Assembly (NCBI GenBank): GCA_023957335.1
Contig: JAMLHC010000001.1
Span: 330,017 to 394,016, forward strand
Origin: Bacteroidota bacterium
Lineage (GTDB): Bacteria > Bacteroidota > Bacteroidia > NS11-12g > UBA955
Length of the DNA stretch: 64,000 bases
Direction of reading: 5' to 3'
The position numbers and the translations under genes were made by a program. Of this stretch, positions 1-64,000 are shown piece by piece. Each line of letters opens with the position of its first letter. Positions within the stretch are counted from its first letter, which is position 1. The notes under the pieces are model-generated. The model was given only the letters and a program-made list of their open reading frames with translations, ran no database searches and was not told the DNA's origin.

Positions 1-1079
1 AAACCATGTTTCCTGCTTTCCTTGCTGATTCCACCCTCAAAAACAAAAAGGAAATTTTATTAGATTCATTTTTTGCTGTTTTCCCTCAACGCATCCATTA
101 CCACGGAAACGAAGGAGCCGTAAAAGGCAGATGGGCATATTATTTAAATTTGTATCGCCCAACAGAGTACACCAAGATTATTGAATTATGTGAAAGAGCC
201 ATAGTGGTTGAAAACAACAAGTTAGAGTATATTGTTCCATCCACATACATGACAGCCATTTTTAACGCTTATAAAAACAAAAAAGCAAGCAAAGAAGATA
301 TTTTGAATGCTTATGATAAAATAGGCACTATCATGGATTTCAATGTAAATAGTAACGGACCTTATGCAGCTTATTGGAAACAAACCCAAGATGGAATTGA
401 AAACAGTTTGCGTGGCATTGTAAAAAGCGAAGATATCGATCAGATTTTCATGCCAAGACTTAAAGCCAATCCCAATGATACCGCACTCAAAGAAAAAATT
501 GTGAAACTATATAGAAGCGCACAAGCATATAATAGCCCTAACTATATTTCTGTATTAAAATCTCTTTTTGAAGTTAAACCGGATGCAACTACTGCAGAAG
601 AACTTGCAAAATACTACGACAACAATAATGACGTGAAGACTGCAAATACCTACTATGATAAAGCAGCAGGATATGCTGATGACCCAAAACGCAAAGAATC
701 CTTCTATATCAAAATTGCTGCTAATTATTTGAAAATAAACAATCCTTCACAAGCATTAAATTATACAAACAAAGTGTTGGCTTCTAATCCCGGTAACGGA
801 TACGCCCTGATTATAGAAGCTATGGCAAAATATAATATGGCAGTGAGCAATTGTACTGATCCATTTGACAAAAAAGCTGCTGCATGGGTAACTATCGATA
901 TGTTGCAGAAAGCCATCTCCATTGACCCTTCTATCAAAGATGAAGCACAAAGCAGAATCAATACTTACAAGAAACATGCACCAGATAAAGAAACTGCATT
1001 TTTCAAAGGTGTAACAGAAGGTCAACCCTATAATGTAAGTTGCATGAATGCCACCACAACAGTCAGATTTTTTGAATAA
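1..1079 (+). CDS. TPR-repeat protein, 5' end cut by the window edge
   Basis: Helical-repeat protein of unknown biochemical role. The visible 357 residues from the ATG at 6 contain degenerate TPR-like helix pairs, clearest near residues 215-265 (ANTYYDKAAGYA, then PSQALNYTNKVLASNPGNGYAL). The frame is open to base 3 with no upstream stop. No signal peptide is seen at the first Met, whereas related Bacteroidota proteins carry an N-terminal region of several tens of residues, so the true start probably lies left of the window. A TPR protein directly before lptC is a common arrangement in the phylum, which suggests an envelope role (inference). A terminator-like hairpin follows the stop at 1105-1140. 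Confidence 0.75.
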   Translation, partial: TMFPAFLADSTLKNKKEILLDSFFAVFPQRIHYHGNEGAVKGRWAYYLNLYRPTEYTKIIELCERAIVVENNKLEYIVPSTYMTAIFNAYKNKKASKEDILNAYDKIGTIMDFNVNSNGPYAAYWKQTQDGIENSLRGIVKSEDIDQIFMPRLKANPNDTALKEKIVKLYRSAQAYNSPNYISVLKSLFEVKPDATTAEELAKYYDNNNDVKTANTYYDKAAGYADDPKRKESFYIKIAANYLKINNPSQALNYTNKVLASNPGNGYALIIEAMAKYNMAVSNCTDPFDKKAAAWVTIDMLQKAISIDPSIKDEAQSRINTYKKHAPDKETAFFKGVTEGQPYNVSCMNATTTVRFFE

Positions 1080-1662
1080 AATTAATGACTATATCCTTTT
1101 GAACAAAAACCCGTTTGATACAACAATCATACGGGTTTTTGTCTTTATTTTCTTTTTTGTGTTTGCATCATGCACTAATAATAAAAAAGAAATTATCAAT
1201 CAATTAGACCACCTGCAAGAAGTATTGACAACTGAGACTGCTGAAGATATTAAGATTTTATATACAGATTCGGGATTTCTTAAAGCGGTATTAACATCAC
1301 CCAAAGCCGTGTCAAAAAGAGGCAATGAAAACCCTTATACTGAAATGCCGAACGGTCTTAAATCTGTTTTTTTCAATCAAAATAAACAAGTCGAAAGTAC
1401 TGTTTCTTCTGAATATGGAATCAGTTATGAAAAAGAACAAAAGGTTATTCTCAGACGAAATGTTGATGTGGTTAATATTAAGAATGAGAAGTTGAATACG
1501 GAAGAATTGATTTGGGACCAAAAGTCCAAAAAGATTTATACAGACAAATTTGTAAAGATAACCACCCCAACAGAGATTCTTACCGGATATGGACTCATTG
1601 CGGATGAGGATTTCAGTAATTGGGTAATAAAAAAGGCAAGCGGAGAATTTAATTTAGAATAA
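1048..1662 (+). CDS. lptC: LPS export periplasmic lipoprotein LptC
   Basis: LptC links the inner-membrane LptBFG transporter to the periplasmic LptA bridge in lipopolysaccharide export. The protein has a hydrophobic stretch ending in a lipobox (FVFASC), then an all-beta LptC domain with Bacteroidota-typical motifs: IKILYTDSGFLKAVLTSP, NTEELIWDQKSKKIYTDKF and VKITTPTEILTGYG. The ATG at 1048 overlaps the preceding gene by 32 bases and gives an unusually long 27-residue n-region. A TTG at 1099 would start 20 bases after the upstream stop and give a more normal lipoprotein signal (MNKNPFDTT, then a hydrophobic core, then ASC). The signal-peptide coding region is also part of a terminator-like hairpin. 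Family assignment is firm; the start is uncertain. Confidence 0.88.
   Translation: MPPQQSDFLNKINDYILLNKNPFDTTIIRVFVFIFFFVFASCTNNKKEIINQLDHLQEVLTTETAEDIKILYTDSGFLKAVLTSPKAVSKRGNENPYTEMPNGLKSVFFNQNKQVESTVSSEYGISYEKEQKVILRRNVDVVNIKNEKLNTEELIWDQKSKKIYTDKFVKITTPTEILTGYGLIADEDFSNWVIKKASGEFNLE
1105..1140 (+). terminator. terminator-like hairpin at the lptC start
   Basis: AAAAACCCGT and ACGGGTTTTT form a perfect 10-bp stem around a 16-nt loop, followed by a T-rich stretch. It lies 25 bases after the TPR gene stop but inside the lptC signal-peptide codons. It may terminate the upstream transcript or attenuate lptC. Confidence 0.6.
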
Positions 1663-1674
1663 CTTGCACCTCCA

Positions 1675-1872
1675 ATGACAGCTAACTGGTTTTTACTGAT
1701 TTTGTGGATGTTTGTTGCAGCTATAGCGGTTATTGAAATGACCGCTGCATACTTAGACAATGGACTTTCAAGCATTAAGACATGGCTGTTCTTTGCATTG
1801 CTGATTGCGTCTTTTTTCTTTATAGTCAGACTGCGAAAATTGCGTAACAAAGAGAAAATTAAAGGTAAATAA
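1675..1872 (+). CDS. small two-TM membrane protein
   Basis: Unrecognised 65-residue protein with two predicted membrane helices (about residues 5-26 and 37-53) and a basic C-terminal tail (RLRKLRNKEKIKGK). It starts 12 bases after the lptC stop on the same strand, so it is probably co-transcribed with it. A short membrane protein at this place after lptC is seen in other Bacteroidota, and the charged tail fits the positive-inside rule with the C-terminus in the cytoplasm. No function can be given. Its stop lies two bases from the convergent ygiD stop, which leaves no room for a terminator. Confidence 0.6.
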   Translation: MTANWFLLILWMFVAAIAVIEMTAAYLDNGLSSIKTWLFFALLIASFFFIVRLRKLRNKEKIKGK

Positions 1873-1873
1873 G

Positions 1874-2755
1874 TTAACCTATTTTATAAGAAGTCATAGT
1901 AAGCGAACCGGCTAAAGCCGCATCATTGAAAATACTGATTTCTTCGTTTGGCTCCGCCAATGCCAAGGCATACAAAAGAGGCAGATAATGCTCCGGTGTA
2001 GGTACCGCAAGTTCAAACGCCTTGCCGAGTGATTTATAATTAATAATTTTGGCAAAATCCCTATTGAGAACACTCTTCCTGACTATATCATTGGCTTCTA
2101 ATGCCCAATCAAAACCATAATTCTCATTGATTTTATTCCATGCAACTAAACGCAGGTTGTGTACTATATTTCCACTGCCTATGATTAAAACTCCTTTTTT
2201 CCGAAGGCTTGATAATTCTTGAGCCAACTCAAAGTGATACCGAGCATCCTTTGTATAATCAATACTTAGTTCAACAACAGGCACATCCGCATTAGGGTAC
2301 AAATGTTTTAGCACAGTCCATGCACCATGGTCTAATCCCCAGTCTTGATTTAAACCTATTTCTGATTTACTTAATAAAGCTTGGGTCTGTTTGGCAAGTT
2401 CAGGATTTCCTAATACCGGATATTCTACTTCATACAACTCTTTGGGAAATCCACCAAAATCATGGATAGTTTTGGGGTGTTCCATTGCTGTTACAAAAGT
2501 ACCACGTGTTTCCCAGTGGGCGGAGACACAAATAATCGCTTGAGGTTTCGGTATTTGTTTGCTAACATTTCTAAACCCTTCCACAAACTCATTTTCTTCA
2601 ATTGCATTCATAGGATTGCCGTGTCCAACAAATAACACCGGCATTTTGACCGAGTCTTCCAAACTAAAATTCAGCTGATTCAGCGCGTTCATTTTCATGG
2701 CTTGATAAGCAAATGGAGCAAGAACTAAGGTTTTGAGAAATTTCTTCCTATCCAT
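1874..2755 (-). CDS. ygiD: DODA-type extradiol dioxygenase YgiD
   Basis: Member of the LigB/DODA superfamily of class III extradiol ring-cleavage dioxygenases, annotated by homology as 4,5-DOPA dioxygenase. Metal-binding and active-site histidines are visible in FVGHGNPMNA, TIHDFGGFP and SGNIVHNLR, and the LDHGAW motif is intact. The length of 293 is usual plus an N-terminal extension. That extension (DRKKFLK, then a hydrophobic patch) resembles a degenerate Tat signal with RK in place of RR, so export is possible but not shown. The gene is monocistronic and convergent with the lptC run. The natural substrate is unknown. Confidence 0.87.
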   Translation of the reverse strand: MDRKKFLKTLVLAPFAYQAMKMNALNQLNFSLEDSVKMPVLFVGHGNPMNAIEENEFVEGFRNVSKQIPKPQAIICVSAHWETRGTFVTAMEHPKTIHDFGGFPKELYEVEYPVLGNPELAKQTQALLSKSEIGLNQDWGLDHGAWTVLKHLYPNADVPVVELSIDYTKDARYHFELAQELSSLRKKGVLIIGSGNIVHNLRLVAWNKINENYGFDWALEANDIVRKSVLNRDFAKIINYKSLGKAFELAVPTPEHYLPLLYALALAEPNEEISIFNDAALAGSLTMTSYKIG

Positions 2756-2836
2756 TCTTTAGCAAAGATGCAAAATTTTCTTTATCCAAGAATACACCTT
2801 GCAAACAATTGGATAAACAAGAATTGTTGTCTTTGA

Positions 2837-3976
2837 TTATTTGCTTGCAGAACTCTCTTGTTTTACAAAAGATTGAATATTCTCCACAATATATTTTAGC
2901 TGGTCTTCGTCCATCTCGGTACTGATCGGTAATGAAACGACATTTTGTGCTAAGTGTTCAGAAATAGGAATTACATCTTCTGTTTTATAAGCATTCTGTC
3001 TATGAATAGGGATTGGATAATAAACCATGGATGGGATATTCTTGGACGCTAAAAAAGATTTGAAACTTTCTCTGTCTATCCCATTTAAAACCAAAGTATA
3101 TTGATGAAAGACATGAGTTGAATAACTTGCTCTGGCAGGTAATTCAATCGTAGGACTAAACTCTTTAAAAGCATTGTCATAATATGTGGCTACTTTGTTT
3201 CTTGCTGCATTGTATTCATCCAGATGTGGAAGTTTTGCCAACAATATTGCCGCCTGAATAGTATCTAATCTTGAGTTCACACCCACCATGTCATGAATAT
3301 ACTTTACTTTTTGTCCGTGGTTGGCAATACATTGCAACTTAGCCCCCAATATTGCATCTTGTGTGACAAGAGCGCCTCCGTCACCATAACATCCAAGATT
3401 TTTTGAAGGGAAAAAAGAGGTTGTTCCAATATGTCCGATTGTTCCTGCCTTTTGGGTTGAACCATCCTTAAAAGTATAATCTGCGCCAATAGCTTGGGCA
3501 TTATCTTCTATGACAAACAAGTTAAATTCTTTAGCAATCTGAATCAACTCTTCCATAGGTGCACATTGTCCAAACAGGTGAACAGGAGCAATCACTTTAG
3601 TTTTGGCTGTAATCTTTTCTCTTACGGAATGAGGGTCAATCGTATAATAATGCGGATGTACATCTGCATAAACAGGCTTTAATCCAAGCAATTTTACAAC
3701 TTCTGCCAGTGCAACATAGTTAAAAGAGGGTATAATAACTTCATCATCAGGTTCTAACTCAAGTGCCATCAAGGCAATTTGCAGTGCATCCGTTCCATTG
3801 GCACAAGGAATTACATGATTCACATGCAAATATTTGCCCAGTTCATTAGCAAAATGTTTTACTTCGGCTCCATTGATAAAAGACGAAGAGTCTATAACAG
3901 CTTCAATCCCTGAGAGTACTTCTTCTTTAATTTTGAGATATTGACCATGAAGATCAACCATAGAAATGGGTTTCAT
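2837..3976 (-). CDS. DegT/DnrJ/EryC1/StrS aminotransferase
   Basis: PLP-dependent sugar aminotransferase that converts a nucleotide-linked keto-sugar to an amino-sugar for surface polysaccharide. The PLP-binding Asp is D158 (VIEDNAQA) and the Schiff-base lysine K192 (FFPSKNLGCYGDGGA). The N-terminal VDLHGQY motif is typical of the family, as is the length of 379. The start codon overlaps the stop of the upstream O-antigen ligase-like gene by one base, so the two are translationally coupled and probably serve the same glycan. The exact sugar cannot be told from the sequence; the motif set resembles the WbpE/WecE branch. Confidence 0.88.
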   Translation of the reverse strand: MKPISMVDLHGQYLKIKEEVLSGIEAVIDSSSFINGAEVKHFANELGKYLHVNHVIPCANGTDALQIALMALELEPDDEVIIPSFNYVALAEVVKLLGLKPVYADVHPHYYTIDPHSVREKITAKTKVIAPVHLFGQCAPMEELIQIAKEFNLFVIEDNAQAIGADYTFKDGSTQKAGTIGHIGTTSFFPSKNLGCYGDGGALVTQDAILGAKLQCIANHGQKVKYIHDMVGVNSRLDTIQAAILLAKLPHLDEYNAARNKVATYYDNAFKEFSPTIELPARASYSTHVFHQYTLVLNGIDRESFKSFLASKNIPSMVYYPIPIHRQNAYKTEDVIPISEHLAQNVVSLPISTEMDEDQLKYIVENIQSFVKQESSASK

Positions 3977-5340
3977 TATTTTAGCAATTTTTGAGTTGGC
4001 AAAGGTATTGTACTGTCCGATATTTTGGTTCTCTTCACTAATTTATTGGGAGTAAATGCCGCTATAACAAAACCGAACCACAGTTGCCATGTATAAGGGT
4101 TTAGCGATGCCACCATAAAACTTTCAAAAATTCCAATAACTACCGCTCCAAAAAACAAGGGTGCAATGGAAGGAGATTTTTTCTGTGCTCTAAAGACAAG
4201 GTAAATTACCCCTGACAAGAAAGAAACTAAGCCTAAGAGGCCTGTATTGAGCCAGATAGTAAGATATGAATTATGAATATTTCCGTAGTTGTGAATCAAC
4301 ATAGGAATCTCGGCATACCATTTTTTGTCCCAATGAGAATACTCTGCATAGGTAAAACCATATCCCAGCCAATAGTGGCTTTGAATTTCTCGCCAACAAG
4401 CATCCCACACATAAATCCTGCCCGATGCATAGGAAATAGTATCAAGTCGAAACTCGGATTGCAAACCAAAATCTATAATAAGTGTTTCAAACCAAGCAGT
4501 AATTACAGCATAACCGGATGCAATCACAAGCGCAATAACAAAACCCGCAAAAAACTTAACCTTAATAGTCCTAAAGAGAAAAAATATTACTAATGCCATC
4601 AATGCACTTCTTGACGCGCTCAACAAGACCGTAAAAATAAAAACCCCAATAAACAACCAATACATCTTGGCAGAAAATAGTTTTGGAAACTTATCTTTTA
4701 CCAACACAATATTCATAATAAAAAGAGCTGAGAAAATCCCGACACCATTGGGGTTACGATGTATTCCATTAAACCTGCCAAAATGCGCAAATCCTTCGGG
4801 GTTAATCCTAGACATTACAATACTGATTGCATAAAGTGCCACAAACATAAAGAGTAACTTTCTCAAGAATGAAGCACCTCCTGGACGGTTCAACACATGC
4901 AATAATACAGCAGGTACTATAACAATCATGAGTCCATAGGAAATCAACTTTTGGAAACCCAAGAAATCAAAATTGACAAGTATAAGTCCTAATAATGCAA
5001 TAAACAGATATGCCCAGAAATAATTAATGAACGAGTTCTTAATGGGATTTTTAGTCTTTGTCATCACATATAAGAAAAGCAAAATAGACACAAACTCCTT
5101 CGCGTTACCGGCATTGAGAAACATTGGCATTACACTATCCGAAAACAACAGAATTATAAGAAAAAGTATGAAAGCGTCACCAAGTCTGTTTTTTGTTAGA
5201 TTCCACCCAATAACACCCAAAACAACAAGTGAAGCTACAATACTTCCGGCAAATGATGATAAGAGAATCAGAATAAGCTGCAGGATAATTTCCTTGCTCA
5301 GTAATAGTAATCCTTTGGCTTCTTTGAGAAGTTGCTGCAC
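3976..5340 (-). CDS. O-antigen ligase/polymerase-family membrane protein
   Basis: Polytopic inner-membrane protein of 454 residues with about a dozen hydrophobic segments. It has the WaaL/Wzy signature region: a large periplasmic loop around residues 330-375, ending in HNYGNIHNSYLTIWLNTGLLG, which carries the conserved HNS-type histidine. These proteins either join O-antigen to lipid A core or polymerise polysaccharide, and sequence alone does not separate the two. It lies 40 bases after bamA's upstream boundary on the same strand and overlaps the aminotransferase start. Its position directly downstream of bamA is unusual, because skp/ompH genes are commonly found there in this phylum. Confidence 0.85.
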   Translation of the reverse strand: MQQLLKEAKGLLLLSKEIILQLILILLSSFAGSIVASLVVLGVIGWNLTKNRLGDAFILFLIILLFSDSVMPMFLNAGNAKEFVSILLFLYVMTKTKNPIKNSFINYFWAYLFIALLGLILVNFDFLGFQKLISYGLMIVIVPAVLLHVLNRPGGASFLRKLLFMFVALYAISIVMSRINPEGFAHFGRFNGIHRNPNGVGIFSALFIMNIVLVKDKFPKLFSAKMYWLFIGVFIFTVLLSASRSALMALVIFFLFRTIKVKFFAGFVIALVIASGYAVITAWFETLIIDFGLQSEFRLDTISYASGRIYVWDACWREIQSHYWLGYGFTYAEYSHWDKKWYAEIPMLIHNYGNIHNSYLTIWLNTGLLGLVSFLSGVIYLVFRAQKKSPSIAPLFFGAVVIGIFESFMVASLNPYTWQLWFGFVIAAFTPNKLVKRTKISDSTIPLPTQKLLK

Positions 5341-5380
5341 GGTTGCGAAGGTATAAAACTATTTGAAGTCATAACAAGGC

Positions 5381-7912
5381 TTAGAACTGCTGTCCCAAAT
5401 AGAAGTGGAAGCGGCCCGGCTTATCTCCGGGATTCACTTGTTTCCAATCAAATCCATATCCATAATCAACCCCAATCAATCCAAACATCGGCAAAAACAG
5501 TCGCAATCCTACCCCACCTGCTCTACGCAAATCAAAAGGATTGAAATTTTTAAAATTTACCCAAGCATTACCTGCTTCCAAAAATGATAAAACATAGATT
5601 GTTGCATTCGGATTATCCGTAATAGGATATCGTAATTCAAGCGTTTGTTTACTAAAAATTGTACCTCCAATATTGCGATAACCGGAGGCTGCGGTAGAAA
5701 TTTCTCCTTCATCATAGCCTCTTTGTGACACTATTTCGGTGCCATAAAATGTAAAACCTGACAATCCGCTTCCTCCCACCACGAATCTCTCAAAGGGAGA
5801 TAATCCAATAAGCGGGTTATAACTGCCCATAACCCCAAAACGCGATCTTGCCATCAAAACAAATTTTGTTTTATTAAAAGGTTTTAAATACCATTCAGCG
5901 TCAAATTTCCATTTATGATATTCAACCCATTTGTATTTTTCTTCGTTAGTAGCATTCGTCCAATCCTTAGATGAAAGAAGTGAGAAAGGCGGTGTAAATG
6001 CAAGCGACAACGACACATTGCTCCCTCCTGTAGGGAAGATAAACCCGCCCTCTAACGCATTTCGAGACAAAGCCGTCTGAAATTCAAGAGTTCTTGATTT
6101 GCCATTTTCGATGACTTCAAAAAAGTCTTTTCCGTTCTGAATTTTATAACGCTGATAAGTCATAGAATACATAATAGAAAAGTTATCATCCGGCCATTTC
6201 AATCGTTTAGCCAAGGAAACACTAGCTCCTGTGGTCATCATGGATTGTCTTGCAGGATCGCTTTTGGGGCGACCGTTAAAATTATAAATTGAGTGAAACA
6301 CACTCGTAGTAAACGAATTTGGCTTGCGTCCACCTAACCAAGGTTCAGTAAATGAAAAATTATAGGCTTGAAAGAATCCGCTGCTTTGTCCTCTCAACGA
6401 TAATTTTTGCCCATCACCTACAGGAATAGGATTCCAAAGCTTAGGGTTCAGCATTTTTTTTGATGAAAAATTATTCAAAACCAAACCTAAAGTACCCACA
6501 AATTGGGCACTTTGTCCGCCATAACCGGGTCCAATTCCTCCTGACAATTCAATCTGGTCTGAGGCTTTCTCCACAACCGTATATTCTATATCCACCGTAC
6601 CATCAGCAGGATTGGGTTTGGGCACTACATTAATCTGTTGAGGATCAAACAAGCCCATTGATGATAACTCACGCACAGTACGTTGAATATCAGAACGTGA
6701 AAATTTCTGACCGGGACGTGTTCTTAATTCTCTGATAATCACATGGTCGCTGGTTTTGTAGTTACCTCGAACTATCATGTTTCTTAGGGTTGCTTGCTCC
6801 CCTTCCTGAATCTTAATCTCTACATCTATTGAATCTCCTTCTACATTGATTTCCAAAGGGACAGCGTTGAAAAACAAGTAACCATCATCCATATATAGTC
6901 CTTGAACATCATATCCATCAGGGCTTGCATACAGCTTTTCATCAAATCTTGATTGGTTGTACACATCGCCACTTTCGATTCCTAAGACTCTCGAAAGTAT
7001 TTCATCAGAAAAAACGGTATTGCCCGAGAAGGTGATATTTCTAAAATAATATTGTATTCCCTCCTTAATGTGCATTTTAACGACAACCCTATTGTCACTA
7101 ATCTTAATGACGGAATCAGTTTCAATTTGCATATCTCTGAATCCTTTTGAATGATAGAGTTTAATCAAATCCAGCTTATCCATTTCATAATCATCTTCTA
7201 TAAACTTAGCAGATTTGAAAATATTGATTTTGTTTTTTCTACGTTTGGTGTTTTTAAAACTTTTTCTGAGTTGCGCGTCTGTCAATGCAATGTTTCCAAC
7301 AAATTCAAAGTCATAAAGTTTTACTTTCTGACCCTTATCAATATATATTCTGAAAATATTCGCATTACTTTTATCTTTATCGGGTATAGATTCTATGCGA
7401 ACATTTGCACTAAAATATCCTTTTTCATAATAAAACTGCTTAATCTCACGCGTGGTTTTATTAATGAGGTCTTCATTAATAATCATGTTTCCTTTGAGCG
7501 AAATTTCATCTCGGACATTTCGGGCTTCCGACCTTTTCAATCCCGGGAACGTAAACTTAGATAATCGAGGTCTTTCTTTAACCCAAATAATAATATTAGC
7601 GGTGTCATCGTGAATCGTTTGGACATATACTTTTACATCTGAAAAAAGTTCTTGTCGCCATAGATTGGTTATGATATCGCTGACCTTGGGTCCCGGAATC
7701 TTGATTTTCTGACCTAAAGATAAGTTTGAATAGACAACAATCAATGAGGTTTCAACAAACACATTGCCCTCTACTACTATATTGTTTATGACTATTTCTT
7801 TTTGAGCTGAAAAATCAAAATTCAATAGTTGTGCACTGTCTTTCTGCCCATAGACCCCTCTTATTGTAAAGAGTGCAAAAAGAATGTAGATATAAATTTT
7901 CTTATTTTTCAT
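5381..7912 (-). CDS. bamA: outer-membrane protein assembly factor BamA
   Basis: BamA folds and inserts beta-barrel proteins into the outer membrane. The 843-residue protein has a signal peptide (cut near VYGQ), several POTRA domains over about residues 40-440 (for example INNIVVEGNVFVET, YYFRNITFSGNTVFSD and ATLRNMIVRGNYKTSD), and a C-terminal Omp85 barrel with GSGLSGF and terminal FHFYLGQQF ending in Phe. The start overlaps the end of uppS by 11 bases. bamD, the other core Bam lipoprotein, lies in this window at about 57.5 kb. The uppS-bamA pairing is conserved in Bacteroidota. Confidence 0.95.
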   Translation of the reverse strand: MKNKKIYIYILFALFTIRGVYGQKDSAQLLNFDFSAQKEIVINNIVVEGNVFVETSLIVVYSNLSLGQKIKIPGPKVSDIITNLWRQELFSDVKVYVQTIHDDTANIIIWVKERPRLSKFTFPGLKRSEARNVRDEISLKGNMIINEDLINKTTREIKQFYYEKGYFSANVRIESIPDKDKSNANIFRIYIDKGQKVKLYDFEFVGNIALTDAQLRKSFKNTKRRKNKINIFKSAKFIEDDYEMDKLDLIKLYHSKGFRDMQIETDSVIKISDNRVVVKMHIKEGIQYYFRNITFSGNTVFSDEILSRVLGIESGDVYNQSRFDEKLYASPDGYDVQGLYMDDGYLFFNAVPLEINVEGDSIDVEIKIQEGEQATLRNMIVRGNYKTSDHVIIRELRTRPGQKFSRSDIQRTVRELSSMGLFDPQQINVVPKPNPADGTVDIEYTVVEKASDQIELSGGIGPGYGGQSAQFVGTLGLVLNNFSSKKMLNPKLWNPIPVGDGQKLSLRGQSSGFFQAYNFSFTEPWLGGRKPNSFTTSVFHSIYNFNGRPKSDPARQSMMTTGASVSLAKRLKWPDDNFSIMYSMTYQRYKIQNGKDFFEVIENGKSRTLEFQTALSRNALEGGFIFPTGGSNVSLSLAFTPPFSLLSSKDWTNATNEEKYKWVEYHKWKFDAEWYLKPFNKTKFVLMARSRFGVMGSYNPLIGLSPFERFVVGGSGLSGFTFYGTEIVSQRGYDEGEISTAASGYRNIGGTIFSKQTLELRYPITDNPNATIYVLSFLEAGNAWVNFKNFNPFDLRRAGGVGLRLFLPMFGLIGVDYGYGFDWKQVNPGDKPGRFHFYLGQQF

Positions 7913-8648
7913 TCACTAACTGTTCACTGGTTTTTCCGAACCTTCTTTCTCTATTTTGATAATCTAAAATTGCTTGATAAAAATGCTCTTTTTTAAAATC
8001 AGGCCAAAATATCGGAGTAAAATAAAACTCAGAATAGGCTGATTCCCAAAGGAGAAAATTACTGATTCTTTGTTCACCACCAGTTCTAATAATAAGTTCA
8101 GGCTCCGGGAATTGGGCAGTACTGAGGGATTGGGCAATCAAATGTTCATCTATCTGTTCGGAACTAATTTCATTTGACTTCACTTTTTCTGAAATATTTC
8201 TTATCGCCTTGGTTATATCCCATTTTGCACTGTAATTGATTGCCAAAATAACTGTTATTCCTGAATGGGTTTGAGTATTGACAACAGCCTCGTTAAGTTG
8301 AGCCCGCACTTCTGATGCAAGTTCTGAGACATCTCCAATAATTTGAAGGCGTATCTCATTTTCTGTCAAGGTCTTAATTTCTTTTCGAATGGTTTTTACA
8401 AGCAGACTCATTAACCCACTAACTTCTAATACCGGTCTATTCCAATTCTCCTTTGAAAAAGTATAGAGTGTCAAGTATTTAATTCCGATTTTGGCTGCAG
8501 CTTCTACAATTTCACGTACAGACCCTACTCCATATTCATGTCCTATCAATCTTGACAAACCTTTTCTTTTTGCCCATCTACCATTACCATCCATAATAAG
8601 GGCAACATGTTGAGGGACTTTTTCTATATCAATTTCTGTATGTTCCAA
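7902..8648 (-). CDS. uppS: isoprenyl transferase (undecaprenyl diphosphate synthase)
   Basis: Cis-prenyltransferase that makes undecaprenyl diphosphate, the lipid carrier for peptidoglycan and O-antigen. The hallmark MDGNGRWAKRKG holds the catalytic Asp (D20) and the diphosphate-binding loop. Also present are YTFSKENWNRP and PELIIRTGGEQRISNFLLWESAYSEFYF, the dimer/IPP-binding C-terminal motif. Length 248 is standard. It lies between a DUF6089 gene and bamA, with an 11-base overlap into bamA. An imperfect promoter-like box (TAAATTCG on the minus strand, 8666-8673) lies in the 27-base gap upstream. Confidence 0.95.
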   Translation of the reverse strand: MEHTEIDIEKVPQHVALIMDGNGRWAKRKGLSRLIGHEYGVGSVREIVEAAAKIGIKYLTLYTFSKENWNRPVLEVSGLMSLLVKTIRKEIKTLTENEIRLQIIGDVSELASEVRAQLNEAVVNTQTHSGITVILAINYSAKWDITKAIRNISEKVKSNEISSEQIDEHLIAQSLSTAQFPEPELIIRTGGEQRISNFLLWESAYSEFYFTPIFWPDFKKEHFYQAILDYQNRERRFGKTSEQLVNEK

Positions 8649-8675
8649 GATTGTGTAAAGGCTGGCGAATTTATA

Positions 8676-9518
8676 TTAAAATGATTTATCGTTTGCACAA
8701 GGTACGCTACCAAATTTATACCCTATTCTAAAGTTTATAAAAAAGAACCAATCATTCAGATGCGGATCTCCTCTCATCATTCTATCCGGAGCAGTAAAAT
8801 TGATATCGGAGCCTTCCTTGTACCTGTGTGACATCATTGCGGCTAATTGTCCCTTATCTGCAAGTGTTTTATTATAAGAAGGATATTCTCCCTTTACGTC
8901 ATCCAAATAATCCGTCCATGTTTTTCTGAAACCTAATTCAAATCCAACAACCAAATTTTGGCTTTGTTTCCATTTAAGACCAAAACCTATCGGCAGTGCC
9001 GGTTGAATCAGACTGTACTTTTTTTTCCCATCCAAGCCTTGACCTTCTGTTCCTAAATCTCGTAATGAAACCACTTCATTATTATATTTTGTTTTGGGAT
9101 CAAAACGAAAAACACTTAAGCCGGTAAGCATATAAGGTGAGAATGACTTCATATTTGGGCTTAGCCCAAAAGGGTTAAAATTAAATTCTGCCACAACTCC
9201 GGCTTCATAAATATTAGAATAAAAGCTCAAATTTCGCTGGGTATAAGCAACGAAATTCTTATCCGAACCGGAAATTTTAGCATAGGAAAACTGATAGCGT
9301 AGAGAAACCCATTCATTGTAATTGCGTTGAAAATAGGCACCAAACATGGGGTGTGTTTCAGAAAAAACTATTTCTTTGGCTAAGTCTCCATGGTAGTTTG
9401 AGCCTCCAAACATAACTCCGAATTCCATTTTACCTGCAAAAAACCGCTGTGCCTGAGTAGAAAGATTGAACGACAACAGTATGGAAAGTATCAGGTATTT
9501 GGAATTCCTTCTTATCAT
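8676..9518 (-). CDS. DUF6089 family outer-membrane beta-barrel protein
   Basis: Secreted beta-barrel-type protein of unknown function. It has a signal peptide (cut after STQAQ), then GVMFGGSNYHGDLAKE, regular aromatic/glycine alternation, and the shared GFELGFRKTWTDYLDDVKGEYPSY motif. The C-terminus (INFRIGYKF) resembles a barrel closing strand. It is a paralogue of the gene directly upstream, with which it overlaps by four bases (ATGA), so it is the product of a tandem duplication. A DUF6089 gene next to uppS is conserved in Bacteroidota, suggesting a link to envelope assembly (inference). Confidence 0.82.
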   Translation of the reverse strand: MIRRNSKYLILSILLSFNLSTQAQRFFAGKMEFGVMFGGSNYHGDLAKEIVFSETHPMFGAYFQRNYNEWVSLRYQFSYAKISGSDKNFVAYTQRNLSFYSNIYEAGVVAEFNFNPFGLSPNMKSFSPYMLTGLSVFRFDPKTKYNNEVVSLRDLGTEGQGLDGKKKYSLIQPALPIGFGLKWKQSQNLVVGFELGFRKTWTDYLDDVKGEYPSYNKTLADKGQLAAMMSHRYKEGSDINFTAPDRMMRGDPHLNDWFFFINFRIGYKFGSVPCANDKSF

Positions 9519-10444
9519 TCAAAATTAAAGCAAGGAACTTTCCCGCCAAGTATTCTATAGGTAATATTAATCCCTGCGAACATATACCAATCTTTTGTCC
9601 TATTGTTTCCTCTTGAATCATCCTCCAAAAATGGCTTTTCGCCTACTTCATACGATCTGTCAAACAAGGCTTTGGACATATAGCCACCAGCACCACCGAC
9701 AATAATTGGATCCCAATATTTGGTAGAAATATCGTCTAGATAATCCGTAAATGTTTTTCGCACACCTATTTCAAAACCGGCTGTCCAATAGTCGCTCAAT
9801 TGAAATTTGTATCCTGCTCCAAACGGGATGCTTACTTGTGTAAGTGAATATCTTTTGGCTCCATTATTCTTGGTCGTTTCTTGTGCTTCTGTAGAAAGTG
9901 GTTGCAACTCAACCCAATTTCCATCTCTGGATGACAAACTTGGATCTTGATTTGGCAAGCCTTGATGATAATAAAACTGTGTGAGAGGATTAAATTTAAA
10001 TACTGCAATAGAACCAAAAAGATAGGGTGTAGATGCTAAGTGTGTTCGTGTTTGCTGCCAACCCATCAAATTCCACTCAAATCCGCCTGAGAATTCAAAG
10101 ATATTAGACCTGAAATTCAAATTTCTTCTTCTTCTGAATGCATCGTCATTGAAGTTCTTATCATCTCCGCTAATTCGCATGTACATGGCAACAGCTCTAA
10201 GACTGATACTCGGGGTCAAATTGTATCTTATCATAGCTCCGCCTGCAAGATGAGTTTCTCCAATAACAGGCATAAATGATTTGGTCAATTCTCCGGTATA
10301 ATTAGAGCCACCAATAAAAATTCCGAAATCTAAAGCCGTTTCTCTTTTGGAAGGAATCGGATTCTGTGCAAAGACGTGCTCACTCAAAAACATTGCAACA
10401 CCAAGTGAACAAAAATAAAAAATGGAGGTAAAATTTCGTTTCAT
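9515..10444 (-). CDS. DUF6089 family outer-membrane protein (tandem paralogue)
   Basis: Second copy of the DUF6089 pair, 309 residues. It has a signal peptide (cut after HVFAQ), then GIFIGGSNYTGELTKSF, MRISGDDKNFN and GFEIGVRKTFTDYLDDISTKYW, all mirrored in the shorter downstream copy. It is the first gene of the leftward DUF6089-uppS-bamA run. A promoter-like element with one mismatch (TAAATTCG, minus strand, 10477-10484) lies upstream. The role is unknown. The two copies have diverged well beyond recent duplication, so separate functions or partner barrels are possible. Confidence 0.82.
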   Translation of the reverse strand: MKRNFTSIFYFCSLGVAMFLSEHVFAQNPIPSKRETALDFGIFIGGSNYTGELTKSFMPVIGETHLAGGAMIRYNLTPSISLRAVAMYMRISGDDKNFNDDAFRRRRNLNFRSNIFEFSGGFEWNLMGWQQTRTHLASTPYLFGSIAVFKFNPLTQFYYHQGLPNQDPSLSSRDGNWVELQPLSTEAQETTKNNGAKRYSLTQVSIPFGAGYKFQLSDYWTAGFEIGVRKTFTDYLDDISTKYWDPIIVGGAGGYMSKALFDRSYEVGEKPFLEDDSRGNNRTKDWYMFAGINITYRILGGKVPCFNFE

Positions 10445-10567
10445 GTTTCTTTATTAATAGCTGAATTTAAGACGCGCGAATTTACACCTTTAACGTAATA
10501 AATAAGAAATTATTTTGGCTGGAATTGTTGCCATTAGGCTATTCTGTACAGTGGACGAAACTCCTAC

Positions 10568-11542
10568 TTAGTTTTTACGTTCAATTATGTAGTTTAAGAC
10601 AGCAATTAAATGTTCTTTGTGCCTACTATCTTGTAGTATTTCAAGATCTCGCATAGCTTTTTGTTTATACTCATTCATTACTTTACGTGCATATTCTGCA
10701 CCTCCCGAATTTACGATAAATGAAACTACTTCTTGAATCTGTTCAGTACTGATTTTTTTAGATTTAAAAATCCTGATAATTTCCTTTTTACGTTTAGGTT
10801 CAGCATTATTGAGCGAATAAATTAAAGGCAAGGTCATTTTCCGGTCTTTAATATCAACAGCTTTAGGTTTGCCTGAGTTGTCATCATTAAAATCAAAAAG
10901 ATCATCTTTAATTTGAAAAGCCATACCGGCATTTTCTCCAAAATTTCTCATCGCTTCTACCAATTCTGTAGAATCAGAAACACTGGCAGCACCCATAGCA
11001 CAGCATGAGGCAAACAATGAAGCAGTTTTATTTGAGATTATTTGATAATAGTCGGCTTCTTTAATATCAAGTTTACGCGCTTTTTCCAACTGCAGCAATT
11101 CTCCTTCTGCCATACGCTTCATGGCATCTGAAACGATATTGAGCATTTCAAAATCTTTGTTTTCAACAGCCATAATTAACCCCCGTGCTAATAGAAAATC
11201 TCCTACAAGCACAGCAATTTTATTTTTCCAAAGTGCATTGATAGAAAAGAAACCTCTTCGCTTATAACTTTCATCTACAACATCATCATGGACAAGCGTA
11301 GCAGTATGTAATAATTCAACCAAGGAAGCTCCTCTATATGTTTTTTCATTGATAGTTCCGCAACTGCCGGCTGTCAACAATACCATAACAGGCCTAATTT
11401 GTTTGCCCTTGCGCTTAACAATATAATTAAGAATTGTATCGAGTAAGGAAACTTTGGTTTTTACACCTTTGGAAAAGGTTGACTCAAAACCGGCAAACTG
11501 ATCTTTTAACTCATATTTTATATCTTTTAAAATGTCTGCCAC
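10568..11542 (-). CDS. trans-polyprenyl diphosphate synthase (IspA/IspB family)
   Basis: Head-to-tail prenyltransferase that extends allylic diphosphates with IPP, most likely making the side chain of menaquinone. Both Asp-rich motifs are present: LVHDDVVDES (first) and FQIKDDLFDFNDD (second), plus GKQIRPVMVL for IPP binding. Length 324 fits octaprenyl/heptaprenyl synthases, but chain length cannot be read safely from the sequence. It is transcribed divergently from adk, with a 95-base gap between the two start codons. Confidence 0.9.
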   Translation of the reverse strand: MADILKDIKYELKDQFAGFESTFSKGVKTKVSLLDTILNYIVKRKGKQIRPVMVLLTAGSCGTINEKTYRGASLVELLHTATLVHDDVVDESYKRRGFFSINALWKNKIAVLVGDFLLARGLIMAVENKDFEMLNIVSDAMKRMAEGELLQLEKARKLDIKEADYYQIISNKTASLFASCCAMGAASVSDSTELVEAMRNFGENAGMAFQIKDDLFDFNDDNSGKPKAVDIKDRKMTLPLIYSLNNAEPKRKKEIIRIFKSKKISTEQIQEVVSFIVNSGGAEYARKVMNEYKQKAMRDLEILQDSRHKEHLIAVLNYIIERKN

Positions 11543-11611
11543 GCTGCGTTACTTTCGGGCTGCTAAAATACAACTGTTTGCAATAAAGCATGGTATTTCA
11601 GATTTTAATTT

Positions 11612-11619
11612 TATTTTTG
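11612..11619 (+). promoter_or_regulatory. TAnnTTTG -7 box for adk
   Basis: TATTTTTG matches the Bacteroidota -7 consensus. It lies 18 bases before the ATG at 11638 and so argues against a longer reading frame from 11590. Confidence 0.5.
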
Positions 11620-11637
11620 TGCCTCATTAAAAAGTTC

Positions 11638-12225
11638 ATGTTAAATATTGTATTATTTGGTCCTCCGGGGGCTGGCAAAGGCACTCAATCTGCTAAATTA
11701 GTTGACACATTTGGTTTGGTACATTTAAGTACGGGAGATATTTTTCGTTTCAACATCAAAAACGAAACTGCACTTGGACAACTTGCCAAATCATACATTG
11801 ACAAAGGTGAGTTAGTACCTGACGAGGTTACCATTAACATGCTGAAGAGCGAATTGTCCAAATTCCCAAATGCAAAAGGATTTATTTTTGATGGATTTCC
11901 CCGAACTGTGCCGCAGGCTGAAGCCTTAGACTCGCTTTTATCTACGCTGAACACACGCATTAGCCTCATGCTGTCCTTAGATGTACCCGAAGACGAACTT
12001 ACCCGAAGATTACTCGAAAGAGGAAAAATCAGTGGTCGCACTGATGATACAGACGAATTTATTATTCGCAACAGAATCAGAGTGTATAATGAACAGACTG
12101 CTGTGGCAGCTGATTTTTACAACAAACAAAATAAGTATAAGCAAATCAATGGCGTAGGCTCTGTTGAGACAATATACGAACTCTTATCAAAAGAGATTCA
12201 ATCTGTTCTCTCCTCTTCTATTTAA
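11638..12225 (+). CDS. adk: adenylate kinase
   Basis: Interconverts ATP + AMP and 2 ADP. The P-loop [10 protein letters not shown] lies at about residues 8-17, followed by the AMP-binding STGDIFR, the [10 protein letters not shown] motif and a short LID region ([11 protein letters not shown]), as in short-type adenylate kinases. Length is 195 from the ATG at 11638. An in-frame ATG at 11590 would add 16 hydrophobic residues and would start upstream of a -7 promoter box, so it was rejected. obgE follows 38 bases later on the same strand. Confidence 0.95.
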
Positions 12226-12263
12226 CCCCTTTATTTTATATACTCGGACACCCAATTATAAAC

Positions 12264-13265
12264 ATGGCAGAAAATTTCATTGACTATGTAAAAATCTATA
12301 TGCGCTCCGGCAAAGGCGGTAGCGGGAGTGCTCATTTTCACCGCGCCAAAGGCAATCCCAAAGGAGGTCCGGACGGTGGAAACGGGGGCAGAGGCGGGCA
12401 TATCATTTTGAAAGGGAACAATAATTTGTGGACCTTATTGCATTTAAAATACCGTAAACATGTTTTTGCTGAAAACGGAAAATCAGGTGAAGAAAATCAG
12501 AGGACAGGTGCTGACGGCAAGGACGAAATTCTGGAAGTACCATTGGGCACTATAGCTAAAGATGCAGAAACCGGTGAAATACTCTGTGAAATCACTCAAG
12601 ACGAACAAAAACACGTGTTATTGCCCGGAGGCAGAGGCGGACTTGGCAATGTAAACTTCAAAAGTTCAACCAACCGCGCTCCACAATATGCCCAACCCGG
12701 TGAACAAGGAATTGAAAGCGCTGTTGTTTTAGAATTAAAAGTACTGGCAGACGTTGGGTTAGTTGGATTTCCAAACGCAGGAAAATCTACTTTGCTGTCA
12801 GTTATCTCAGCCGCCAAACCGGAAATCGCGGACTATCCGTTTACTACCATTACCCCTAATCTTGGCGTAGTCAAATACTACGATTATCAATCTTTTGTAG
12901 TGGCTGACATCCCCGGCATTATTGAAGGGGCAAGCGAAGGCAAAGGATTAGGACACCGCTTTCTCAGACATATTGAACGCAATGCGGTGCTGTTATTTCT
13001 TATTCCTGCAAATTCTGAAAACATTCAACAAGAATACAAAGTACTTGTCAATGAACTCAAAAAATTCAACCCCGAAATGTTGCTCAAACAAAGGGTTATA
13101 GCCATAAGTAAGTGTGAACTTTTAGAAGAACAAGAGTTGAAAAAATTAAAAACGAAGTTAAAGAAACTAAATCCCATATTCATCTCTTCTTTGGCAGGCA
13201 TTAACATTCAAGAACTCAAAGATTTACTTTGGAGGGCTATCAATCAGTCTTACGATAATCAATAA
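12264..13265 (+). CDS. obgE: Obg family GTPase
   Basis: Essential GTPase of late 50S ribosome assembly and stress control. The glycine-rich Obg fold ([17 protein letters not shown] and [10 protein letters not shown]) covers residues 1-158. The G domain follows, with P-loop GFPNAGKS (168-175), DIPGIIEGA (G3) and a weak SKCE in the G4 position (AISKCELLE; usual NKID). Length 333 lacks the C-terminal OCT extension found in Gram-positive Obg, as is common in this phylum. It lies 38 bases after adk. Confidence 0.94.
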
Positions 13266-13402
13266 ACAATATAGGCTGACGGCACATTGAAGTGTTTGGA
13301 ACAACTCCAATCATAGCTACGATTTATCTTGTCTTTGCCTTGTCAGGCTGTATTGGTAGTGTCCTAATTGGAATGGAGGATACAAACACCCGTAGGGTAA
13401 GA

Positions 13403-13819
13403 TTAAAACAATCTATCCCAAGGCATTCTGCTCATTATTAATACCAAGCTAATTCCAAAATATATCAATCCTTTTTTGTTTTTCAATTCAGTAGGTGCTT
13501 TTTTGATTTTAGCACTTCCAATATGAATAAAAGCAATACCAATGAGCATAATTAGCGGATGTTCGAGAGAATAGAACCTAATTTCGGGAACCGACATTGA
13601 CGACATACCTTGAATACGATTTTGGATAAAATACAATGCAAAACCAAGTACCAACTGTAAACCGGATACAATTACTGCAAACAACCTAAGGTTATTTTGC
13701 AATTTGCTCAAAGGTTTTTTACCTGAATTGTTAATTAGAAAAAGCACTACCGAAACGATAAGAATAATTACCAATATCCAAGCGACAAGGTTGTGTAGAT
13801 GTATAAATCCTGTATTCAT
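13403..13819 (-). CDS. four-TM membrane protein, cytochrome b-like annotation
   Basis: 138-residue integral membrane protein with four hydrophobic helices and an N-terminal MNTGFIHLHNLVAWILV motif. Helix histidines are at HLHN, LEHP and FIHIGS. Bacteroidota proteins with this start and length are often called cytochrome B by similarity, but I see no proven haem site. The start at 13819 was preferred over one 14 codons upstream because MNTGFIHLHN matches the usual beginning of the family. It is convergent with obgE and probably monocistronic. Confidence 0.65.
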   Translation of the reverse strand: MNTGFIHLHNLVAWILVIILIVSVVLFLINNSGKKPLSKLQNNLRLFAVIVSGLQLVLGFALYFIQNRIQGMSSMSVPEIRFYSLEHPLIMLIGIAFIHIGSAKIKKAPTELKNKKGLIYFGISLVLIMSRMPWDRLF

Positions 13820-13916
13820 TTTATAATATAAATTTTGTGGTGCAAATATGAATAAAACCAATCAAATAAAAACGTCAAAACAACGGGTATATATTCTTCA
13901 TCTATGAGCGTCAAGA

Positions 13917-15458
13917 TTATCCCGCCCAATTTTCACGGTCAAGGCTTCTGTATTGAATGGCTTCCGCCAGGTGTTCCACTCGAATCTCAGGGCTGTCTGC
14001 CAGGTCAGCAATAGTACGCGCCACTTTCAGAATCCTATCATAAGCACGTGCTGACAGACTGAGTCTTTCCATAGCCGTTTTTAGTAAAGCTTGTCCAGCT
14101 TTTGGGATTGCACATACATCGTGAATTCGGTTAGATTGCAACTGTGCATTACAATAAATTCCTTCTTGGTCCGCATACCTTTGTTTCTGAATTTCACGTG
14201 CTTTCATCACTCTTTGTTTCACATCCTTAGAGTGTTCAGAAGGTTTGTCACGATTGGCAAGCTGTTCAAACGAAACAGGAGTAACTTCAATATGGATATC
14301 AATTCGGTCAAGCAAAGGACCGGAAATCTTACTCAAATATCGTTGCACCACACCCGGTCCGCAAACACAGTCTTTGTCGGGATGATTGTAATATCCGCAA
14401 GGGCAAGGGTTCATACTGGCTACCAGCATAAAGCTCGAAGGATATTCGACCGTAAATCTGGCTCTGCTGATTGTAATTCTGCGCTCTTCCAAAGGTTGTC
14501 TCAAAACTTCAAGAACGGTTCTCTTAAACTCGGGAAGTTCATCTAAAAAAAGTACTCCATTATGTGCGAGTGAGATTTCACCGGGTTGCGGAATGTTCCC
14601 TCCCCCCACGAGCGCAACATCGCTTACTGTATGGTGTGGCGAACGAAAAGGGCGTGTGGCAACCAGTGATGCATGACTACCCAACTTACCTGCCACAGAA
14701 TGTATTTTGGTAGTTTCTAATGCTTCCTGAAGCGTCATTGGAGGCAAAATTGTTGGCAGCCTTTTTGCCAACATCGTTTTGCCTGCACCCGGAGGACCAA
14801 TTAAAATAATATTATGTCCACCGGCTGCCGAAATTTCCATTGCTCGTTTGATATTCTCCTGTCCTTGAACATCAGCAAAATCAACATCGAATGATTCATT
14901 TAGATTCGCAAAATCTCCCCTTGGATCAGCCATTGCGGGTTCAAACTCTTTTACATTATTAAAGAAATCTACGATATCCAAAATATTTTCCATTCCATAT
15001 ACCTCCAAACCTTTAACAATAGCTGCTTCCTTTGCATTTTGTTGTGGAAGTATAAACCCTTTGAAACCTTCTTTTTTAGCTTGTATGGCTATGGGTAAAA
15101 CTCCTTTGATAGGAACAAGACTCCCATCTAATGAGAGTTCTCCCATGATGATATACTCCGGTATTCTGTCCGCAACAATTTGCTCGGAAGCAGCCAACAG
15201 AGCAGCAGCTATTGTGAGATCGTATGCGGAACCCTCTTTTTTGAGGTCTGCGGGTGCCATATTGATAACCACCTTTTTGCGCGGCATCTCCAAACCTGAG
15301 TTCTTAAAAGCAGTTTCAATCCTTAATTGACTTTCTTTGACTGCATTATCGGGCAAACCCACAAGAAAATAGCCTACACCTTGACCGAGATTTACTTCTA
15401 CTGTAATCAAACCCGCATTGACACCATAAACAGCAGCTCCAAAAGTTTTTATCAGCAT
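13917..15458 (-). CDS. YifB/ComM family Mg-chelatase-like AAA ATPase
   Basis: Hexameric-helicase-like AAA+ protein; the family member ComM promotes branch migration during natural transformation. Order: N-terminal Lon-like (ChlI) domain (1-165), AAA domain with Walker A GPPGAGKT (221-228) and HNGVLFLDELPEF as Walker B, a Cys cluster (NPCPCGYYNHPDKDCVCGPG), and a C-terminal Mg-chelatase domain. The ATG at 15458 (MLIKTFGAAVYGVNA) is the family start. An in-frame start 38 codons upstream would add an unrelated hydrophobic leader and lies upstream of the -7 box at 15465-15472. Confidence 0.92.
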   Translation of the reverse strand: MLIKTFGAAVYGVNAGLITVEVNLGQGVGYFLVGLPDNAVKESQLRIETAFKNSGLEMPRKKVVINMAPADLKKEGSAYDLTIAAALLAASEQIVADRIPEYIIMGELSLDGSLVPIKGVLPIAIQAKKEGFKGFILPQQNAKEAAIVKGLEVYGMENILDIVDFFNNVKEFEPAMADPRGDFANLNESFDVDFADVQGQENIKRAMEISAAGGHNIILIGPPGAGKTMLAKRLPTILPPMTLQEALETTKIHSVAGKLGSHASLVATRPFRSPHHTVSDVALVGGGNIPQPGEISLAHNGVLFLDELPEFKRTVLEVLRQPLEERRITISRARFTVEYPSSFMLVASMNPCPCGYYNHPDKDCVCGPGVVQRYLSKISGPLLDRIDIHIEVTPVSFEQLANRDKPSEHSKDVKQRVMKAREIQKQRYADQEGIYCNAQLQSNRIHDVCAIPKAGQALLKTAMERLSLSARAYDRILKVARTIADLADSPEIRVEHLAEAIQYRSLDRENWAG

Positions 15459-15464
15459 AGGGAA

Positions 15465-15472
15465 CAAAAATA
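15465..15472 (-). promoter_or_regulatory. -7 box for yifB, near-leaderless
   Basis: TATTTTTG on the minus strand ends six bases before the ATG, so transcription would begin at or within a few bases of the start codon. Confidence 0.5.
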
Positions 15473-15660
15473 GCAGGAATAAGCAAATGAAAAGTATGAA
15501 ATTAAGAAGTAAAATATTTGCACGTGTCAAAATATGTGAATTTTGGAAGGGAAACAACCTACTTGACGACACATTTAATGGGATTTATGTAGGGTTTTAA
15601 ACACATTACACAAGCGCCCGTAATAAGGTGCGAAGAATTTTAGGTACTTTTGCATTCGCT

Positions 15661-15879
15661 ATGTCATCCACACTCATCACAACAGTCATACTTGCCATCG
15701 CAATTACTGTGCTTGCAGCAGCAGGAATTGGGATTAGAGCAATTTTGATTAAAGGCGGAGAAGTCCGCAAAAGCTGTTCCTCTTCCAACCCATTACTTAA
15801 TGATAGTAATGGCACATGCGGTCTTTGCGGGAGTGCGCCCGGGGAATCTTGCGGCAAAGACAACGCAAGCAATCCTTAA
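15661..15879 (+). CDS. small membrane-anchored Cys-rich protein
   Basis: Unrecognised 72-residue protein. One N-terminal membrane helix (about residues 4-26) is followed by a short polar tail with five cysteines in SCSSSNP, GTCGLCG and ESCGKD. Small proteins of this pattern (a helix, then KKGGE-like, then Cys-rich tail) recur in Bacteroidota under the label membrane or secreted protein. The clustered cysteines could bind metal or form disulfides (inference). The ATG at 15661 places the hydrophobic helix next to the N-terminus; an upstream in-frame ATG at 15628 is possible. The opposite-strand open frame here was rejected. Confidence 0.6.
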   Translation: MSSTLITTVILAIAITVLAAAGIGIRAILIKGGEVRKSCSSSNPLLNDSNGTCGLCGSAPGESCGKDNASNP

Positions 15880-15967
15880 GTAGTAGGTAGTGAAAACACT
15901 AACCACGGTTAAAAAATAGCTCAATTGCACTTTTCATTTATTTATGTTTATTCCTTGCTAAAAACAA

Positions 15968-15996
15968 AAAGCCTCTCGGCATATACCTGAGGCTTT
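15968..15996 (-). terminator. intrinsic terminator of the superoxide dismutase gene
   Basis: On the minus strand AAAGCCTC pairs with GAGGCTTT and is followed by a T-rich run. It lies just downstream of the sod stop. Confidence 0.75.
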
Positions 15997-16019
15997 CATG
16001 AAATGATTACATTTGTTTG

Positions 16020-16625
16020 TTACAAGGCTGCTTCGTATCTCTTGCCTACCTCTGCCCAATTGATTACATTGAAAAATGCTGTTACATAATCAGGTCTGCG
16101 ATTTTGATAGTGTAGGTAATAAGCATGTTCCCAAACATCAAGTCCGAGGATTGGGGTGGCTTTACACTCTGCAATATCCATCAAAGGGTTGTCTTGGTTG
16201 GGAGTTGAGCACACTGACAATTTACCATTAGAAACACAAAGCCATGCCCATCCTGAGCCAAAACGAGTAGCGGCTGCTTTGCTGAATGTATCCTTGAATG
16301 CATCAAATCCACCCAACTCGTGGTTTATAGCATCTGCAAGTTTACCGCTTGGCTGACCACCTCCATTGGGAGACATAATTTTCCAAAACAAATCATGATT
16401 AAAATGTCCACCGCCATTATTGCGAACTGCAGCACTATATTTGCTTACATTGGCAAGAATTTCTAAGATTGATTTTGACTCTGCATCAGTGCCGGCAATA
16501 GCAGCATTGAGGTTATTTACATAAGCAGCATGGTGCTTGTCGTGATGAATTTCCATTGTACGCGCATCGATGTGAGGTTCGAGGGCGCTGAAATCATAAG
16601 GTAGTTTTGTTAATTCGAATGACAT
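16020..16625 (-). CDS. sod: superoxide dismutase, Fe/Mn family
   Basis: Dismutates superoxide to oxygen and peroxide. Metal ligands are visible: His in MEIHHDKHH, His in [10 protein letters not shown], and Asp/His in [22 protein letters not shown] and TPNQDNPLM carry the Gly and Gln that usually mark manganese or cambialistic enzymes rather than strict iron enzymes (inference on metal choice). The 201-residue protein has no signal peptide, so it is cytoplasmic. It is a single gene with its own -7 box and terminator. Confidence 0.93.
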
Positions 16626-16648
16626 AATATTTATTTATTTATACCTGA

Positions 16649-16656
16649 CAAAGTTA
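16649..16656 (-). promoter_or_regulatory. -7 box for sod
   Basis: TAACTTTG on the minus strand, 23 bases before the sod ATG. Confidence 0.5.
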
Positions 16657-16719
16657 TGAAGAACAATCATTTAAGAACGATTATCTTTATCAATCTCTTT
16701 TTACATTCGACATATTTAC

Positions 16720-16727
16720 TATTTTTG
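16720..16727 (+). promoter_or_regulatory. -7 box for radC, near-leaderless
   Basis: TATTTTTG ends four bases before the radC ATG. A transcript from this box would have almost no 5' leader. Confidence 0.5.
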
Positions 16728-16731
16728 AAAA

Positions 16732-17412
16732 ATGGCAAGCATAAATGAATTGGCACAAGATGACAAACCCAGAGAACGGTTTTTGTCGGGCAGTAAAGAA
16801 TCCCTTAGCAATGCAGAGTTGATAGCTATACTTATCAGAACCGGCACCCAAAAATCAAATGCAGTTGAAGTGGGACAGCAAGTTTTGAAATTAGCAAACA
16901 ACAATCTGAATGAACTGGCAAAACTATCGGTCAGAAATTTACAAAAAGCTGATGGTATTGGGCTTGTTAAAGCAATTACTATATTGGCTGCCTTAGAGTT
17001 AGGCGGTCGCAGAGAAAAATGGGACATTCTGCAAAGAGCTAAAATTACTGTCAGTAATGATATATATAAGTATCTAAAAAATCGACTTGAAGACAAAAAC
17101 TATGAAGAATTTTGGATTCTCACACTCAATCGAGCAAATAAAGTAATTAGTGAATACAAAGTAGGCGAAGGCGGAGTATCGGCAACAGTGGCAGATCCCA
17201 AAAAAATATTACGAAAAGCATTGGAAGACAACGCCTCAGGATTAGTACTATGTCATAACCATCCATCGGGAAATTTGAAGCCAAGTTCGCAGGATATTGC
17301 GCTTACAAACAAGATTAAACAGGCATGTTCCTACCTTGATTTAACCCTATTAGACCATATTATTATAGGACATGGCAGTTATTATAGTTTTGCGGATGAA
17401 GGGGTTTTGTAA
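16732..17412 (+). CDS. radC: RadC/YeeS-type JAB domain protein
   Basis: RadC family protein of 226 residues. An N-terminal helix-hairpin-helix-like region (DGIGLVKAITILAALELGGR) is followed by a C-terminal JAB/MPN domain with the JAMM-type metal motif LCHNHPSGNLKPSSQD. The historical link to DNA repair is disputed and the molecular function remains unclear. It is a chromosomal copy with no mobile-element context here. It is monocistronic with a promoter box immediately upstream. Confidence 0.9.
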   Translation: MASINELAQDDKPRERFLSGSKESLSNAELIAILIRTGTQKSNAVEVGQQVLKLANNNLNELAKLSVRNLQKADGIGLVKAITILAALELGGRREKWDILQRAKITVSNDIYKYLKNRLEDKNYEEFWILTLNRANKVISEYKVGEGGVSATVADPKKILRKALEDNASGLVLCHNHPSGNLKPSSQDIALTNKIKQACSYLDLTLLDHIIIGHGSYYSFADEGVL

Positions 17413-17531
17413 AGTTTGAAAATTAAAAGAACTTGAGTCAAAATCGCATACGATTATCCATTGTTATGTTGAAGCAAAAAAGATAACAAAAGGAGCTGAA
17501 TAAAATCCATAATATTTAATATAGTAAACTA

Positions 17532-17539
17532 TAACTTTG
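17532..17539 (+). promoter_or_regulatory. -7 box for the carbonic anhydrase gene
   Basis: TAACTTTG, 24 bases before the ATG at 17564. Confidence 0.5.
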
Positions 17540-17563
17540 CCGTGTTTAAAAAGATAAATTGAT

Positions 17564-18190
17564 ATGCGTTTACATTCCACAAAAGACCAAAACACAATGA
17601 CACCCCAAGATGCCATTGAGATTCTTAAAGAAGGCAACCTTCGTTTCATGCGAAATCTGAAAACTAATAACGATTTATTAGAACAAGTCAACGCTTCCAA
17701 AGAAGGGCAATTTCCATTTGCATGCATATTGAGCTGTATTGATTCGCGCACATCTGCCGAGTTGATTTTCGACCAAGGTCTTGGAGATATTTTCAGTATT
17801 CGTATAGCGGGTAACGTTGTAAATGATGACATCTTAGGCAGCATGGAGTTTGGAGCAAAATTAGCCAATGCTAAAGTGGTTGTTGTATTGGGACATACCA
17901 ATTGCGGAGGAATCAAAGGTGCTTGCGACAATGTTGAATTAGGCAACCTAACCGGATTAGTCAACAAAATCAAACCTGCCATAACACAAGAAACGACTAT
18001 ACAAGAAAACCGCAACTCTTCCAACCTTGACTTTGTAAACAAGGTATCTGTACTTAATGTATTTCATGTTATCAGAGAAGTGCGAAGACGCAGCCCCATT
18101 CTGAACGAATTAGAACAACAAGGAAAAATCATGATTTGTGGCGCGATGTATGATGTATCTACCGGTGAAGTTACTTTTTATGAAAACTAA
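17564..18190 (+). CDS. beta-class carbonic anhydrase
   Basis: Hydrates CO2 to bicarbonate. The zinc ligands C58, H111 and C114 (SCIDSRTSAE and LGHTNCGGIKGAC) and the Asp60/Arg62 dyad are intact. No signal peptide is present, so the enzyme is cytoplasmic and probably supplies bicarbonate to carboxylases. The start at 17564 gives MRLHSTKDQNTMTPQ, which matches related proteins that have a short N-terminal arm before MTP; the internal ATG at 17597 is the alternative. The last 11 bases overlap the next gene. Confidence 0.93.
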   Translation: MRLHSTKDQNTMTPQDAIEILKEGNLRFMRNLKTNNDLLEQVNASKEGQFPFACILSCIDSRTSAELIFDQGLGDIFSIRIAGNVVNDDILGSMEFGAKLANAKVVVVLGHTNCGGIKGACDNVELGNLTGLVNKIKPAITQETTIQENRNSSNLDFVNKVSVLNVFHVIREVRRRSPILNELEQQGKIMICGAMYDVSTGEVTFYEN

Positions 18191-18740
18191 AAGCAACCAC
18201 TCAAAGAACCTAAAATCTGTCTATTTCCTGTGTTTACTAATCACACTGGTTGCTCTAACGCAACCTACATATTCTCAATCTCCTGAGGTGCCCTTACCGG
18301 AAGCACCTAAAACCAAAGACCGGATTGTTGTAGGCGGTTCGGGATGGCTTACTTTGGGGAATAGTATGTTTATTGAGTTATTACCGGTGGTTGGGTATCG
18401 CTTGACTAACCGATTTTCTGTACTTGCCGGACCCATGTATTCATATTTCCATGATTACGCTTATGACTATTCTGATAATATTTACGGAGGCAGAGCGATG
18501 GCACGCTTTTTTCCAATCAATAATCTGTTTCTACAGGCCGAAATAGATAATATGTCGTATGGGGTAAAAGGGATTTCATCGCGTAGCAATTCCACATTGA
18601 CAATGGTAGGAGCCGGTTATTACAACTTTGGTTCAACGCTGGAAATTATGTACATCACCAATAGACCTGCTAATGCCAAGTTTCTCAACCCCTTTATTGT
18701 CCGTGTAGGATTTATTTTTTATTTATCAGACTCTAAATAG
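18180..18740 (+). CDS. predicted outer-membrane beta-barrel protein
   Basis: Unrecognised 186-residue protein. It has a signal peptide (hydrophobic core YFLCLLITLVALTQ, cut near TYSQS), then short alternating strands (VVGYRLTNRFSVLAGPMYSYF, GGRAMARFFPINNLFLQAEID, PFIVRVGFIFYL) as in small 8-strand barrels. The ATG at 18180 overlaps the end of the carbonic anhydrase gene by 11 bases and yields a proper signal peptide; the earlier in-frame ATG at 18138 does not. Co-transcription with the carbonic anhydrase is likely, but a functional link is not evident. Confidence 0.65.
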   Translation: MKTKSNHSKNLKSVYFLCLLITLVALTQPTYSQSPEVPLPEAPKTKDRIVVGGSGWLTLGNSMFIELLPVVGYRLTNRFSVLAGPMYSYFHDYAYDYSDNIYGGRAMARFFPINNLFLQAEIDNMSYGVKGISSRSNSTLTMVGAGYYNFGSTLEIMYITNRPANAKFLNPFIVRVGFIFYLSDSK

Positions 18741-18742
18741 GA

Positions 18743-19858
18743 TTAGTTGAATATCCTATTAAAAAAAGAGGACTTATTTTTTTTATCGTTAATATCCGGA
18801 GTAAAGTTTTGAGATTCTGCGAGTTTCTTCATCAAGCCTTCTTCTTCTTTGCTAATTTTTGAAGGAATAAACACATTCACCCTTACAAATTCATCTCCGG
18901 TATTATACCCATTGATATCCGGCAGCCCTTTACCTTTAAGTTTTAGTGTTTTACCACTTTGCGTACCCGGTTCTATATTAATTCGTGCTTTGCCTTCGAT
19001 GGTTGGAACTTCTGCAGTACATCCAAGCACCGCTTCAGGGATGCTTATTGTCAACTCAAAAAGAACATTATTTTCTTCTCTTACCAAAAATTCATGTGGG
19101 ACTTCCTCAATTGCAATAATCAAATCACCCGGATATCCTCCTGCAATTTCATTTCCTTTGCCATTCACCGAAAGTTGCATTCCATCCATTACACCCGGAG
19201 GAATGCGCAAAGTTGTTTCAGTATTTTCTTGAATTAACCCTTGTGAGTTTGCTCCCTTTGGCACCTCTCCTACTACTTGACCGCTTCCGCCACAAGTAGG
19301 ACAAGTTGAACTTGTTTGCATCTGTCCTAAGAATGTGTTTGTAACCCTTGTAACAGAACCTCTGCCATGACAAGTATGACATTGTTTGAAGTTCAATCCG
19401 GGTGCAACAGTCCAACGTTTGTATTTGATTTTTTTATCAACTCCTTTTTTTATTTCTTCAAGCGTAACTTTGAGTTTAATCCTAATATTTGAACCACTGA
19501 CATGGCGAGTTCTACCTCCCCCCCTGTTGCTTCCACCAAAAAAACTGCCAAAGGAATCACCAAAAATATCTCCAAACTGTGAAAAAATATCATCCATGGA
19601 CATACCCTGTCCGGAGAAACCTCCTGCACCACCAACTCCTTGATGTCCAAATTGATCGTAGCGCTTTTTCTTTTCCGAATCGCTAAGCACTTCATAAGCC
19701 TCAGCTGCTTCCTTGAATTTCTCTTCGGCTTCTTTATTGTCCGGATTCTTGTCAGGATGGTATTTAATAGCAAGTTTGCGATAAGCTTTTTTAATCTCAT
19801 CGGCATTTGCTGTTTTAGCCACCCCTAACACATCATAATAATCTCTTTTTGTAGCCAT
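18743..19858 (-). CDS. dnaJ: chaperone DnaJ with a half-size zinc centre
   Basis: Hsp40 co-chaperone that stimulates DnaK ATPase and delivers substrates. The J domain (1-70) has HPD at 34-36, followed by a G/F-rich linker ([18 protein letters not shown]) and C-terminal substrate domains. The zinc region has only two CxxCxG motifs (C160/C163 and C186/C189). The other two expected from classical DnaJ are replaced by [13 protein letters not shown]. Related Bacteroidota DnaJ proteins appear to share this reduced form (recollection). It lies three bases after grpE, so grpE-dnaJ is an operon; dnaK is not in the window. Confidence 0.93.
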
Positions 19859-19861
19859 CTA

Positions 19862-20392
19862 TTATGCTCCTATAACAACTTTTGCAAAACGTATTACTTT
19901 GTCATTCAACATGTAACCTTCTTCTATTACATCTACGACTTTCCCCATTTTATTTTTGTCTTCCACGGCAATTTGCGTAACCGCTTCTTGAAAGTCATGG
20001 TCAAATTCCTTGCCTAATGAATCCATTTTTTTAAGCCCTTTGGATTCCAATGTTGTATTGAATTTTCGAAAAACGAGTTCTACTCCTTCTTTTAATCCGT
20101 CCATCTGTTCATTGGCGGCTTTGAGCGATCTTTCAAAGTCGTCCAATACCGGTAGCAAGGCTGCGAGTGTTTCTTCGGCAGCGTTTTGAATGAGTTCCAA
20201 GCGTTCTTTGGCATTGCGTTTTCTGAAATTGTCAAATTCTGCATAAAGCCGCAGATACTTATCTTCCTGCTCTTTGAGCTGTTTTTTGACTGCGTTTAAC
20301 TCCTCTTGAAGCGGATTTTCCAAACTTTCAACCACAGTTTCACCGGTGTTCAAATTTACTTCTTCTTTTGGGTGCTTATCTTTTTTCGACAT
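19862..20392 (-). CDS. grpE: nucleotide exchange factor GrpE
   Basis: Releases ADP from DnaK. The 176-residue protein has an acidic, disordered N-terminus (about 1-35), a long coiled coil (EELNAVKKQLKEQEDKYLRLYAEFDN, residues 29-55) with the FRKR motif, and the C-terminal beta wing (GKVVDVIEEGYMLNDKVIRFAKV). It is the first gene of grpE-dnaJ. A TAACTTTG box lies upstream; no CIRCE-type inverted repeat was seen. Confidence 0.95.
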   Translation of the reverse strand: MSKKDKHPKEEVNLNTGETVVESLENPLQEELNAVKKQLKEQEDKYLRLYAEFDNFRKRNAKERLELIQNAAEETLAALLPVLDDFERSLKAANEQMDGLKEGVELVFRKFNTTLESKGLKKMDSLGKEFDHDFQEAVTQIAVEDKNKMGKVVDVIEEGYMLNDKVIRFAKVVIGA

Positions 20393-20428
20393 GATTATTA
20401 ATTACACAAGAATTTGGAATTGCTGTAT

Positions 20429-20436
20429 CAAAGTTA
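20429..20436 (-). promoter_or_regulatory. -7 box for grpE-dnaJ
   Basis: TAACTTTG on the minus strand, 36 bases before the grpE ATG. Confidence 0.5.
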
Positions 20437-20482
20437 CTGCCATTCACACATTGCTGACATAATGACACAGAAAACAAATAGA

Positions 20483-21796
20483 TTATGAGTCAATTCTTTC
20501 AATTTTGGCTCCAATGGCATTTAACCTTCTGTCAATAAACTGATATCCACGGTCAATTTGTTCTATATTCTTGATGTGGCTGACACCATCAGCAGACATA
20601 GCTGCAATCAATAAAGCCACCCCCGCTCTAATGTCGGGAGAAGTCATTGTAATACCTCTCAACTTAACTCTTCTGTCAAGCCCCATCACAGTTGCTCTGT
20701 GCGGGTCGCAAAGGATAATTTGCGCGCCCATGTCAATTAGATTATCTACAAAGAACAAGCGACTTTCAAACATTTTTTGATGAATAAGCACATTCCCTTT
20801 TGCCTGAATGGCCGTAACGAGTGCAATAGAAATAAGGTCGGGCGTAAATCCGGGCCAAATTGCGTCTGAAACTGTCAGAATGGAACCATCAATGAAAGTA
20901 TCAATCTCGTAATGCTTTTGTCTGGGAATAAAAATATCATCACCTCTGAATTCAGTACGTACACCTAATCTATTAAATGTTGCGGGAATAATTCCTAACT
21001 GATCAATTCTGCAATCTTTGATTGTAATCTCAGATTCAGTCATGGCTGCCATACCAATAAAACTCCCTATTTCAATCATATCCGGCAGAATAGTGTGTTT
21101 GGCTCCACCTAGTTTTTCAACACCATGAATAATCAATTTATTAGAGCCAATTCCTGAAATTTTTCCTCCCATATTATTTATAAGAGAACACAGTTGTTGG
21201 ACATAAGGTTCGCAAGCAGCATTGTAAATAGTTGTTTCGCCCTTGGCAAGAGCAGCCGCCATCACAATATTGGCAGTACCGGTAACAGAAGCTTCGTCTA
21301 AATGCAGATATGTTCCTTTGAGTCTGCCTTTGGATGTAATCTTATAGAAATTATTTTCTTTATCGTATTCAAAATTACCACCTAAACCTTGCATACCTAC
21401 GAAGTGAGTATCTAACCTTCTTCTGCCAATTTTATCTCCTCCGGGCGCAGGAATATATCCTCTGCCGAATCTGCCTAACAATGGACCTACAATCATAATT
21501 GACCCTCTAAGGGCTGCGCCAAGTTTCTTAAACTCAGCACTTGAAAGGAAATCAATATTCACGTTATGGGCTTTGAAAGAATATTTGAATTCCGATAATT
21601 GCTTTACCTCAACGCCCAACAAAGCAAGCAGTTCAATGAGTTTCTGAACATCTCTGATTTGGGGAATATTATCAATAACCACTTTTTCTTCTGTAAGTAA
21701 AACAGCACAAAGAATTTGCAGGGCTTCATTTTTAGCTCCTTGCGGTATGATTTCTCCTGTTAGCTTCTTTCCTCCGGTAATTTTAAATACACTCAT
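20483..21796 (-). CDS. murA: UDP-GlcNAc 1-carboxyvinyltransferase MurA (Cys-to-Asp type)
   Basis: First committed step of peptidoglycan synthesis: transfers enolpyruvate from PEP to UDP-GlcNAc. The 437 residues show the EPSP-synthase-like double-domain fold with QGAKNEALQILCA (K22/N23), RGSIMIVGPLLGRFG and PDIRAGVALLIAAM. The loop that normally reads PGGCxIG reads PGGDKIG here: D121 (codon at 21434-21436) replaces the catalytic/fosfomycin-reactive Cys. In families where this is known, Asp enzymes are active and fosfomycin-insensitive. The start overlaps the upstream DUF4290 gene by one base. Confidence 0.95.
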   Translation of the reverse strand: MSVFKITGGKKLTGEIIPQGAKNEALQILCAVLLTEEKVVIDNIPQIRDVQKLIELLALLGVEVKQLSEFKYSFKAHNVNIDFLSSAEFKKLGAALRGSIMIVGPLLGRFGRGYIPAPGGDKIGRRRLDTHFVGMQGLGGNFEYDKENNFYKITSKGRLKGTYLHLDEASVTGTANIVMAAALAKGETTIYNAACEPYVQQLCSLINNMGGKISGIGSNKLIIHGVEKLGGAKHTILPDMIEIGSFIGMAAMTESEITIKDCRIDQLGIIPATFNRLGVRTEFRGDDIFIPRQKHYEIDTFIDGSILTVSDAIWPGFTPDLISIALVTAIQAKGNVLIHQKMFESRLFFVDNLIDMGAQIILCDPHRATVMGLDRRVKLRGITMTSPDIRAGVALLIAAMSADGVSHIKNIEQIDRGYQFIDRRLNAIGAKIERIDS

Positions 21797-22452
21797 TATC
21801 TGTAACGGTTTTTGTTGCGATTATTTTTATGTCTTTTTGAAAATCCTTTGTTTTTATTGGGTTTAAACCCGTTGGTTTTTCTTTGGAACGTGTCATCTGT
21901 TCGAATATCAAGACTTTCAAAATCTATACTTATTTTGCCTCCTGACATTGATTTCAAATGATTAGTTACCATCTCATTGGTCAAGTCTTCATTGTTCCAG
22001 CTGCGAGAAGAGTTTTTCATAAAAGAAGCTAAAATACTCAAGAAGTCTTTTTGTACCTCCTTATCATCAATTTCGGCAGCCTTATTAACCATATACTGAA
22101 GGTTTCGACCATAGAATCTAAACTTTATAGGCTGAGTAGGATAAGGGATTGGCTCGGGGTGCATACTGGTATTTTCAGGCTTAGGTGCTTGGAAAGGGCT
22201 ATCCACATCTAACCTAAAGTTTGAAATAATATATAAATGATCCCAAAGTTTGTGTTTGTAGTCCTCTTGCTCTTTTACTTGAGGCTTAAGGTTTTCCATG
22301 ATGCTGATAAGTCCGTGAGCCATACGTGTTCTTTTATTTCTGTCCGGTTCAGCACAAATCAACTCTACGTAATCATGCACAATGCGTCCATACTCAGAAA
22401 TAACCATATCCTTTCGTTCGGTGTTATAAACTAATGCTGTATTTCTTTCCAT
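21796..22452 (-). CDS. DUF4290 family protein
   Basis: Bacteroidota-specific protein of unknown function, 218 residues, with no signal peptide. An alpha-helical N-terminal domain (YGRIVHDYVELICAEPDRNKR, KLWDHLYIISNF) leads to a strongly basic, Lys/Arg/Asn-rich tail (about residues 190-218, ending RNKNRYR) that suggests nucleic acid binding (inference). It is translationally coupled to murA by a one-base stop/start overlap, a pairing conserved in the phylum. A role beside peptidoglycan synthesis or as an RNA-binding partner is speculation. Confidence 0.85.
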   Translation of the reverse strand: MERNTALVYNTERKDMVISEYGRIVHDYVELICAEPDRNKRTRMAHGLISIMENLKPQVKEQEDYKHKLWDHLYIISNFRLDVDSPFQAPKPENTSMHPEPIPYPTQPIKFRFYGRNLQYMVNKAAEIDDKEVQKDFLSILASFMKNSSRSWNNEDLTNEMVTNHLKSMSGGKISIDFESLDIRTDDTFQRKTNGFKPNKNKGFSKRHKNNRNKNRYR

Positions 22453-22469
22453 ATAATTTGCGAAAATAA

Positions 22470-22496
22470 AAAAGCCTCAGGAATCTGAGGCTTTTA
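22470..22496 (-). terminator. intrinsic terminator
   Basis: On the minus strand AAAAGCCTCAG pairs with CTGAGGCTTTT and is followed by a T-rich tail. It ends the transcript of the lipoprotein gene at 22512-23042. Confidence 0.75.
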
Positions 22497-22511
22497 AAGT
22501 TTATTTATTTA

Positions 22512-23042
22512 TTAATTAAGTGACTCAAACTCAATCTCAATATCTTTACCGGAGTCTGGGTCTTTGCCAGATAATTTCATTTTTTTGTTACGAAGTTCCT
22601 TAATATCATATACCGGCACCTCACTTTCATCTTTATATGACAATTCATATTTCATCTGAACTGATTTAAAATTATTGATAAACGTCCAATGTCCTGAACC
22701 TTGATATACAAATGCTGTTTTCTCTGCTCCAATTTCCTTTTGAGCTTCTTCATATTTTGAATTCTTTCCTGTTCTATCTAATATTTTGCCGTCATTATCT
22801 CTAAAATTAAATCCAAAACCACCATCTCTATATACTTCAAATGAGATGTTAAAATTAGCTCGATTAAACTGATTGGTAATTTCTGCACCATCTAATGTAA
22901 CTTTGGCAAACTTCCAAGAACCTGAGAATCTGTCTGCTTTATGTCTTAATGATACAAAAGGTCCATCTTCGTATTTACATCCTGTAAATACAAGGGTTAA
23001 TGCAAAAGCGGACAAAATGAAGGTGAAAATACTCTTTTTCAT
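22512..23042 (-). CDS. lipocalin-like lipoprotein
   Basis: 176-residue lipoprotein of unknown role. The signal peptide ends in a lipobox (LVFTGC, C22), followed by a beta-rich domain beginning DRFSGSWKFAKVTLDG, typical of the small lipocalin-like lipoproteins common in Bacteroidota. It is probably anchored in the outer membrane. It forms a single-gene unit: a -7 box 18 bases before the ATG and a strong terminator just past the stop. It lies between murA/DUF4290 and the porV-porU pair but has no visible functional tie to either. Confidence 0.72.
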   Translation of the reverse strand: MKKSIFTFILSAFALTLVFTGCKYEDGPFVSLRHKADRFSGSWKFAKVTLDGAEITNQFNRANFNISFEVYRDGGFGFNFRDNDGKILDRTGKNSKYEEAQKEIGAEKTAFVYQGSGHWTFINNFKSVQMKYELSYKDESEVPVYDIKELRNKKMKLSGKDPDSGKDIEIEFESLN

Positions 23043-23060
23043 ATTTTATTTTTTGTGGGG

Positions 23061-23068
23061 CAAATATA
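23061..23068 (-). promoter_or_regulatory. -7 box for the lipoprotein gene
   Basis: TATATTTG on the minus strand, 18 bases before the ATG. Confidence 0.55.
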
Positions 23069-23112
23069 ATTCTTTCTTTTAAATGTCTATTATTTAGACG
23101 TTTTTTTCTATC

Positions 23113-24306
23113 TTATTTTTTCGTATTTGCACCTTTGGCAAAAGCGTCCAAATCAAGCAACAAAGAAAATCTCATTTGATTTTGTAACGGATGCGAGCGT
23201 TGGAATGGTGCCAAATATGCGGCATCAATACCAACGACATTATATCTGAGTCCGATTCCAAAAGTCAAATATTTTCGTTGACCCTTTGTATCTGATTCAT
23301 GAAAATATCCTGCCCTCAAAGCAAATGTTTTTGCATACCAATATTCTGCACCTAAACTTACAGTAATTTCATTCATCTCTTCTTTAAATCCACCGGGCGC
23401 ATCATAGAATGACTGAAAAGCACCTTGCAAAATTGGAACCCTTGGGTCTCTTCCATAAATAATTGAATCGGGGTTGGTTTTACTTTTATAGGCGGGTGTT
23501 GGCACCAACAATTTATTAAAATCACAGGTTGCAGTAAAAGAGTTAAATTCATCAATATTGAATGTCCATGCTGTGCCGAGTCTCAGATTCATAGGGATAA
23601 AATCTGCTTCTTGGGCATTGGTGTATGTAATTTTAGAACCCAAGTTTGTAATTGCAACCCCAAAAGCATATTCTGTAGGGGTCTTTGATTTTTTAAGTTT
23701 ATCTTTATAATACCAAGAAATATCTCCGGCTCCTGCTATTCCGGGGCTTGCTGAAGTACCACTACCGGTTCTTGTTCCAACAAGATTTGAATAGATAAAT
23801 CTAAGGGATACAGCCAAAGACATTTTATCGGAGAGTTTAGTTGCATAAAAACCATCCATTGCAAATTCATTTGGTTCAAAACTACCCATGGGGTTACCGG
23901 TAATATCGGTAAAGTTAATATTTCCTAATGAAAAGTATCTAAAGGAACCGCCTACTGTACTGTTCTCGCTAATTTTTGCATAACCTGAAATGTAGGAAAG
24001 TTGAACATCCGGCACAATGTGTCTGAGCCATGGTGCATAAGAAATACCAAATCCAACAGGTTTTTTAACAAACGCCAACTTGGAAGCATTCCAATGGATT
24101 GAATTTGCATCCGGTGTAATGGCTACACCTGCATCGCCCATAGCAGCAGAACGACTATCCGGAGTGATGGTTAAAAAAGGCACTGCTGTTGTTATTACAT
24201 TTTGCTGCCCTGCTAACTGACTGACTGTTAATTGTCCAAATGATTGAGAAAAAGGAAACGCAATAAGAGCGATGAATAAAATATGGGTCTTGTATGTGTT
24301 TAACAT
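23113..24306 (-). CDS. porV: type IX secretion system outer-membrane protein PorV
   Basis: PorV (LptO) is an outer-membrane FadL-like barrel that picks up folded cargo from the T9SS translocon and hands it to the PorU sortase. The 397-residue protein has a signal peptide (cut near SFGQ), then the diagnostic AVPFLTITPDSRSAAMGDAGVA, SIHWNASKLAF and later barrel strands ending in MRFSLLLDLDAF. It lies directly downstream of porU on the same strand with a 59-base gap that contains its own -7 box. The porU-porV pairing is conserved. Confidence 0.92.
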   Translation of the reverse strand: MLNTYKTHILFIALIAFPFSQSFGQLTVSQLAGQQNVITTAVPFLTITPDSRSAAMGDAGVAITPDANSIHWNASKLAFVKKPVGFGISYAPWLRHIVPDVQLSYISGYAKISENSTVGGSFRYFSLGNINFTDITGNPMGSFEPNEFAMDGFYATKLSDKMSLAVSLRFIYSNLVGTRTGSGTSASPGIAGAGDISWYYKDKLKKSKTPTEYAFGVAITNLGSKITYTNAQEADFIPMNLRLGTAWTFNIDEFNSFTATCDFNKLLVPTPAYKSKTNPDSIIYGRDPRVPILQGAFQSFYDAPGGFKEEMNEITVSLGAEYWYAKTFALRAGYFHESDTKGQRKYLTFGIGLRYNVVGIDAAYLAPFQRSHPLQNQMRFSLLLDLDAFAKGANTKK

Positions 24307-24333
24307 TTGTTTCTGTTAAATTTTTTGAGGTGG

Positions 24334-24341
24334 CAAATTTA
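24334..24341 (-). promoter_or_regulatory. -7 box for porV
   Basis: TAAATTTG on the minus strand in the porU-porV gap, 27 bases before the porV ATG; it allows porV expression independent of porU. Confidence 0.45.
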
Positions 24342-24365
24342 TCTAAAATAATTTCATAATCAGTA

Positions 24366-27300
24366 TTAATTAAGGAGCATCAGTTTTTCATATTTTTCAA
24401 CCCACTTCCCTTCACCTGATTTTGCTCTGATTCGGTATATATAAACTCCTTTGGCAAGCTTGTCGCCAAACTCGTCTTTGGCATCCCAATCAAACAAACT
24501 TAAATGCGAATCTGATGAAGTTACTTCTGAAAAGAAGTTTTTGACAACTTTTCCGCTTATAGTCATAATTTGAAGTTGAATGGTGAGATTCTGACCCGGT
24601 TTGTTATGGTCAAAATGGAATGTAGTATGTGTACTAAACGGGTTGGGGTAGTTCATCAGATTTTTCAAAACCAAATCCTTATTTTCATCAACTACAAACT
24701 CTAATGTAGTTTCAGAAGAATTGTTGTACACGTCCCATGCCTTAAGTGTAATAGTATGTTTGCCCGGTGCAAGATTTGACAAACGGTATCGTAGTTCTCC
24801 ATCCTGATAACTGTTCATATTTGTTTGATAGAACTCGTTTAACACTACACTTCGCTCTTGCTTAGTCCCTTTGTCAAACGTGGCAATAATTTCTCTTCCA
24901 ATGCCTGAACCTGCTGTGTTTATGCCGTTTTCATCATGAAGTGTTGCAATAAATAACGGACTATTATTTGTCAATCCGCCATTAACAAAAGAGAAATCAT
25001 TCAAAAATAAGGCAAGTACAGGACCTTCATTGTCTGTCCCAACACTGTCAGCGGCACCACCAACAATAATTCGTTTCTCATAGCCGGCAGCATCCGTTGT
25101 TTGATTGTCCGCATATAATGATATACGCGCACTGTCATATCTGTAATTTATATCTTTAGGAACAATGAATGTAAATTCAAATTTGCCATCTTTAGCTTGC
25201 ACGCGACCTCTAAACAGAATATTGTTTTGAACTTTATAATCCAGAACTACCGAATTGGCTCCATTTGCACGAGTCTGTGTAATGGATGATTTATCTAAAA
25301 CAGTTGGAAACACAATTCCATTGAAATCTGACTTGGTTGAGTTATCATCATTCAAAATTCGTCCTTTAAAAGTAACTTTAGACAATGCCTTTAAAGTATC
25401 AACTCCTGCATCACTCAATGAAACACCGTTGAGAGAATCTAATTCAGCCTTATATCTGGGAATAGCGAGTCTAACAGCAGGATCTCCCAAAAAAGTAAAA
25501 AACCTATCTCCGCTTCCCGGCAAAGGACGGTTTTTAGTTTCTTTATAAATTAACCCTATTGGGGTGCGCCCATTATCATCTTTGACATAAAAGGAATTAC
25601 TATACAAATAATCCTGAATTGCTCTGTTGGTAGAAACCAGCACCAATCTTACGGTTGTCAATAAGCCAATGGAACCTCCTTTTGGATTTAACAGCGTATT
25701 TTCACCTCCGGAAACCATTGCAGGATCATCAAAGCGCGAAAATTCACATGTCGCGGTTACAAAGAGTGGCAGTTTATAATTATTTCGCCAAGCATTGATT
25801 TGCGGAATAACTATTACCCTTTCAGAAGCTAATCCAAATGTACCTCCATGACCATTATATGACCACAAGAGCGTTCCTTTCTCTATATTATTATTAATTG
25901 CTTCTACTGCATCCGGATAGCGTTCGCCACCACCCATTGATTTTTGTTCAAAAGCATCTAAATATAGCTTATTATAAAGACCATACGGATATTGTATTTC
26001 GAGTTCTTTGGTATATTGTTCATTGTAGACAACAAATTCACTTTCCCAATTATTATCCATATCATCTGCCAGAAATGTAAAATTTGTACGCCAATTGCCA
26101 AAAGATTCTTTAGCATAGTAGTTTTTAATTTTATTAACAACAGCGTCTGCATCAGCTAATGAATTAGCGACAATGCGTCCAACAGCAATATCTAACATCC
26201 CAATACTGGAAACGCCATCCATTTTACCCTCTGAATTATCCATAAGGACAAAATAATCATCAGAGCAGAAAGATACCATGGGATTATGCGAATCAATGGA
26301 TTCAAAAGTGGGGACTCTGTTGGTATTGTTTTCAAGAATATCCAAAAAATCATAGCTGGCATCGCCAAAAAGCAGCAAATATTTTGGACGTTTTTGAGGT
26401 GAGGAAGCTTCATCCCAGAGCATTTTCATAAAATCTCTTATAGCGCTTACATCCTGAATTCCGTGAGAAAATTCGTTAAAAATCTCATTTGTTGTAACCA
26501 CTTGTACAGTTAGTCCACTGTTTTCTCTGTGAAACTGTGCAAGATTTTCTGCAGCTGATTTCAAATCCGGATGAGTAACAATAATATAGTCGACATCTCT
26601 TATTTCGTGTAAATTTTGATTAGAGGCTTTGGATAAAGCTTTTGGTGAAAGATAAGAAGAAGTGCTAATATATCTACGTAACACATTTTGTGTATTTGCA
26701 ACAAATTGATGTTCATTATTAACAAAATCAGTATTCTGTATTTTAACATTAAACGGGTCAGTAATATCCCAGACTTGTATATTCTCCGCACTGGTAATCT
26801 TGAATTTTGAATAGTCCACTTGGGTTGAAGTCAAATTAGCAAAAATAGTCTGTGCACCTGAGTGGATTAGGTTTCTTTTTACAACAAACTCAATATAATC
26901 ACACCACCCCTCGCTGCTGGATAGCGGTTTGTCGTAACTAACATTCAAATTAAGTGATGAACCGTTAATGTCTGAGAAGTTAAATACCCTTTGGACAGGC
27001 GCAACTATCACGCTACTCTCATAATCCAAGGTGCCAAGAGCGGCAATCTGAAATGAGGATGTTTTTCCATTTAAATTTAAAGTAAAGGTGGAAGGCTTCA
27101 AAGAACGAGAAACTAAAACTGTCCTAATTTTAACTGTACTCCCGGCAACTCTGTTTGCAAAATCTTTTGAAAATGAGTACGAAAGTGTACGGTCAAAGTG
27201 TTCTCCATACCATATTTTCCCCGTTTTAATCAGGTTGACTAAATCCTTCTCATATCTATATATATCATCAAACTCACTCACATCAATATCTGCGGGTTGA

Positions 27301-28226
27301 GAAATATTAGCAGATTGAGATGTTATACGAATTCCATTTGAACCTCCGTATGTAAGAAAATAAACAGTCTCTTTAGCATAATAGTTTTTACTATAAACGA
27401 AATCATTACTTGAAGAGTCATATAGAAACTTACTTGGGGAGTTACCATAAAACAAAATATAATCTGCTGCATCAAAACGACCGTCTTCTTCTCCTTTCAC
27501 ATAAATTGGATTTTGAACTAAATCCTTAGGTCTTTCAACGGAGTTAAATTCAGGCAGAATGGTTCCGTGTCCGCTATATATTTTAATCGTTTTCGGGTCT
27601 ATATCGGAGAGATTCATACCCAAAGATTCAAGAAAAGATTTGTCCATCTTAAATATCCCTTCTTGAGAGACTGCAATTCTATACCATTGTCCCGAAGCAA
27701 GCACACTCGTGGCAGGCCAACTCCCTCTGCGTCCCGGTCTTATAATAGGAGGAGATGCAAGTGGTACGATTCTGGGGGTTAGTTCAATCGAAAACGATTC
27801 TAAACGCTCAATATTATTACCTCTGACTCTGAGTGCAGGATATCTGACATACAGATAGGACACATCTGCTTCATATTGAGTTTCAGCAAATAAGGAGTCA
27901 TTAATCTTACTGAGGGATTCCATCAAAACAACTTTGACATTATTATCAATATTCAATACTGAATAAATCTCACCGGACATGTGTGCTTCAAACTTTTCAT
28001 TAGAGAACCCTTTAAATCTCTCAGAATAAAATGAAATGTACCGTTCATCATTATTTTGACTTACATCGCAGGTTGAACAAAATGGGATATTAGTAACATT
28101 AAATGCAGAGTACTCTTCCCATTTCAACTCTCTTTTAAATTCTTGTGCATCAAGATTAGCAACAAGAAAAAGAAATCCTACAAGAGTGTAAAAAGCATTT
28201 CTCAAAAACATAATGATATTAGACAC
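24366..28226 (-). CDS. porU: type IX secretion system sortase PorU
   Basis: Gingipain-type (C25) cysteine peptidase that removes the C-terminal sorting signal of T9SS cargo and attaches cargo to the cell surface. The 1286 residues start with a signal peptide. The C25 domain has H793 (SYNGHGGTFG) and C827 (FVTATCEFSRFDDP) as the catalytic pair. The C-terminus has its own sorting-type domain (MNYPNPFSTHTTFHF, then GVYIYRIRAKSG). It is transcribed away from sprF/porP and gldJ. The length matches full-size PorU; no frameshift is present. Confidence 0.93.
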   Translation of the reverse strand: MSNIIMFLRNAFYTLVGFLFLVANLDAQEFKRELKWEEYSAFNVTNIPFCSTCDVSQNNDERYISFYSERFKGFSNEKFEAHMSGEIYSVLNIDNNVKVVLMESLSKINDSLFAETQYEADVSYLYVRYPALRVRGNNIERLESFSIELTPRIVPLASPPIIRPGRRGSWPATSVLASGQWYRIAVSQEGIFKMDKSFLESLGMNLSDIDPKTIKIYSGHGTILPEFNSVERPKDLVQNPIYVKGEEDGRFDAADYILFYGNSPSKFLYDSSSNDFVYSKNYYAKETVYFLTYGGSNGIRITSQSANISQPADIDVSEFDDIYRYEKDLVNLIKTGKIWYGEHFDRTLSYSFSKDFANRVAGSTVKIRTVLVSRSLKPSTFTLNLNGKTSSFQIAALGTLDYESSVIVAPVQRVFNFSDINGSSLNLNVSYDKPLSSSEGWCDYIEFVVKRNLIHSGAQTIFANLTSTQVDYSKFKITSAENIQVWDITDPFNVKIQNTDFVNNEHQFVANTQNVLRRYISTSSYLSPKALSKASNQNLHEIRDVDYIIVTHPDLKSAAENLAQFHRENSGLTVQVVTTNEIFNEFSHGIQDVSAIRDFMKMLWDEASSPQKRPKYLLLFGDASYDFLDILENNTNRVPTFESIDSHNPMVSFCSDDYFVLMDNSEGKMDGVSSIGMLDIAVGRIVANSLADADAVVNKIKNYYAKESFGNWRTNFTFLADDMDNNWESEFVVYNEQYTKELEIQYPYGLYNKLYLDAFEQKSMGGGERYPDAVEAINNNIEKGTLLWSYNGHGGTFGLASERVIVIPQINAWRNNYKLPLFVTATCEFSRFDDPAMVSGGENTLLNPKGGSIGLLTTVRLVLVSTNRAIQDYLYSNSFYVKDDNGRTPIGLIYKETKNRPLPGSGDRFFTFLGDPAVRLAIPRYKAELDSLNGVSLSDAGVDTLKALSKVTFKGRILNDDNSTKSDFNGIVFPTVLDKSSITQTRANGANSVVLDYKVQNNILFRGRVQAKDGKFEFTFIVPKDINYRYDSARISLYADNQTTDAAGYEKRIIVGGAADSVGTDNEGPVLALFLNDFSFVNGGLTNNSPLFIATLHDENGINTAGSGIGREIIATFDKGTKQERSVVLNEFYQTNMNSYQDGELRYRLSNLAPGKHTITLKAWDVYNNSSETTLEFVVDENKDLVLKNLMNYPNPFSTHTTFHFDHNKPGQNLTIQLQIMTISGKVVKNFFSEVTSSDSHLSLFDWDAKDEFGDKLAKGVYIYRIRAKSGEGKWVEKYEKLMLLN

Positions 28227-28350
28227 TAACAGTTGTCAAAGAAACGGTATTAAGATTTAATTAGTATACAATATCGATAAATAATCCTCGTTAGAAATAT
28301 CACTCACTCTCTGTTTGGCAAACAAAATTATATTTTGTAGTTTTGTGGGC

Positions 28351-28358
28351 TATCTTTG
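28351..28358 (+). promoter_or_regulatory. -7 box for sprF/porP
   Basis: TATCTTTG, 17 bases before the ATG at 28376, in the divergent porU/sprF intergenic region. It shows that the in-frame start at 28343 is too early. Confidence 0.5.
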
Positions 28359-28375
28359 CAGTAGTTAAATTAAAT

Positions 28376-29380
28376 ATGAAGAGACATATACTAGTTTTTG
28401 GTTTCCTATTCTTATTCAATGGGTTTGTTTTTGCTCAGGATCCTGAATTGACTCAATTTTATGCGTCACCTGTTTATACCAACCCAGCAATGGCTGGAAA
28501 TGCATTTTGTTCATTTAATGCAGCGGGACGTTTTTCTGTCAGCTATCGAAATCAATGGCCAGGACTTCCCGGCACATACAGAACCATGGTTGCTTCATTT
28601 GATCAACACGTAGATGAAATCAATGGTGGTTTAGGTTTTCTAGCGTTGTATGACAGAGCAGGTGCAGGACAATTAACAACCGTTTCATTGAGCGCTATTT
28701 ATGCATATGTATTACCCTTAGATGTCCGTAGAGGTTTTTATTTAAGAGCTGGCATTCAAGGCACTTATACTCAAAAAAGTATAGATTGGGGAAGTTTAAA
28801 ATGGGCAGACCAAATCGACCCAATTCGAGGCTTTATATATAAAACACAAGAAACACATGCGACAGACATGGTTAGATATCCAAATTTTGCTGCAGGTCTG
28901 ATAGGTTATTCCAGTAAATTTTACGCGGGTTTGGCCGTTCATAATATTGTAGAACCCAAGGAATCTTTCTATGACAGTGATGCCGAGAATGCCAAAATCC
29001 CAAGACGACTGACCTTTCATTCCGGTGCTGTTATACCACTAGATAAGAGAAAAGTAACCCAAAGTACTTTTTCACCTAATATACTATTTATGAACCAGAG
29101 TACTTTTACTCAGTTAAACCTCGGTTTTTATATTAATAGAGGCCCCTTAGTGACCGGCTTGTGGTTTCGCCAGGCGTTTGGACATTATAAAACCTCAGAT
29201 GCACTTATGATTCTATTCGGTTTTAGAAAAGACAGATTCAAATTTGCTTACAGCACTGATATTACTGTATCCTCTGCTAGGAGTGCCGTACCTGTTTCAC
29301 ACGAAGTTACCGCAACTCTTGAATGGTGTATACCTAAAGTTCCCAAAAGATTTAAGCCTGTCAGATGCCCTGAATTTTAA
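28376..29380 (+). CDS. PorP/SprF family type IX secretion membrane protein
   Basis: Outer-membrane barrel of the PorP/SprF family. Members secure surface adhesins or serve as T9SS-associated barrels beside the PorK/N ring. The 334-residue protein has a signal peptide (cut after FVFAQ), followed by the hallmark DPELTQFYASPVYTNPAMAG, SYRNQWPG, and LGFLALYDRAGAG. Family members are multi-copy and each often works with one partner, so identity to PorP versus SprF cannot be fixed. It lies between the divergent porU and gldJ, which is consistent with a secretion role. Confidence 0.87.
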   Translation: MKRHILVFGFLFLFNGFVFAQDPELTQFYASPVYTNPAMAGNAFCSFNAAGRFSVSYRNQWPGLPGTYRTMVASFDQHVDEINGGLGFLALYDRAGAGQLTTVSLSAIYAYVLPLDVRRGFYLRAGIQGTYTQKSIDWGSLKWADQIDPIRGFIYKTQETHATDMVRYPNFAAGLIGYSSKFYAGLAVHNIVEPKESFYDSDAENAKIPRRLTFHSGAVIPLDKRKVTQSTFSPNILFMNQSTFTQLNLGFYINRGPLVTGLWFRQAFGHYKTSDALMILFGFRKDRFKFAYSTDITVSSARSAVPVSHEVTATLEWCIPKVPKRFKPVRCPEF

Positions 29381-29407
29381 TTTTGCATTTTTTTAATATA
29401 AATACAA

Positions 29408-29415
29408 TATTTTTG
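29408..29415 (+). promoter_or_regulatory. -7 box for gldJ
   Basis: TATTTTTG, 38 bases before the ATG. A TTTG at 29382-29385 lies 22 bases upstream of the box and could be the -33 element. Confidence 0.5.
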
Positions 29416-29453
29416 CCCCCCTATCAGTTATATAAGACATTAGAGAAAAAAGC

Positions 29454-30944
29454 ATGAAAACAAAACTTATTTCTGCCCTTATTCTATTTTCCGCAGTTAT
29501 TTACTTATCCTCTTGCAGTAAGAGATCCTCAACAACAGGTTGGGGTTACAATGATCCTCGTTGGGGAGGATTTGAAGATCACGAGTATGACGGACAAGAA
29601 ACAGGACCCGGTTTGGTTCTAGTAGAAGGCGGTACATTCTTAATGGGTACTAAAGAGCAAGACGTTGAATGGAAGTACGATAATCTTGAAAGACGTGTTA
29701 CTGTTAATTCATTTTATATGGATCAAACAGAGATTAGCAATAAGCAATACCGCGAGTATTTATATTGGTTATTAAGGGTATTTCCTGACTATAATGTTTA
29801 CAAAGAGGCTCTTCCTGACACACTTGTATGGAGAAGTAAATTAGCGTTCAATGAACCTTATGTAGAGTATTATCTCCGCCACCCTGCTTATAAAGACTAT
29901 CCTGTTGTGGGTGTTAACTGGCAACAAGCTACAAATTTTGCAGCTTGGAGAACAGACCGTGTAAACACTATGATTCTGGACAGAGAAGGCATTATGATTT
30001 ATGACCCTGTGCAAGAATTAGAAGAAAATAACTTTAATACTGCGGCTTATTTGTCTGGTTTATATGACATCCCTAAATTGGGTAAAAAGAAATATCAACC
30101 AAGGGACTATAGCGTTAAAAAGAAAGCAACACGTAGAGTGAGAGTTGAAGATGGTATTTTATTGCCTGAATACAGACTGCCGACCGAAGCAGAGTGGGAA
30201 TTTGCAGCCAAAGCATTAATTGGAAATGCAGTTAATGAGAATATTGAACAAGACAAAATTTATCCTTGGAATGACTTAACTGTTCGTTGGGCAAGAGGTT
30301 CTACTGAAAGAGAGAGAGGTCAGATATTAGCTAACTTCCAAAGAGGTAGAGGTGACTATGGCGGTATTGCAAGTAAATTGAATGATGCGGGGTTTGTACC
30401 AACACCCGTTTATTCTTATTGGCCTAATGATTATGGACTCTATAATATGGCAGGAAATGTGTCCGAATGGGTAATGGATGTTTATAGACCTTTAAGTTGG
30501 GAAGATTTTGATGACTTTAATCCATTCAGAGGTAATGTATTTAAAACAGTATCCTTAGACAGCTATGGAGACCCTGAAGAAAAGGACTCCCTTGGAAGAT
30601 TAAAATACAGATTGGTTTCTATTGAAGAAAATGTAAAACGTAGAAACTACAAAAAAGCTGATAACATTGGATACAAGGATGAGGAAACATATATGGGTGG
30701 TGAACAAATGTACGAATACGGAACTACTTCTCTTGTTAATAACAAAGCTAGAGTGTTTAAAGGTGGTTCATGGCACGACAGAGCGTATTGGATGGCACCC
30801 GGTACAAGAAGGTTCTTAGATGAAGAGCTTTCACTTCCGACACTTGGATTCAGATGTGCGATGATTCGTTTAGGTTCTCCGGTAGGAAACAATCCTAAAG
30901 CAAATAAAAACTTACCTTCTACAGGTTCCAAAAAGAAACGGTAA
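29454..30944 (+). CDS. gldJ: gliding motility lipoprotein GldJ
   Basis: Outer-membrane lipoprotein needed for gliding and for T9SS function in Flavobacterium. It is related to GldK/PorK and to formylglycine-generating enzyme folds. The lipoprotein signal has C21 (YLSSC). The FGE-sulfatase domain (about 55-470) shows LVEGGTFLMGT, YMDQTEISNKQYREYL, YRLPTEAEWEFAAKA, MAGNVSEWVMDV and FKGGSWHDRAYW. GldJ is preferred over GldK because of the GPGLVLVEGGTF start and the DTLVWRSKLAFNEPYVEYYLRHP segment. Length is 496. Synteny with porU/porV is typical for gldJ. Confidence 0.9.
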   Translation: MKTKLISALILFSAVIYLSSCSKRSSTTGWGYNDPRWGGFEDHEYDGQETGPGLVLVEGGTFLMGTKEQDVEWKYDNLERRVTVNSFYMDQTEISNKQYREYLYWLLRVFPDYNVYKEALPDTLVWRSKLAFNEPYVEYYLRHPAYKDYPVVGVNWQQATNFAAWRTDRVNTMILDREGIMIYDPVQELEENNFNTAAYLSGLYDIPKLGKKKYQPRDYSVKKKATRRVRVEDGILLPEYRLPTEAEWEFAAKALIGNAVNENIEQDKIYPWNDLTVRWARGSTERERGQILANFQRGRGDYGGIASKLNDAGFVPTPVYSYWPNDYGLYNMAGNVSEWVMDVYRPLSWEDFDDFNPFRGNVFKTVSLDSYGDPEEKDSLGRLKYRLVSIEENVKRRNYKKADNIGYKDEETYMGGEQMYEYGTTSLVNNKARVFKGGSWHDRAYWMAPGTRRFLDEELSLPTLGFRCAMIRLGSPVGNNPKANKNLPSTGSKKKR

Positions 30945-30970
30945 AGCACTTATAGAACTCATAGAATATA

Positions 30971-31008
30971 AAAAAGCGGGTATATTTATACCCGCTTTTT
31001 TTTTACGA
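30971..31008 (+). terminator. intrinsic terminator of gldJ
   Basis: A near-perfect inverted repeat (AAAAAGCGGGTATA / TATACCCGCTTTTT) is followed by further T residues; it lies 26 bases after the gldJ stop. Confidence 0.85.
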
Positions 31009-31050
31009 ATTTAATTATGTGATTGTCTTAGCAAATTAATAGGAATACTC

Positions 31051-31058
31051 TACTTTTG
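31051..31058 (+). promoter_or_regulatory. -7 box for the FKBP gene
   Basis: TACTTTTG, 18 bases before the ATG at 31077. It rules out the in-frame start at 31056, which would lie within the box. Confidence 0.55.
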
Positions 31059-31076
31059 CCACTCATTTTGTCAAAT

Positions 31077-31775
31077 ATGAAAAATAAATTATTTATGAGC
31101 ATAGCGTGTGGCTTAGCTCTCTCAATTGCCATCACTTCTTGTGGCAACAAAAGCAACAAATCCTCCGGAGCAGTACTCAACAATTTAAAGGACTCATTCA
31201 GCTTCGCAGCCGGTTTTAACTACGGACTACAATTAAAAGAACGCGATCTAACCGACATCAATTTTGATGCATTAGTTGCCGGCATGAGAGATGCGTTTGA
31301 AAAAGATTCAGGATGGTTAATTACTCCTGAGTTATATGAAGGTATTGTTCAAAAGCATTTATCCAACGTACTTGAAGCATCTTCAGAAAAAAATATCAAA
31401 GAAAGTAACGATTTCATTGCAAAGAAATCTAAAGAACAAGGAGTCAAAAAATCAGAAACCGGATTATTATGGAAAGCCATCAAAGAAGGCGAAGGTCCTA
31501 ATCCCTCAATGACCGACACGGTTGTCATTCATTTAAGAGTTGAATATCCTGATGGTAAAGTGTTTGAAGACACAAAAGACATGACCGACCCAATTGAAGT
31601 ACCTATTTCTGGTGCATGGCCGGGCATGGTCGAAGGTCTTCAACTTATGAAACCCGGAGCTATTTATGAATTTTATGTACCTTATGAATTAGGCTTTGGC
31701 AAAAATCCCCAATTAAGAGGAATGCCTCCTAACAAAGCGCTCACATATAAGATAGAGTTGTTCAAAATAAAATAG
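31077..31775 (+). CDS. FKBP-type peptidyl-prolyl isomerase lipoprotein
   Basis: Envelope prolyl isomerase or chaperone. The 232-residue protein has a lipobox (AITSC, C22), an FKBP-N dimerisation domain (DSFSFAAGFNYGLQLKERD, about 35-110), and a C-terminal FKBP domain (about 125-230) with VEYPDGKVFEDTKDM, PISGAWPGMVEGLQLMKPGA and PYELGFGKN. Some gliding Bacteroidota have an FKBP-type lipoprotein (GldI) linked to motility; the position beside gldJ makes that role plausible, but the sequence alone does not prove it. Confidence 0.86.
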   Translation: MKNKLFMSIACGLALSIAITSCGNKSNKSSGAVLNNLKDSFSFAAGFNYGLQLKERDLTDINFDALVAGMRDAFEKDSGWLITPELYEGIVQKHLSNVLEASSEKNIKESNDFIAKKSKEQGVKKSETGLLWKAIKEGEGPNPSMTDTVVIHLRVEYPDGKVFEDTKDMTDPIEVPISGAWPGMVEGLQLMKPGAIYEFYVPYELGFGKNPQLRGMPPNKALTYKIELFKIK

Positions 31776-31800
31776 AACTTCTCATTCTCAGTGAATATAT

Positions 31801-31845
31801 AAAGTCAAGAGGAAAAATGAGCATACTCGTCATCCTCTTGACTTT
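31801..31845 (+). terminator. terminator overlapping the convergent rhomboid stop
   Basis: AAAGTCAAGAGGA pairs perfectly with TCCTCTTGACTTT around a 19-base loop and is followed by further T residues. Most of it lies inside the last codons of the convergent rhomboid gene. Confidence 0.6.
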
Positions 31846-32479
31846 TTCGTTTTATATGAAATAGGTGCATATCTTTATTTGGACCTTTTTTCCTCCATAT
31901 AAATGCGGCAATTATCCCCGCCAAAGAACCAAATAAATGCCCTTCCCAACTCACTTCAGGAGAAAGCGGAAGTACTCCGAATAATGAACCTCCATAAAAT
32001 ACTAAAACCATAAAAGAAACAGTCAACAATGCTCTGTTTTGCCTAATAAAGCCACTAAAAATCATGAATGTTATCAGTCCGAAAATTAAACCGCTTGCAC
32101 CAATATGATATCCGGGCGCACCCACAAAAAAAACTCCAAGCCCTCCAAAAAATACTATAAATAATACTACCCAAGCAGAAATATTGGTGTAAAAGAATAT
32201 GAGCAAACTCATCAACGCAAACAGAGGAACGATATTAAAAATAAAATGTTGAAAATCGTTGTGTACCAATATCGTTGTGAAAATTCCATAAAACTGATGC
32301 CAATCACCGGGTACAATAGCAAAGGTATGCATGTCAATCATACCATCCATGTGTTGCAACAGAAAGCATAGCAAAATCACAAACGAAAACATAAAAGCAA
32401 CCCATATCGAAAATTTTACCTTACGCACAACACTAATTTTACCCTTCAAAGTTAAAGTAAGTTTAAATAATTTAGGCAT
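31805..32479 (-). CDS. rhomboid family intramembrane serine protease
   Basis: Cleaves transmembrane helices within the membrane. The 224-residue protein has six core membrane segments. The catalytic Ser129 is in GASG (YHIGASGLIFG) and His181 in SWEGHLFGSLAG; the oxyanion-side HNDFQHFIFN motif is also present. The substrate is unknown. The 3' end overlaps a terminator hairpin of the convergent FKBP gene. It is divergent from ktrA/trkA with only 46 bases between the starts. Confidence 0.88.
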   Translation of the reverse strand: MPKLFKLTLTLKGKISVVRKVKFSIWVAFMFSFVILLCFLLQHMDGMIDMHTFAIVPGDWHQFYGIFTTILVHNDFQHFIFNIVPLFALMSLLIFFYTNISAWVVLFIVFFGGLGVFFVGAPGYHIGASGLIFGLITFMIFSGFIRQNRALLTVSFMVLVFYGGSLFGVLPLSPEVSWEGHLFGSLAGIIAAFIWRKKGPNKDMHLFHIKRKSQEDDEYAHFSS

Positions 32480-32525
32480 TAATTATGTTCTTCCTATGAG
32501 CAAAAGAACTAAGTTTGACAGCTGA

Positions 32526-33218
32526 ATGAATAGTCGTTTTGCCGTTATCGGTTTAGGTCGCTTCGGTTCCAAGATTGCCAGATATTTATCATTGCGCGGT
32601 GCTGATGTCATTGCCATTGATGAAGATGCCATGCGCGTAGATGCCCTCAAAGATGACGTTGCCCATGCCGTCCAAGCAGACGCCACCCACCTGCGTTCGT
32701 TAGAATCGCTTAGAATAAAAGATATGGATGCTGTCATTGTGGCTATTGGTGAGAATTTTGAAGCCTTGTTGCTTTCTGTTGTTAACCTTATAGAACTTAA
32801 AGTAACCCGCATTATTTCAAGAACTGCATCTAAACACCAAACCTTAATTTTACAAAAAATCGGTATAACAGAAATATTTAATCCCGAAGAGGAAGTAGGT
32901 CAAATAGTTGCTGAGAGACTGATCCATCCCAATGTTAAAACATTTCTGCAATTGCCCGACAATTTTGAAATAGTTGAATTATCGCCACCAAAAGGCGTTT
33001 ATAACAAAACTGTTGGAGAAATTAGATTTACGGAAGACTATAATCTGAACTTAATTTCAATTAAACGTCCTTTTGAAATTGAAAAAGGCAGACACTTAGA
33101 AACAGAATATCATCTTTTAGGTGTTCCCCAACGCGACTTAGTTGTATATGAGAGAGATGAACTAATCATTTTAGGCAAACAAACCGATATCGAGAGATTT
33201 ATAGAATTTAACTCTTAG
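32526..33218 (+). CDS. TrkA/KtrA family potassium uptake regulatory protein
   Basis: Cytoplasmic gating subunit of a Ktr/Trk-type K+ transporter. The N-terminal RCK domain has the dinucleotide motif VIGLGRFGSKIARYL and acidic loop IAIDEDAMRVD. A C-terminal RCK-C domain covers about residues 140-225. Length 230 fits KtrA (single RCK). No KtrB/TrkH membrane subunit lies next to it, so either the partner is elsewhere or this subunit regulates another channel. It lies seven bases before the nitroreductase gene. Confidence 0.88.
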   Translation: MNSRFAVIGLGRFGSKIARYLSLRGADVIAIDEDAMRVDALKDDVAHAVQADATHLRSLESLRIKDMDAVIVAIGENFEALLLSVVNLIELKVTRIISRTASKHQTLILQKIGITEIFNPEEEVGQIVAERLIHPNVKTFLQLPDNFEIVELSPPKGVYNKTVGEIRFTEDYNLNLISIKRPFEIEKGRHLETEYHLLGVPQRDLVVYERDELIILGKQTDIERFIEFNS

Positions 33219-33225
33219 ACCTTGC

Positions 33226-33801
33226 ATGATACCAAATGATATTCTTGAGATGCTAAAAATGCGCAGATCGCATTTTAGAAAAGAATTTACCGGAGAGAAA
33301 ATTCCCGATGAAATCATTGAGTACTTGCTCGAATGTGCACACCAAGCCCCTTCTCATAAGCACACTTTACCTTGGTATTTTCAGGTTTTTTCAGGCACGT
33401 CACTCCAAAAGCTCACAAATAAAATAGTTGAAATAAACGAACTTGACCCAAACGAGAACACAAGCTCCAAATCCGAAAAAATTAACCAAATACCTTCTGA
33501 GGTGTCTCACATCTTAGCCATCTGTATGAAAAGAAACCCGGAACATTCTATTCCGGAGACTGAAGAAATCTGTGCTGTGGCATGTGCGGTCGAAAATATT
33601 TATATAGGATTATTGCAATTCGAAGATGTGGGTGGATATTGGTGCACAGGTAATGGAACTTATACTCCTGAAATGCATCATTTCTTAGAATTAACCACAG
33701 AGGACAAATGCTTAGGTTTTTTCTTTATAGGCAAACTCAAACAAAAACGCACCCACTCCAATCGCCCTCCGGTCAGTAACTATATACGGTGGAACCTATA
33801 G
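33226..33801 (+). CDS. nitroreductase family protein
   Basis: FMN-dependent oxidoreductase of the nitroreductase superfamily, 191 residues. FMN-contact residues are suggested by the N-terminal MRRSHFRKEF (the usual RRSxRxF motif), APSHKHTLPWYFQVF and the GGYWCTGNGTYTPEMHHFLEL segment. The substrate is unknown. It starts seven bases after the KtrA/TrkA-type gene and is probably co-transcribed with it, although no functional link is apparent. Confidence 0.82.
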   Translation: MIPNDILEMLKMRRSHFRKEFTGEKIPDEIIEYLLECAHQAPSHKHTLPWYFQVFSGTSLQKLTNKIVEINELDPNENTSSKSEKINQIPSEVSHILAICMKRNPEHSIPETEEICAVACAVENIYIGLLQFEDVGGYWCTGNGTYTPEMHHFLELTTEDKCLGFFFIGKLKQKRTHSNRPPVSNYIRWNL

Positions 33802-34131
33802 GAAAAATCACTATTAACAAAAACATAAAAACCCTTACGTAACTCCAAGTGGAAATAAATTTTTACTTTATCAACCACTAATCCGAATGGGAATGATAGC
33901 TTGTATTTCTATTGTATTTATGTGGTTAATTTAATCTTACGGGATTTAGATTTCAACACAAATAAAAGATCTAAGCATTAACAATATCGCTTCAACAATT
34001 TCTGCCCCATTCATAGAAAACATTTGCTTTCTTTTATTCACTCAAAAGTTCTTCCACCATGTTCTTACACCACTTGTTAAGTCGCAAATTATTCTGATAT
34101 TTGCAACCATAATCCATAACCTATCAATAAA
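33802..34131 (+). other. 330-bp intergenic region before the bactofilin-atp run
   Basis: No convincing gene. It is A/T-rich with only short open frames. A near-consensus -7 box (GATATTTG, 34096-34103) lies 28 bases before the bactofilin ATG and may serve the whole downstream run. CAAGTGG near 33848 and CCACTTG near 34072 form a short inverted pair of doubtful meaning. Confidence 0.4.
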
Positions 34132-34563
34132 ATGTTAAACAAGAGAAATGATAAAGCGCTCAATAGTGGAGATGCAGAGTTAAACGTAATCAGAAAAGGT
34201 GTTAAAATTACCGGAGATATGCATTGCGAAAAAGACTTTAGATTAGATGGTCAGATTGATGGGAATCTCAGAGTCGATGGAAAATTGGTGATAGGAAATT
34301 CAGGTTATGTACAAGGGAGTATCATTTCCGCCAATGCTGATATTTCAGGGAAAGTGCAAGGTAATATTGAGATAAAAGAAAATCTTATTCTCAGAGATTC
34401 CGCACAGATAATTGGAGACATAAAGACAAATAAAATAAATATAGAAAACGGGGCTGAGTTTAATGGGACTTGTACCATGAAAGACAATAAAACCGAGAAG
34501 AATATTGTAAATACAACTCCGGATCCTCTTAGCAAACAAAACAGTATGCTTGGTCAGCCGTAA
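34132..34563 (+). CDS. bactofilin family cytoskeletal protein
   Basis: Polymer-forming bactofilin (DUF583), 143 residues. A right-handed beta-helix core (about residues 22-115) shows the repeating pattern GDMHCEKDFRLDGQIDGNLR, GYVQGSIIS and GKVQGNIEIKENLILRDSAQIIGDI, flanked by disordered tails. Bactofilins form filaments tied to cell shape or envelope location. The gene directly precedes the ATP synthase run (18 bases to atpZ), an arrangement also seen in other Bacteroidota, and it may share the promoter. Confidence 0.88.
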   Translation: MLNKRNDKALNSGDAELNVIRKGVKITGDMHCEKDFRLDGQIDGNLRVDGKLVIGNSGYVQGSIISANADISGKVQGNIEIKENLILRDSAQIIGDIKTNKINIENGAEFNGTCTMKDNKTEKNIVNTTPDPLSKQNSMLGQP

Positions 34564-34580
34564 AATTGGCTGTGAACAAT

Positions 34581-34793
34581 ATGACGTACAAGAAGGACAA
34601 TCACGATTCCGGAAAAAACTATATTAAATACTCCGGAATTGCCTTTCAAATGATTGCTATTATTTTCATCTTCGCTTATGCAGGTAATTGGATTGACAAG
34701 CATTTCTCATTCAAAATTCCTATTTTTACACTCATTCTTTCATTGACAGGCGTAGCTTTGAGCATTTATCAGCTAATTAGAACTATCAAATGA
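34581..34793 (+). CDS. AtpZ/AtpI-like small membrane protein
   Basis: 70-residue protein with two membrane helices (about 20-41 and 49-68) and the AtpZ-type pattern FAYAGNWIDKHFSFKIPIFTLI. AtpZ/AtpI proteins assist c-ring assembly or ion supply to the F1Fo ATP synthase. The start at the ATG 34581 was preferred over a TTG at 34566. It overlaps the next gene by four bases (ATGA), as expected for an atp operon member. Confidence 0.78.
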   Translation: MTYKKDNHDSGKNYIKYSGIAFQMIAIIFIFAYAGNWIDKHFSFKIPIFTLILSLTGVALSIYQLIRTIK

Positions 34794-35203
34794 AGCAGTT
34801 TTTCATCATACTCACCCTACTTTTCTTTGCGTTCTCAGGCATCGTTAAGTTAGTAGAAACATATATCCACATTGATAAAACAACATACGACTGGATATTT
34901 CTAAGTAACTTATATTATTTCTTCCTAACTCTTCTTCTCTTTATCATTTCGCAAATTGGACTTAAATCCAAAAATCACAAGATTTTCATCAAAACATTGG
35001 GAGTCAGCATAATTTTAAGACTTCTATTCACACTTACATTTATATCAATTGCGTTGATTATAAATAACTTAGACAGGATTCAATTCATTACTGCAAACAT
35101 TCTTTTATATTTTATCTACATGGCTTTTGAAATTAAATTTTTAGCATTTAATTTGCGGCACGATTCAGCACAAGGGCAAAATGTCGAGAATATTAATAAA
35201 TAA
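34790..35203 (+). CDS. four-TM membrane protein of the atp operon
   Basis: Unrecognised 137-residue integral membrane protein with four helices (about 4-20, 37-58, 69-92 and 99-120). It lies between atpZ and atpB and overlaps both (four and 23 bases). Its position corresponds to the AtpI-like protein found before atpB in many bacteria, so an assembly role for Fo is likely by context. Sequence identity to AtpI is not obvious. Confidence 0.68.
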   Translation: MKQFFIILTLLFFAFSGIVKLVETYIHIDKTTYDWIFLSNLYYFFLTLLLFIISQIGLKSKNHKIFIKTLGVSIILRLLFTLTFISIALIINNLDRIQFITANILLYFIYMAFEIKFLAFNLRHDSAQGQNVENINK

Positions 35204-36263
35204 AGGGCTTTCGCAAATTTCAGGTTTGAAATTTTCATTATCACTTGTTATCTTTTCGCTCTTTTTATTTACTGGTAAACCTTTAAAAGCAGAAAACGAG
35301 ACCGGACAAAAAGAAAAATTTCAACCCGGCAAAATGATCATGAATCACGTAAAAGATGCCTATGATTGGCATATTATGGATATCAATGGCAAAGCCGTTT
35401 CTATTCCATTACCTGTGATTGTTTATCATCCGGAAAGAGGTTTCGACATGTTTTTATCCTCAAAATTTCATCATGGACATGAGCCTTATCATGGTTATAA
35501 ATTAAATTATAAGGCAGAACAGTTCAGACATGTATTAGAATCAGAAGATGGAAGTAGTTTCTATAATTTTTCATTAACAAAAAACAGTGCTTCAGTTGTC
35601 ATTGTAACTATTCTCATAATCTTACTTTTCTCATCAGTTGCCAAAGCATATAAAAGAAGAGATGGAATGGCACCAAAAGGATTTCAATCACTGATAGAAC
35701 CTATCATTCTTTTTGTTAGGGACGAAATAGCTAAACCTTCGGCAGGCAAAAAATACGAGAAATTTTTACCTTTTCTTCTCACCATATTTTTCTTTATATG
35801 GATAAACAATTTATTTGGAATCATTCCTTTTTTTCCAGGAGGAGCGAACGTAACCGGCAACATTTCTACTACTTTTGTATTAGCAATATTTACCTTTGTT
35901 ATAACCACTTTCTCCGGAAATAAATTGTATTGGAAACACATATTTCTCCCTGACGTCCCCGTCTGGATGTATCCGATTTTGATCCCAATTGAGATTATGG
36001 GCGTATTCTTAAAACCCTTTGTGCTTATGCTGCGACTTTTTGCAAATATTCTTGCAGAACACATCATTGCATTGGGATTCTTCAGTTTGATTTTCATCTT
36101 TGGAGAGACTAGCGAAACATTAGGTATAGGAGTGGGAGTATTTTCGGTACTATTTACTGTATTTATGGGCTTACTTTCTTTGTTGGTTACTTTTATTCAA
36201 GCCTATGTATTTACACTTCTTTCCGCCATTTATTTCGGGATGGCAACTGAAGAACATCATTAA
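35181..36263 (+). CDS. atpB: ATP synthase Fo subunit a
   Basis: Forms the proton half-channels facing the c-ring. The essential Arg is R285 (MLRLFANILAEH). The C-terminal part has five or six membrane helices (PFLLTIFFFIWINNLFGIIPF, PIEIMGVFLKPFVLML, LLVTFIQAYVFTLLSAIYFG). The N-terminal 150 residues carry a signal-like helix and a His-rich extracytoplasmic region (KFHHGHEPYHGY), an extension typical of Bacteroidota subunit a. Length is 360. It overlaps the preceding membrane-protein gene by 23 bases. Confidence 0.95.
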   Translation: MSRILINKGLSQISGLKFSLSLVIFSLFLFTGKPLKAENETGQKEKFQPGKMIMNHVKDAYDWHIMDINGKAVSIPLPVIVYHPERGFDMFLSSKFHHGHEPYHGYKLNYKAEQFRHVLESEDGSSFYNFSLTKNSASVVIVTILIILLFSSVAKAYKRRDGMAPKGFQSLIEPIILFVRDEIAKPSAGKKYEKFLPFLLTIFFFIWINNLFGIIPFFPGGANVTGNISTTFVLAIFTFVITTFSGNKLYWKHIFLPDVPVWMYPILIPIEIMGVFLKPFVLMLRLFANILAEHIIALGFFSLIFIFGETSETLGIGVGVFSVLFTVFMGLLSLLVTFIQAYVFTLLSAIYFGMATEEHH

Positions 36264-36290
36264 TAAAAACAAAACTCATTACACATATAA

Positions 36291-36557
<267 letters not shown>

Positions 36558-36575
36558 TAAACGCTATAAGGCAAA

Positions 36576-36603
36576 GCCGGTAGCCTAAATACCGGCATTT
36601 TTT
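36576..36603 (+). terminator. hairpin plus U-tract between atpE and atpF
   Basis: GCCGGTA pairs with TACCGGC around a seven-base loop, then ATTTTTT. It lies 18 bases after the atpE stop inside the operon, so it may act as a partial terminator or as a 3' end protecting atpE mRNA. Confidence 0.6.
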
Positions 36604-36625
36604 AAAATTATTAAAAAAAGAGACT

Positions 36626-37138
36626 ATGGATTTAGTAACTCCGGAATTCAGTTTGGTGATTTGGATGACCATTTCTTTTGGTGCATTAGTATTCATCTTG
36701 GGGAAATTTGCATGGAAACCCATTCTGAAATCACTCAAAGACAGAGAAGAATCTATTGATTCTGCTCTTAAATCTGCCGAAGAAGCCAAGGCTCAGATGG
36801 CACAAATGAAATCTGACAATGAGGCATTGTTGCATGAAGCAAGAACAGAAAGAGAAAGTATTCTCAAAGAAGCTAAGCAAATGAAAGAGCAAATCATTAC
36901 AGAAGCTAAAAAATCTGCCGAAATTGAAGGTGCTAAACTTATTGAAAGAGCTAATCAGGAAATCATGAAAAGCAAAAATGCAGCTATTGAAGAACTCAAA
37001 TCTCAAATTGCCGGCTTCTCAATTGAATTGACTGAAAAACTACTGAACAAAGAGTTAGCCTCTACTGACGAACAGAAGAGATTGATTGACAATCACATTA
37101 AAGATTTGGAAGTAAAACAAACAGCAAGTCAAAACTAA
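36626..37138 (+). CDS. atpF: ATP synthase Fo subunit b
   Basis: Peripheral stalk subunit. One N-terminal membrane helix (about 8-28, WMTISFGALVFILGKFAW) is followed by a long charged coiled coil (35-130, rich in Ala, Lys, Glu) and a C-terminal delta-binding segment. The 170-residue protein is a single b type, not b/b'. It is separated from atpE by a hairpin and 68 bases, and is followed two bases later by atpH. Confidence 0.94.
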   Translation: MDLVTPEFSLVIWMTISFGALVFILGKFAWKPILKSLKDREESIDSALKSAEEAKAQMAQMKSDNEALLHEARTERESILKEAKQMKEQIITEAKKSAEIEGAKLIERANQEIMKSKNAAIEELKSQIAGFSIELTEKLLNKELASTDEQKRLIDNHIKDLEVKQTASQN

Positions 37139-37140
37139 TC

Positions 37141-37677
37141 ATGTCAGACATTAAAATAGCAAGGAGATACGCAACAGCATTGTTTCTTAATGCCAAAGAA
37201 GGCAAACAGGCTGACCTATACAACGAAGTAAAAAATTTAGAAAAAATAACTTCAGAAAACCCTGCGCTAAGTACCTTGTTAAAAGACAAGTCTATTGATT
37301 CTTCAACCAAAATTTTAGCTCTGAATAAGATTTTCGGAAACAGTTCACAAATCATACAAAACACTTTGCATCTACTTTGTGAAAAAAAACGAGAAAACAT
37401 TCTTGAAAATGTAATTAATGAGTTTTATCAGATATATGACACTCATAACAAAAGAGTTAAAGTATCTGTTACCTCTGCACTTCCATTAGATTCAACTACA
37501 GAAAATTCGATTTCAAATCTGGTGAAAGAAAAAACCGGAGCAAAGGAAATTGAATTTACAAATATCATCGACAAGTCTATCCTTGGCGGATTTGTCGTAC
37601 GCTTTGGAGATACACTTGTAGATTCAAGCATAAGCAGCCAATTAAACAAAATTAAAAACGAATTTAAAATAGCATAA
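37141..37677 (+). CDS. atpH: ATP synthase F1 subunit delta
   Basis: Connects the b stalk to the top of the alpha3beta3 head. The 178-residue protein has the N-terminal helical domain starting [19 protein letters not shown], and the C-terminal conserved segment [38 protein letters not shown], split here only by normal divergence. Packed between atpF (two-base gap) and atpA (four-base gap). Confidence 0.93.
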
Positions 37678-37681
37678 TAGT

Positions 37682-39262
37682 ATGACGACAGCAATTAGAC
37701 CCGATGAGGTTTCGGCAATTCTGAAAGAACAAATTTCAAACTTTCGTTCAGAAGTTGAATTACAAGAAGTAGGAACTGTTCTTCAAGTGGGTGACGGCAT
37801 TGCCCGTATTCATGGTTTATCAGAAGTTCAATCCGGTGAAATCATTGAGTTCTCTAATGGTGTAAAAGCAATCGTGCTTAACCTTGAGGAAGATAACGTA
37901 GGAGCTGTGCTTTTGGGTAGTTCCACCCAAGTAAAAGAAGGTGACACAGTGAAAAGAACCGGAAAAATTGCATCTATCAATGTATCTGAAAAGATGCTTG
38001 GACGTGTTGTAAATACGCTGGGCGAACCCATTGATGGCAAAGGCACTATTGAAGGTCCTTATTTCGAAATGCCAATAGAACGTAAAGCACCTGGGGTGTT
38101 GTTCCGCGAGCCTGTTAAACAACCTTTGCAGACGGGTATCAAAGCTATTGACGCTATGATTCCTATTGGTAGAGGTCAAAGAGAGTTAATCATTGGTGAC
38201 AGACAGACCGGTAAGACTGCTGTGGCTATAGACACTATCATTAATCAAAAAGAATTTTACGAGAAAGGGCAACCAGTATTTTGTGTTTACGTTGCTGTAG
38301 GACAAAAAGAATCCACGGTTAAACAAATCGTAAAGACATTGGAAGAAAGAGGCGCTATGCCTTATACAGTTGTAGTTTCATCAGCTGCTTCCACCCCTTC
38401 TCCATTGCAGTTCTATGCTCCAATGGCAGGTTGTGCTATCGCTGAATATTTCCGTGATACCGGTCGTCCCGCTTTGATTGTTTATGATGATTTATCTAAA
38501 CAAGCAGTTGCATATCGTGAGGTTTCATTGTTGTTGAGAAGACCCCCGGGACGCGAAGCTTATCCCGGTGACGTTTTCTATCTTCACTCTCGCTTGCTTG
38601 AAAGAGCTTGTAAACTGAACTCTTCTGATGCTATCACATCTAACATGAATGACCTTCCGGCTACTCTTAAAGGTTTAGTAAAAGGTGGTGGCTCTATCAC
38701 AGCACTTCCAATTATCGAAACACAAGCAGGTGACGTTTCTGCTTATATTCCTACAAACGTAATCTCAATTACTGACGGACAGATTTTCCTTGAGTCCAAT
38801 TTGTTTAACTCAGGTGTTAGACCTGCTATTAACGTGGGTATTTCCGTTTCACGTGTGGGTGGTAGCGCTCAGATTAAATCCATGAAAAAGGTCGCAGGAA
38901 CATTGAAACTTGACCAAGCGCAATACCGCGAATTGGAAGCTTTTGCTAAGTTCGGTTCTGACCTTGATGCTGCTACAAAGGCTGTATTGGATAAGGGTGT
39001 AAGAAATGTGGAAGTTTTGAAACAAGGACAATATACTCCATACCGCGTTGAGCAACAGGTTGCTATCATTTATCTGGGTACTAACGGCTTGTTGAACAAA
39101 ATTCCTGTGAACAAAGTAAGATCTTTTGAAGAAAGCTATATTCAGACTTTGGAAAATAAACATAAAGATATTCTAAACCAACTGGCTGCAGGCAAAATTG
39201 ATGACAACATCACTGCTGTTCTTGCTTCTGTAGGTGAAGAGGTTTCTAAAGGTTTTATTTGA
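37682..39262 (+). CDS. atpA: ATP synthase F1 subunit alpha
   Basis: Non-catalytic nucleotide-binding subunit of F1. P-loop GDRQTGKT lies at 172-179. [46 protein letters not shown] (about 263-308) is the classical alpha-subunit signature region. Length 526 is standard. It is followed 18 bases later by atpG. Codon use and composition look richer in GC than the surroundings, as expected for a highly expressed gene. Confidence 0.97.
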
Positions 39263-39280
39263 TTTAAGTAAACTTAAAAA

Positions 39281-40162
39281 ATGGGTAGTTTAAAAGAAGT
39301 AAGAGGTCGGATTGCGAGCACAATCTCAACACAGCAGATTACTAAGGCGATGAAGCTGGTTTCTGCTACAAAGTTGAGAAAAGCACAAACAGGTATTATG
39401 CAAATGAGACCTTATGAAAAGGCTTTGAGCAATATTCTACAGAACCTTTCCGACAGCGTTGATGACGAAAGGCTTTCTGCATTCTTTAAACACAAAGAAA
39501 AAAACAAAACACTACTCATTGTTGTTACTTCGGACAGAGGACTTTGCGGTGCGTTTAATGCCAATGTTATCAAGAAAGTAAAATCTCTGATTTCCGGCTC
39601 ACACAAAGCATTGTATGAAAACAAACAACTGGAAATCATGCCCATTGGAAAAAAAGGATATGATGCGTTAAAAAAAGATGCAAACCTAATATTTAACACA
39701 AATTACATTGGACTGTTTCAAGACTTAAATAGTATCAATGCAAATGTGGCAACTGATTTTGCACTTCAATCTTATTTGAAAGATGAATATTCAACTGTTG
39801 AGGTGGTGTACAATCAGTTTAAGAATGCTGCTACACAAATTTTGGTTCACGACAGATTTCTGCCTGTACTTATTCCTGTTTCTACTGAAACTACATCAAA
39901 TAACGATTACATTTTTGAACCTAACAAGATTGAAATTCTACAAGAATTGATTCCGCGCTCACTCAAAACCAAATTCTATCGCTATTTACTCGATTCATTC
40001 GCATCTGAACATGGTGCACGCATGATTGCTATGGACAAAGCTACAGACAATGCAGGTGAACTGCTTAAAGCTCTCAGACTGCAATACAACCAAGCTCGAC
40101 AAGCTGCAATTACCAATGAAATATCGGAAATTGTGGGCGGTGCTGCAGCATTGGAAGGTTAA
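39281..40162 (+). CDS. atpG: ATP synthase F1 subunit gamma
   Basis: Central rotor shaft of F1. The N-terminal helix (LKEVRGRIASTISTQQITKAMKLVSATKLRKAQ) and C-terminal helix (ASEHGARMIAMDKATDNAGELLKALRLQYNQARQAAITNEISEIVGGAAAL) form the coiled-coil shaft, with the TSDRGLCGAFN motif between. Length 293 is normal. It is the last gene of the run; atpD (beta) and atpC (epsilon) are absent here, as is usual in Bacteroidota, where they lie elsewhere. Confidence 0.96.
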   Translation: MGSLKEVRGRIASTISTQQITKAMKLVSATKLRKAQTGIMQMRPYEKALSNILQNLSDSVDDERLSAFFKHKEKNKTLLIVVTSDRGLCGAFNANVIKKVKSLISGSHKALYENKQLEIMPIGKKGYDALKKDANLIFNTNYIGLFQDLNSINANVATDFALQSYLKDEYSTVEVVYNQFKNAATQILVHDRFLPVLIPVSTETTSNNDYIFEPNKIEILQELIPRSLKTKFYRYLLDSFASEHGARMIAMDKATDNAGELLKALRLQYNQARQAAITNEISEIVGGAAALEG

Positions 40163-40299
40163 TGTTTGATAGTATTCTTCTCCCTTTTTAATATTAAAAC
40201 CATTTTTCACTCAATAAGGTAAGCAATTACCCAATCTTCTTTGACGGAAGTAATTTCCGGTATTTAAAAAATTGATCGATGAATACATGTTTCTCTATT

Positions 40300-40752
40300 T
40301 CAGCAATGTCTGGCTTTATCAAGCAAATTATTGAGCAACTGAGCTTCATCTTCAGTTAGATTTAAAACATTATTTAAGTCAGACTGAACAGCATTGGCTA
40401 TTTCTGTAACTAACTTCAATCCCAAATCGGTCAGCAAAATATGACTTGCTCTTTTGTCTGTTTCTGATTGACTTCTGACTATCTGTTTGTGTGTCTCCAA
40501 CTTGTCAACAATTCTACTGACATTTGAATTTCTGTCAATCATACGCGAAGCAATATCCTTAATACAAAGTCGCTCATCCACAGCACCTCGCAAGATGCGC
40601 AGCACATTAAATTGCTCGACAGTAATACCATAAGGCTTAAGAATATTGGCAACTCTATTATGCACAATTCCCGAAGTAAACAGAATATTGAGATGCGCTT
40701 TGTGCAACTCAGAGGTTTCTTTGCGTAGATTTAACTCGTTTACTATGGACAC
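40300..40752 (-). CDS. MarR family transcriptional regulator
   Basis: Winged-helix DNA-binding regulator, 150 residues. The wHTH domain (about 45-115) shows TVEQFNVLRILRG, CIKDIASRMIDRNSNVSRIVDKLE, and the wing SQSETDKRASHILLTDLG. The ligand and targets are unknown. The start is GTG at 40752. A -7 box (40757-40764) ends only four bases before it, so the mRNA is nearly leaderless. It faces atpG and is divergent from the 327-residue unknown gene, which could be a target (inference). Confidence 0.87.
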   Translation of the reverse strand: MSIVNELNLRKETSELHKAHLNILFTSGIVHNRVANILKPYGITVEQFNVLRILRGAVDERLCIKDIASRMIDRNSNVSRIVDKLETHKQIVRSQSETDKRASHILLTDLGLKLVTEIANAVQSDLNNVLNLTEDEAQLLNNLLDKARHC

Positions 40753-40756
40753 ATTG

Positions 40757-40764
40757 CAAATATA
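40757..40764 (-). promoter_or_regulatory. -7 box for marR, near-leaderless
   Basis: TATATTTG on the minus strand ends four bases before the GTG start. Confidence 0.5.
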
Positions 40765-40838
40765 GTCTGATTTAATGGGTATTGATATAAAGGCATTTGG
40801 CTTTGTTTAAAATACTTGGATTGATGTTTTGCAGAGTC

Positions 40839-40846
40839 TAATTTTG
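40839..40846 (+). promoter_or_regulatory. promoter of the 327-residue unknown gene
   Basis: -7 box TAATTTTG, with TTG at 40816-40818 as a -33 element at 20-base spacing. The ATG follows 26 bases later. Confidence 0.55.
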
Positions 40847-40872
40847 CGACATATTTAGCAATCTTTTTATTT

Positions 40873-41856
40873 ATGCCTCAGGTTCAATATTTTAATCCTT
40901 TTGCGAATGCTCATTTTGACAAAAATACTTGTTTTCTGACGGGCGCAAGTCTTGATTCAAATGCTCAATACATACATACTTTTCCGGTGTGGGTGATGGA
41001 TAGATTCGAGTTGTGGAGTCGCACTTTCAAAATGATGGACAACCACACTACCATCAGATACGAAGAAATGAAACTCCCTTGCACTAAAGAAGTCAAAATA
41101 AAATTTGAACAATTAGACAATGAAATCAAAGCCACTTTTGATGCAGGATATGAAGCGGTAAAAAAGCTGGATTCGGAAAAACTGTTTTGGTGGACAGCGC
41201 GCATAGTTTACGGTACTCTATATACTGACTTGGTGGCAGAGAAAAAAAAACAGGATGCAACCAACAAAAACCTTGAACTATCTGATACTCTCAAAGAAAG
41301 ACTCAGCTTTTTTCATTTGATGTTGCAATCCATTATTCACCCTTTGAAATTTAAAGAAAAAGAACCTTGGAGTATCAGTGTAGTGAGTCTCAAATACGCC
41401 AAAGACCTTTTTAATTATCATGATGACACCATCAATTTGATGTTTTCGCTTGGTATGAAAGGGTTTGGTATCATCGTTTGTCTTCAAGACAACGGATTGA
41501 TAAAAAATTATTATCAAGATATTCTAAATCAAATTGAAGATACAACCATGCACCCGGTTCAGTTTGAAGAACTTTACGGAAAGTTTTTGTACTCCAACTT
41601 CTTATTGAAAAACAAACCTAAATTCAGACTTGAAACCAACGGAAATGGAAGTGTGATTGACACCATTGCAGACGAACAAGCCCAATTTGGAAAATGGGAC
41701 GACAATACCTTTGCTGCAGTATTGGCTGAATATTGGAAACCATGGGGAATTGAGGCTAAAGACATTGTCAGATTTCCGGAAGGAACCAAAAGTTATTTGG
41801 AAACCGAAAAAAGCCACGAATATATTGACCCGCTCAGCATTGACCTCCCCTTTTGA
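40873..41856 (+). CDS. unrecognised cytoplasmic protein
   Basis: 327-residue protein with no signal peptide or membrane helix. Features seen: an N-terminal FNPFANAHFDKNTCFLTGASLD segment with one Cys; many Trp and aromatic residues (SEKLFWWTARIVYGTLYTDL, LAEYWKPWGIEAKDIV); and mostly helical prediction between 70 and 260. Codon use and composition resemble the neighbours and the frame is long and intact, and it has its own promoter, so the gene is real. I do not recognise the family. It is divergent from a MarR regulator, which could control it (inference). Confidence 0.72.
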   Translation: MPQVQYFNPFANAHFDKNTCFLTGASLDSNAQYIHTFPVWVMDRFELWSRTFKMMDNHTTIRYEEMKLPCTKEVKIKFEQLDNEIKATFDAGYEAVKKLDSEKLFWWTARIVYGTLYTDLVAEKKKQDATNKNLELSDTLKERLSFFHLMLQSIIHPLKFKEKEPWSISVVSLKYAKDLFNYHDDTINLMFSLGMKGFGIIVCLQDNGLIKNYYQDILNQIEDTTMHPVQFEELYGKFLYSNFLLKNKPKFRLETNGNGSVIDTIADEQAQFGKWDDNTFAAVLAEYWKPWGIEAKDIVRFPEGTKSYLETEKSHEYIDPLSIDLPF

Positions 41857-41898
41857 TTCCGATTGTAAATTCAAAACAAATCGTAATCAAGAATAAAG

Positions 41899-41906
41899 TA
41901 TCTTTG
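41899..41906 (+). promoter_or_regulatory. -7 box for the S8 protease gene
   Basis: TATCTTTG ends eight bases before the ATG, leaving at most a few bases of 5' leader. Confidence 0.5.
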
Positions 41907-41914
41907 TATTTGCA

Positions 41915-43567
41915 ATGTCAAAAACTTTCGTAACCCTATTGTTCATCGTGTCTGCTATGTATAGTCGGGCGGAAAACTATATAGCTCCCAGACCGGTTGA
42001 AACCTCCTCAATCATTGTTCAATTTGATGATGAAAAAGGCTTAGACAGGCTCGAAGCTCTCCATTATGCTTGGTTTGCAAAAGCAGAAACACTCTATTTA
42101 CCCTATCATATTTACAAAATAGAAATTAGCGGACATGTAGAAACTGCCATCCACGACCTTTTGGGCTTATCTTTTGTCATCTCTGCACAACCCAACAGAA
42201 CTTTGGAAAGACGTGCGATTACGCCCAACGATTCACTGTACAGCGAACAATGGAATATGCGTATTATCCAGATGGATTCAGCATGGAGTATCTCACAAGG
42301 CGGAAAAAATACAAGAGGCGAAGACATTGTGATTGCCATTGTGGATGCGGGATTTGATACAACTCACCCAGATTTTGGCAATAATCTTTGGGTAAATAAA
42401 GACGAAATACCCGGTAGTCCCATTGACAATGACTCCAACGGTTATGCAGGAGATTATCACGGATGGAATACCTATGCAAACAACGGAACAATCATAGACT
42501 CTATTGAATATGCTGTGCACGGAATGAGTGTAACAGGAATTATTGCTGCCGTAGGCAACAATCACATAGGCATTGCCGGAATAGGATGGAATAATAAATT
42601 TCTGCCCATTATAGGTGGTGGTAATGAAGCCGATGCCATCAAAGCGTATGGCTACATTCTGACACAGAAAAAAAGATATCTCACCACAGCCGGACAGCAT
42701 GGTGCCAATATAGTTTCGGTCAATTCATCATGGGGACAAAGCGGAATGTTTGCCAACGATGCCCCAATATGGTGCTCTCTCTATGACAGCATGGGAAAAT
42801 ATGGAATTCTCAATGCAAGTGCGGTCAGTAATACAATAAAAGATCTGGATTTGGCAGGCGACCTCCCTACCCTTTGCCCAAGTAACTTCTTAATTACAGT
42901 TACAAGCACAGACGGAGCAGATGGCGTTCATGGCGGTTATGGCAAATCTAACGTAGATATTGGCGCACCGGGCAACGGAATTAGAACCACCGGCTCTTTT
43001 ATCGAACAACGCTATAAATACTCAAATGGAACTTCTATTGCCTCTCCTCACGTGGCAGCTGTCATAGGCTTATTATATTCTGCTGCTTGCGACTCTTTCG
43101 CGCAGTATGCACAACAATACCCTGACTCAGCTGCATTGTGGATTAAATATTTTATCATGCATGGTGTGGACACCACTGCACAACTCAAAGACATTTCTGT
43201 AAGTGGAGGCAGACTCAACACATACAAATCTCTTTTGTTACTCAATGATTGGTGTAATGGCAATCTTAATATTTCTTTGTCTGCGGATACCCCTAACCAA
43301 CCGAATGGTAAATCAGCCTCCAAACACTTTGTGCTTTATCCCAATCCGGGCAACTCTTCCCTAACTATTAACGGCAAGATTGACCTCATAGAACGAATAG
43401 AAATTATTGACTATACCGGCAAGATTGTGCAATCACAACATGGCGAAATGAATGTAAATTCAAACGAAGTAACCATTCAAACCACTTTTGCTCAAGGGTT
43501 ATATATAATCAGGATATGGGACAAAGACGGAAAAATGGCTTGGAAAGAATTGTGGTCAAAAATATAA
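41915..43567 (+). CDS. S8 subtilisin-like protease with type IX sorting domain
   Basis: Secreted serine protease, 550 residues. The signal peptide is cut near SRAE. A subtilase domain (about 115-450) has the catalytic triad D144 (IAIVDAGFD), H202 (YAVHGMSVTG) and S374 (NGTSIASPH). The C-terminal 80 residues form a Por-secretion sorting domain: FVLYPNPGNSSLTING, IEIIDYTGKIV and QGLYIIRIWDKDG. It is thus a predicted cargo of the T9SS encoded at 23-31 kb, where PorU would process it. The substrate is unknown. It is monocistronic. Confidence 0.9.
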   Translation: MSKTFVTLLFIVSAMYSRAENYIAPRPVETSSIIVQFDDEKGLDRLEALHYAWFAKAETLYLPYHIYKIEISGHVETAIHDLLGLSFVISAQPNRTLERRAITPNDSLYSEQWNMRIIQMDSAWSISQGGKNTRGEDIVIAIVDAGFDTTHPDFGNNLWVNKDEIPGSPIDNDSNGYAGDYHGWNTYANNGTIIDSIEYAVHGMSVTGIIAAVGNNHIGIAGIGWNNKFLPIIGGGNEADAIKAYGYILTQKKRYLTTAGQHGANIVSVNSSWGQSGMFANDAPIWCSLYDSMGKYGILNASAVSNTIKDLDLAGDLPTLCPSNFLITVTSTDGADGVHGGYGKSNVDIGAPGNGIRTTGSFIEQRYKYSNGTSIASPHVAAVIGLLYSAACDSFAQYAQQYPDSAALWIKYFIMHGVDTTAQLKDISVSGGRLNTYKSLLLLNDWCNGNLNISLSADTPNQPNGKSASKHFVLYPNPGNSSLTINGKIDLIERIEIIDYTGKIVQSQHGEMNVNSNEVTIQTTFAQGLYIIRIWDKDGKMAWKELWSKI

Positions 43568-43632
43568 GAAACAAACATCTCTGTATGGCTGACACTCCTC
43601 ATGTAGCTTAGCACTTTTCCTTCATAATGATA

Positions 43633-43640
43633 TAAATTTG
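43633..43640 (+). promoter_or_regulatory. -7 box for rarA
   Basis: TAAATTTG, 11 bases before the ATG. Confidence 0.5.
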
Positions 43641-43651
43641 TACCTGCAATC

Positions 43652-44932
43652 ATGGCTACACTCATACCTTTAGCCGAACGGCTCAGACCCGGCACGCTCA
43701 ATGATTATGTTGGACAACAACATCTTGTAGGGAAAGGTGCAGTGCTGCACAGTGCCATAGTAAATCGCAATATTCCTTCGATGATTTTGTGGGGACCGCC
43801 CGGTGTGGGCAAAACCACATTGGCTCTGATTATTGCCAAAGAACTCAACAGACCTTTTTTCAATCTAAGCGCCATCAATTCAGGCGTTAAAGACATTCGC
43901 GATGTGATTGACAAGGCTGCCGCACTTAAAAAAGGGCAACAAGAACAACCCATCTTGTTTATTGACGAAATACACCGTTTTTCTAAATCGCAGCAAGACT
44001 CCTTGTTGGGTGCGGTAGAGCGGGGCTTGGTTACACTGATTGGTGCTACCACAGAAAACCCTTCTTTTGAGGTCATCTCAGCATTGCTCTCCCGTTGTCA
44101 AGTATATGTGTTGCAACATTTGCAAGAAGATGAATTGCTGGATATTATACACAAGTCTCTGCAAGAAGACGAATACCTGAAAAAGCGCAATATCATCATC
44201 AAAGAACACGAAGCATTGTTGCGGTTGTCCGGTGGGGATGCCCGCAGATTGCTCAATGTACTTGAATTAGTTGCCAATGCTGTGGGTACAGAACCATTGG
44301 AAATCACCAACGAATTTGTCCTCAAACAGGTACAACAAAACATGGCGTTGTATGACAAAACCGGAGAGCAGCACTATGATATTATTTCTGCCTTCATCAA
44401 GTCCATTCGCGGCAGTGACCCGAATGCTGCTGTCTATTGGCTTGCAAGGATGATAGAAGGTGGCGAAGATCCTAAGTTTATTGCCCGAAGATTATTGATT
44501 CTGGCTGCCGAAGATATCGGCAATGCTAATCCTAATGCGCTTTTGCTCGCCAATACTTGCTTTCAAGCAGTTGAAGTCATCGGATATCCTGAATGTAGGA
44601 TCATTCTTTCTCAAACCGCGATTTACCTCGCTACCTGCGCCAAGAGTAATGCCTCTTACCTTGCCATTGACAAGGCATTAGAATTAGTACGCAACTCCGA
44701 CAATCTTGCTGTACCTCTGCACTTACGCAATGCCCCAACAAAACTCATGAAGAATCTCAACTATGGCAATGATTATCAATATGCACATAATTTTGATGGG
44801 AATTTTGTCAACCAAGAATTTTTACCCGAAGCAATCAGTGGTACGGTGTTTTACGACCCCGGTCAAAATCCGGCTGAAAACACACTCAGAGAAAAGCTCC
44901 GAAAGAATTGGGGCAAAAAATACGGGTATTGA
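43652..44932 (+). CDS. rarA: replication-associated recombination protein RarA (MgsA)
   Basis: AAA+ clamp-loader-like ATPase that acts at stalled replication forks. The 426-residue protein has Walker A GPPGVGKT (about 48-55), Walker B ILFIDEIHRF, sensor-1 IGATTENPSFEV and the C-terminal tetramerisation region (DPNAAVYWLARMIEGGEDPKFIARRL, GNDYQYAHNFDGNFVNQEFLP). These are diagnostic and full length. The 233 bases after it hold no gene I can support. Confidence 0.94.
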   Translation: MATLIPLAERLRPGTLNDYVGQQHLVGKGAVLHSAIVNRNIPSMILWGPPGVGKTTLALIIAKELNRPFFNLSAINSGVKDIRDVIDKAAALKKGQQEQPILFIDEIHRFSKSQQDSLLGAVERGLVTLIGATTENPSFEVISALLSRCQVYVLQHLQEDELLDIIHKSLQEDEYLKKRNIIIKEHEALLRLSGGDARRLLNVLELVANAVGTEPLEITNEFVLKQVQQNMALYDKTGEQHYDIISAFIKSIRGSDPNAAVYWLARMIEGGEDPKFIARRLLILAAEDIGNANPNALLLANTCFQAVEVIGYPECRIILSQTAIYLATCAKSNASYLAIDKALELVRNSDNLAVPLHLRNAPTKLMKNLNYGNDYQYAHNFDGNFVNQEFLPEAISGTVFYDPGQNPAENTLREKLRKNWGKKYGY

Positions 44933-45165
44933 CCTGCTTATCGCGGAGAATCAACATATCTAACCCTTGTGAACAGACGCATATCACACTCAGATTGTGT
45001 TTGCTTAAACTCTCCCATTTCGCAGGTTCTTGGGTGGCTAATAAATAGAAATGAACCGTCAAAAATGGTGGAAAAGTTGAAGAATCAGAAGTACGCACTT
45101 ATCTCGAATCCATTTGCTTTGCATAATTCGGATGTTGAGCAAATTAAACATGCTTGCAAAAACAA

Positions 45166-45924
45166 ATGGGCAAAACAATTAACACATACATAATGCTAAT
45201 ATTGGGGGCACTTTTTGCACTAAGCACTCAATCATGCAAAAGTCGAAAGAAGCCTGTTAATACAAGCACAACCGCCATATCAGCCGACAATTTTGCACGT
45301 ATTTTTCAAGACAAAGCCTCCGACTGGGATTTATTTTCGTGTAAACTCAAAGTGGACTACAGTGATGGTGGTTCCAGCATGGCTGTCAATGCCTCGTTGC
45401 GCATGAAACGCGACAGTCTTGTTTGGGTATCTGTGTCGATGTTGGGTTTTGAAGCTGTGCGGGCATTCATTACCAAAGACTCATTTTACATAATGCAAAA
45501 AATGCCGCGAAAATCCGTCATGGCAAACAACATTCAAGCCCTGAGCCACTACATAGGCACTCCGGTTACGCTGCAACAGTTACAAAACCTAATCTTAGGC
45601 AACTTGATTTTAGACCCTAAAAGTTATCGTTGGAGCGAATCTCCTGACGAAGGTATTTTTTATCTGAAAGGGCGCAAAGACTCTTTGGAAGTTACGCAAA
45701 GATATTACTTCAAGGATATCGCTCCGTTAGATGTCCTTATTCGCAGCCTGTCTGTTTACAACAAAACCACCATAACCTATACCGGCACACAGCCGAGCAA
45801 TCTCAAACCCGTCCCATCCGGTTGTAATATCAAAATCGAAGATGCTCCGCAAGCAGACCCCATTCAGGTTAAAATTGAAATACTTTCTCCCGAATTTCCT
45901 ACTAATCTCACATTCCCTTTTTGA
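45166..45924 (+). CDS. DUF4292 family lipoprotein
   Basis: 252-residue predicted lipoprotein of a Bacteroidota family of unknown function. The lipobox is ALSTQSC (C24). The body resembles the LolA/LolB-type open beta-barrel of lipoprotein-sorting proteins (DWDLFSCKLKVDYSDGGSSMAVNASLRMKRDSLVWVSVSM, KDSFYIMQKMPRK), though this is a fold impression. The ATG at 45166 was chosen; a TTG at 45154 is possible. The next gene, an EnvC-like protein, starts one base after its stop; this pair is conserved in the phylum. Confidence 0.82.
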   Translation: MGKTINTYIMLILGALFALSTQSCKSRKKPVNTSTTAISADNFARIFQDKASDWDLFSCKLKVDYSDGGSSMAVNASLRMKRDSLVWVSVSMLGFEAVRAFITKDSFYIMQKMPRKSVMANNIQALSHYIGTPVTLQQLQNLILGNLILDPKSYRWSESPDEGIFYLKGRKDSLEVTQRYYFKDIAPLDVLIRSLSVYNKTTITYTGTQPSNLKPVPSGCNIKIEDAPQADPIQVKIEILSPEFPTNLTFPF

Positions 45925-45925
45925 C

Positions 45926-47176
45926 ATGCACATAAACAACGCCATCATTAAATCTTTTGCACTTTTGGTTGTAGTCATTGGAATGGAGCTGAATGCCCAT
46001 ACACAAGACCGGAAAACTTTGGAAAAAAAGAGATTACAGGCGGAAAAAGAAATCAGTTTAACAAAAAAAATATTAGAACAAACCGGCAAAGAGAAAAAGG
46101 ACAATTTGCACGCACTCTTAGCAATCAAAAATCTAATTAAAGTCCGAGAAAGACTGATATACACACTCTCACAACAAATCACGGAAGTAGAACAAGAACT
46201 TGTCAATCAAAAAAGTGATTTGGGTGTACTCGAAAAAAGATTAGAATCCGAAAAAGCCAATTATGCTAAACTGATTGTTCATACTTATAAAACGCGGGGC
46301 ACTTTTAATGAAATCACCTTTGTTTTCTCTTCTACCGGCTTCTTTAATGCACTCACCCGACTTAAATATCTAAAGTTATTCAGCACAGAACAAGACAGAC
46401 TTGTACACTCCATTCAAGACAAAAAAATACAGATAAATGATGCGATTGTTCGGCTTGAAACCCTCAAAACAGAACTGGAATCACTTTTATCACAGCGCAT
46501 GGACGAGAGAAATCAACTGGAAATAAACAAGACAGAAAAAGACGAAATGGTGAAAACCTTGTCAGGCAAAGAACAAGAGCTAAAATCCAAATTGCAGAAA
46601 CAACAAGCTGCATTCAACGAACTCAACCGACAAATCAAACTCGCCATTCAACGAGAAATGGAAGAAGCACGCAAGAAACGAGAAGCAGAAAACAAGAAAA
46701 AAGGCAAACCCAATGACAACAAAGAAGGAGTTACTATACTGACCCCGGAGGCATTGGCTTTGTCAAATGAGTTTTCCGGCAATAAACTCAAACTACCCTG
46801 GCCTACCGAGACGGGATTTGTCAGTCAGAAATTCGGCAACAACGCACACCCTACTTTGTCGGGTATATATATTGAAAATAATGGGATTGACATTGCAACC
46901 CAGCATAGTTCGAAGGCACGTGCCGTGTTCAAGGGCGAGGTCGTTACTATTTTTCAGGTGCCGGGAATGGGAAAAGCTGTATTAGTGAACCATGGCGAAT
47001 ACTATACCGTCTATGCACGTTTGGATGAAGTTTTCGTAAAACAAGGTCAGAAAGTCAATACCAAAGAATCGCTAGGAACCATCTTTACAGACGAAAGCGG
47101 CAAAACAGAACTCCATTTTGAGATATGGAAAAACACGGACAAACTCAACCCCGAACAGTGGCTCATGAAACGATAG
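45926..47176 (+). CDS. EnvC-like murein hydrolase activator (degenerate M23)
   Basis: Secreted coiled-coil protein with a LytM/M23 domain. It has a signal peptide (to about residue 28), a long coiled coil (30-250, rich in Lys, Glu and Gln) and the M23 domain (about 310-416). The metal/catalytic set is broken: the first ligand His is Asn (ENNGIDIA), the HxH motif is ELHFE, and YAHL is YARL. This matches EnvC, which lacks peptidase activity and activates amidases at the division site. The ATG at 45926 gives the signal peptide. It follows the DUF4292 gene by one base. Confidence 0.88.
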   Translation: MHINNAIIKSFALLVVVIGMELNAHTQDRKTLEKKRLQAEKEISLTKKILEQTGKEKKDNLHALLAIKNLIKVRERLIYTLSQQITEVEQELVNQKSDLGVLEKRLESEKANYAKLIVHTYKTRGTFNEITFVFSSTGFFNALTRLKYLKLFSTEQDRLVHSIQDKKIQINDAIVRLETLKTELESLLSQRMDERNQLEINKTEKDEMVKTLSGKEQELKSKLQKQQAAFNELNRQIKLAIQREMEEARKKREAENKKKGKPNDNKEGVTILTPEALALSNEFSGNKLKLPWPTETGFVSQKFGNNAHPTLSGIYIENNGIDIATQHSSKARAVFKGEVVTIFQVPGMGKAVLVNHGEYYTVYARLDEVFVKQGQKVNTKESLGTIFTDESGKTELHFEIWKNTDKLNPEQWLMKR

Positions 47177-47305
47177 GGATTTACCGGTACGATTCAAACA
47201 AAATTTCGCTCCCTTAGACTCGTCCCAATACATTACTATAGGGCTGTTCATGGACAAAGGCATGATGGATTCTTCTTTCTTTTGGCACAGGGGAAGAACT
47301 TTTAG

Positions 47306-47313
47306 TATATTTG
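47306..47313 (+). promoter_or_regulatory. -7 box for the homopolymer-tract operon
   Basis: TATATTTG, 23 bases before the lipoprotein ATG at 47337. It excludes the earlier in-frame start at 47250, which lies upstream of it. Confidence 0.55.
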
Positions 47314-47336
47314 TACAACACTACAACATAGATATT

Positions 47337-47972
47337 ATGAAAACACTATTGAAAAACAGGAACTTATGGCTTATTTCCCTTGCATTGGTTTTGCTTTTTT
47401 CATGCAAGAAAAACGAACCCTTTGATGGCACGTTTGAACTTAGCGGAACTGTGTTTGACGAACTGACGGGCAAGCCCATTGCTTATGCAGATGTGAGAAT
47501 AATTGAAAGAGAAAGAGGCTGGATGGTTGGCTATGCAGGCAAATTGGTTGGCTCTCAAACAGCCAATAAGAAAGGGGAGTTTGTTATTTCTTTTCCTGCC
47601 AAAGAGGAAGGTTTCTCCTATGAAATTGTTGCTACAGAAAATAATAAATATTTTGAAGACAACAATCCTCCTTGGGTAGAATTTACCAAAACAGGCAAAG
47701 GAAGGCAGGATATTACTTTGATGCCTAAAGGGTATTTAAAACTTCATATAAAAGGGAACAAAGGAGGATGGACGATGTCAGGGGGGGGGGGGATTTGGGG
47801 AGACATTATTCAGGTGCTGATACAATTAAAATTATTGCTTATACTCCCAATAAGGTTCAAAAAATCACTTATGTTGTAAGGGATGTAAACGATAATATTT
47901 TAAATACTCAAAAATTTGAAGTTCTTATCCCCCCCCCCCCCAGACACGGCTTATTATCTAATAGAATTTTAA
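47337..47972 (+). CDS. lipoprotein gene interrupted by G12 and C13 tracts
   Basis: Predicted surface lipoprotein (LLFSC, C23) with a carboxypeptidase-regulatory-like beta domain (LSGTVFDELTGKPIAYADVRI, 35-140). As written, the frame enters a G12 tract at 47781-47792, shifts and ends at 47879. With 13 or 10 G it continues as DLGRHYSGADTIKIIAYTPN to a C13 tract (47929-47941). With 12 C this ends naturally as DTAYYLIEF with stop at 47972, about 211 residues in all; with 13 C it ends instead as RHGLLSNRILTQKK. Both tracts are therefore out of frame. Slipped-strand phase variation is the favoured reading; homopolymer miscall is the alternative. Confidence 0.7.
47781..47792 (+). repeat. G12 homopolymer tract
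   Basis: Twelve consecutive G inside the lipoprotein gene, encoding a Gly run. The downstream frame is restored by 13 or 10 G. Confidence 0.85.
47929..47941 (+). repeat. C13 homopolymer tract
   Basis: Thirteen consecutive C near the 3' end of the lipoprotein gene, encoding a Pro run. Twelve C gives the apparently native C-terminus. Confidence 0.85.
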
Positions 47973-47990
47973 CACAAAAGAAATAAAAAT

Positions 47991-48670
47991 ATGAGAACAA
48001 TTAGACACATTTTAGCGGCTTGCCTCGTTTTGGCAGGTGCTTATAACGCACAAGCGCAAATTTTAAATAATATCGGGCTAAAGGGTGGAATTTCCATTTC
48101 TAATCAAAAATATTATTTCAAATCAATGATCGAAAATTTAGATAAACGACTGCCCATCCTTTCGCTTTCATACGCAATCAATGGAGAGATTTTTAATTCA
48201 AAACACTTTAATATGAGCACCGATATCGGCTATACATCTAAAGGCTGTGTGTTAAAAATCCCTTATACTCAGATTGACATGCCTGAAGGAAATGGTACTT
48301 ACAGCTACCTTGACAGCCGTTTTACATTCCTCTTTTTCAATGCAATGGTAAAATACAAATATCCTGTTCGTAGTATCACTCCATACATATTGGGGGGGTG
48401 AGGGCGGATTTTAACATAGCTTACACTTCAGACTTGGATTACACCTCCATAAAAAATTATTTTAAACGTCCTGTGTGGGGTGGTGTTATTGGGGTGGGGA
48501 TAGATTACAGAATTCAAGACTTGGGATTTTTTGCCGAAGGACAATACCACCCCGATTTTACTAAGTTTATTGACATTCCTGTTGCTCAAAACAATGTCGG
48601 ACTAACCGTAACCAACACAGCAGCCCTTGTCAATCTCGGCATTCGGTACTTTCTCACCTCTGCCAAGTAA
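47991..48670 (+). CDS. outer-membrane beta-barrel gene split by a G7 tract
   Basis: Predicted small outer-membrane barrel in two frames. The first part (47991-48400) has a signal peptide (cut after NAQAQ) and strands up to RSITPYILGG, then meets TGA right after a G7 tract (48392-48398). One more G gives LGGVRADFNIAYTSDLDY and joins smoothly to the second part, ending IRYFLTSAK at 48670, about 226 residues in all. The joined protein has the usual alternation and length of the Bacteroidota porin-like barrels. It starts 18 bases after the lipoprotein gene's native stop, so the two probably form an operon. It is either phase-off or carries a base-call error. Confidence 0.7.
48392..48398 (+). repeat. 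G7 tract at the barrel-gene frameshift
   Basis: Seven G immediately before an in-frame TGA. Eight G fuses the two halves of the barrel gene. Confidence 0.7.
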
Positions 48671-48728
48671 ACACCCTGCTCGCCATTTTATACTGCAAAG
48701 CGGCTGTCTTGTCTTTGCCTAATTAGGT

Positions 48729-48736
48729 TAATTTTG
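48729..48736 (+). promoter_or_regulatory. -7 box for rlmD
   Basis: TAATTTTG, 13 bases before the GTG start at 48750. Confidence 0.5.
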
Positions 48737-48749
48737 TGCGCCCAAAACA

Positions 48750-50156
48750 GTGAAAAAAAAGAAATTTGACATTATTCCGTCCATTTTGATAGAACGTGCC
48801 GGAGGCGAAGGTAAATCAATAGCACATATAGACGGCAAAGTGGCTTTTGTGAAATATGCTGCCGCAGGCGACATTGCCGACCTGAGACTTACCCGCGTAA
48901 AAGGCAAATACATAGAAGCCGAAATCCAGCTCCTCATCACCGAAAGCCCTGTTCGCCAGCAAGCTATTTGCGAACATTTCGGAACTTGCGGTGGCTGTCA
49001 ATGGCAACATGTGAAATATGCAGACCAACTGCAAATCAAAAATCAATGGGCTTTGGATTGTCTCCACAGAATAGGCAAAATAGACATCGAAGAAATCTGT
49101 CCGCCAATGCCTGCACCCGCCACAGAGGGGTATAGAAACAAGGTCGAGTTTACCTTTTCAGACAAATGTTGGGAAGCACATTTTGACAAAGAGAACCCCA
49201 AAGGCTTAAAAGGACTTGGATTTCACATCCCCGGCAGGTGGGACAAGGTGTTGGATATTCACCAATGTCATTTGGCTCCCGAACTCTTGAACCAAATCCA
49301 AAACAGACTCAAAGAAATAGCTATGACCCTCCAATTTGAGTTTTGGAATACACGCGAACAGACCGGCTGGCTGCGCAATCTGCTTTTGCGAACCTCCTCA
49401 CAAGGCGATTTGATGGTGATTTTAGCCGTCAAAGAACACAAACCCGAACAGATTCAACTACTTTTTGATACCCTATCCGAGGAGTTTCCACAAGTAAATT
49501 CATGGATGTATGCTGTCAATGACAAAAGGAATGACAGTTGGACAGGCTTAGAACCCATTGTTTACAAAGGCAAAGGCTTCATGGAAGAACAAATGGAAGA
49601 CCTGCGATTCAAGATACGTCCTTTTTCATTCTTTCAAACTAATTATAACCAAGCACTGAACCTGTATAAACTTGCACGTGAGTGGGCACAGATTGCAGAC
49701 AATGACATTGTGTATGACCTTTATACCGGCACAGGTACGATTGCATTATTTGTAGCCAAACTTGCCAAAAAAGTAATAGGTTTGGAATATGTTGAAAGCT
49801 CGATAGCAGATGCCAAAGACAATGCGAATATCAACGGACTCAACAACACATACTTCCAAGCCGGAGATATGAAAGACCTGCTCAACGCAGATTTCTTTGC
49901 AACACACGGACAACCGGATATTATCATCACAGACCCTCCCAGAGACGGCATGCACCCTGATGTTATTCAAGCCATTCTGAATGCACTACCCGCAAGAATT
50001 GTGTATGTGAGTTGCAATCCGGCAACCCAAGCACGCGATTTGGCTTTGTTGTCAGAGAAATATACAATCAAAAAATCCCAAGCAGTAGATATGTTCCCAC
50101 ACACGTCACACATAGAAAATGTGGTGTTATTGACACCCAAATCTACTGTGAGATAA
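48750..50156 (+). CDS. rlmD: 23S rRNA (uracil-C5)-methyltransferase RlmD/RumA family
   Basis: SAM-dependent TrmA/RumA-type enzyme that methylates uracil C5 in 23S rRNA (U1939 in E. coli). The 468-residue protein has an N-terminal TRAM domain (about 12-65), iron-sulphur cysteines in CEHFGTCGGCQW plus HQC, SAM motifs (VYDLYTGTGTIALFVAKLAK), DPPRDGM and the catalytic Cys in YVSCNPATQARDL. The start is GTG; this gives MKKKKFDIIPSILIERAGGEGK. The exact target U cannot be proven, as RlmC/RlmD and TrmA paralogues are similar. Confidence 0.9.
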   Translation: MKKKKFDIIPSILIERAGGEGKSIAHIDGKVAFVKYAAAGDIADLRLTRVKGKYIEAEIQLLITESPVRQQAICEHFGTCGGCQWQHVKYADQLQIKNQWALDCLHRIGKIDIEEICPPMPAPATEGYRNKVEFTFSDKCWEAHFDKENPKGLKGLGFHIPGRWDKVLDIHQCHLAPELLNQIQNRLKEIAMTLQFEFWNTREQTGWLRNLLLRTSSQGDLMVILAVKEHKPEQIQLLFDTLSEEFPQVNSWMYAVNDKRNDSWTGLEPIVYKGKGFMEEQMEDLRFKIRPFSFFQTNYNQALNLYKLAREWAQIADNDIVYDLYTGTGTIALFVAKLAKKVIGLEYVESSIADAKDNANINGLNNTYFQAGDMKDLLNADFFATHGQPDIIITDPPRDGMHPDVIQAILNALPARIVYVSCNPATQARDLALLSEKYTIKKSQAVDMFPHTSHIENVVLLTPKSTVR

Positions 50157-50179
50157 GAAGTTTTTTAACTGAATAAGGC

Positions 50180-50187
50180 TATATTTG
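50180..50187 (+). promoter_or_regulatory. -7 box for ahcY
   Basis: TATATTTG, 25 bases before the ATG. Confidence 0.55.
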
Positions 50188-50212
50188 CCCCTCCAAAAAA
50201 ACATAAGCAACA

Positions 50213-51526
50213 ATGACAACAACAAGCACATACACACCCTACAAAGTGAAAGACATTTCACTGGCAGAATGGGGCAGAAAAGAAATCAACCTTGCCGAAG
50301 CCGAAATGCCAGGCTTAATGTCAATCCGCAAAGAATTCGGAGCACAAAAGCCCCTCAAAGGAGCGCGTATTGCAGGCTGTCTGCACATGACCATTCAAAC
50401 TGCGGTATTGATTGAAACCCTTGTAGAACTTGGCGCAGAGGTTACATGGTCTTCCTGCAATATTTTTTCAACCCAAGACCATGCAGCAGCAGCCATTGCC
50501 GCCAAAGGCATACCCGTATATGCATGGAAAGGAATGAACGAAGAAGAGTTTGACTGGTGCATTGAACAAACCTTGTTCTTTGGCGAAGAGCGCAAACCCC
50601 TAAACATGATTTTAGATGATGGAGGCGACTTAACCAATATGGTTTTTGACAAATACCCTCAATTAGCAAAGGAAATCAAAGGATTGAGCGAAGAAACCAC
50701 AACCGGAGTGATGCGTCTTCACCAAAGAGAACAAAAAGGCACCTTGCTTGTGCCCGCTATCAACGTGAATGACTCTGTAACCAAATCAAAATTTGACAAC
50801 AAATACGGTTGCAAAGAATCATTGGTGGACTCTATCAGACGCGCCACCGACCTGATGCTTGCCGGCAAAGTAGCAGTTGTTGCAGGATATGGAGATGTGG
50901 GCAAAGGCAGTGCACAATCTTTGAATGGAGCAGGATGCAGAGTGTTAGTTACTGAAATAGACCCTATTTGTGCATTACAAGCCGCCATGGATGGATATGA
51001 AGTAGTAACTATGGACGAAGCGGTTACACGAGCCAATATTTTTGTTACCGCCACCGGAAACATGAAAATCATTGTGGACAAGCATTTCAAGAATATGAAA
51101 GATAAGGCTGTGGTGTGCAACATAGGTCATTTTGACAATGAGATTGATATGGCGTGGCTGAACAAAAATTACGGTCATACTAAAATCAATGTGAAGCCAC
51201 AAGTTGATATCTATAACGTGGACGGCAAAGATATTATCATCTTAGCCGAAGGGCGACTGGTCAATTTGGGTTGTGCCATGGGACATCCATCGTTTGTGAT
51301 GAGTAATTCGTTCAGCAACCAAACACTGGCACAGATTGAACTTTGGAATCATGCGGACAGATACGAAAACAGGGTTTATACACTCCCAAAACATTTAGAC
51401 GAAAAAGTAGCATCCTTGCACCTTGCACACGTAGGTGCTAAGTTGGAAAAACTCACTCCTGAGCAAGCCGAATACATTGGAGTTTCGCAAAACGGACCTT
51501 TCAAATCCAATGAATACAGATATTAA
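50213..51526 (+). CDS. ahcY: adenosylhomocysteinase
   Basis: Splits S-adenosylhomocysteine into adenosine and homocysteine with bound NAD+, which relieves inhibition of methyltransferases such as the adjacent RlmD. Visible: [23 protein letters not shown], substrate Lys/Asp in [12 protein letters not shown], the NAD-binding [14 protein letters not shown], and C-terminal Lys-Tyr ending (SNEYRY). Length 437 is standard. It is a single gene with a promoter box and a strong terminator. Confidence 0.97.
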
Positions 51527-51550
51527 AATCAGGTTAACAAACCTATAAGA

Positions 51551-51577
51551 AAAAAGCCCCGAAATCGGGGCTTTTTT
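51551..51577 (+). terminator. terminator after ahcY
   Basis: AAAAGCCCCG pairs with CGGGGCTTTT around a four-base loop, with T-runs on both sides. It lies between ahcY and the convergent tRNA-Ser and could work in both directions. Confidence 0.85.
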
Positions 51578-51582
51578 TGTTT

Positions 51583-51667
51583 GCGGAGAGACGGGGATTC
51601 GAACCCCGGGTACCGTGAAGTACACTTGCTTTCCAGGCAAGCCCGATCGACCGCTCCGGCATCTCTC
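51583..51667 (-). tRNA. tRNA-Ser (anticodon GGA)
   Basis: 85-nt type II tRNA. The acceptor stem is GGAGAGA/TCTCTCC with discriminator G. The anticodon arm is CTTGC-CTGGAAA-GCAAG, giving GGA. It has a long variable arm (GTAC/GTAC stem) and a T arm CGGGG-TTCGAAT-CCCCG. The 3' CCA is not encoded. Confidence 0.95.
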
Positions 51668-51822
51668 CTGTTCCCTTTTCGGGGTTGCAAAAATAATCAA
51701 ATAGTTGAAGCTGCGAAATGTATTTGCAGGATTGTGTGCAAGAATATGAGATTCACGCAAGGCAGCATCAATCAAGAAGATTCACGTTTTGCTTATATCA
51801 AACTATGCCTCACTTGACAGCT

Positions 51823-52599
51823 TTAAACTCTAAATAATTGCTTTGCATTTCTATGAGTAATATCTGCAATCTCCTCGAGAGTCATACCCTTAACCTCAGC
51901 CAACTTCTCTGCAACATGTAAAATAAAGGCACTTTCGTTTCGTTTGCCACGCATAGGAACGGGTGCCAAATAGGGTGAATCTGTTTCTAATACAATACGG
52001 TCTAAATCAAGCTGCTTAAGAACTTCATCCAATCCGGCTTTTTTGTATGTCAACACACCTCCAATCCCTAAATACAGTCCTAAATCAAGAATTTGTTTTG
52101 CTTGTTCGATAGTGCCTGTAAAACAATGGAAAACACCTGAAATTCCTTTGTTGTGAGGCTTATTCAAAATGGCAATGAGTTCGTTTATAGATTCTCTGGC
52201 ATGGATAATTATAGGCAAATTCGTTTGTTGGCTCCATTTTACATGCCTTTCAAAAGACTTCACTTGAATGTCAAAAGTGCTTTTGTCCCAATACAAATCA
52301 ATACCTGTTTCGCCAATGCCATAGTATTGGTTGCGGTTTGCAAAAAGTTCATTTTCAATTTTGTCAAGCACTTCTGCATAATTGTCTTTCACATCACATG
52401 GATGTAGTGCGAGCATTGCATACATAAGTCCCGGATATTGTGCAGCCAAAGCATTCATTGGCGCAATGCTATCAAGGTCGATGTTGGGCAGAAAAATTTT
52501 CTCAATGCCTGCTGCCTGCGCCCTTGCAATCATATCGCCACGGTCAGCATCAAATTCTGTTACAAACAGGTGGGAGTGCGTGTCAATGAGTTTTACCAT
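51823..52599 (-). CDS. TatD family metal-dependent hydrolase
   Basis: TIM-barrel hydrolase of the TatD DNase family (amidohydrolase superfamily), 258 residues. The metal-binding IDTHSHLF (H8, H10), the GIGETGIDLYW glutamate, HARES and VFHCFTG histidines, and LETDSPYLAP aspartate are all present. TatD enzymes are 3'-5' DNases or D-aminoacyl-tRNA deacylase-like; the exact role in this organism is unknown. The start overlaps the crotonase gene by seven bases, so the two are co-transcribed. Confidence 0.92.
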   Translation of the reverse strand: MVKLIDTHSHLFVTEFDADRGDMIARAQAAGIEKIFLPNIDLDSIAPMNALAAQYPGLMYAMLALHPCDVKDNYAEVLDKIENELFANRNQYYGIGETGIDLYWDKSTFDIQVKSFERHVKWSQQTNLPIIIHARESINELIAILNKPHNKGISGVFHCFTGTIEQAKQILDLGLYLGIGGVLTYKKAGLDEVLKQLDLDRIVLETDSPYLAPVPMRGKRNESAFILHVAEKLAEVKGMTLEEIADITHRNAKQLFRV

Positions 52600-53366
52600 T
52601 CCAACTTTTCTTTATTCAAAAAGGCAGCAATACCTTTTTTACAATCCTCAGTGGCGCGAGCCTTGGCATTAGTTTGTGCTGCATATTCAAGTGCATTGGC
52701 ATATTCTGACGGCATTTTATAAAACATTTCTTTGATGAGCTTCATAGAATCTGCGGAGTTGCGCGAAGCAAGTTTATGTGCAAAATCTAACACAAAATCA
52801 TCTATTTTGTCAAGGGCAACAACTTGATTAATTAATCCCATGTTCATGGCTTCTTCGGCTTTAATCATTCTTCCGGAGAGGAGCATATCTTTGGCTTTCC
52901 CTTCGCCAATCTTTTTGCTCAAAAAAACCATCACAATGGCGGGAACAAAACCAATTTTAACTTCTGTATATGCAAAAGTGCTTTGAGGTTCTGCAAAGCT
53001 AAAATCACACACAGTAGCCAATCCGCACCCTCCAGCTATGGCCGCCCCTTTTATTTTGGCTATTACCGGCTTGGGAAAAGTATAGATGGTTTGAAATAAT
53101 TGCATCAGGTGGGTTGAGTCTGCGAGATTTTCGTCATAGGTGTTGTTTTGCAATTTTTGTAAGTATTCCAAATCGGCTCCGGCACAAAAGGATTCACCGG
53201 CACCTTCCAAAATCACTACTTTGCATGACTGATTATTTTCTACTTGTGCAAAAGCAGATTTCAACTCACTCACCATCACATCATTGAGGGCATTGTGCTT
53301 ATCAGGACGATTCATAATCACCCGTGCTATTCGGTTGGCATATTCAATTTTTATCAAATCTGGCAT
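52593..53366 (-). CDS. enoyl-CoA hydratase/isomerase family protein (LiuC-like)
   Basis: Crotonase-fold enzyme, 257 residues. The oxyanion-hole motifs GAGESFCAGADLEYLQ and KGAAIAGGCGLATVCDF are present. Of the two glutamates of classical enoyl-CoA hydratase, the second is conserved (FAYTEVKIGFVPAIV) but the first is Gly (GGCGLA, usual GGCEL). This pattern occurs in the methylglutaconyl-CoA hydratase (LiuC) branch of leucine breakdown; assignment to that reaction is tentative. The ATG at 53366 was chosen because a -7 box sits between it and the earlier in-frame start at 53429. Confidence 0.85.
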   Translation of the reverse strand: MPDLIKIEYANRIARVIMNRPDKHNALNDVMVSELKSAFAQVENNQSCKVVILEGAGESFCAGADLEYLQKLQNNTYDENLADSTHLMQLFQTIYTFPKPVIAKIKGAAIAGGCGLATVCDFSFAEPQSTFAYTEVKIGFVPAIVMVFLSKKIGEGKAKDMLLSGRMIKAEEAMNMGLINQVVALDKIDDFVLDFAHKLASRNSADSMKLIKEMFYKMPSEYANALEYAAQTNAKARATEDCKKGIAAFLNKEKLEW

Positions 53367-53372
53367 AGTGCA

Positions 53373-53380
53373 CAAAAGTA
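53373..53380 (-). promoter_or_regulatory. -7 box for crotonase-tatD, near-leaderless
   Basis: TACTTTTG on the minus strand ends six bases before the crotonase ATG. Confidence 0.5.
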
Positions 53381-53453
53381 AGTTATAATTGCTGTTATGT
53401 TTTGGGTCTCGTAATTGCGGAACGAGCATATTAACAGCTTTGAAGAGCGTCCA

Positions 53454-55424
53454 TTAGGGTTTGGGATGAACACTCACAAAGCGATCAATATTTCTGGACA
53501 TTTCAATTCTTGTAACAAAAGATTTTACAATGCGTTCATAGAGTTCATCCCCCAGAATTTTATCTTCAACTCCACCGTCAATATTGGGATTATCATTCAC
53601 TTCTATTACATACACCTTATCACCCACTACTTTTAAATCCACTCCGTACAAACTATCTCCCATCTGTGCAGCCGCTTTGAGCGCACTATTGAGCACCTTT
53701 GCAGGAACTTCTGAGATGGGCATTGTTGCATAAGCTCCTTCTCTGTCTTTTGATTTGGAATTCCAGTTGAGAATTTGCCAATGATTTTTTGCCATAAAAT
53801 ATTTGCATGCATAAAGCGGCTGATTATCAAGCACGCCTATTCTCCAATCAAACTCGGTGGGCAAATACTCTTGTACTAATATCAATTCCGATTTGACAAA
53901 AAGATTTTTTAGATTATTCTCTAATTCCTGACGGTTCTTGACCTTGGAAACTCCTATAGAAAAAGACCCGTCAGGGCTTTTGAGTATCATTGGGTATTCT
54001 ATTCCGATTAGTTCCTTGTCAAGATTGCTATGTTTGTTGAGTACAATGGTTTTGGGTGTAGCGATGTGATTGTGCAACAACCTTTCATAAAGAAATATCT
54101 TGTTTGAACAACGCAGAATAGACCAAGGGTCGTCCATTACAACCAATCCCTCTGCATAAGCTTTGCGCGAAAAAAGATAGGTGTGGTTATTTACATCGGT
54201 TGTTTCTCTTATGAATAATGCATCAAATTCGCTCAGGCGGTTATAGTCATCTCTTGTAATAAACTCAGCATACACATCACATTCATCTGCGGCATTCTTG
54301 AGTCTTTTCAGTGCAAGTCTGTCAGATGGCGGATGAGCTTCATCCGGGTTGATGAGTATGGCAAGACAGTATGTATAATTCTTGAGCTTAGCAATAGAAA
54401 ATCTTTTGATTTTGAAATATTCTTTGGCATAAGTCTGCACAATTTCGAAATCAGTTGGCTCTATCTCTTTGAGAGTAAGAGGTTTGAGTTTTTTAATCTG
54501 CCATTTATCATTGGCAAAAGTGAACTGAACTTGAAACATGAGAATTTCAAACATCTGATAGAGTTTTTTCGACAAAAGTTTATAGCATTCATCCTGAGTT
54601 TGTCCAAAATAGACATTAAAAGTATGAATATGAGATTTGCATTTGGCAAGTTCTTTCTGAATCAACTCGTCCAAATCATCTGCAACTGAACGAATCAAAT
54701 GCAAATCCTTAAAATCACGTATGGTTGTAACGGTTGGAATAACGCGCTGATCCCGAGCAGCTGCGAGTAAAGACACATAATATCCCAAACTTTGGTATCG
54801 ATAGGAATTGGAAAGGTTGAAAATACGGGCTTTTTTGTCCGCCACATCGTCAATATTATTAATATAATCAGCAGTGGACATGATTTCAACATCTTCAATA
54901 TTCAAGTTCCATTTCTTGGGGTTGTCCACCACAATTACATTGGTCAATTTGTTATTGGGCAAGTGATTGGTGAGATTGCGCACCATTTTGAATGCATGCC
55001 TTCCTTGTGAGTAGTAATCAGGAATCTGTCGCACAAATTCATAACCATGACGTTTATACCATTGAAATAATTCCTCATTTTCGGCATCTAATTCAAGAGA
55101 AATATATTGCACATGCTTGGATGTGGCTATATTCACAATATGGTCTAACAATTTCTCGCCTATCCCCATTCCTTGGTATTGGAGCAGAATACCAATAGAA
55201 TACAACCTGATACTATTCTTATGAAAATGAAGGATAATGCTACCTACAGAATTGACAATTCCGTTTTGAGTTATTTCCGCAATCCAAACTTCTTGAGAGG
55301 GGCTTTTCAGACTCCATTGCAATTGCCTTCTATTGCTTTGCTGAAAAGCAGAGAATGCTGATTTTTCAATTGATTCCAGAAGGTCGAGTTCGTTCACTCC
55401 TGCCCTTCTAATCGAAATAGTCAT
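53454..55424 (-). CDS. GNAT-RLAN-RimK ATP-grasp three-domain protein
   Basis: 656-residue fusion of three domains. GNAT acetyltransferase: about 1-150, with acetyl-CoA loop LLQYQGMGIGEKLLDHIV and YKRHGYEFVRQ. RLAN (RimK-like N-terminal domain): about 155-330, with SNSYRYQSLGYYVSLLAAARDQRVIPT. RimK-type ATP-grasp: about 395-640, with YPMILKSPDGSFSIGVSKV, EYLPTEFDWRIGVL and VIEVNDNPNID for Mg-ATP. ATP-grasp plus GNAT points to a peptide ligase/amidoligase that modifies a peptide, protein or small molecule; the substrate is unknown. It lies 87 bases upstream of crotonase-tatD with no obvious partner. Confidence 0.85.
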   Translation of the reverse strand: MTISIRRAGVNELDLLESIEKSAFSAFQQSNRRQLQWSLKSPSQEVWIAEITQNGIVNSVGSIILHFHKNSIRLYSIGILLQYQGMGIGEKLLDHIVNIATSKHVQYISLELDAENEELFQWYKRHGYEFVRQIPDYYSQGRHAFKMVRNLTNHLPNNKLTNVIVVDNPKKWNLNIEDVEIMSTADYINNIDDVADKKARIFNLSNSYRYQSLGYYVSLLAAARDQRVIPTVTTIRDFKDLHLIRSVADDLDELIQKELAKCKSHIHTFNVYFGQTQDECYKLLSKKLYQMFEILMFQVQFTFANDKWQIKKLKPLTLKEIEPTDFEIVQTYAKEYFKIKRFSIAKLKNYTYCLAILINPDEAHPPSDRLALKRLKNAADECDVYAEFITRDDYNRLSEFDALFIRETTDVNNHTYLFSRKAYAEGLVVMDDPWSILRCSNKIFLYERLLHNHIATPKTIVLNKHSNLDKELIGIEYPMILKSPDGSFSIGVSKVKNRQELENNLKNLFVKSELILVQEYLPTEFDWRIGVLDNQPLYACKYFMAKNHWQILNWNSKSKDREGAYATMPISEVPAKVLNSALKAAAQMGDSLYGVDLKVVGDKVYVIEVNDNPNIDGGVEDKILGDELYERIVKSFVTRIEMSRNIDRFVSVHPKP

Positions 55425-55578
55425 CTATGTAATTTGCGATTTTCTAACAGCAATACTATGATTATTTCCTACACATAATCAGTGAGTGTTTAACATGTGC
55501 ACAAGTATTTGCATTAGACAAATAACGAGAATAAAGCCATTTAAAACCAAACAACAAGAAAGCTAATAAATATGACAT

Positions 55579-55586
55579 TACATTTG
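55579..55586 (+). promoter_or_regulatory. -7 box for the 144-residue membrane protein gene
   Basis: TACATTTG ends eight bases before the ATG at 55595 and covers the earlier in-frame GTG at 55586. Confidence 0.5.
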
Positions 55587-55594
55587 TGCACTCT

Positions 55595-56029
55595 ATGCAA
55601 GAACGAATATTTACCGTTAGTACTATCAAAGCAGAGGGGTTATTTTATGCTCTCTTTATCATTGCCGCCTTTTTGGGCTTCATTTCTTTGCTTTCTTTCG
55701 GTATCACATTCTTAGTCATTTTTGGTGTGATTTTGTCAATTGCTTTTGTTGTGCTGCGAATCAAGTTAGCCGGGAGGTATTATATCAAAGTGAATGACAA
55801 AGGCATTGAGTTTCGCACCAATATTTTTAACAAACCGGCTTTTTTGGCATGGGATATCGTTGACAGAGTAAGTTTTCATATTTATGAGATTAATCTTAGA
55901 TTGAGAAACAGCAACCGTGTGATTAATTTCCAGACCAACTACCTCAATAGCGTAGATGTAGAAGTTTTCACTGAACTTGTTAGAGAACAATTCAAAAGAG
56001 TCAGTGCTTGTGATACTATCAAAGCATAG
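55595..56029 (+). CDS. membrane protein with PH-like C-terminal domain
   Basis: 144-residue protein with two closely spaced membrane helices (about 14-35 and 38-58), followed by a beta-rich soluble domain (YIKVNDKGIEFRTNIFNKPAFLAWDIVDRVSFHIYEINLRL) resembling bacterial PH-like (YdbT/STM-type) domains. No family can be assigned with certainty and the function is unknown. The ATG at 55595 was preferred because the -7 box overlaps the alternative start. It is divergent from the three-domain ATP-grasp gene and 73 bases ahead of pepP. Confidence 0.6.
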   Translation: MQERIFTVSTIKAEGLFYALFIIAAFLGFISLLSFGITFLVIFGVILSIAFVVLRIKLAGRYYIKVNDKGIEFRTNIFNKPAFLAWDIVDRVSFHIYEINLRLRNSNRVINFQTNYLNSVDVEVFTELVREQFKRVSACDTIKA

Positions 56030-56076
56030 TTTGTTGCATTTGGACGACATTTATTTCCTGCATTTTAATAATCTAT

Positions 56077-56084
56077 TACTTTTG
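56077..56084 (+). promoter_or_regulatory. -7 box for pepP
   Basis: TACTTTTG, 17 bases before the ATG. Confidence 0.5.
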
Positions 56085-56101
56085 CCTGAAATTTAGAATC
56101 C

Positions 56102-57394
56102 ATGAAGTACACACAACTTGACAGTTCAATATTTGTTGAAAATAGAAAAAGATTTACTGAAAAACTCAAACCCGGCAGCATTGCTATCATTACCTCCAAC
56201 TACGAATACTCTTGGAACGGTGATGCTACGCATAAATTCAAACAAAACTCAGACTTATTTTGGTTGACAGGAATTGATCAAGAAGATTCATTTTTAGTCC
56301 TTTTCCCGGACTGCCCAATCACTGAATACAAAGAGGCTCTTTTTTTGGTAGAGACCAATGCTTCCATTGCCACTTGGAACGGACATAAATATACACAAGA
56401 AGAAGCTTTCGAAACTTCCGGAATTAAAAATGTATTTTGGAATGACAATTTCCCTGAAAAACTGCGTGCAGTAATCAATATGGCAGAATACGTGTATCTA
56501 TCAATCAATGAAAACGATCGCTACACTTTCAATTCGCCTTACAAACCATTGGACTTTGCCTATAGCCTGAAAAGAATGTTTCCCTTGCACAAGTACGAAC
56601 GTGCCGCACCTATTCTTCAACGTTTGCGTTCACTCAAATCAGAAAAAGAGTTGGCAATCATGCGTCAAGCGGTAGCCATACACAAAAAAGCTTTATTAAG
56701 GGTATTAAAATTTGTTAAGCCCGGTGTGGGTGAATGGGAGATAGAGGCAGAGTTAATTCACGAGTTTATTAGAAACCGAGGCAATGGACACTCGTTTTCA
56801 CCTATTGTAGCAAGCGGTCCCTCTGCTTGTGTGTTACATTATGTTGAAAATAATAAAGTATGTGAAGATGGACATTTACTATTGCTTGACACCGGATGTG
56901 ATTATGCAAATTATGCCAGTGACATGACACGTTGTATGCCCATCAACGGTCGTTTCAGCCCCAGACAAAAGCAAGTTTACAACGCAGTTTTAACCGTGAT
57001 GCGTCAGGCAAGAGAATTGCTCAAACCGGGCACCATGCTTATGGAATATCACAAAGAAGTGGGTGTCTTGATGGAAAAACAACTGGTTGACTTGGGACTG
57101 TTAACCATGAATGACATTCACAATCAAGACCTTAACAATCCTGCATATAAAAAATATTTTATGCACGGAACCTCTCACTTCCTTGGCATTGATGTGCATG
57201 ATGTAGGAATGCGTTATGAACCCATGCAAGCGGGGATGACTTTTAGCTGCGAGCCCGGCATTTATATCAAAGAAGAAGGGATTGGAGTGAGAATCGAAAA
57301 TGAGATTTTGATTGGCAAAGAAAAATTCACCGATCTCATGGATGAAGCTCAAATGCCAATTGAAGTCGAAGAGATTGAAGATTTGATGAATTAA
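56102..57394 (+). CDS. pepP: Xaa-Pro aminopeptidase (M24B)
   Basis: Removes N-terminal residues before proline. The 430-residue protein has an N-terminal AMP_N domain (about 1-130) and a pita-bread C-terminal domain. Dinuclear metal ligands are visible as Asp in LLDTGCDYANYASDMTR (two Asp), His in MHGTSHFLGIDVHD, and Glu in SCEPGIYI and VRIENEILI. No signal peptide, so it is cytoplasmic. It is a single gene with its own promoter box. Confidence 0.93.
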   Translation: MKYTQLDSSIFVENRKRFTEKLKPGSIAIITSNYEYSWNGDATHKFKQNSDLFWLTGIDQEDSFLVLFPDCPITEYKEALFLVETNASIATWNGHKYTQEEAFETSGIKNVFWNDNFPEKLRAVINMAEYVYLSINENDRYTFNSPYKPLDFAYSLKRMFPLHKYERAAPILQRLRSLKSEKELAIMRQAVAIHKKALLRVLKFVKPGVGEWEIEAELIHEFIRNRGNGHSFSPIVASGPSACVLHYVENNKVCEDGHLLLLDTGCDYANYASDMTRCMPINGRFSPRQKQVYNAVLTVMRQARELLKPGTMLMEYHKEVGVLMEKQLVDLGLLTMNDIHNQDLNNPAYKKYFMHGTSHFLGIDVHDVGMRYEPMQAGMTFSCEPGIYIKEEGIGVRIENEILIGKEKFTDLMDEAQMPIEVEEIEDLMN

Positions 57395-57462
57395 GTTATA
57401 ACAATGGTTATAGCACGTTCTCGAGTCAGATTAAAAACAAATAAAGCAATCGTAATTTTATC

Positions 57463-57470
57463 TATATTTG
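57463..57470 (+). promoter_or_regulatory. -7 box for the bamD-aroA run
   Basis: TATATTTG, 15 bases before the ATG at 57486. It overlaps the alternative TTG start at 57468, which is thus ruled out. Confidence 0.55.
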
Positions 57471-57485
57471 CGCGTTTTACAAGAA

Positions 57486-58310
57486 ATGCCTCTGCACTTC
57501 ATTTTAAATAAGTTTTATCTTTTTATATTCGGGTTGTCAGCCATTGTGATTGCGGGCTGTTCATCCAATAGCAAAATAGCCAAATCGGGCACTCCTGATG
57601 AAAAATATGAATTGGCTAAAATCTACTATAAAAAAGGCTCTTATGAGCGAGCACTCCCTATTTTTCAGGAATTGATGGGCAAATTCAGGGAGTCCAACAA
57701 AGTAGAGGAAATTTATTATTACATCGCCTACTGTTTTTATGGAATGGGAGATTTTGAAACAGCTGCCAGCCATTTTTATAACTTTACAGAATCCTTTTAT
57801 AACAGCAGCAAGACAGAGGAATGTTTTTTCATGTATTGCATGTGTCAATACTACGCCTCCGACCCTCCGTACCTTGACCAGAGTTTGACAACAAGAGCCA
57901 TAGAAAACTTCCAACTCTTTCTTAATTTATTTCCGACAAGCAAATATCGAGAAGAAGCCAATCAAAACATAGACAATCTCAGACGAAAACTTAAGCAAAA
58001 AGCCTTTGACAATGCCATGATTTATTATAAGATGGAAGACTACAAGGCTGCCATTGTTACTTTTACAGTATGTCTGGAGACCTATCCTGATATTGAAGAA
58101 AAAGAAGAAATTGAGTTTTTGATTTTTAAGAGTGCATACAAATATGCCTCATTGAGCATCAGAGAGAAGCAAATAGAACGTTACACAGATGCCATGAAGT
58201 ACTATGAAGAATATGTTTCCAACTATCCAAACAGCACAAGCAGCTTTTTTAAGGAAGCCGCTAATTTGAAAGATAAAATATCAGATAACATTAATAAATT
58301 AAACAAATAA
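57486..58310 (+). CDS. bamD: outer-membrane assembly lipoprotein BamD
   Basis: Lipoprotein of the Bam complex that recognises beta-barrel substrates with BamA (which is encoded at 5.4-7.9 kb). The 274-residue protein has lipobox IVIAGC (C25) and TPR repeats: YELAKIYYKKGSYERALPIFQELMGKF, IAYCFYGMGDFETAASHFYNF, AIENFQLFLNLFPTSKY and IYYKMEDYKAAIVTFTVCLETYP. It is the first gene of a tight run leading to aroA. The bamD-rpoZ-coaBC-DUF4835 order is conserved in Bacteroidota. Confidence 0.92.
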   Translation: MPLHFILNKFYLFIFGLSAIVIAGCSSNSKIAKSGTPDEKYELAKIYYKKGSYERALPIFQELMGKFRESNKVEEIYYYIAYCFYGMGDFETAASHFYNFTESFYNSSKTEECFFMYCMCQYYASDPPYLDQSLTTRAIENFQLFLNLFPTSKYREEANQNIDNLRRKLKQKAFDNAMIYYKMEDYKAAIVTFTVCLETYPDIEEKEEIEFLIFKSAYKYASLSIREKQIERYTDAMKYYEEYVSNYPNSTSSFFKEAANLKDKISDNINKLNK

Positions 58311-58322
58311 TAACCGTATAAA

Positions 58323-58661
58323 ATGAGCTTATCAGAAATTCAAAAAAAATCAAGAGAAACCGCAGAAGCCTGGGATATTCGCCAACTTGACAAAGACACA
58401 AAGAATATTTACAAAACGCTTGCGATTGTATCTAAAAGATCTAATCAACTGACCGTTCAGATTAAGGAAGAATTAACCAAAAAGTTAGAATCCTTTGCTG
58501 CAGAACACGACAATTTGGAAGAGATTTTTGAAAACAGAGAACAGATTGAGATTTCTACTTATTACGAAAAACTGCCAAAACCTACCTTGATGGCTTTGGA
58601 AGAATTTGTAGAAGACAAAATCTACTACAGAGCACCCGAAACCAACTCGGATGGATTTTAA
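58323..58661 (+). CDS. rpoZ: RNA polymerase omega/Rpb6-family subunit
   Basis: 112-residue small RNA polymerase subunit of the Bacteroidota type. The omega core includes NIYKTLAIVSKRSNQLTVQIKEELTKKLESFAAE, where the K-R-x-N-Q segment corresponds to the conserved omega ARNQ-type motif, followed by an acidic tail. Its place between bamD (12-base gap) and coaBC (11-base overlap) is characteristic. Identification rests on this synteny and the motif. Confidence 0.82.
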   Translation: MSLSEIQKKSRETAEAWDIRQLDKDTKNIYKTLAIVSKRSNQLTVQIKEELTKKLESFAAEHDNLEEIFENREQIEISTYYEKLPKPTLMALEEFVEDKIYYRAPETNSDGF

Positions 58662-59841
58662 GGGAAAACGAATCATCATTGGAATTACTTCCAGCATAGC
58701 CGCCTACAAAGCGGCTTTTCTCGTTAGGGAGCTTGTCAAATCAAATGCAGAAGTGCAGGTGATTATGACCAAAGATGCAACAGCCTTTGTTACACCCCTA
58801 ACCTTATCAACCTTATCCAAAAGACCTGTTTATATAGATTTCTTCAAACCGGAAAATGGTGAATGGACAAATCATGTCGAGTTGGGTTTGTGGGCAGACA
58901 TTATGCTCATAGCTCCAGCTACTGCCAATACATTGGCTAAAATGGCAACCGGAATTTGCGATAACCTATTGTTGGCAACCTATCTATCTGCAAAATGTCC
59001 CGTATTCTTTGCCCCCGCAATGGATTTGGACATGTATGCACACCTTACAACCAAAGACAATATCCAAACACTCATAAACCACGGCAATCATCTGATTCCG
59101 GCAGTTAACGGTGAACTTGCGAGTGGTTTGTATGGAGAAGGCAGAATGGCTGAACCGGCTGATATTCTTAATATCCTGCAAAATTATTTTAATCCTACTT
59201 TAAAGGGTAAGCACATATTAGTAACTGCGGGACCTACTTATGAAAAGATTGACCCTGTACGCTTTATTGGCAACTTCTCCAGTGGCAAAATGGGATTTGC
59301 TATTGCGCAAGCATTTGCAGAAAAAGGAGCAATCGTCAACTTAGTCAGCGGCACAACCGGCATCAAAGCTAATCACGCAAATATCAAGGTGCACAGCATT
59401 GTGTCGGCTGATGAAATGTTTGACAAGTGTATGAAACTTTTATCCAAATCGGATTACATTGTGATGTCTGCAGCAGTGGCGGATTTCAAGCCTAAATCTA
59501 TTGCAAAGATAAAAATCAAAAAAGAAAAGTCTGATTTTGATACCATTGAACTGATTCCCAACAAGGACATTCTATTTGAAATGGGAAAAAAGAAGACCAC
59601 AAAGCAGATTCTAGTAGGTTTTGCACTGGAAGATAGAAACGAAATTGCCAATGCAAAAGCAAAAATAAAGAAGAAAAATTTGGATTTTATTGTGCTTAAC
59701 TCTATGAATGACAAAGGCGCAGGCTTTGGCTCCGACACCAATAAAGTTACGCTTATAGATAAAAAATCAAAAACAATAGAGTTGCCATTGGCTAGTAAAA
59801 ATGAAATTGCACGACAACTCGTTGAATTAATTACACAATGA
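58651..59841 (+). CDS. coaBC: bifunctional CoaBC (PPC synthetase/decarboxylase)
   Basis: Coenzyme A synthesis: joins phosphopantothenate to Cys and decarboxylates the product. The N-terminal flavin decarboxylase (1-175) has the His in WTNHVELGLWAD. The usual PAMN is PAMD (APAMDLDMY) and the expected active-site Cys before GRMAEP is absent (GLYGEGRMAEP). The C-terminal synthetase (180-396) has AGPTYEKIDPVRFIGNFSSGKMG and SAAVADFKPK. I recall the same two substitutions in other Bacteroidota, so they may be lineage-wide. It overlaps rpoZ by 11 and DUF4835 by four bases. Confidence 0.93.
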   Translation: MDFKGKRIIIGITSSIAAYKAAFLVRELVKSNAEVQVIMTKDATAFVTPLTLSTLSKRPVYIDFFKPENGEWTNHVELGLWADIMLIAPATANTLAKMATGICDNLLLATYLSAKCPVFFAPAMDLDMYAHLTTKDNIQTLINHGNHLIPAVNGELASGLYGEGRMAEPADILNILQNYFNPTLKGKHILVTAGPTYEKIDPVRFIGNFSSGKMGFAIAQAFAEKGAIVNLVSGTTGIKANHANIKVHSIVSADEMFDKCMKLLSKSDYIVMSAAVADFKPKSIAKIKIKKEKSDFDTIELIPNKDILFEMGKKKTTKQILVGFALEDRNEIANAKAKIKKKNLDFIVLNSMNDKGAGFGSDTNKVTLIDKKSKTIELPLASKNEIARQLVELITQ

Positions 59842-60746
59842 AAAGCATTTTAAACCGCATATTTTTACTTCTGTTTTTGGGGACATCCTTTGTTTCACAG
59901 GCACAGGACATGAACTTTAATGTCAATGTCATATCCACACAAGTTCAACTCAGCGATAAAAGTATTTTTACAAGTCTTCAAAATTCCGTAATCCAGTTCC
60001 TTAATGGCAGAAAATGGAGCAAAGACCGTTTTTTGCAACAAGAGCGTATCATGGTCAATATGATTATTGAAGTAACCTCGTATGATCCCGGCTCAAATTC
60101 GATGATAGCTAACATTCAGTTGCAAAGCCTCAGACCTGTTTACAAATCAGGCTATACATCCATGTTAACCAACTTCCGAGAAGAAGGAGTTTCTTTTACA
60201 TATCAAGCCTTTCAGTCCATGGATTTTCAGGAGAATAGCAATGTCTATAATCTGACAGGGATATTGGCTTATTATGCCTATATTATTATGGGAATCGACT
60301 ATGACAGTTTTGGCGAACTTGCGGGAACCCCCTATTACCAACAAGCCAAGAGCATTCTGGATGCTTCTCAAAGTATTCAAGGTTGGCGTCCGAATGACGG
60401 AGTACGAGACAAGAACAGATATTATTTGTTGGACAACTTGCTTAATGATCGTTTCAAACCTTTGCGACTGACCATTTATCAATACCATAGGAAAGGGCTT
60501 GACATCATGTATAAGGATGTGGAAGCCGGACGTAAGGAGATTGAAGAATCTCTCAAAAATATTCAGGATTTGTGCAGAAGCCAACCCAATTCAATGATGA
60601 TACGTAATTTCTTCTTGGTTAAACACAACGAAATCATTGAAATTTATAAGCAGGCTACAGTTGCAGAAAAGAACAGAATTATTGACATGCTCAAAAAGAT
60701 GGATGTAGCCAATGCCGGAGAATATGACAAAATCAGGCAGTCATGA
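59838..60746 (+). CDS. DUF4835 family secreted protein
   Basis: 302-residue protein of a Bacteroidota-specific family of unknown function. The signal peptide is cut near VSQAQ. A mature region has MNFNVNVISTQVQLSDKSIF, LNGRKWSKDRFLQQERI (Trp-rich), and LAYYAYIIMGIDYDSFGELAGTPYYQQAK. It overlaps coaBC and aroB by four bases each (ATGA), so it is translationally coupled in the run. A periplasmic or outer-membrane place is inferred from the signal peptide. Confidence 0.87.
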   Translation: MKSILNRIFLLLFLGTSFVSQAQDMNFNVNVISTQVQLSDKSIFTSLQNSVIQFLNGRKWSKDRFLQQERIMVNMIIEVTSYDPGSNSMIANIQLQSLRPVYKSGYTSMLTNFREEGVSFTYQAFQSMDFQENSNVYNLTGILAYYAYIIMGIDYDSFGELAGTPYYQQAKSILDASQSIQGWRPNDGVRDKNRYYLLDNLLNDRFKPLRLTIYQYHRKGLDIMYKDVEAGRKEIEESLKNIQDLCRSQPNSMMIRNFFLVKHNEIIEIYKQATVAEKNRIIDMLKKMDVANAGEYDKIRQS

Positions 60747-61795
60747 CGGATATCAACGGTTTGGAATCTGTTTATTTTTTTGATTCTGTATCAGATTTAA
60801 ACCTATTTATACAGAAGCAGAATAGCTCACAAATCAATTTTCTGTGCGATTCAAACACCTACCAATATTGCTTCCTACCCTATTTTAACAGTAACACATA
60901 TTCGGTCATCACTATTGCACCGGGTGACCACAACAAAAACCCGCAACAATTATTCTTTGTTTGTGAAGAATTACTCAAACTACACGCTGACAGAGATGCG
61001 CTGCTCATTAATCTTGGGGGCGGCATGGTTTGCGACCTTGGTGGAATGACCGCTTCGATTTTCAAAAGAGGTATCCGATTTATCAATATCCCAACAACCA
61101 CGCTTGCAATGGCAGATGCAGCATTAGGAGGCAAAACCGGAATCAACTTAGGCTTGGTTAAGAATGCTTTGGGAACTTTCCATCATGCCAATAGTGTATG
61201 CATTGCAACAGATTTTATTAAAACTTTACCCCAAAGAGAACACATATCAGGTTTTGCCGAAATAATAAAAATGCTCCTGCTATTTGATTGCAAAGAGTGG
61301 AACAAAATTGCACAACACCCCGCCATTCCTGCTGCTGACAATCCTCTCCTATCCGGCTACATCAAAGCTGCCTTGGCTGCAAAAGGAAAAATCGTACAAC
61401 AAGACCCATTTGAAAAAGGAATACGCAAATCACTTAACTACGGACACAGCATAGGGCATGCTATTGAAGCCGTGTACAATGAAAAATCAGATACACTGCT
61501 GCATGGTGAGGCAATATTTTGGGGCATACAATTAGAAAATTTAGTAGCCAATCAGATGGGTATAATGTCGAGCGAATGGGCGGTAAATATTAATTCTACT
61601 TTATCTCAAATATTCCCACTTCCTACACAAATCAACAAGATTGATAAGATTATTGAAAGTTTGCGCAACGATAAAAAAAACAAAGACGAAAAAATTCAAA
61701 TGACTTTGCTAAAAGAACCGGGATTATTTGTCATCAATGTAGAAGTTCCCCTTGATATTGTAAAGCATACACTCAAACACTTCAACAATCTATGA
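60743..61795 (+). CDS. aroB: 3-dehydroquinate synthase
   Basis: Second step of the shikimate pathway: NAD-dependent conversion of DAHP to 3-dehydroquinate. The nucleotide-binding motif is LGGGMVCDLGGMTASIFKRG; metal-site residues are in GFAEIIKMLLLFD, LNYGHSIGHAIEAVY and LHGEAIFWGI. Length 350 is normal. It overlaps DUF4835 and aroA by four bases each. Two pathway genes side by side suggest shared control. Confidence 0.95.
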   Translation: MTDINGLESVYFFDSVSDLNLFIQKQNSSQINFLCDSNTYQYCFLPYFNSNTYSVITIAPGDHNKNPQQLFFVCEELLKLHADRDALLINLGGGMVCDLGGMTASIFKRGIRFINIPTTTLAMADAALGGKTGINLGLVKNALGTFHHANSVCIATDFIKTLPQREHISGFAEIIKMLLLFDCKEWNKIAQHPAIPAADNPLLSGYIKAALAAKGKIVQQDPFEKGIRKSLNYGHSIGHAIEAVYNEKSDTLLHGEAIFWGIQLENLVANQMGIMSSEWAVNINSTLSQIFPLPTQINKIDKIIESLRNDKKNKDEKIQMTLLKEPGLFVINVEVPLDIVKHTLKHFNNL

Positions 61796-63036
61796 GCAAC
61801 GCTATCCTGAAATATCACAAAAGCCTTTCCAAGGATTTTGAAATTAATGTGCCGCTATCAAAAAGTATCTATAACCGTCTTCTTATTCTCAAAAAACTCT
61901 ATTTCCCAAATCTTGTTTTACTGAACAAATCCGACTCCAATGACAGTATATTGTTAGAGAATCTTCTGACTCAATCTTTTAATAATACAACACTTGAAGC
62001 TCAAGATGCCGGAACGGTCTTCAGATTTTTAACTGCATTGTTAGCAATTTCTCCATCAAATTGTTTGTTAACCGGCACTTCCAGAATGAAAGAGCGACCT
62101 ATTGCAGGTTTGGTTGAGATGTTACAAAACATAGGCGCACAAATAACTTATGAAGAAACGCACGGATTTCCACCGTTGAGAATCAATGGAAAACCTTTGA
62201 CAGGAGGTATTACTCTAAAAACAGAAAATAAGCAAAGCAGTCAATTTTATTCTGCAATGGCAATGATTGCCCCCGCTTTCTCCAAAGGTCTTACCCTTGT
62301 TTTGCCTGAGAACTTGGGTTCAAAACCATATTGGGACATGACGCTCAAATGTATGGAGCAGCTTCGCATACCCTTTACCCGGCAAGATGAATTACAATTT
62401 TTCTTTCCTCATTTTGAAAAAAATACAAGTATAATTGAGTATGAAACTGAACGCGATTGGAGCGCTGCATCTTTTTTCATTTTGCTACCTTTATTGATTC
62501 GCGACTTGAATATTACGATTAACGGACTATCCGTCAACAGCATACAAGGAGATAGCGCTTTTATTATCAAATATGCGAACGCTCTCGGCTTGGGCTTCAA
62601 ACCAGCCCAAAAGGGAATCAGATTTTTTAATAATAAACAAATCACACACTTATCACACTTAGATTTTGCTGACTCTCCTGATTTAAGTATGAATTTTATT
62701 GTGGTGCTGGCATTATTGCAACATGATTGTATATTCTCAGGCTTGGAATCATTGGCACTCAAAGAGAGCAACCGCAGTTCAGCACTGCAAAAAGAATTGA
62801 AAAAATCCGGAATACGATTTTATCAAGACGGGAAAAATTGGCGATTAGAAACAAAAGACATCCACATTCCTCAGGTGATTGAATTTGACACCTACGAAGA
62901 CCACAGAATAGCTATGGCTCTGAGTTATTTTGCTTTGTTTGCACATATTCAAATCAATCAGCCGGAGGTTGTCAGCAAATCCTTTCCAAATTTCTGGATA
63001 GAAGCTGCAAAAACAGGAATTCAATCATCAAATTAA
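61792..63036 (+). CDS. aroA: EPSP synthase, divergent Bacteroidota type
   Basis: Sixth step of the shikimate pathway: adds enolpyruvate to shikimate-3-phosphate. The 414-residue protein has PLSKSIYNRLLIL (K19, usual PGSKS), DAGTVFRFLTA, RMKERPIAGLVEML, SSQFYSAMAMIAPAF, ERDWSAASFF and YEDHRIAMALSYF. The usual KESDR/KETDR is KESNR here (codon AAC). It is the last gene of the bamD-aroA run and is translationally coupled to aroB. Confidence 0.92.
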   Translation: MSNAILKYHKSLSKDFEINVPLSKSIYNRLLILKKLYFPNLVLLNKSDSNDSILLENLLTQSFNNTTLEAQDAGTVFRFLTALLAISPSNCLLTGTSRMKERPIAGLVEMLQNIGAQITYEETHGFPPLRINGKPLTGGITLKTENKQSSQFYSAMAMIAPAFSKGLTLVLPENLGSKPYWDMTLKCMEQLRIPFTRQDELQFFFPHFEKNTSIIEYETERDWSAASFFILLPLLIRDLNITINGLSVNSIQGDSAFIIKYANALGLGFKPAQKGIRFFNNKQITHLSHLDFADSPDLSMNFIVVLALLQHDCIFSGLESLALKESNRSSALQKELKKSGIRFYQDGKNWRLETKDIHIPQVIEFDTYEDHRIAMALSYFALFAHIQINQPEVVSKSFPNFWIEAAKTGIQSSN

Positions 63037-63144
63037 GACTTTTTGTCTTTCTAACCCCTTACTGCAAGACACTTTGTCCTCTTTTTCACTTTGGAACAAG
63101 ATTCGACAATGTTGTTATTAAAGAACAAATTAATATTTAAAGTT

Positions 63145-63588
63145 ATGGCACTTATTAAATTTAACAATCACGATTTATTCCCAACATTTAATCGCGATGT
63201 ATGGGACAATTTCTTCAATGAAGACATCTTTGACAAAGGTTTAAAATTAGGCACTACAATGCCCGCAATCAATGTTAAAGAAACAGACAAGAGTTATAAA
63301 CTCGAAGTAGCAATCCCGGGACTCAAAAAAGATGATTTTAGCATCCATGTAGAAAATGGGATTTTGACAATCTCATCTGAAAGCAAACAAGAGAAGGAAG
63401 AGAAAGATGGAGAGAAAGTAACCCGAAGAGAGTTCAGTTATTCTTCATTCAGCAGAAGTTTTTCTTTACCCGAAAATGCAGATGAAAGCAATGTAAATGC
63501 TGCCTATCAAAATGGAATTTTGGAGATCGATGTATTGAAAAAACAATCTATTCAAACACCCGGTAAACGCACAATCGAAATCAAATAA
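63145..63588 (+). CDS. Hsp20/alpha-crystallin small heat-shock protein
   Basis: ATP-independent holdase, 147 residues. It has an N-terminal arm, an alpha-crystallin domain (about 37-130; PAINVKETDKSYKLEVAIPGLKKDDFSIHVENGILTISSE) and a C-terminal tail with the assembly motif IEIK. The ATG at 63145 (MALIKFNNHD) matches the family; an in-frame start 18 codons upstream lies in a low-complexity leader. A strong terminator follows. No heat-shock operator was identified upstream. Confidence 0.92.
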   Translation: MALIKFNNHDLFPTFNRDVWDNFFNEDIFDKGLKLGTTMPAINVKETDKSYKLEVAIPGLKKDDFSIHVENGILTISSESKQEKEEKDGEKVTRREFSYSSFSRSFSLPENADESNVNAAYQNGILEIDVLKKQSIQTPGKRTIEIK

Positions 63589-63606
63589 TTAATCTGAGAA
63601 TAACAT

Positions 63607-63642
63607 AAAAAGAGGTTTGGAATTATCCAAACCTCTTTTTTT
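63607..63642 (+). terminator. intrinsic terminator of the hsp20 gene
   Basis: AAAAAGAGGTTTGG pairs with CCAAACCTCTTTTT around a six-base loop, followed by more T residues. Confidence 0.9.
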
Positions 63643-63660
63643 TGCAATGACTTAAACAAA

Positions 63661-63687
63661 AAAAGCGCACCCAATCGGATACGCTTT
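63661..63687 (-). terminator. intrinsic terminator of the right-edge gene
   Basis: On the minus strand AAAGCGTATCC GATT GGGTGCGCTTT folds with some G-U pairs, followed by a T-rich run. It is just downstream of the stop at 63714. Confidence 0.75.
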
Positions 63688-63713
63688 CAATAGTTTAGTT
63701 TAAAACTACACGC

Positions 63714-64000
63714 TTAATAAAAATTGTAGGTTGTACTGCTTTGACAGTTAGCACCTTCGAACTTCCATTCTGTTGTTTTACCGGTAGAAATACCGTACAT
63801 AGTAGTGTAACCGGAGCCTGTGTTTACATAAGCTTCATCCCATGCACCCAAAGTTCCTTTCCAAACTCCGTCAACATAAATATCAATATTAAAATCGGTA
63901 TAATTTGATAAGTAGATACGACAAGTAGAAGATCCATAACCACGTGATGTAGTAGCATTATCAGTGGTTGGACGATCAACTTTAATGTTGGGATTAGAAC
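63714..64000 (-). CDS. unrecognised protein, N-terminus outside the window
   Basis: The frame is open from the right edge to a TAA at 63714-63716, giving the last 95 residues. The visible part is Thr/Ser/Gly/Tyr-rich with DGVWKGTLGAWDEAYVNTGSGY and ends WKFEGANCQSSTTYNFY. It contains two cysteines (TCRIYL and ANCQSS) that could form a disulfide, and it looks like a secreted beta-rich domain. I recognise no family, and without the N-terminus the signal peptide cannot be checked. It has its own terminator facing the hsp20 terminator. Confidence 0.6.
   Translation of the reverse strand, partial: SNPNIKVDRPTTDNATTSRGYGSSTCRIYLSNYTDFNIDIYVDGVWKGTLGAWDEAYVNTGSGYTTMYGISTGKTTEWKFEGANCQSSTTYNFY

Follow-up and report, generated by a model that had tools for sequence, protein, structure and literature searches.

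In Helicobacter canadensis, homopolymeric tracts near the 3′ end of a gene change the C-terminus of the product, and one of the possible frames merges two coding sequences (PMC2823697). Slipped-strand phase variation has also been described in Neisseria and Campylobacter (PMC5320596, PMC8355987). For Bacteroides, the surface phase variation on record is brought about by DNA inversion (PMC5903667, PMC10939037), and a review (PMC11868660) names Bacteroides for invertible DNA and for an early phase-shift report, and for nothing else. In the open-access literature we did not find any homopolymer (poly-G/C) phasome in Bacteroidetes.

Here we describe a lipoprotein gene in a 64-kb stretch of DNA, called the window below. 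From its sequence and that of its relatives, we consider it likely to be a slipped-strand phase-variable (contingency) gene, one of six shuffled paralogues, with internal tracts for on/off and for C-terminal switching. Very probably, it is a homopolymer on/off switch of the Neisseria or Helicobacter kind, which is hardly known in this phylum. Among known systems, Helicobacter canadensis comes closest, and the likeness lies in poly-G/C switching inside genes, in late tracts that alter the C-terminus and in merged frames like that of the paralogue at L083 8526. However, in Helicobacter canadensis mostly single genes of various kinds are concerned and the length ranges come from reads, whereas here the lengths are known from assembled sequences and we deal with one paralogous lipoprotein family of another phylum, in which both kinds of tract occur in one gene. 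The systems of Neisseria and Campylobacter are alike in their G/C homopolymers, their surface products and their several loci per genome, but their proteins are not homologous to the lipoprotein family. To our knowledge, serial tracts within one gene family are not known in these two genera. Inversion in Bacteroides belongs to the same phylum and likely serves the same purpose (surface variation), but it is driven by recombinases and involves no homopolymers. If our reading is true, the phylum has a second mechanism of surface variation besides DNA inversion, and a single gene whose serial tracts join an on/off choice with a choice of tail would form a compact switch with several states.

The features of the locus are the following, in window coordinates.

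47235..47297, + strand: what is left of the N-terminal coding stretch (GLFMDKGMMDSSFFWHRG) of a secreted protein, a duplication scar; the same stretch is found in L082 and L083
47282..47313, + strand: candidate promoter, TTG then TATATTTG (Bacteroidetes -7 box TAnnTTTG), from a pattern scan
47337..47780, + strand: lipoprotein gene, first segment, with a signal peptide with lipobox (LLFSC) and a CarboxypepD_reg-like domain, from translation, Pfam and paralogues
47781-47792, + strand: G12 tract, exact position and length read from the sequence
47793..47928, + strand: lipoprotein gene, second (variable) segment, in a frame other than the first, from translation and profile match
47929-47941, + strand: C13 tract, exact position and length read from the sequence
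47943..47972, + strand: conserved tail DTAYYLIEF with its stop codon, sharing its frame with the first segment, from the sequence and paralogue comparison
47991..48391, + strand: first segment of an outer-membrane beta-barrel gene (PF13568 matched with E 3.7e-5, under the curated cut-off)
48392-48398, + strand: G7 run where the frame of the beta-barrel gene breaks, exact position and length
48398..48670, + strand: beta-barrel gene, second segment, in another frame, up to the stop, from translation and a weak OMP_b-brl match

The original prediction had been that G12, C13 and G7 each break a reading frame; we found the three runs at these places, and three-frame translations gave the breaks as described. 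Its further claim, that long G/C runs are rare in this DNA, holds for G12 and C13, G7 being no longer than chance would give. In fact, the window has a GC content of 38% and, besides G12 and C13, no G/C run above 7; the sole other run of at least 7, G7 apart, is a C7 at 19518-19524, which sits within an intact 371-aa ORF. When the window was modelled with Markov chains of first and third order (5 Mb simulated), 0 runs of at least 11 and 0.9-1.7 runs of at least 7 per 64 kb were expected. We therefore ruled out a chance origin of G12 and C13, which have the longer-than-chance length of the tracts of a slipped-strand phase-variable gene, while G7, by length alone, needs no explanation. The encoded protein does not force a chain of such codons either, since in the window GGG is the rarest Gly codon (8.7% of Gly codons) and CCC accounts for 26% of Pro codons.

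The promoter-like site, with the -7 box consensus TAnnTTTG reported for Bacteroidetes (PMC10309648), ends 23 bases 5′ of the lipoprotein ATG at 47337. By eye, the translation starts with a signal peptide with a lipobox cysteine, MKTLLKNRNLWLISLALVLLFSC, as in an outer-membrane lipoprotein. PF13620 was matched with E 6e-5, the score being 23.8 bits for the window copy and 27.4 for a paralogue versus a gathering cut-off of 32.3, and the CarboxypepD_reg-like domain is hence to be read as a resemblance only. The lipoprotein family profile gave no meaningful match when searched against solved structures. The frame of the first segment, followed through G12, hits a stop at 47877-47879, and the out-of-frame segment behind G12 matches the profile of the lipoprotein family (window 47798-47956, profile 150-202, E 6e-8). 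This match and the conserved tail confirm, by homology, the frames on both sides of the tracts. Precisely, it is the tract length that sets the frame, as seen in the frames around each tract, in the profile match of the shifted frame and in the conserved tail. The window copy, as assembled, is off at G12.

Frames that are conserved on both sides of a tract, though the assembled gene is broken, would also be found with programmed slippage, in which RNA polymerase or the ribosome slips and a fixed sequence gives mixed products. Programmed sites, however, keep a fixed shift, whereas here paralogues and species differ in tract length and in how the frames relate, and one paralogue needs no shift to be in frame; we consider this explanation very improbable.

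Behind C13 the three-frame translation offers three tails, namely DTAYYLIEF, RHGLLSNRILTQKK and a short one ending in TRLII, each followed by a stop. C13, 9 residues short of the stop, is hence a tract that switches the tail and not an on/off tract, a point that the original prediction had missed. The tails of the paralogues read DTAYYLIEF, DTAYHLIEF, DTAFYLIEF or DTIYHKIEF. Two homologues of another genus (L099, L100), intact and without tracts, end in DTVEHLFEF and DTMDLKLEF, i.e. in DT...EF and a stop, and the existence of such tract-free homologues suggests that the tracts are recent in the lineage.

In the phase-variable reading, a promoter of the Bacteroidetes type would drive a lipoprotein whose N-terminal domain is CarboxypepD_reg-like and whose C-terminal region is variable, and slipped-strand mispairing in replication would add or remove bases at the mid-gene G tract. 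One of the three length classes of the G tract would read into the variable region and the other two would truncate the protein. The length of the C tract would then pick DTAYYLIEF or one of two other tails or, in one paralogue, read-through into the next gene. We infer that the tract lengths change reversibly within a clone and that the lipoprotein products are exposed at the surface, in which case the benefit would presumably be variation of the exposed surface (recognition by grazers, phages or hosts).

The genome from which the window was taken (2.77 Mb, 7 contigs) has six copies of the lipoprotein gene at three places: the window copy on C1; C2:297740 and 298729; C2:504004, 507250 and 507895. 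The locus is thus one member of a genome-wide set, and the idea of a single two-protein contingency locus was abandoned. All six copies have a C-run, or an interrupted one, directly before the tail (C13, C8, C8, C14, C6TC6 and C8, in the order given above), and four have a mid-gene G-run (8-12 in the window copy, C2:297740 and C2:298729; G6 in C2:507250). The tract site is kept across paralogues of 38-54% identity. In the assembly, C2:298729 carries G8 and C8 and is intact and in frame throughout, C2:297740 has its frame cut by its G-runs, C2:507895 carries another tail and C2:504004 has a frame that continues into the next gene. At L083 8526-8817, where the tract is C14, the lipoprotein frame runs on into a truncated secreted gene, which gives a fused frame. 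The copies C2:504004 and 507250 are 93.5% identical over 619 bases, with one single gap, at the tract. Searches with TIGR04134 (radical SAM-associated putative lipoprotein) matched the intact paralogues with E 3e-7 and 30.6 bits versus a cut-off of 39.8, and there was no match to this profile in the window copy.

For a comparison within the genus we used one genome, G001 (MAG, JAGFIU01), in which the C2:297740 gene has a nearly identical counterpart (98% identity over about 1 kb, 99% over 6.7 kb). In the 6.7-kb comparison some short gaps fall at the far edge; apart from these, there is a one-base gap at the C tract and a gap of five bases past the stop. The C tract is C8 in our genome versus C9 in the congener, and this one-base difference flips the frame of the tail. 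Another fragment from the congener, with C10, is likewise out of frame with the conserved tail. In a second lipoprotein family, unrelated in sequence and located at C3:310665-312782, gene 1 has G9 with a broken frame, versus G7 with an intact 236-aa frame in the congener, and gene 2 has C12, in frame, versus an ordinary non-repetitive stretch in the congener and in G021. From G9 versus G7, C12 versus no run and C8 versus C9, it follows that tracts were gained in the lineage and that their lengths differ at fixed sites. Lengths therefore vary both between species (C9 versus C8, G7 versus G9) and between paralogues (C8 to C14); homologues with other tract lengths, as the original prediction had proposed to look for, do exist (C8 to C14 in paralogues, C9 and C10 in the congener).

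Our genome has 29 G/C runs of at least 8 and 13 runs of at least 9, the most among 57 relatives. The coding runs of at least 9, six in number, lie without exception in the two lipoprotein families, which span about 6 kb and in which 0.03 such runs are expected, a figure to be used as a guide only because the families were defined after seeing the tracts. Most relatives have 0-3 runs of G9 or more, though some reach 10. Of the 29 tract sites sampled in relatives, many lie between genes or leave the frame intact, and they have no family in common. We ruled out an order-wide habit of long runs on account of the few runs in most relatives and the lack of a common family. A tract-broken gene of another family of the order was seen in G054 (L060 1498), where a C12 lies in a reading frame of 296 codons that is followed by 327 codons in another frame.

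The broken frames could also come from the assembly, if the genes were truly open and the assembled tracts one or two bases too long or too short. No method counts runs of 12-14 easily, and in some relatives (G035, G016, G031) the runs are at contig ends. But such an error cannot create tracts or their conserved place. Moreover, the frame is kept at all nine G8/C8 runs of other genes and not at the C8, G9 and G7 of the lipoprotein family, and the independently assembled congener is also out of frame at G9 and C9. A general homopolymer error of the assembly is ruled out by the nine in-frame runs, and we regard wrong tract lengths as a highly unlikely cause of the broken frames.

The coding changes bear on whether the family is functional. 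In the first segment, the comparison of the window copy with paralogues gave 22 synonymous and 10 non-synonymous codon changes, and another copy gave 24 and 9; this excess of synonymous changes shows purifying selection on the N-terminal part. Between C2:504004 and 507250 there is 1 change in 52 codons in the second segment and 26 in 121 in the first; in the window copy, an almost equal first segment is joined to a different second one. Such unequal divergence shows that segments were exchanged among copies.

The surroundings bear signs of duplication. The stretch 47255-47769 is 89.5% identical to L083 7855-8368, and at other loci the secreted protein usually lies 3′ of the lipoprotein. On C2 and C3, the lipoproteins precede proteins of 1355 and 1634 aa that carry T9SS type A sorting domains. 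At L082 9326-13393 and L084 11799-16703, the tract-bearing lipoproteins are followed by large secreted proteins in which T9SS sorting domains are present, the first of them also having a PGAP1-like esterase region. Truncated N-termini of the L082 secreted protein are scattered between lipoprotein copies. At L083 8814-10681 there are three tandem lipoprotein genes of ~200 aa (RPTELPPITTEGKNTFGxxVDGELLVPYPRKAIKDNF), which are in tandem in the congener too (L088). No relatives were found in viral contigs.

Two paralogues are without an intact start: C2:504004 is shifted after its ATG and C2:507250 has no ATG. These lost starts and the truncated fragments of the secreted gene indicate that decay accompanies the family, and with such decayed neighbours partial pseudogenisation may have taken place. 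One may go further and consider the whole as a pseudogene cluster, in which a duplicated family is decaying, the G/C runs are mutational hot spots and frames are lost without any reversible function; copies without a usable start, the neighbouring fragments and the breaks in both the lipoprotein and the barrel of the window would agree with it. Decaying genes in DNA of 38% GC, however, should not grow and keep G12, C13 and C14, and the tract site would not be expected to stay conserved among such distant paralogues. The purifying selection on codons, the fully intact paralogue with G8 and C8 in frame and the fresh appearance of tracts in an unrelated lipoprotein family also speak against this explanation, which we hold to be unlikely. 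The slippage phase variation of the original prediction is accordingly retained as the probable reading for the lipoprotein, on the conserved tract site, the congener lengths, the confinement of runs of at least 9 to two families and the purifying selection, and not for the barrel. We ruled out loss of mismatch repair as the cause of the long runs, as MutS and MutL are both present in the genome; their presence does not favour high slippage at mononucleotide runs and so counts against phase variation.

The beta-barrel gene had been put forward as the second phase-variable gene. Its halves, of 136 and 90 residues in different frames, both match OMP beta-barrel models weakly; searched singly since the frame is broken, the first half scored 24.3 bits with PF13568 versus a gathering cut-off of 27.0. 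A barrel homologue in G007, 34% identical, has a single open frame across the place of G7 and matches both halves. Hence the barrel frame is indeed broken at G7, and the gene is probably off too. But the length of G7 is at chance level, and we found no paralogue of the barrel in its own genome and no copy in the congener. Switching at G7 is possible, the position of the run being the one point in its favour, and a simple frameshift would be as likely as phase variation there. The signal-peptide region of the barrel is common to the secreted protein of L082, 47935-48058 being 74.6% identical to L082 9268-9393.

A wider reading, which we offer tentatively and with less than even confidence, would be a genome-wide homopolymer phasome made of two-tract lipoprotein families, mosaic variable halves among partly silent copies, T9SS-secreted partners and poly-G promoter spacers at TAnnTTTG, all newly acquired in the genus. 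Runs of 8-10 G are found directly 5′ of TATATTTG and 3′ of TTG at G000:C3:105708 (L023 1502), C3:110350 (L024 1502) and C7:57 (L037), with spacer lengths of about 16, 21 and 23. From this placement before the -7 box, promoter-spacer phase variation is possible. Two of the three sites have about 50 further downstream bases in common and may be copies of one repeat. The longest run of the genome is an intergenic G23 at G000:C2:126057-126079 (L038 4058). At L025 1501, a long inverted repeat (TTAGAGAAAGGG...CCCTTTTCTCTAA) just 5′ of a 489-aa gene contains a G8, and this arrangement looks like a terminator or an attenuator.
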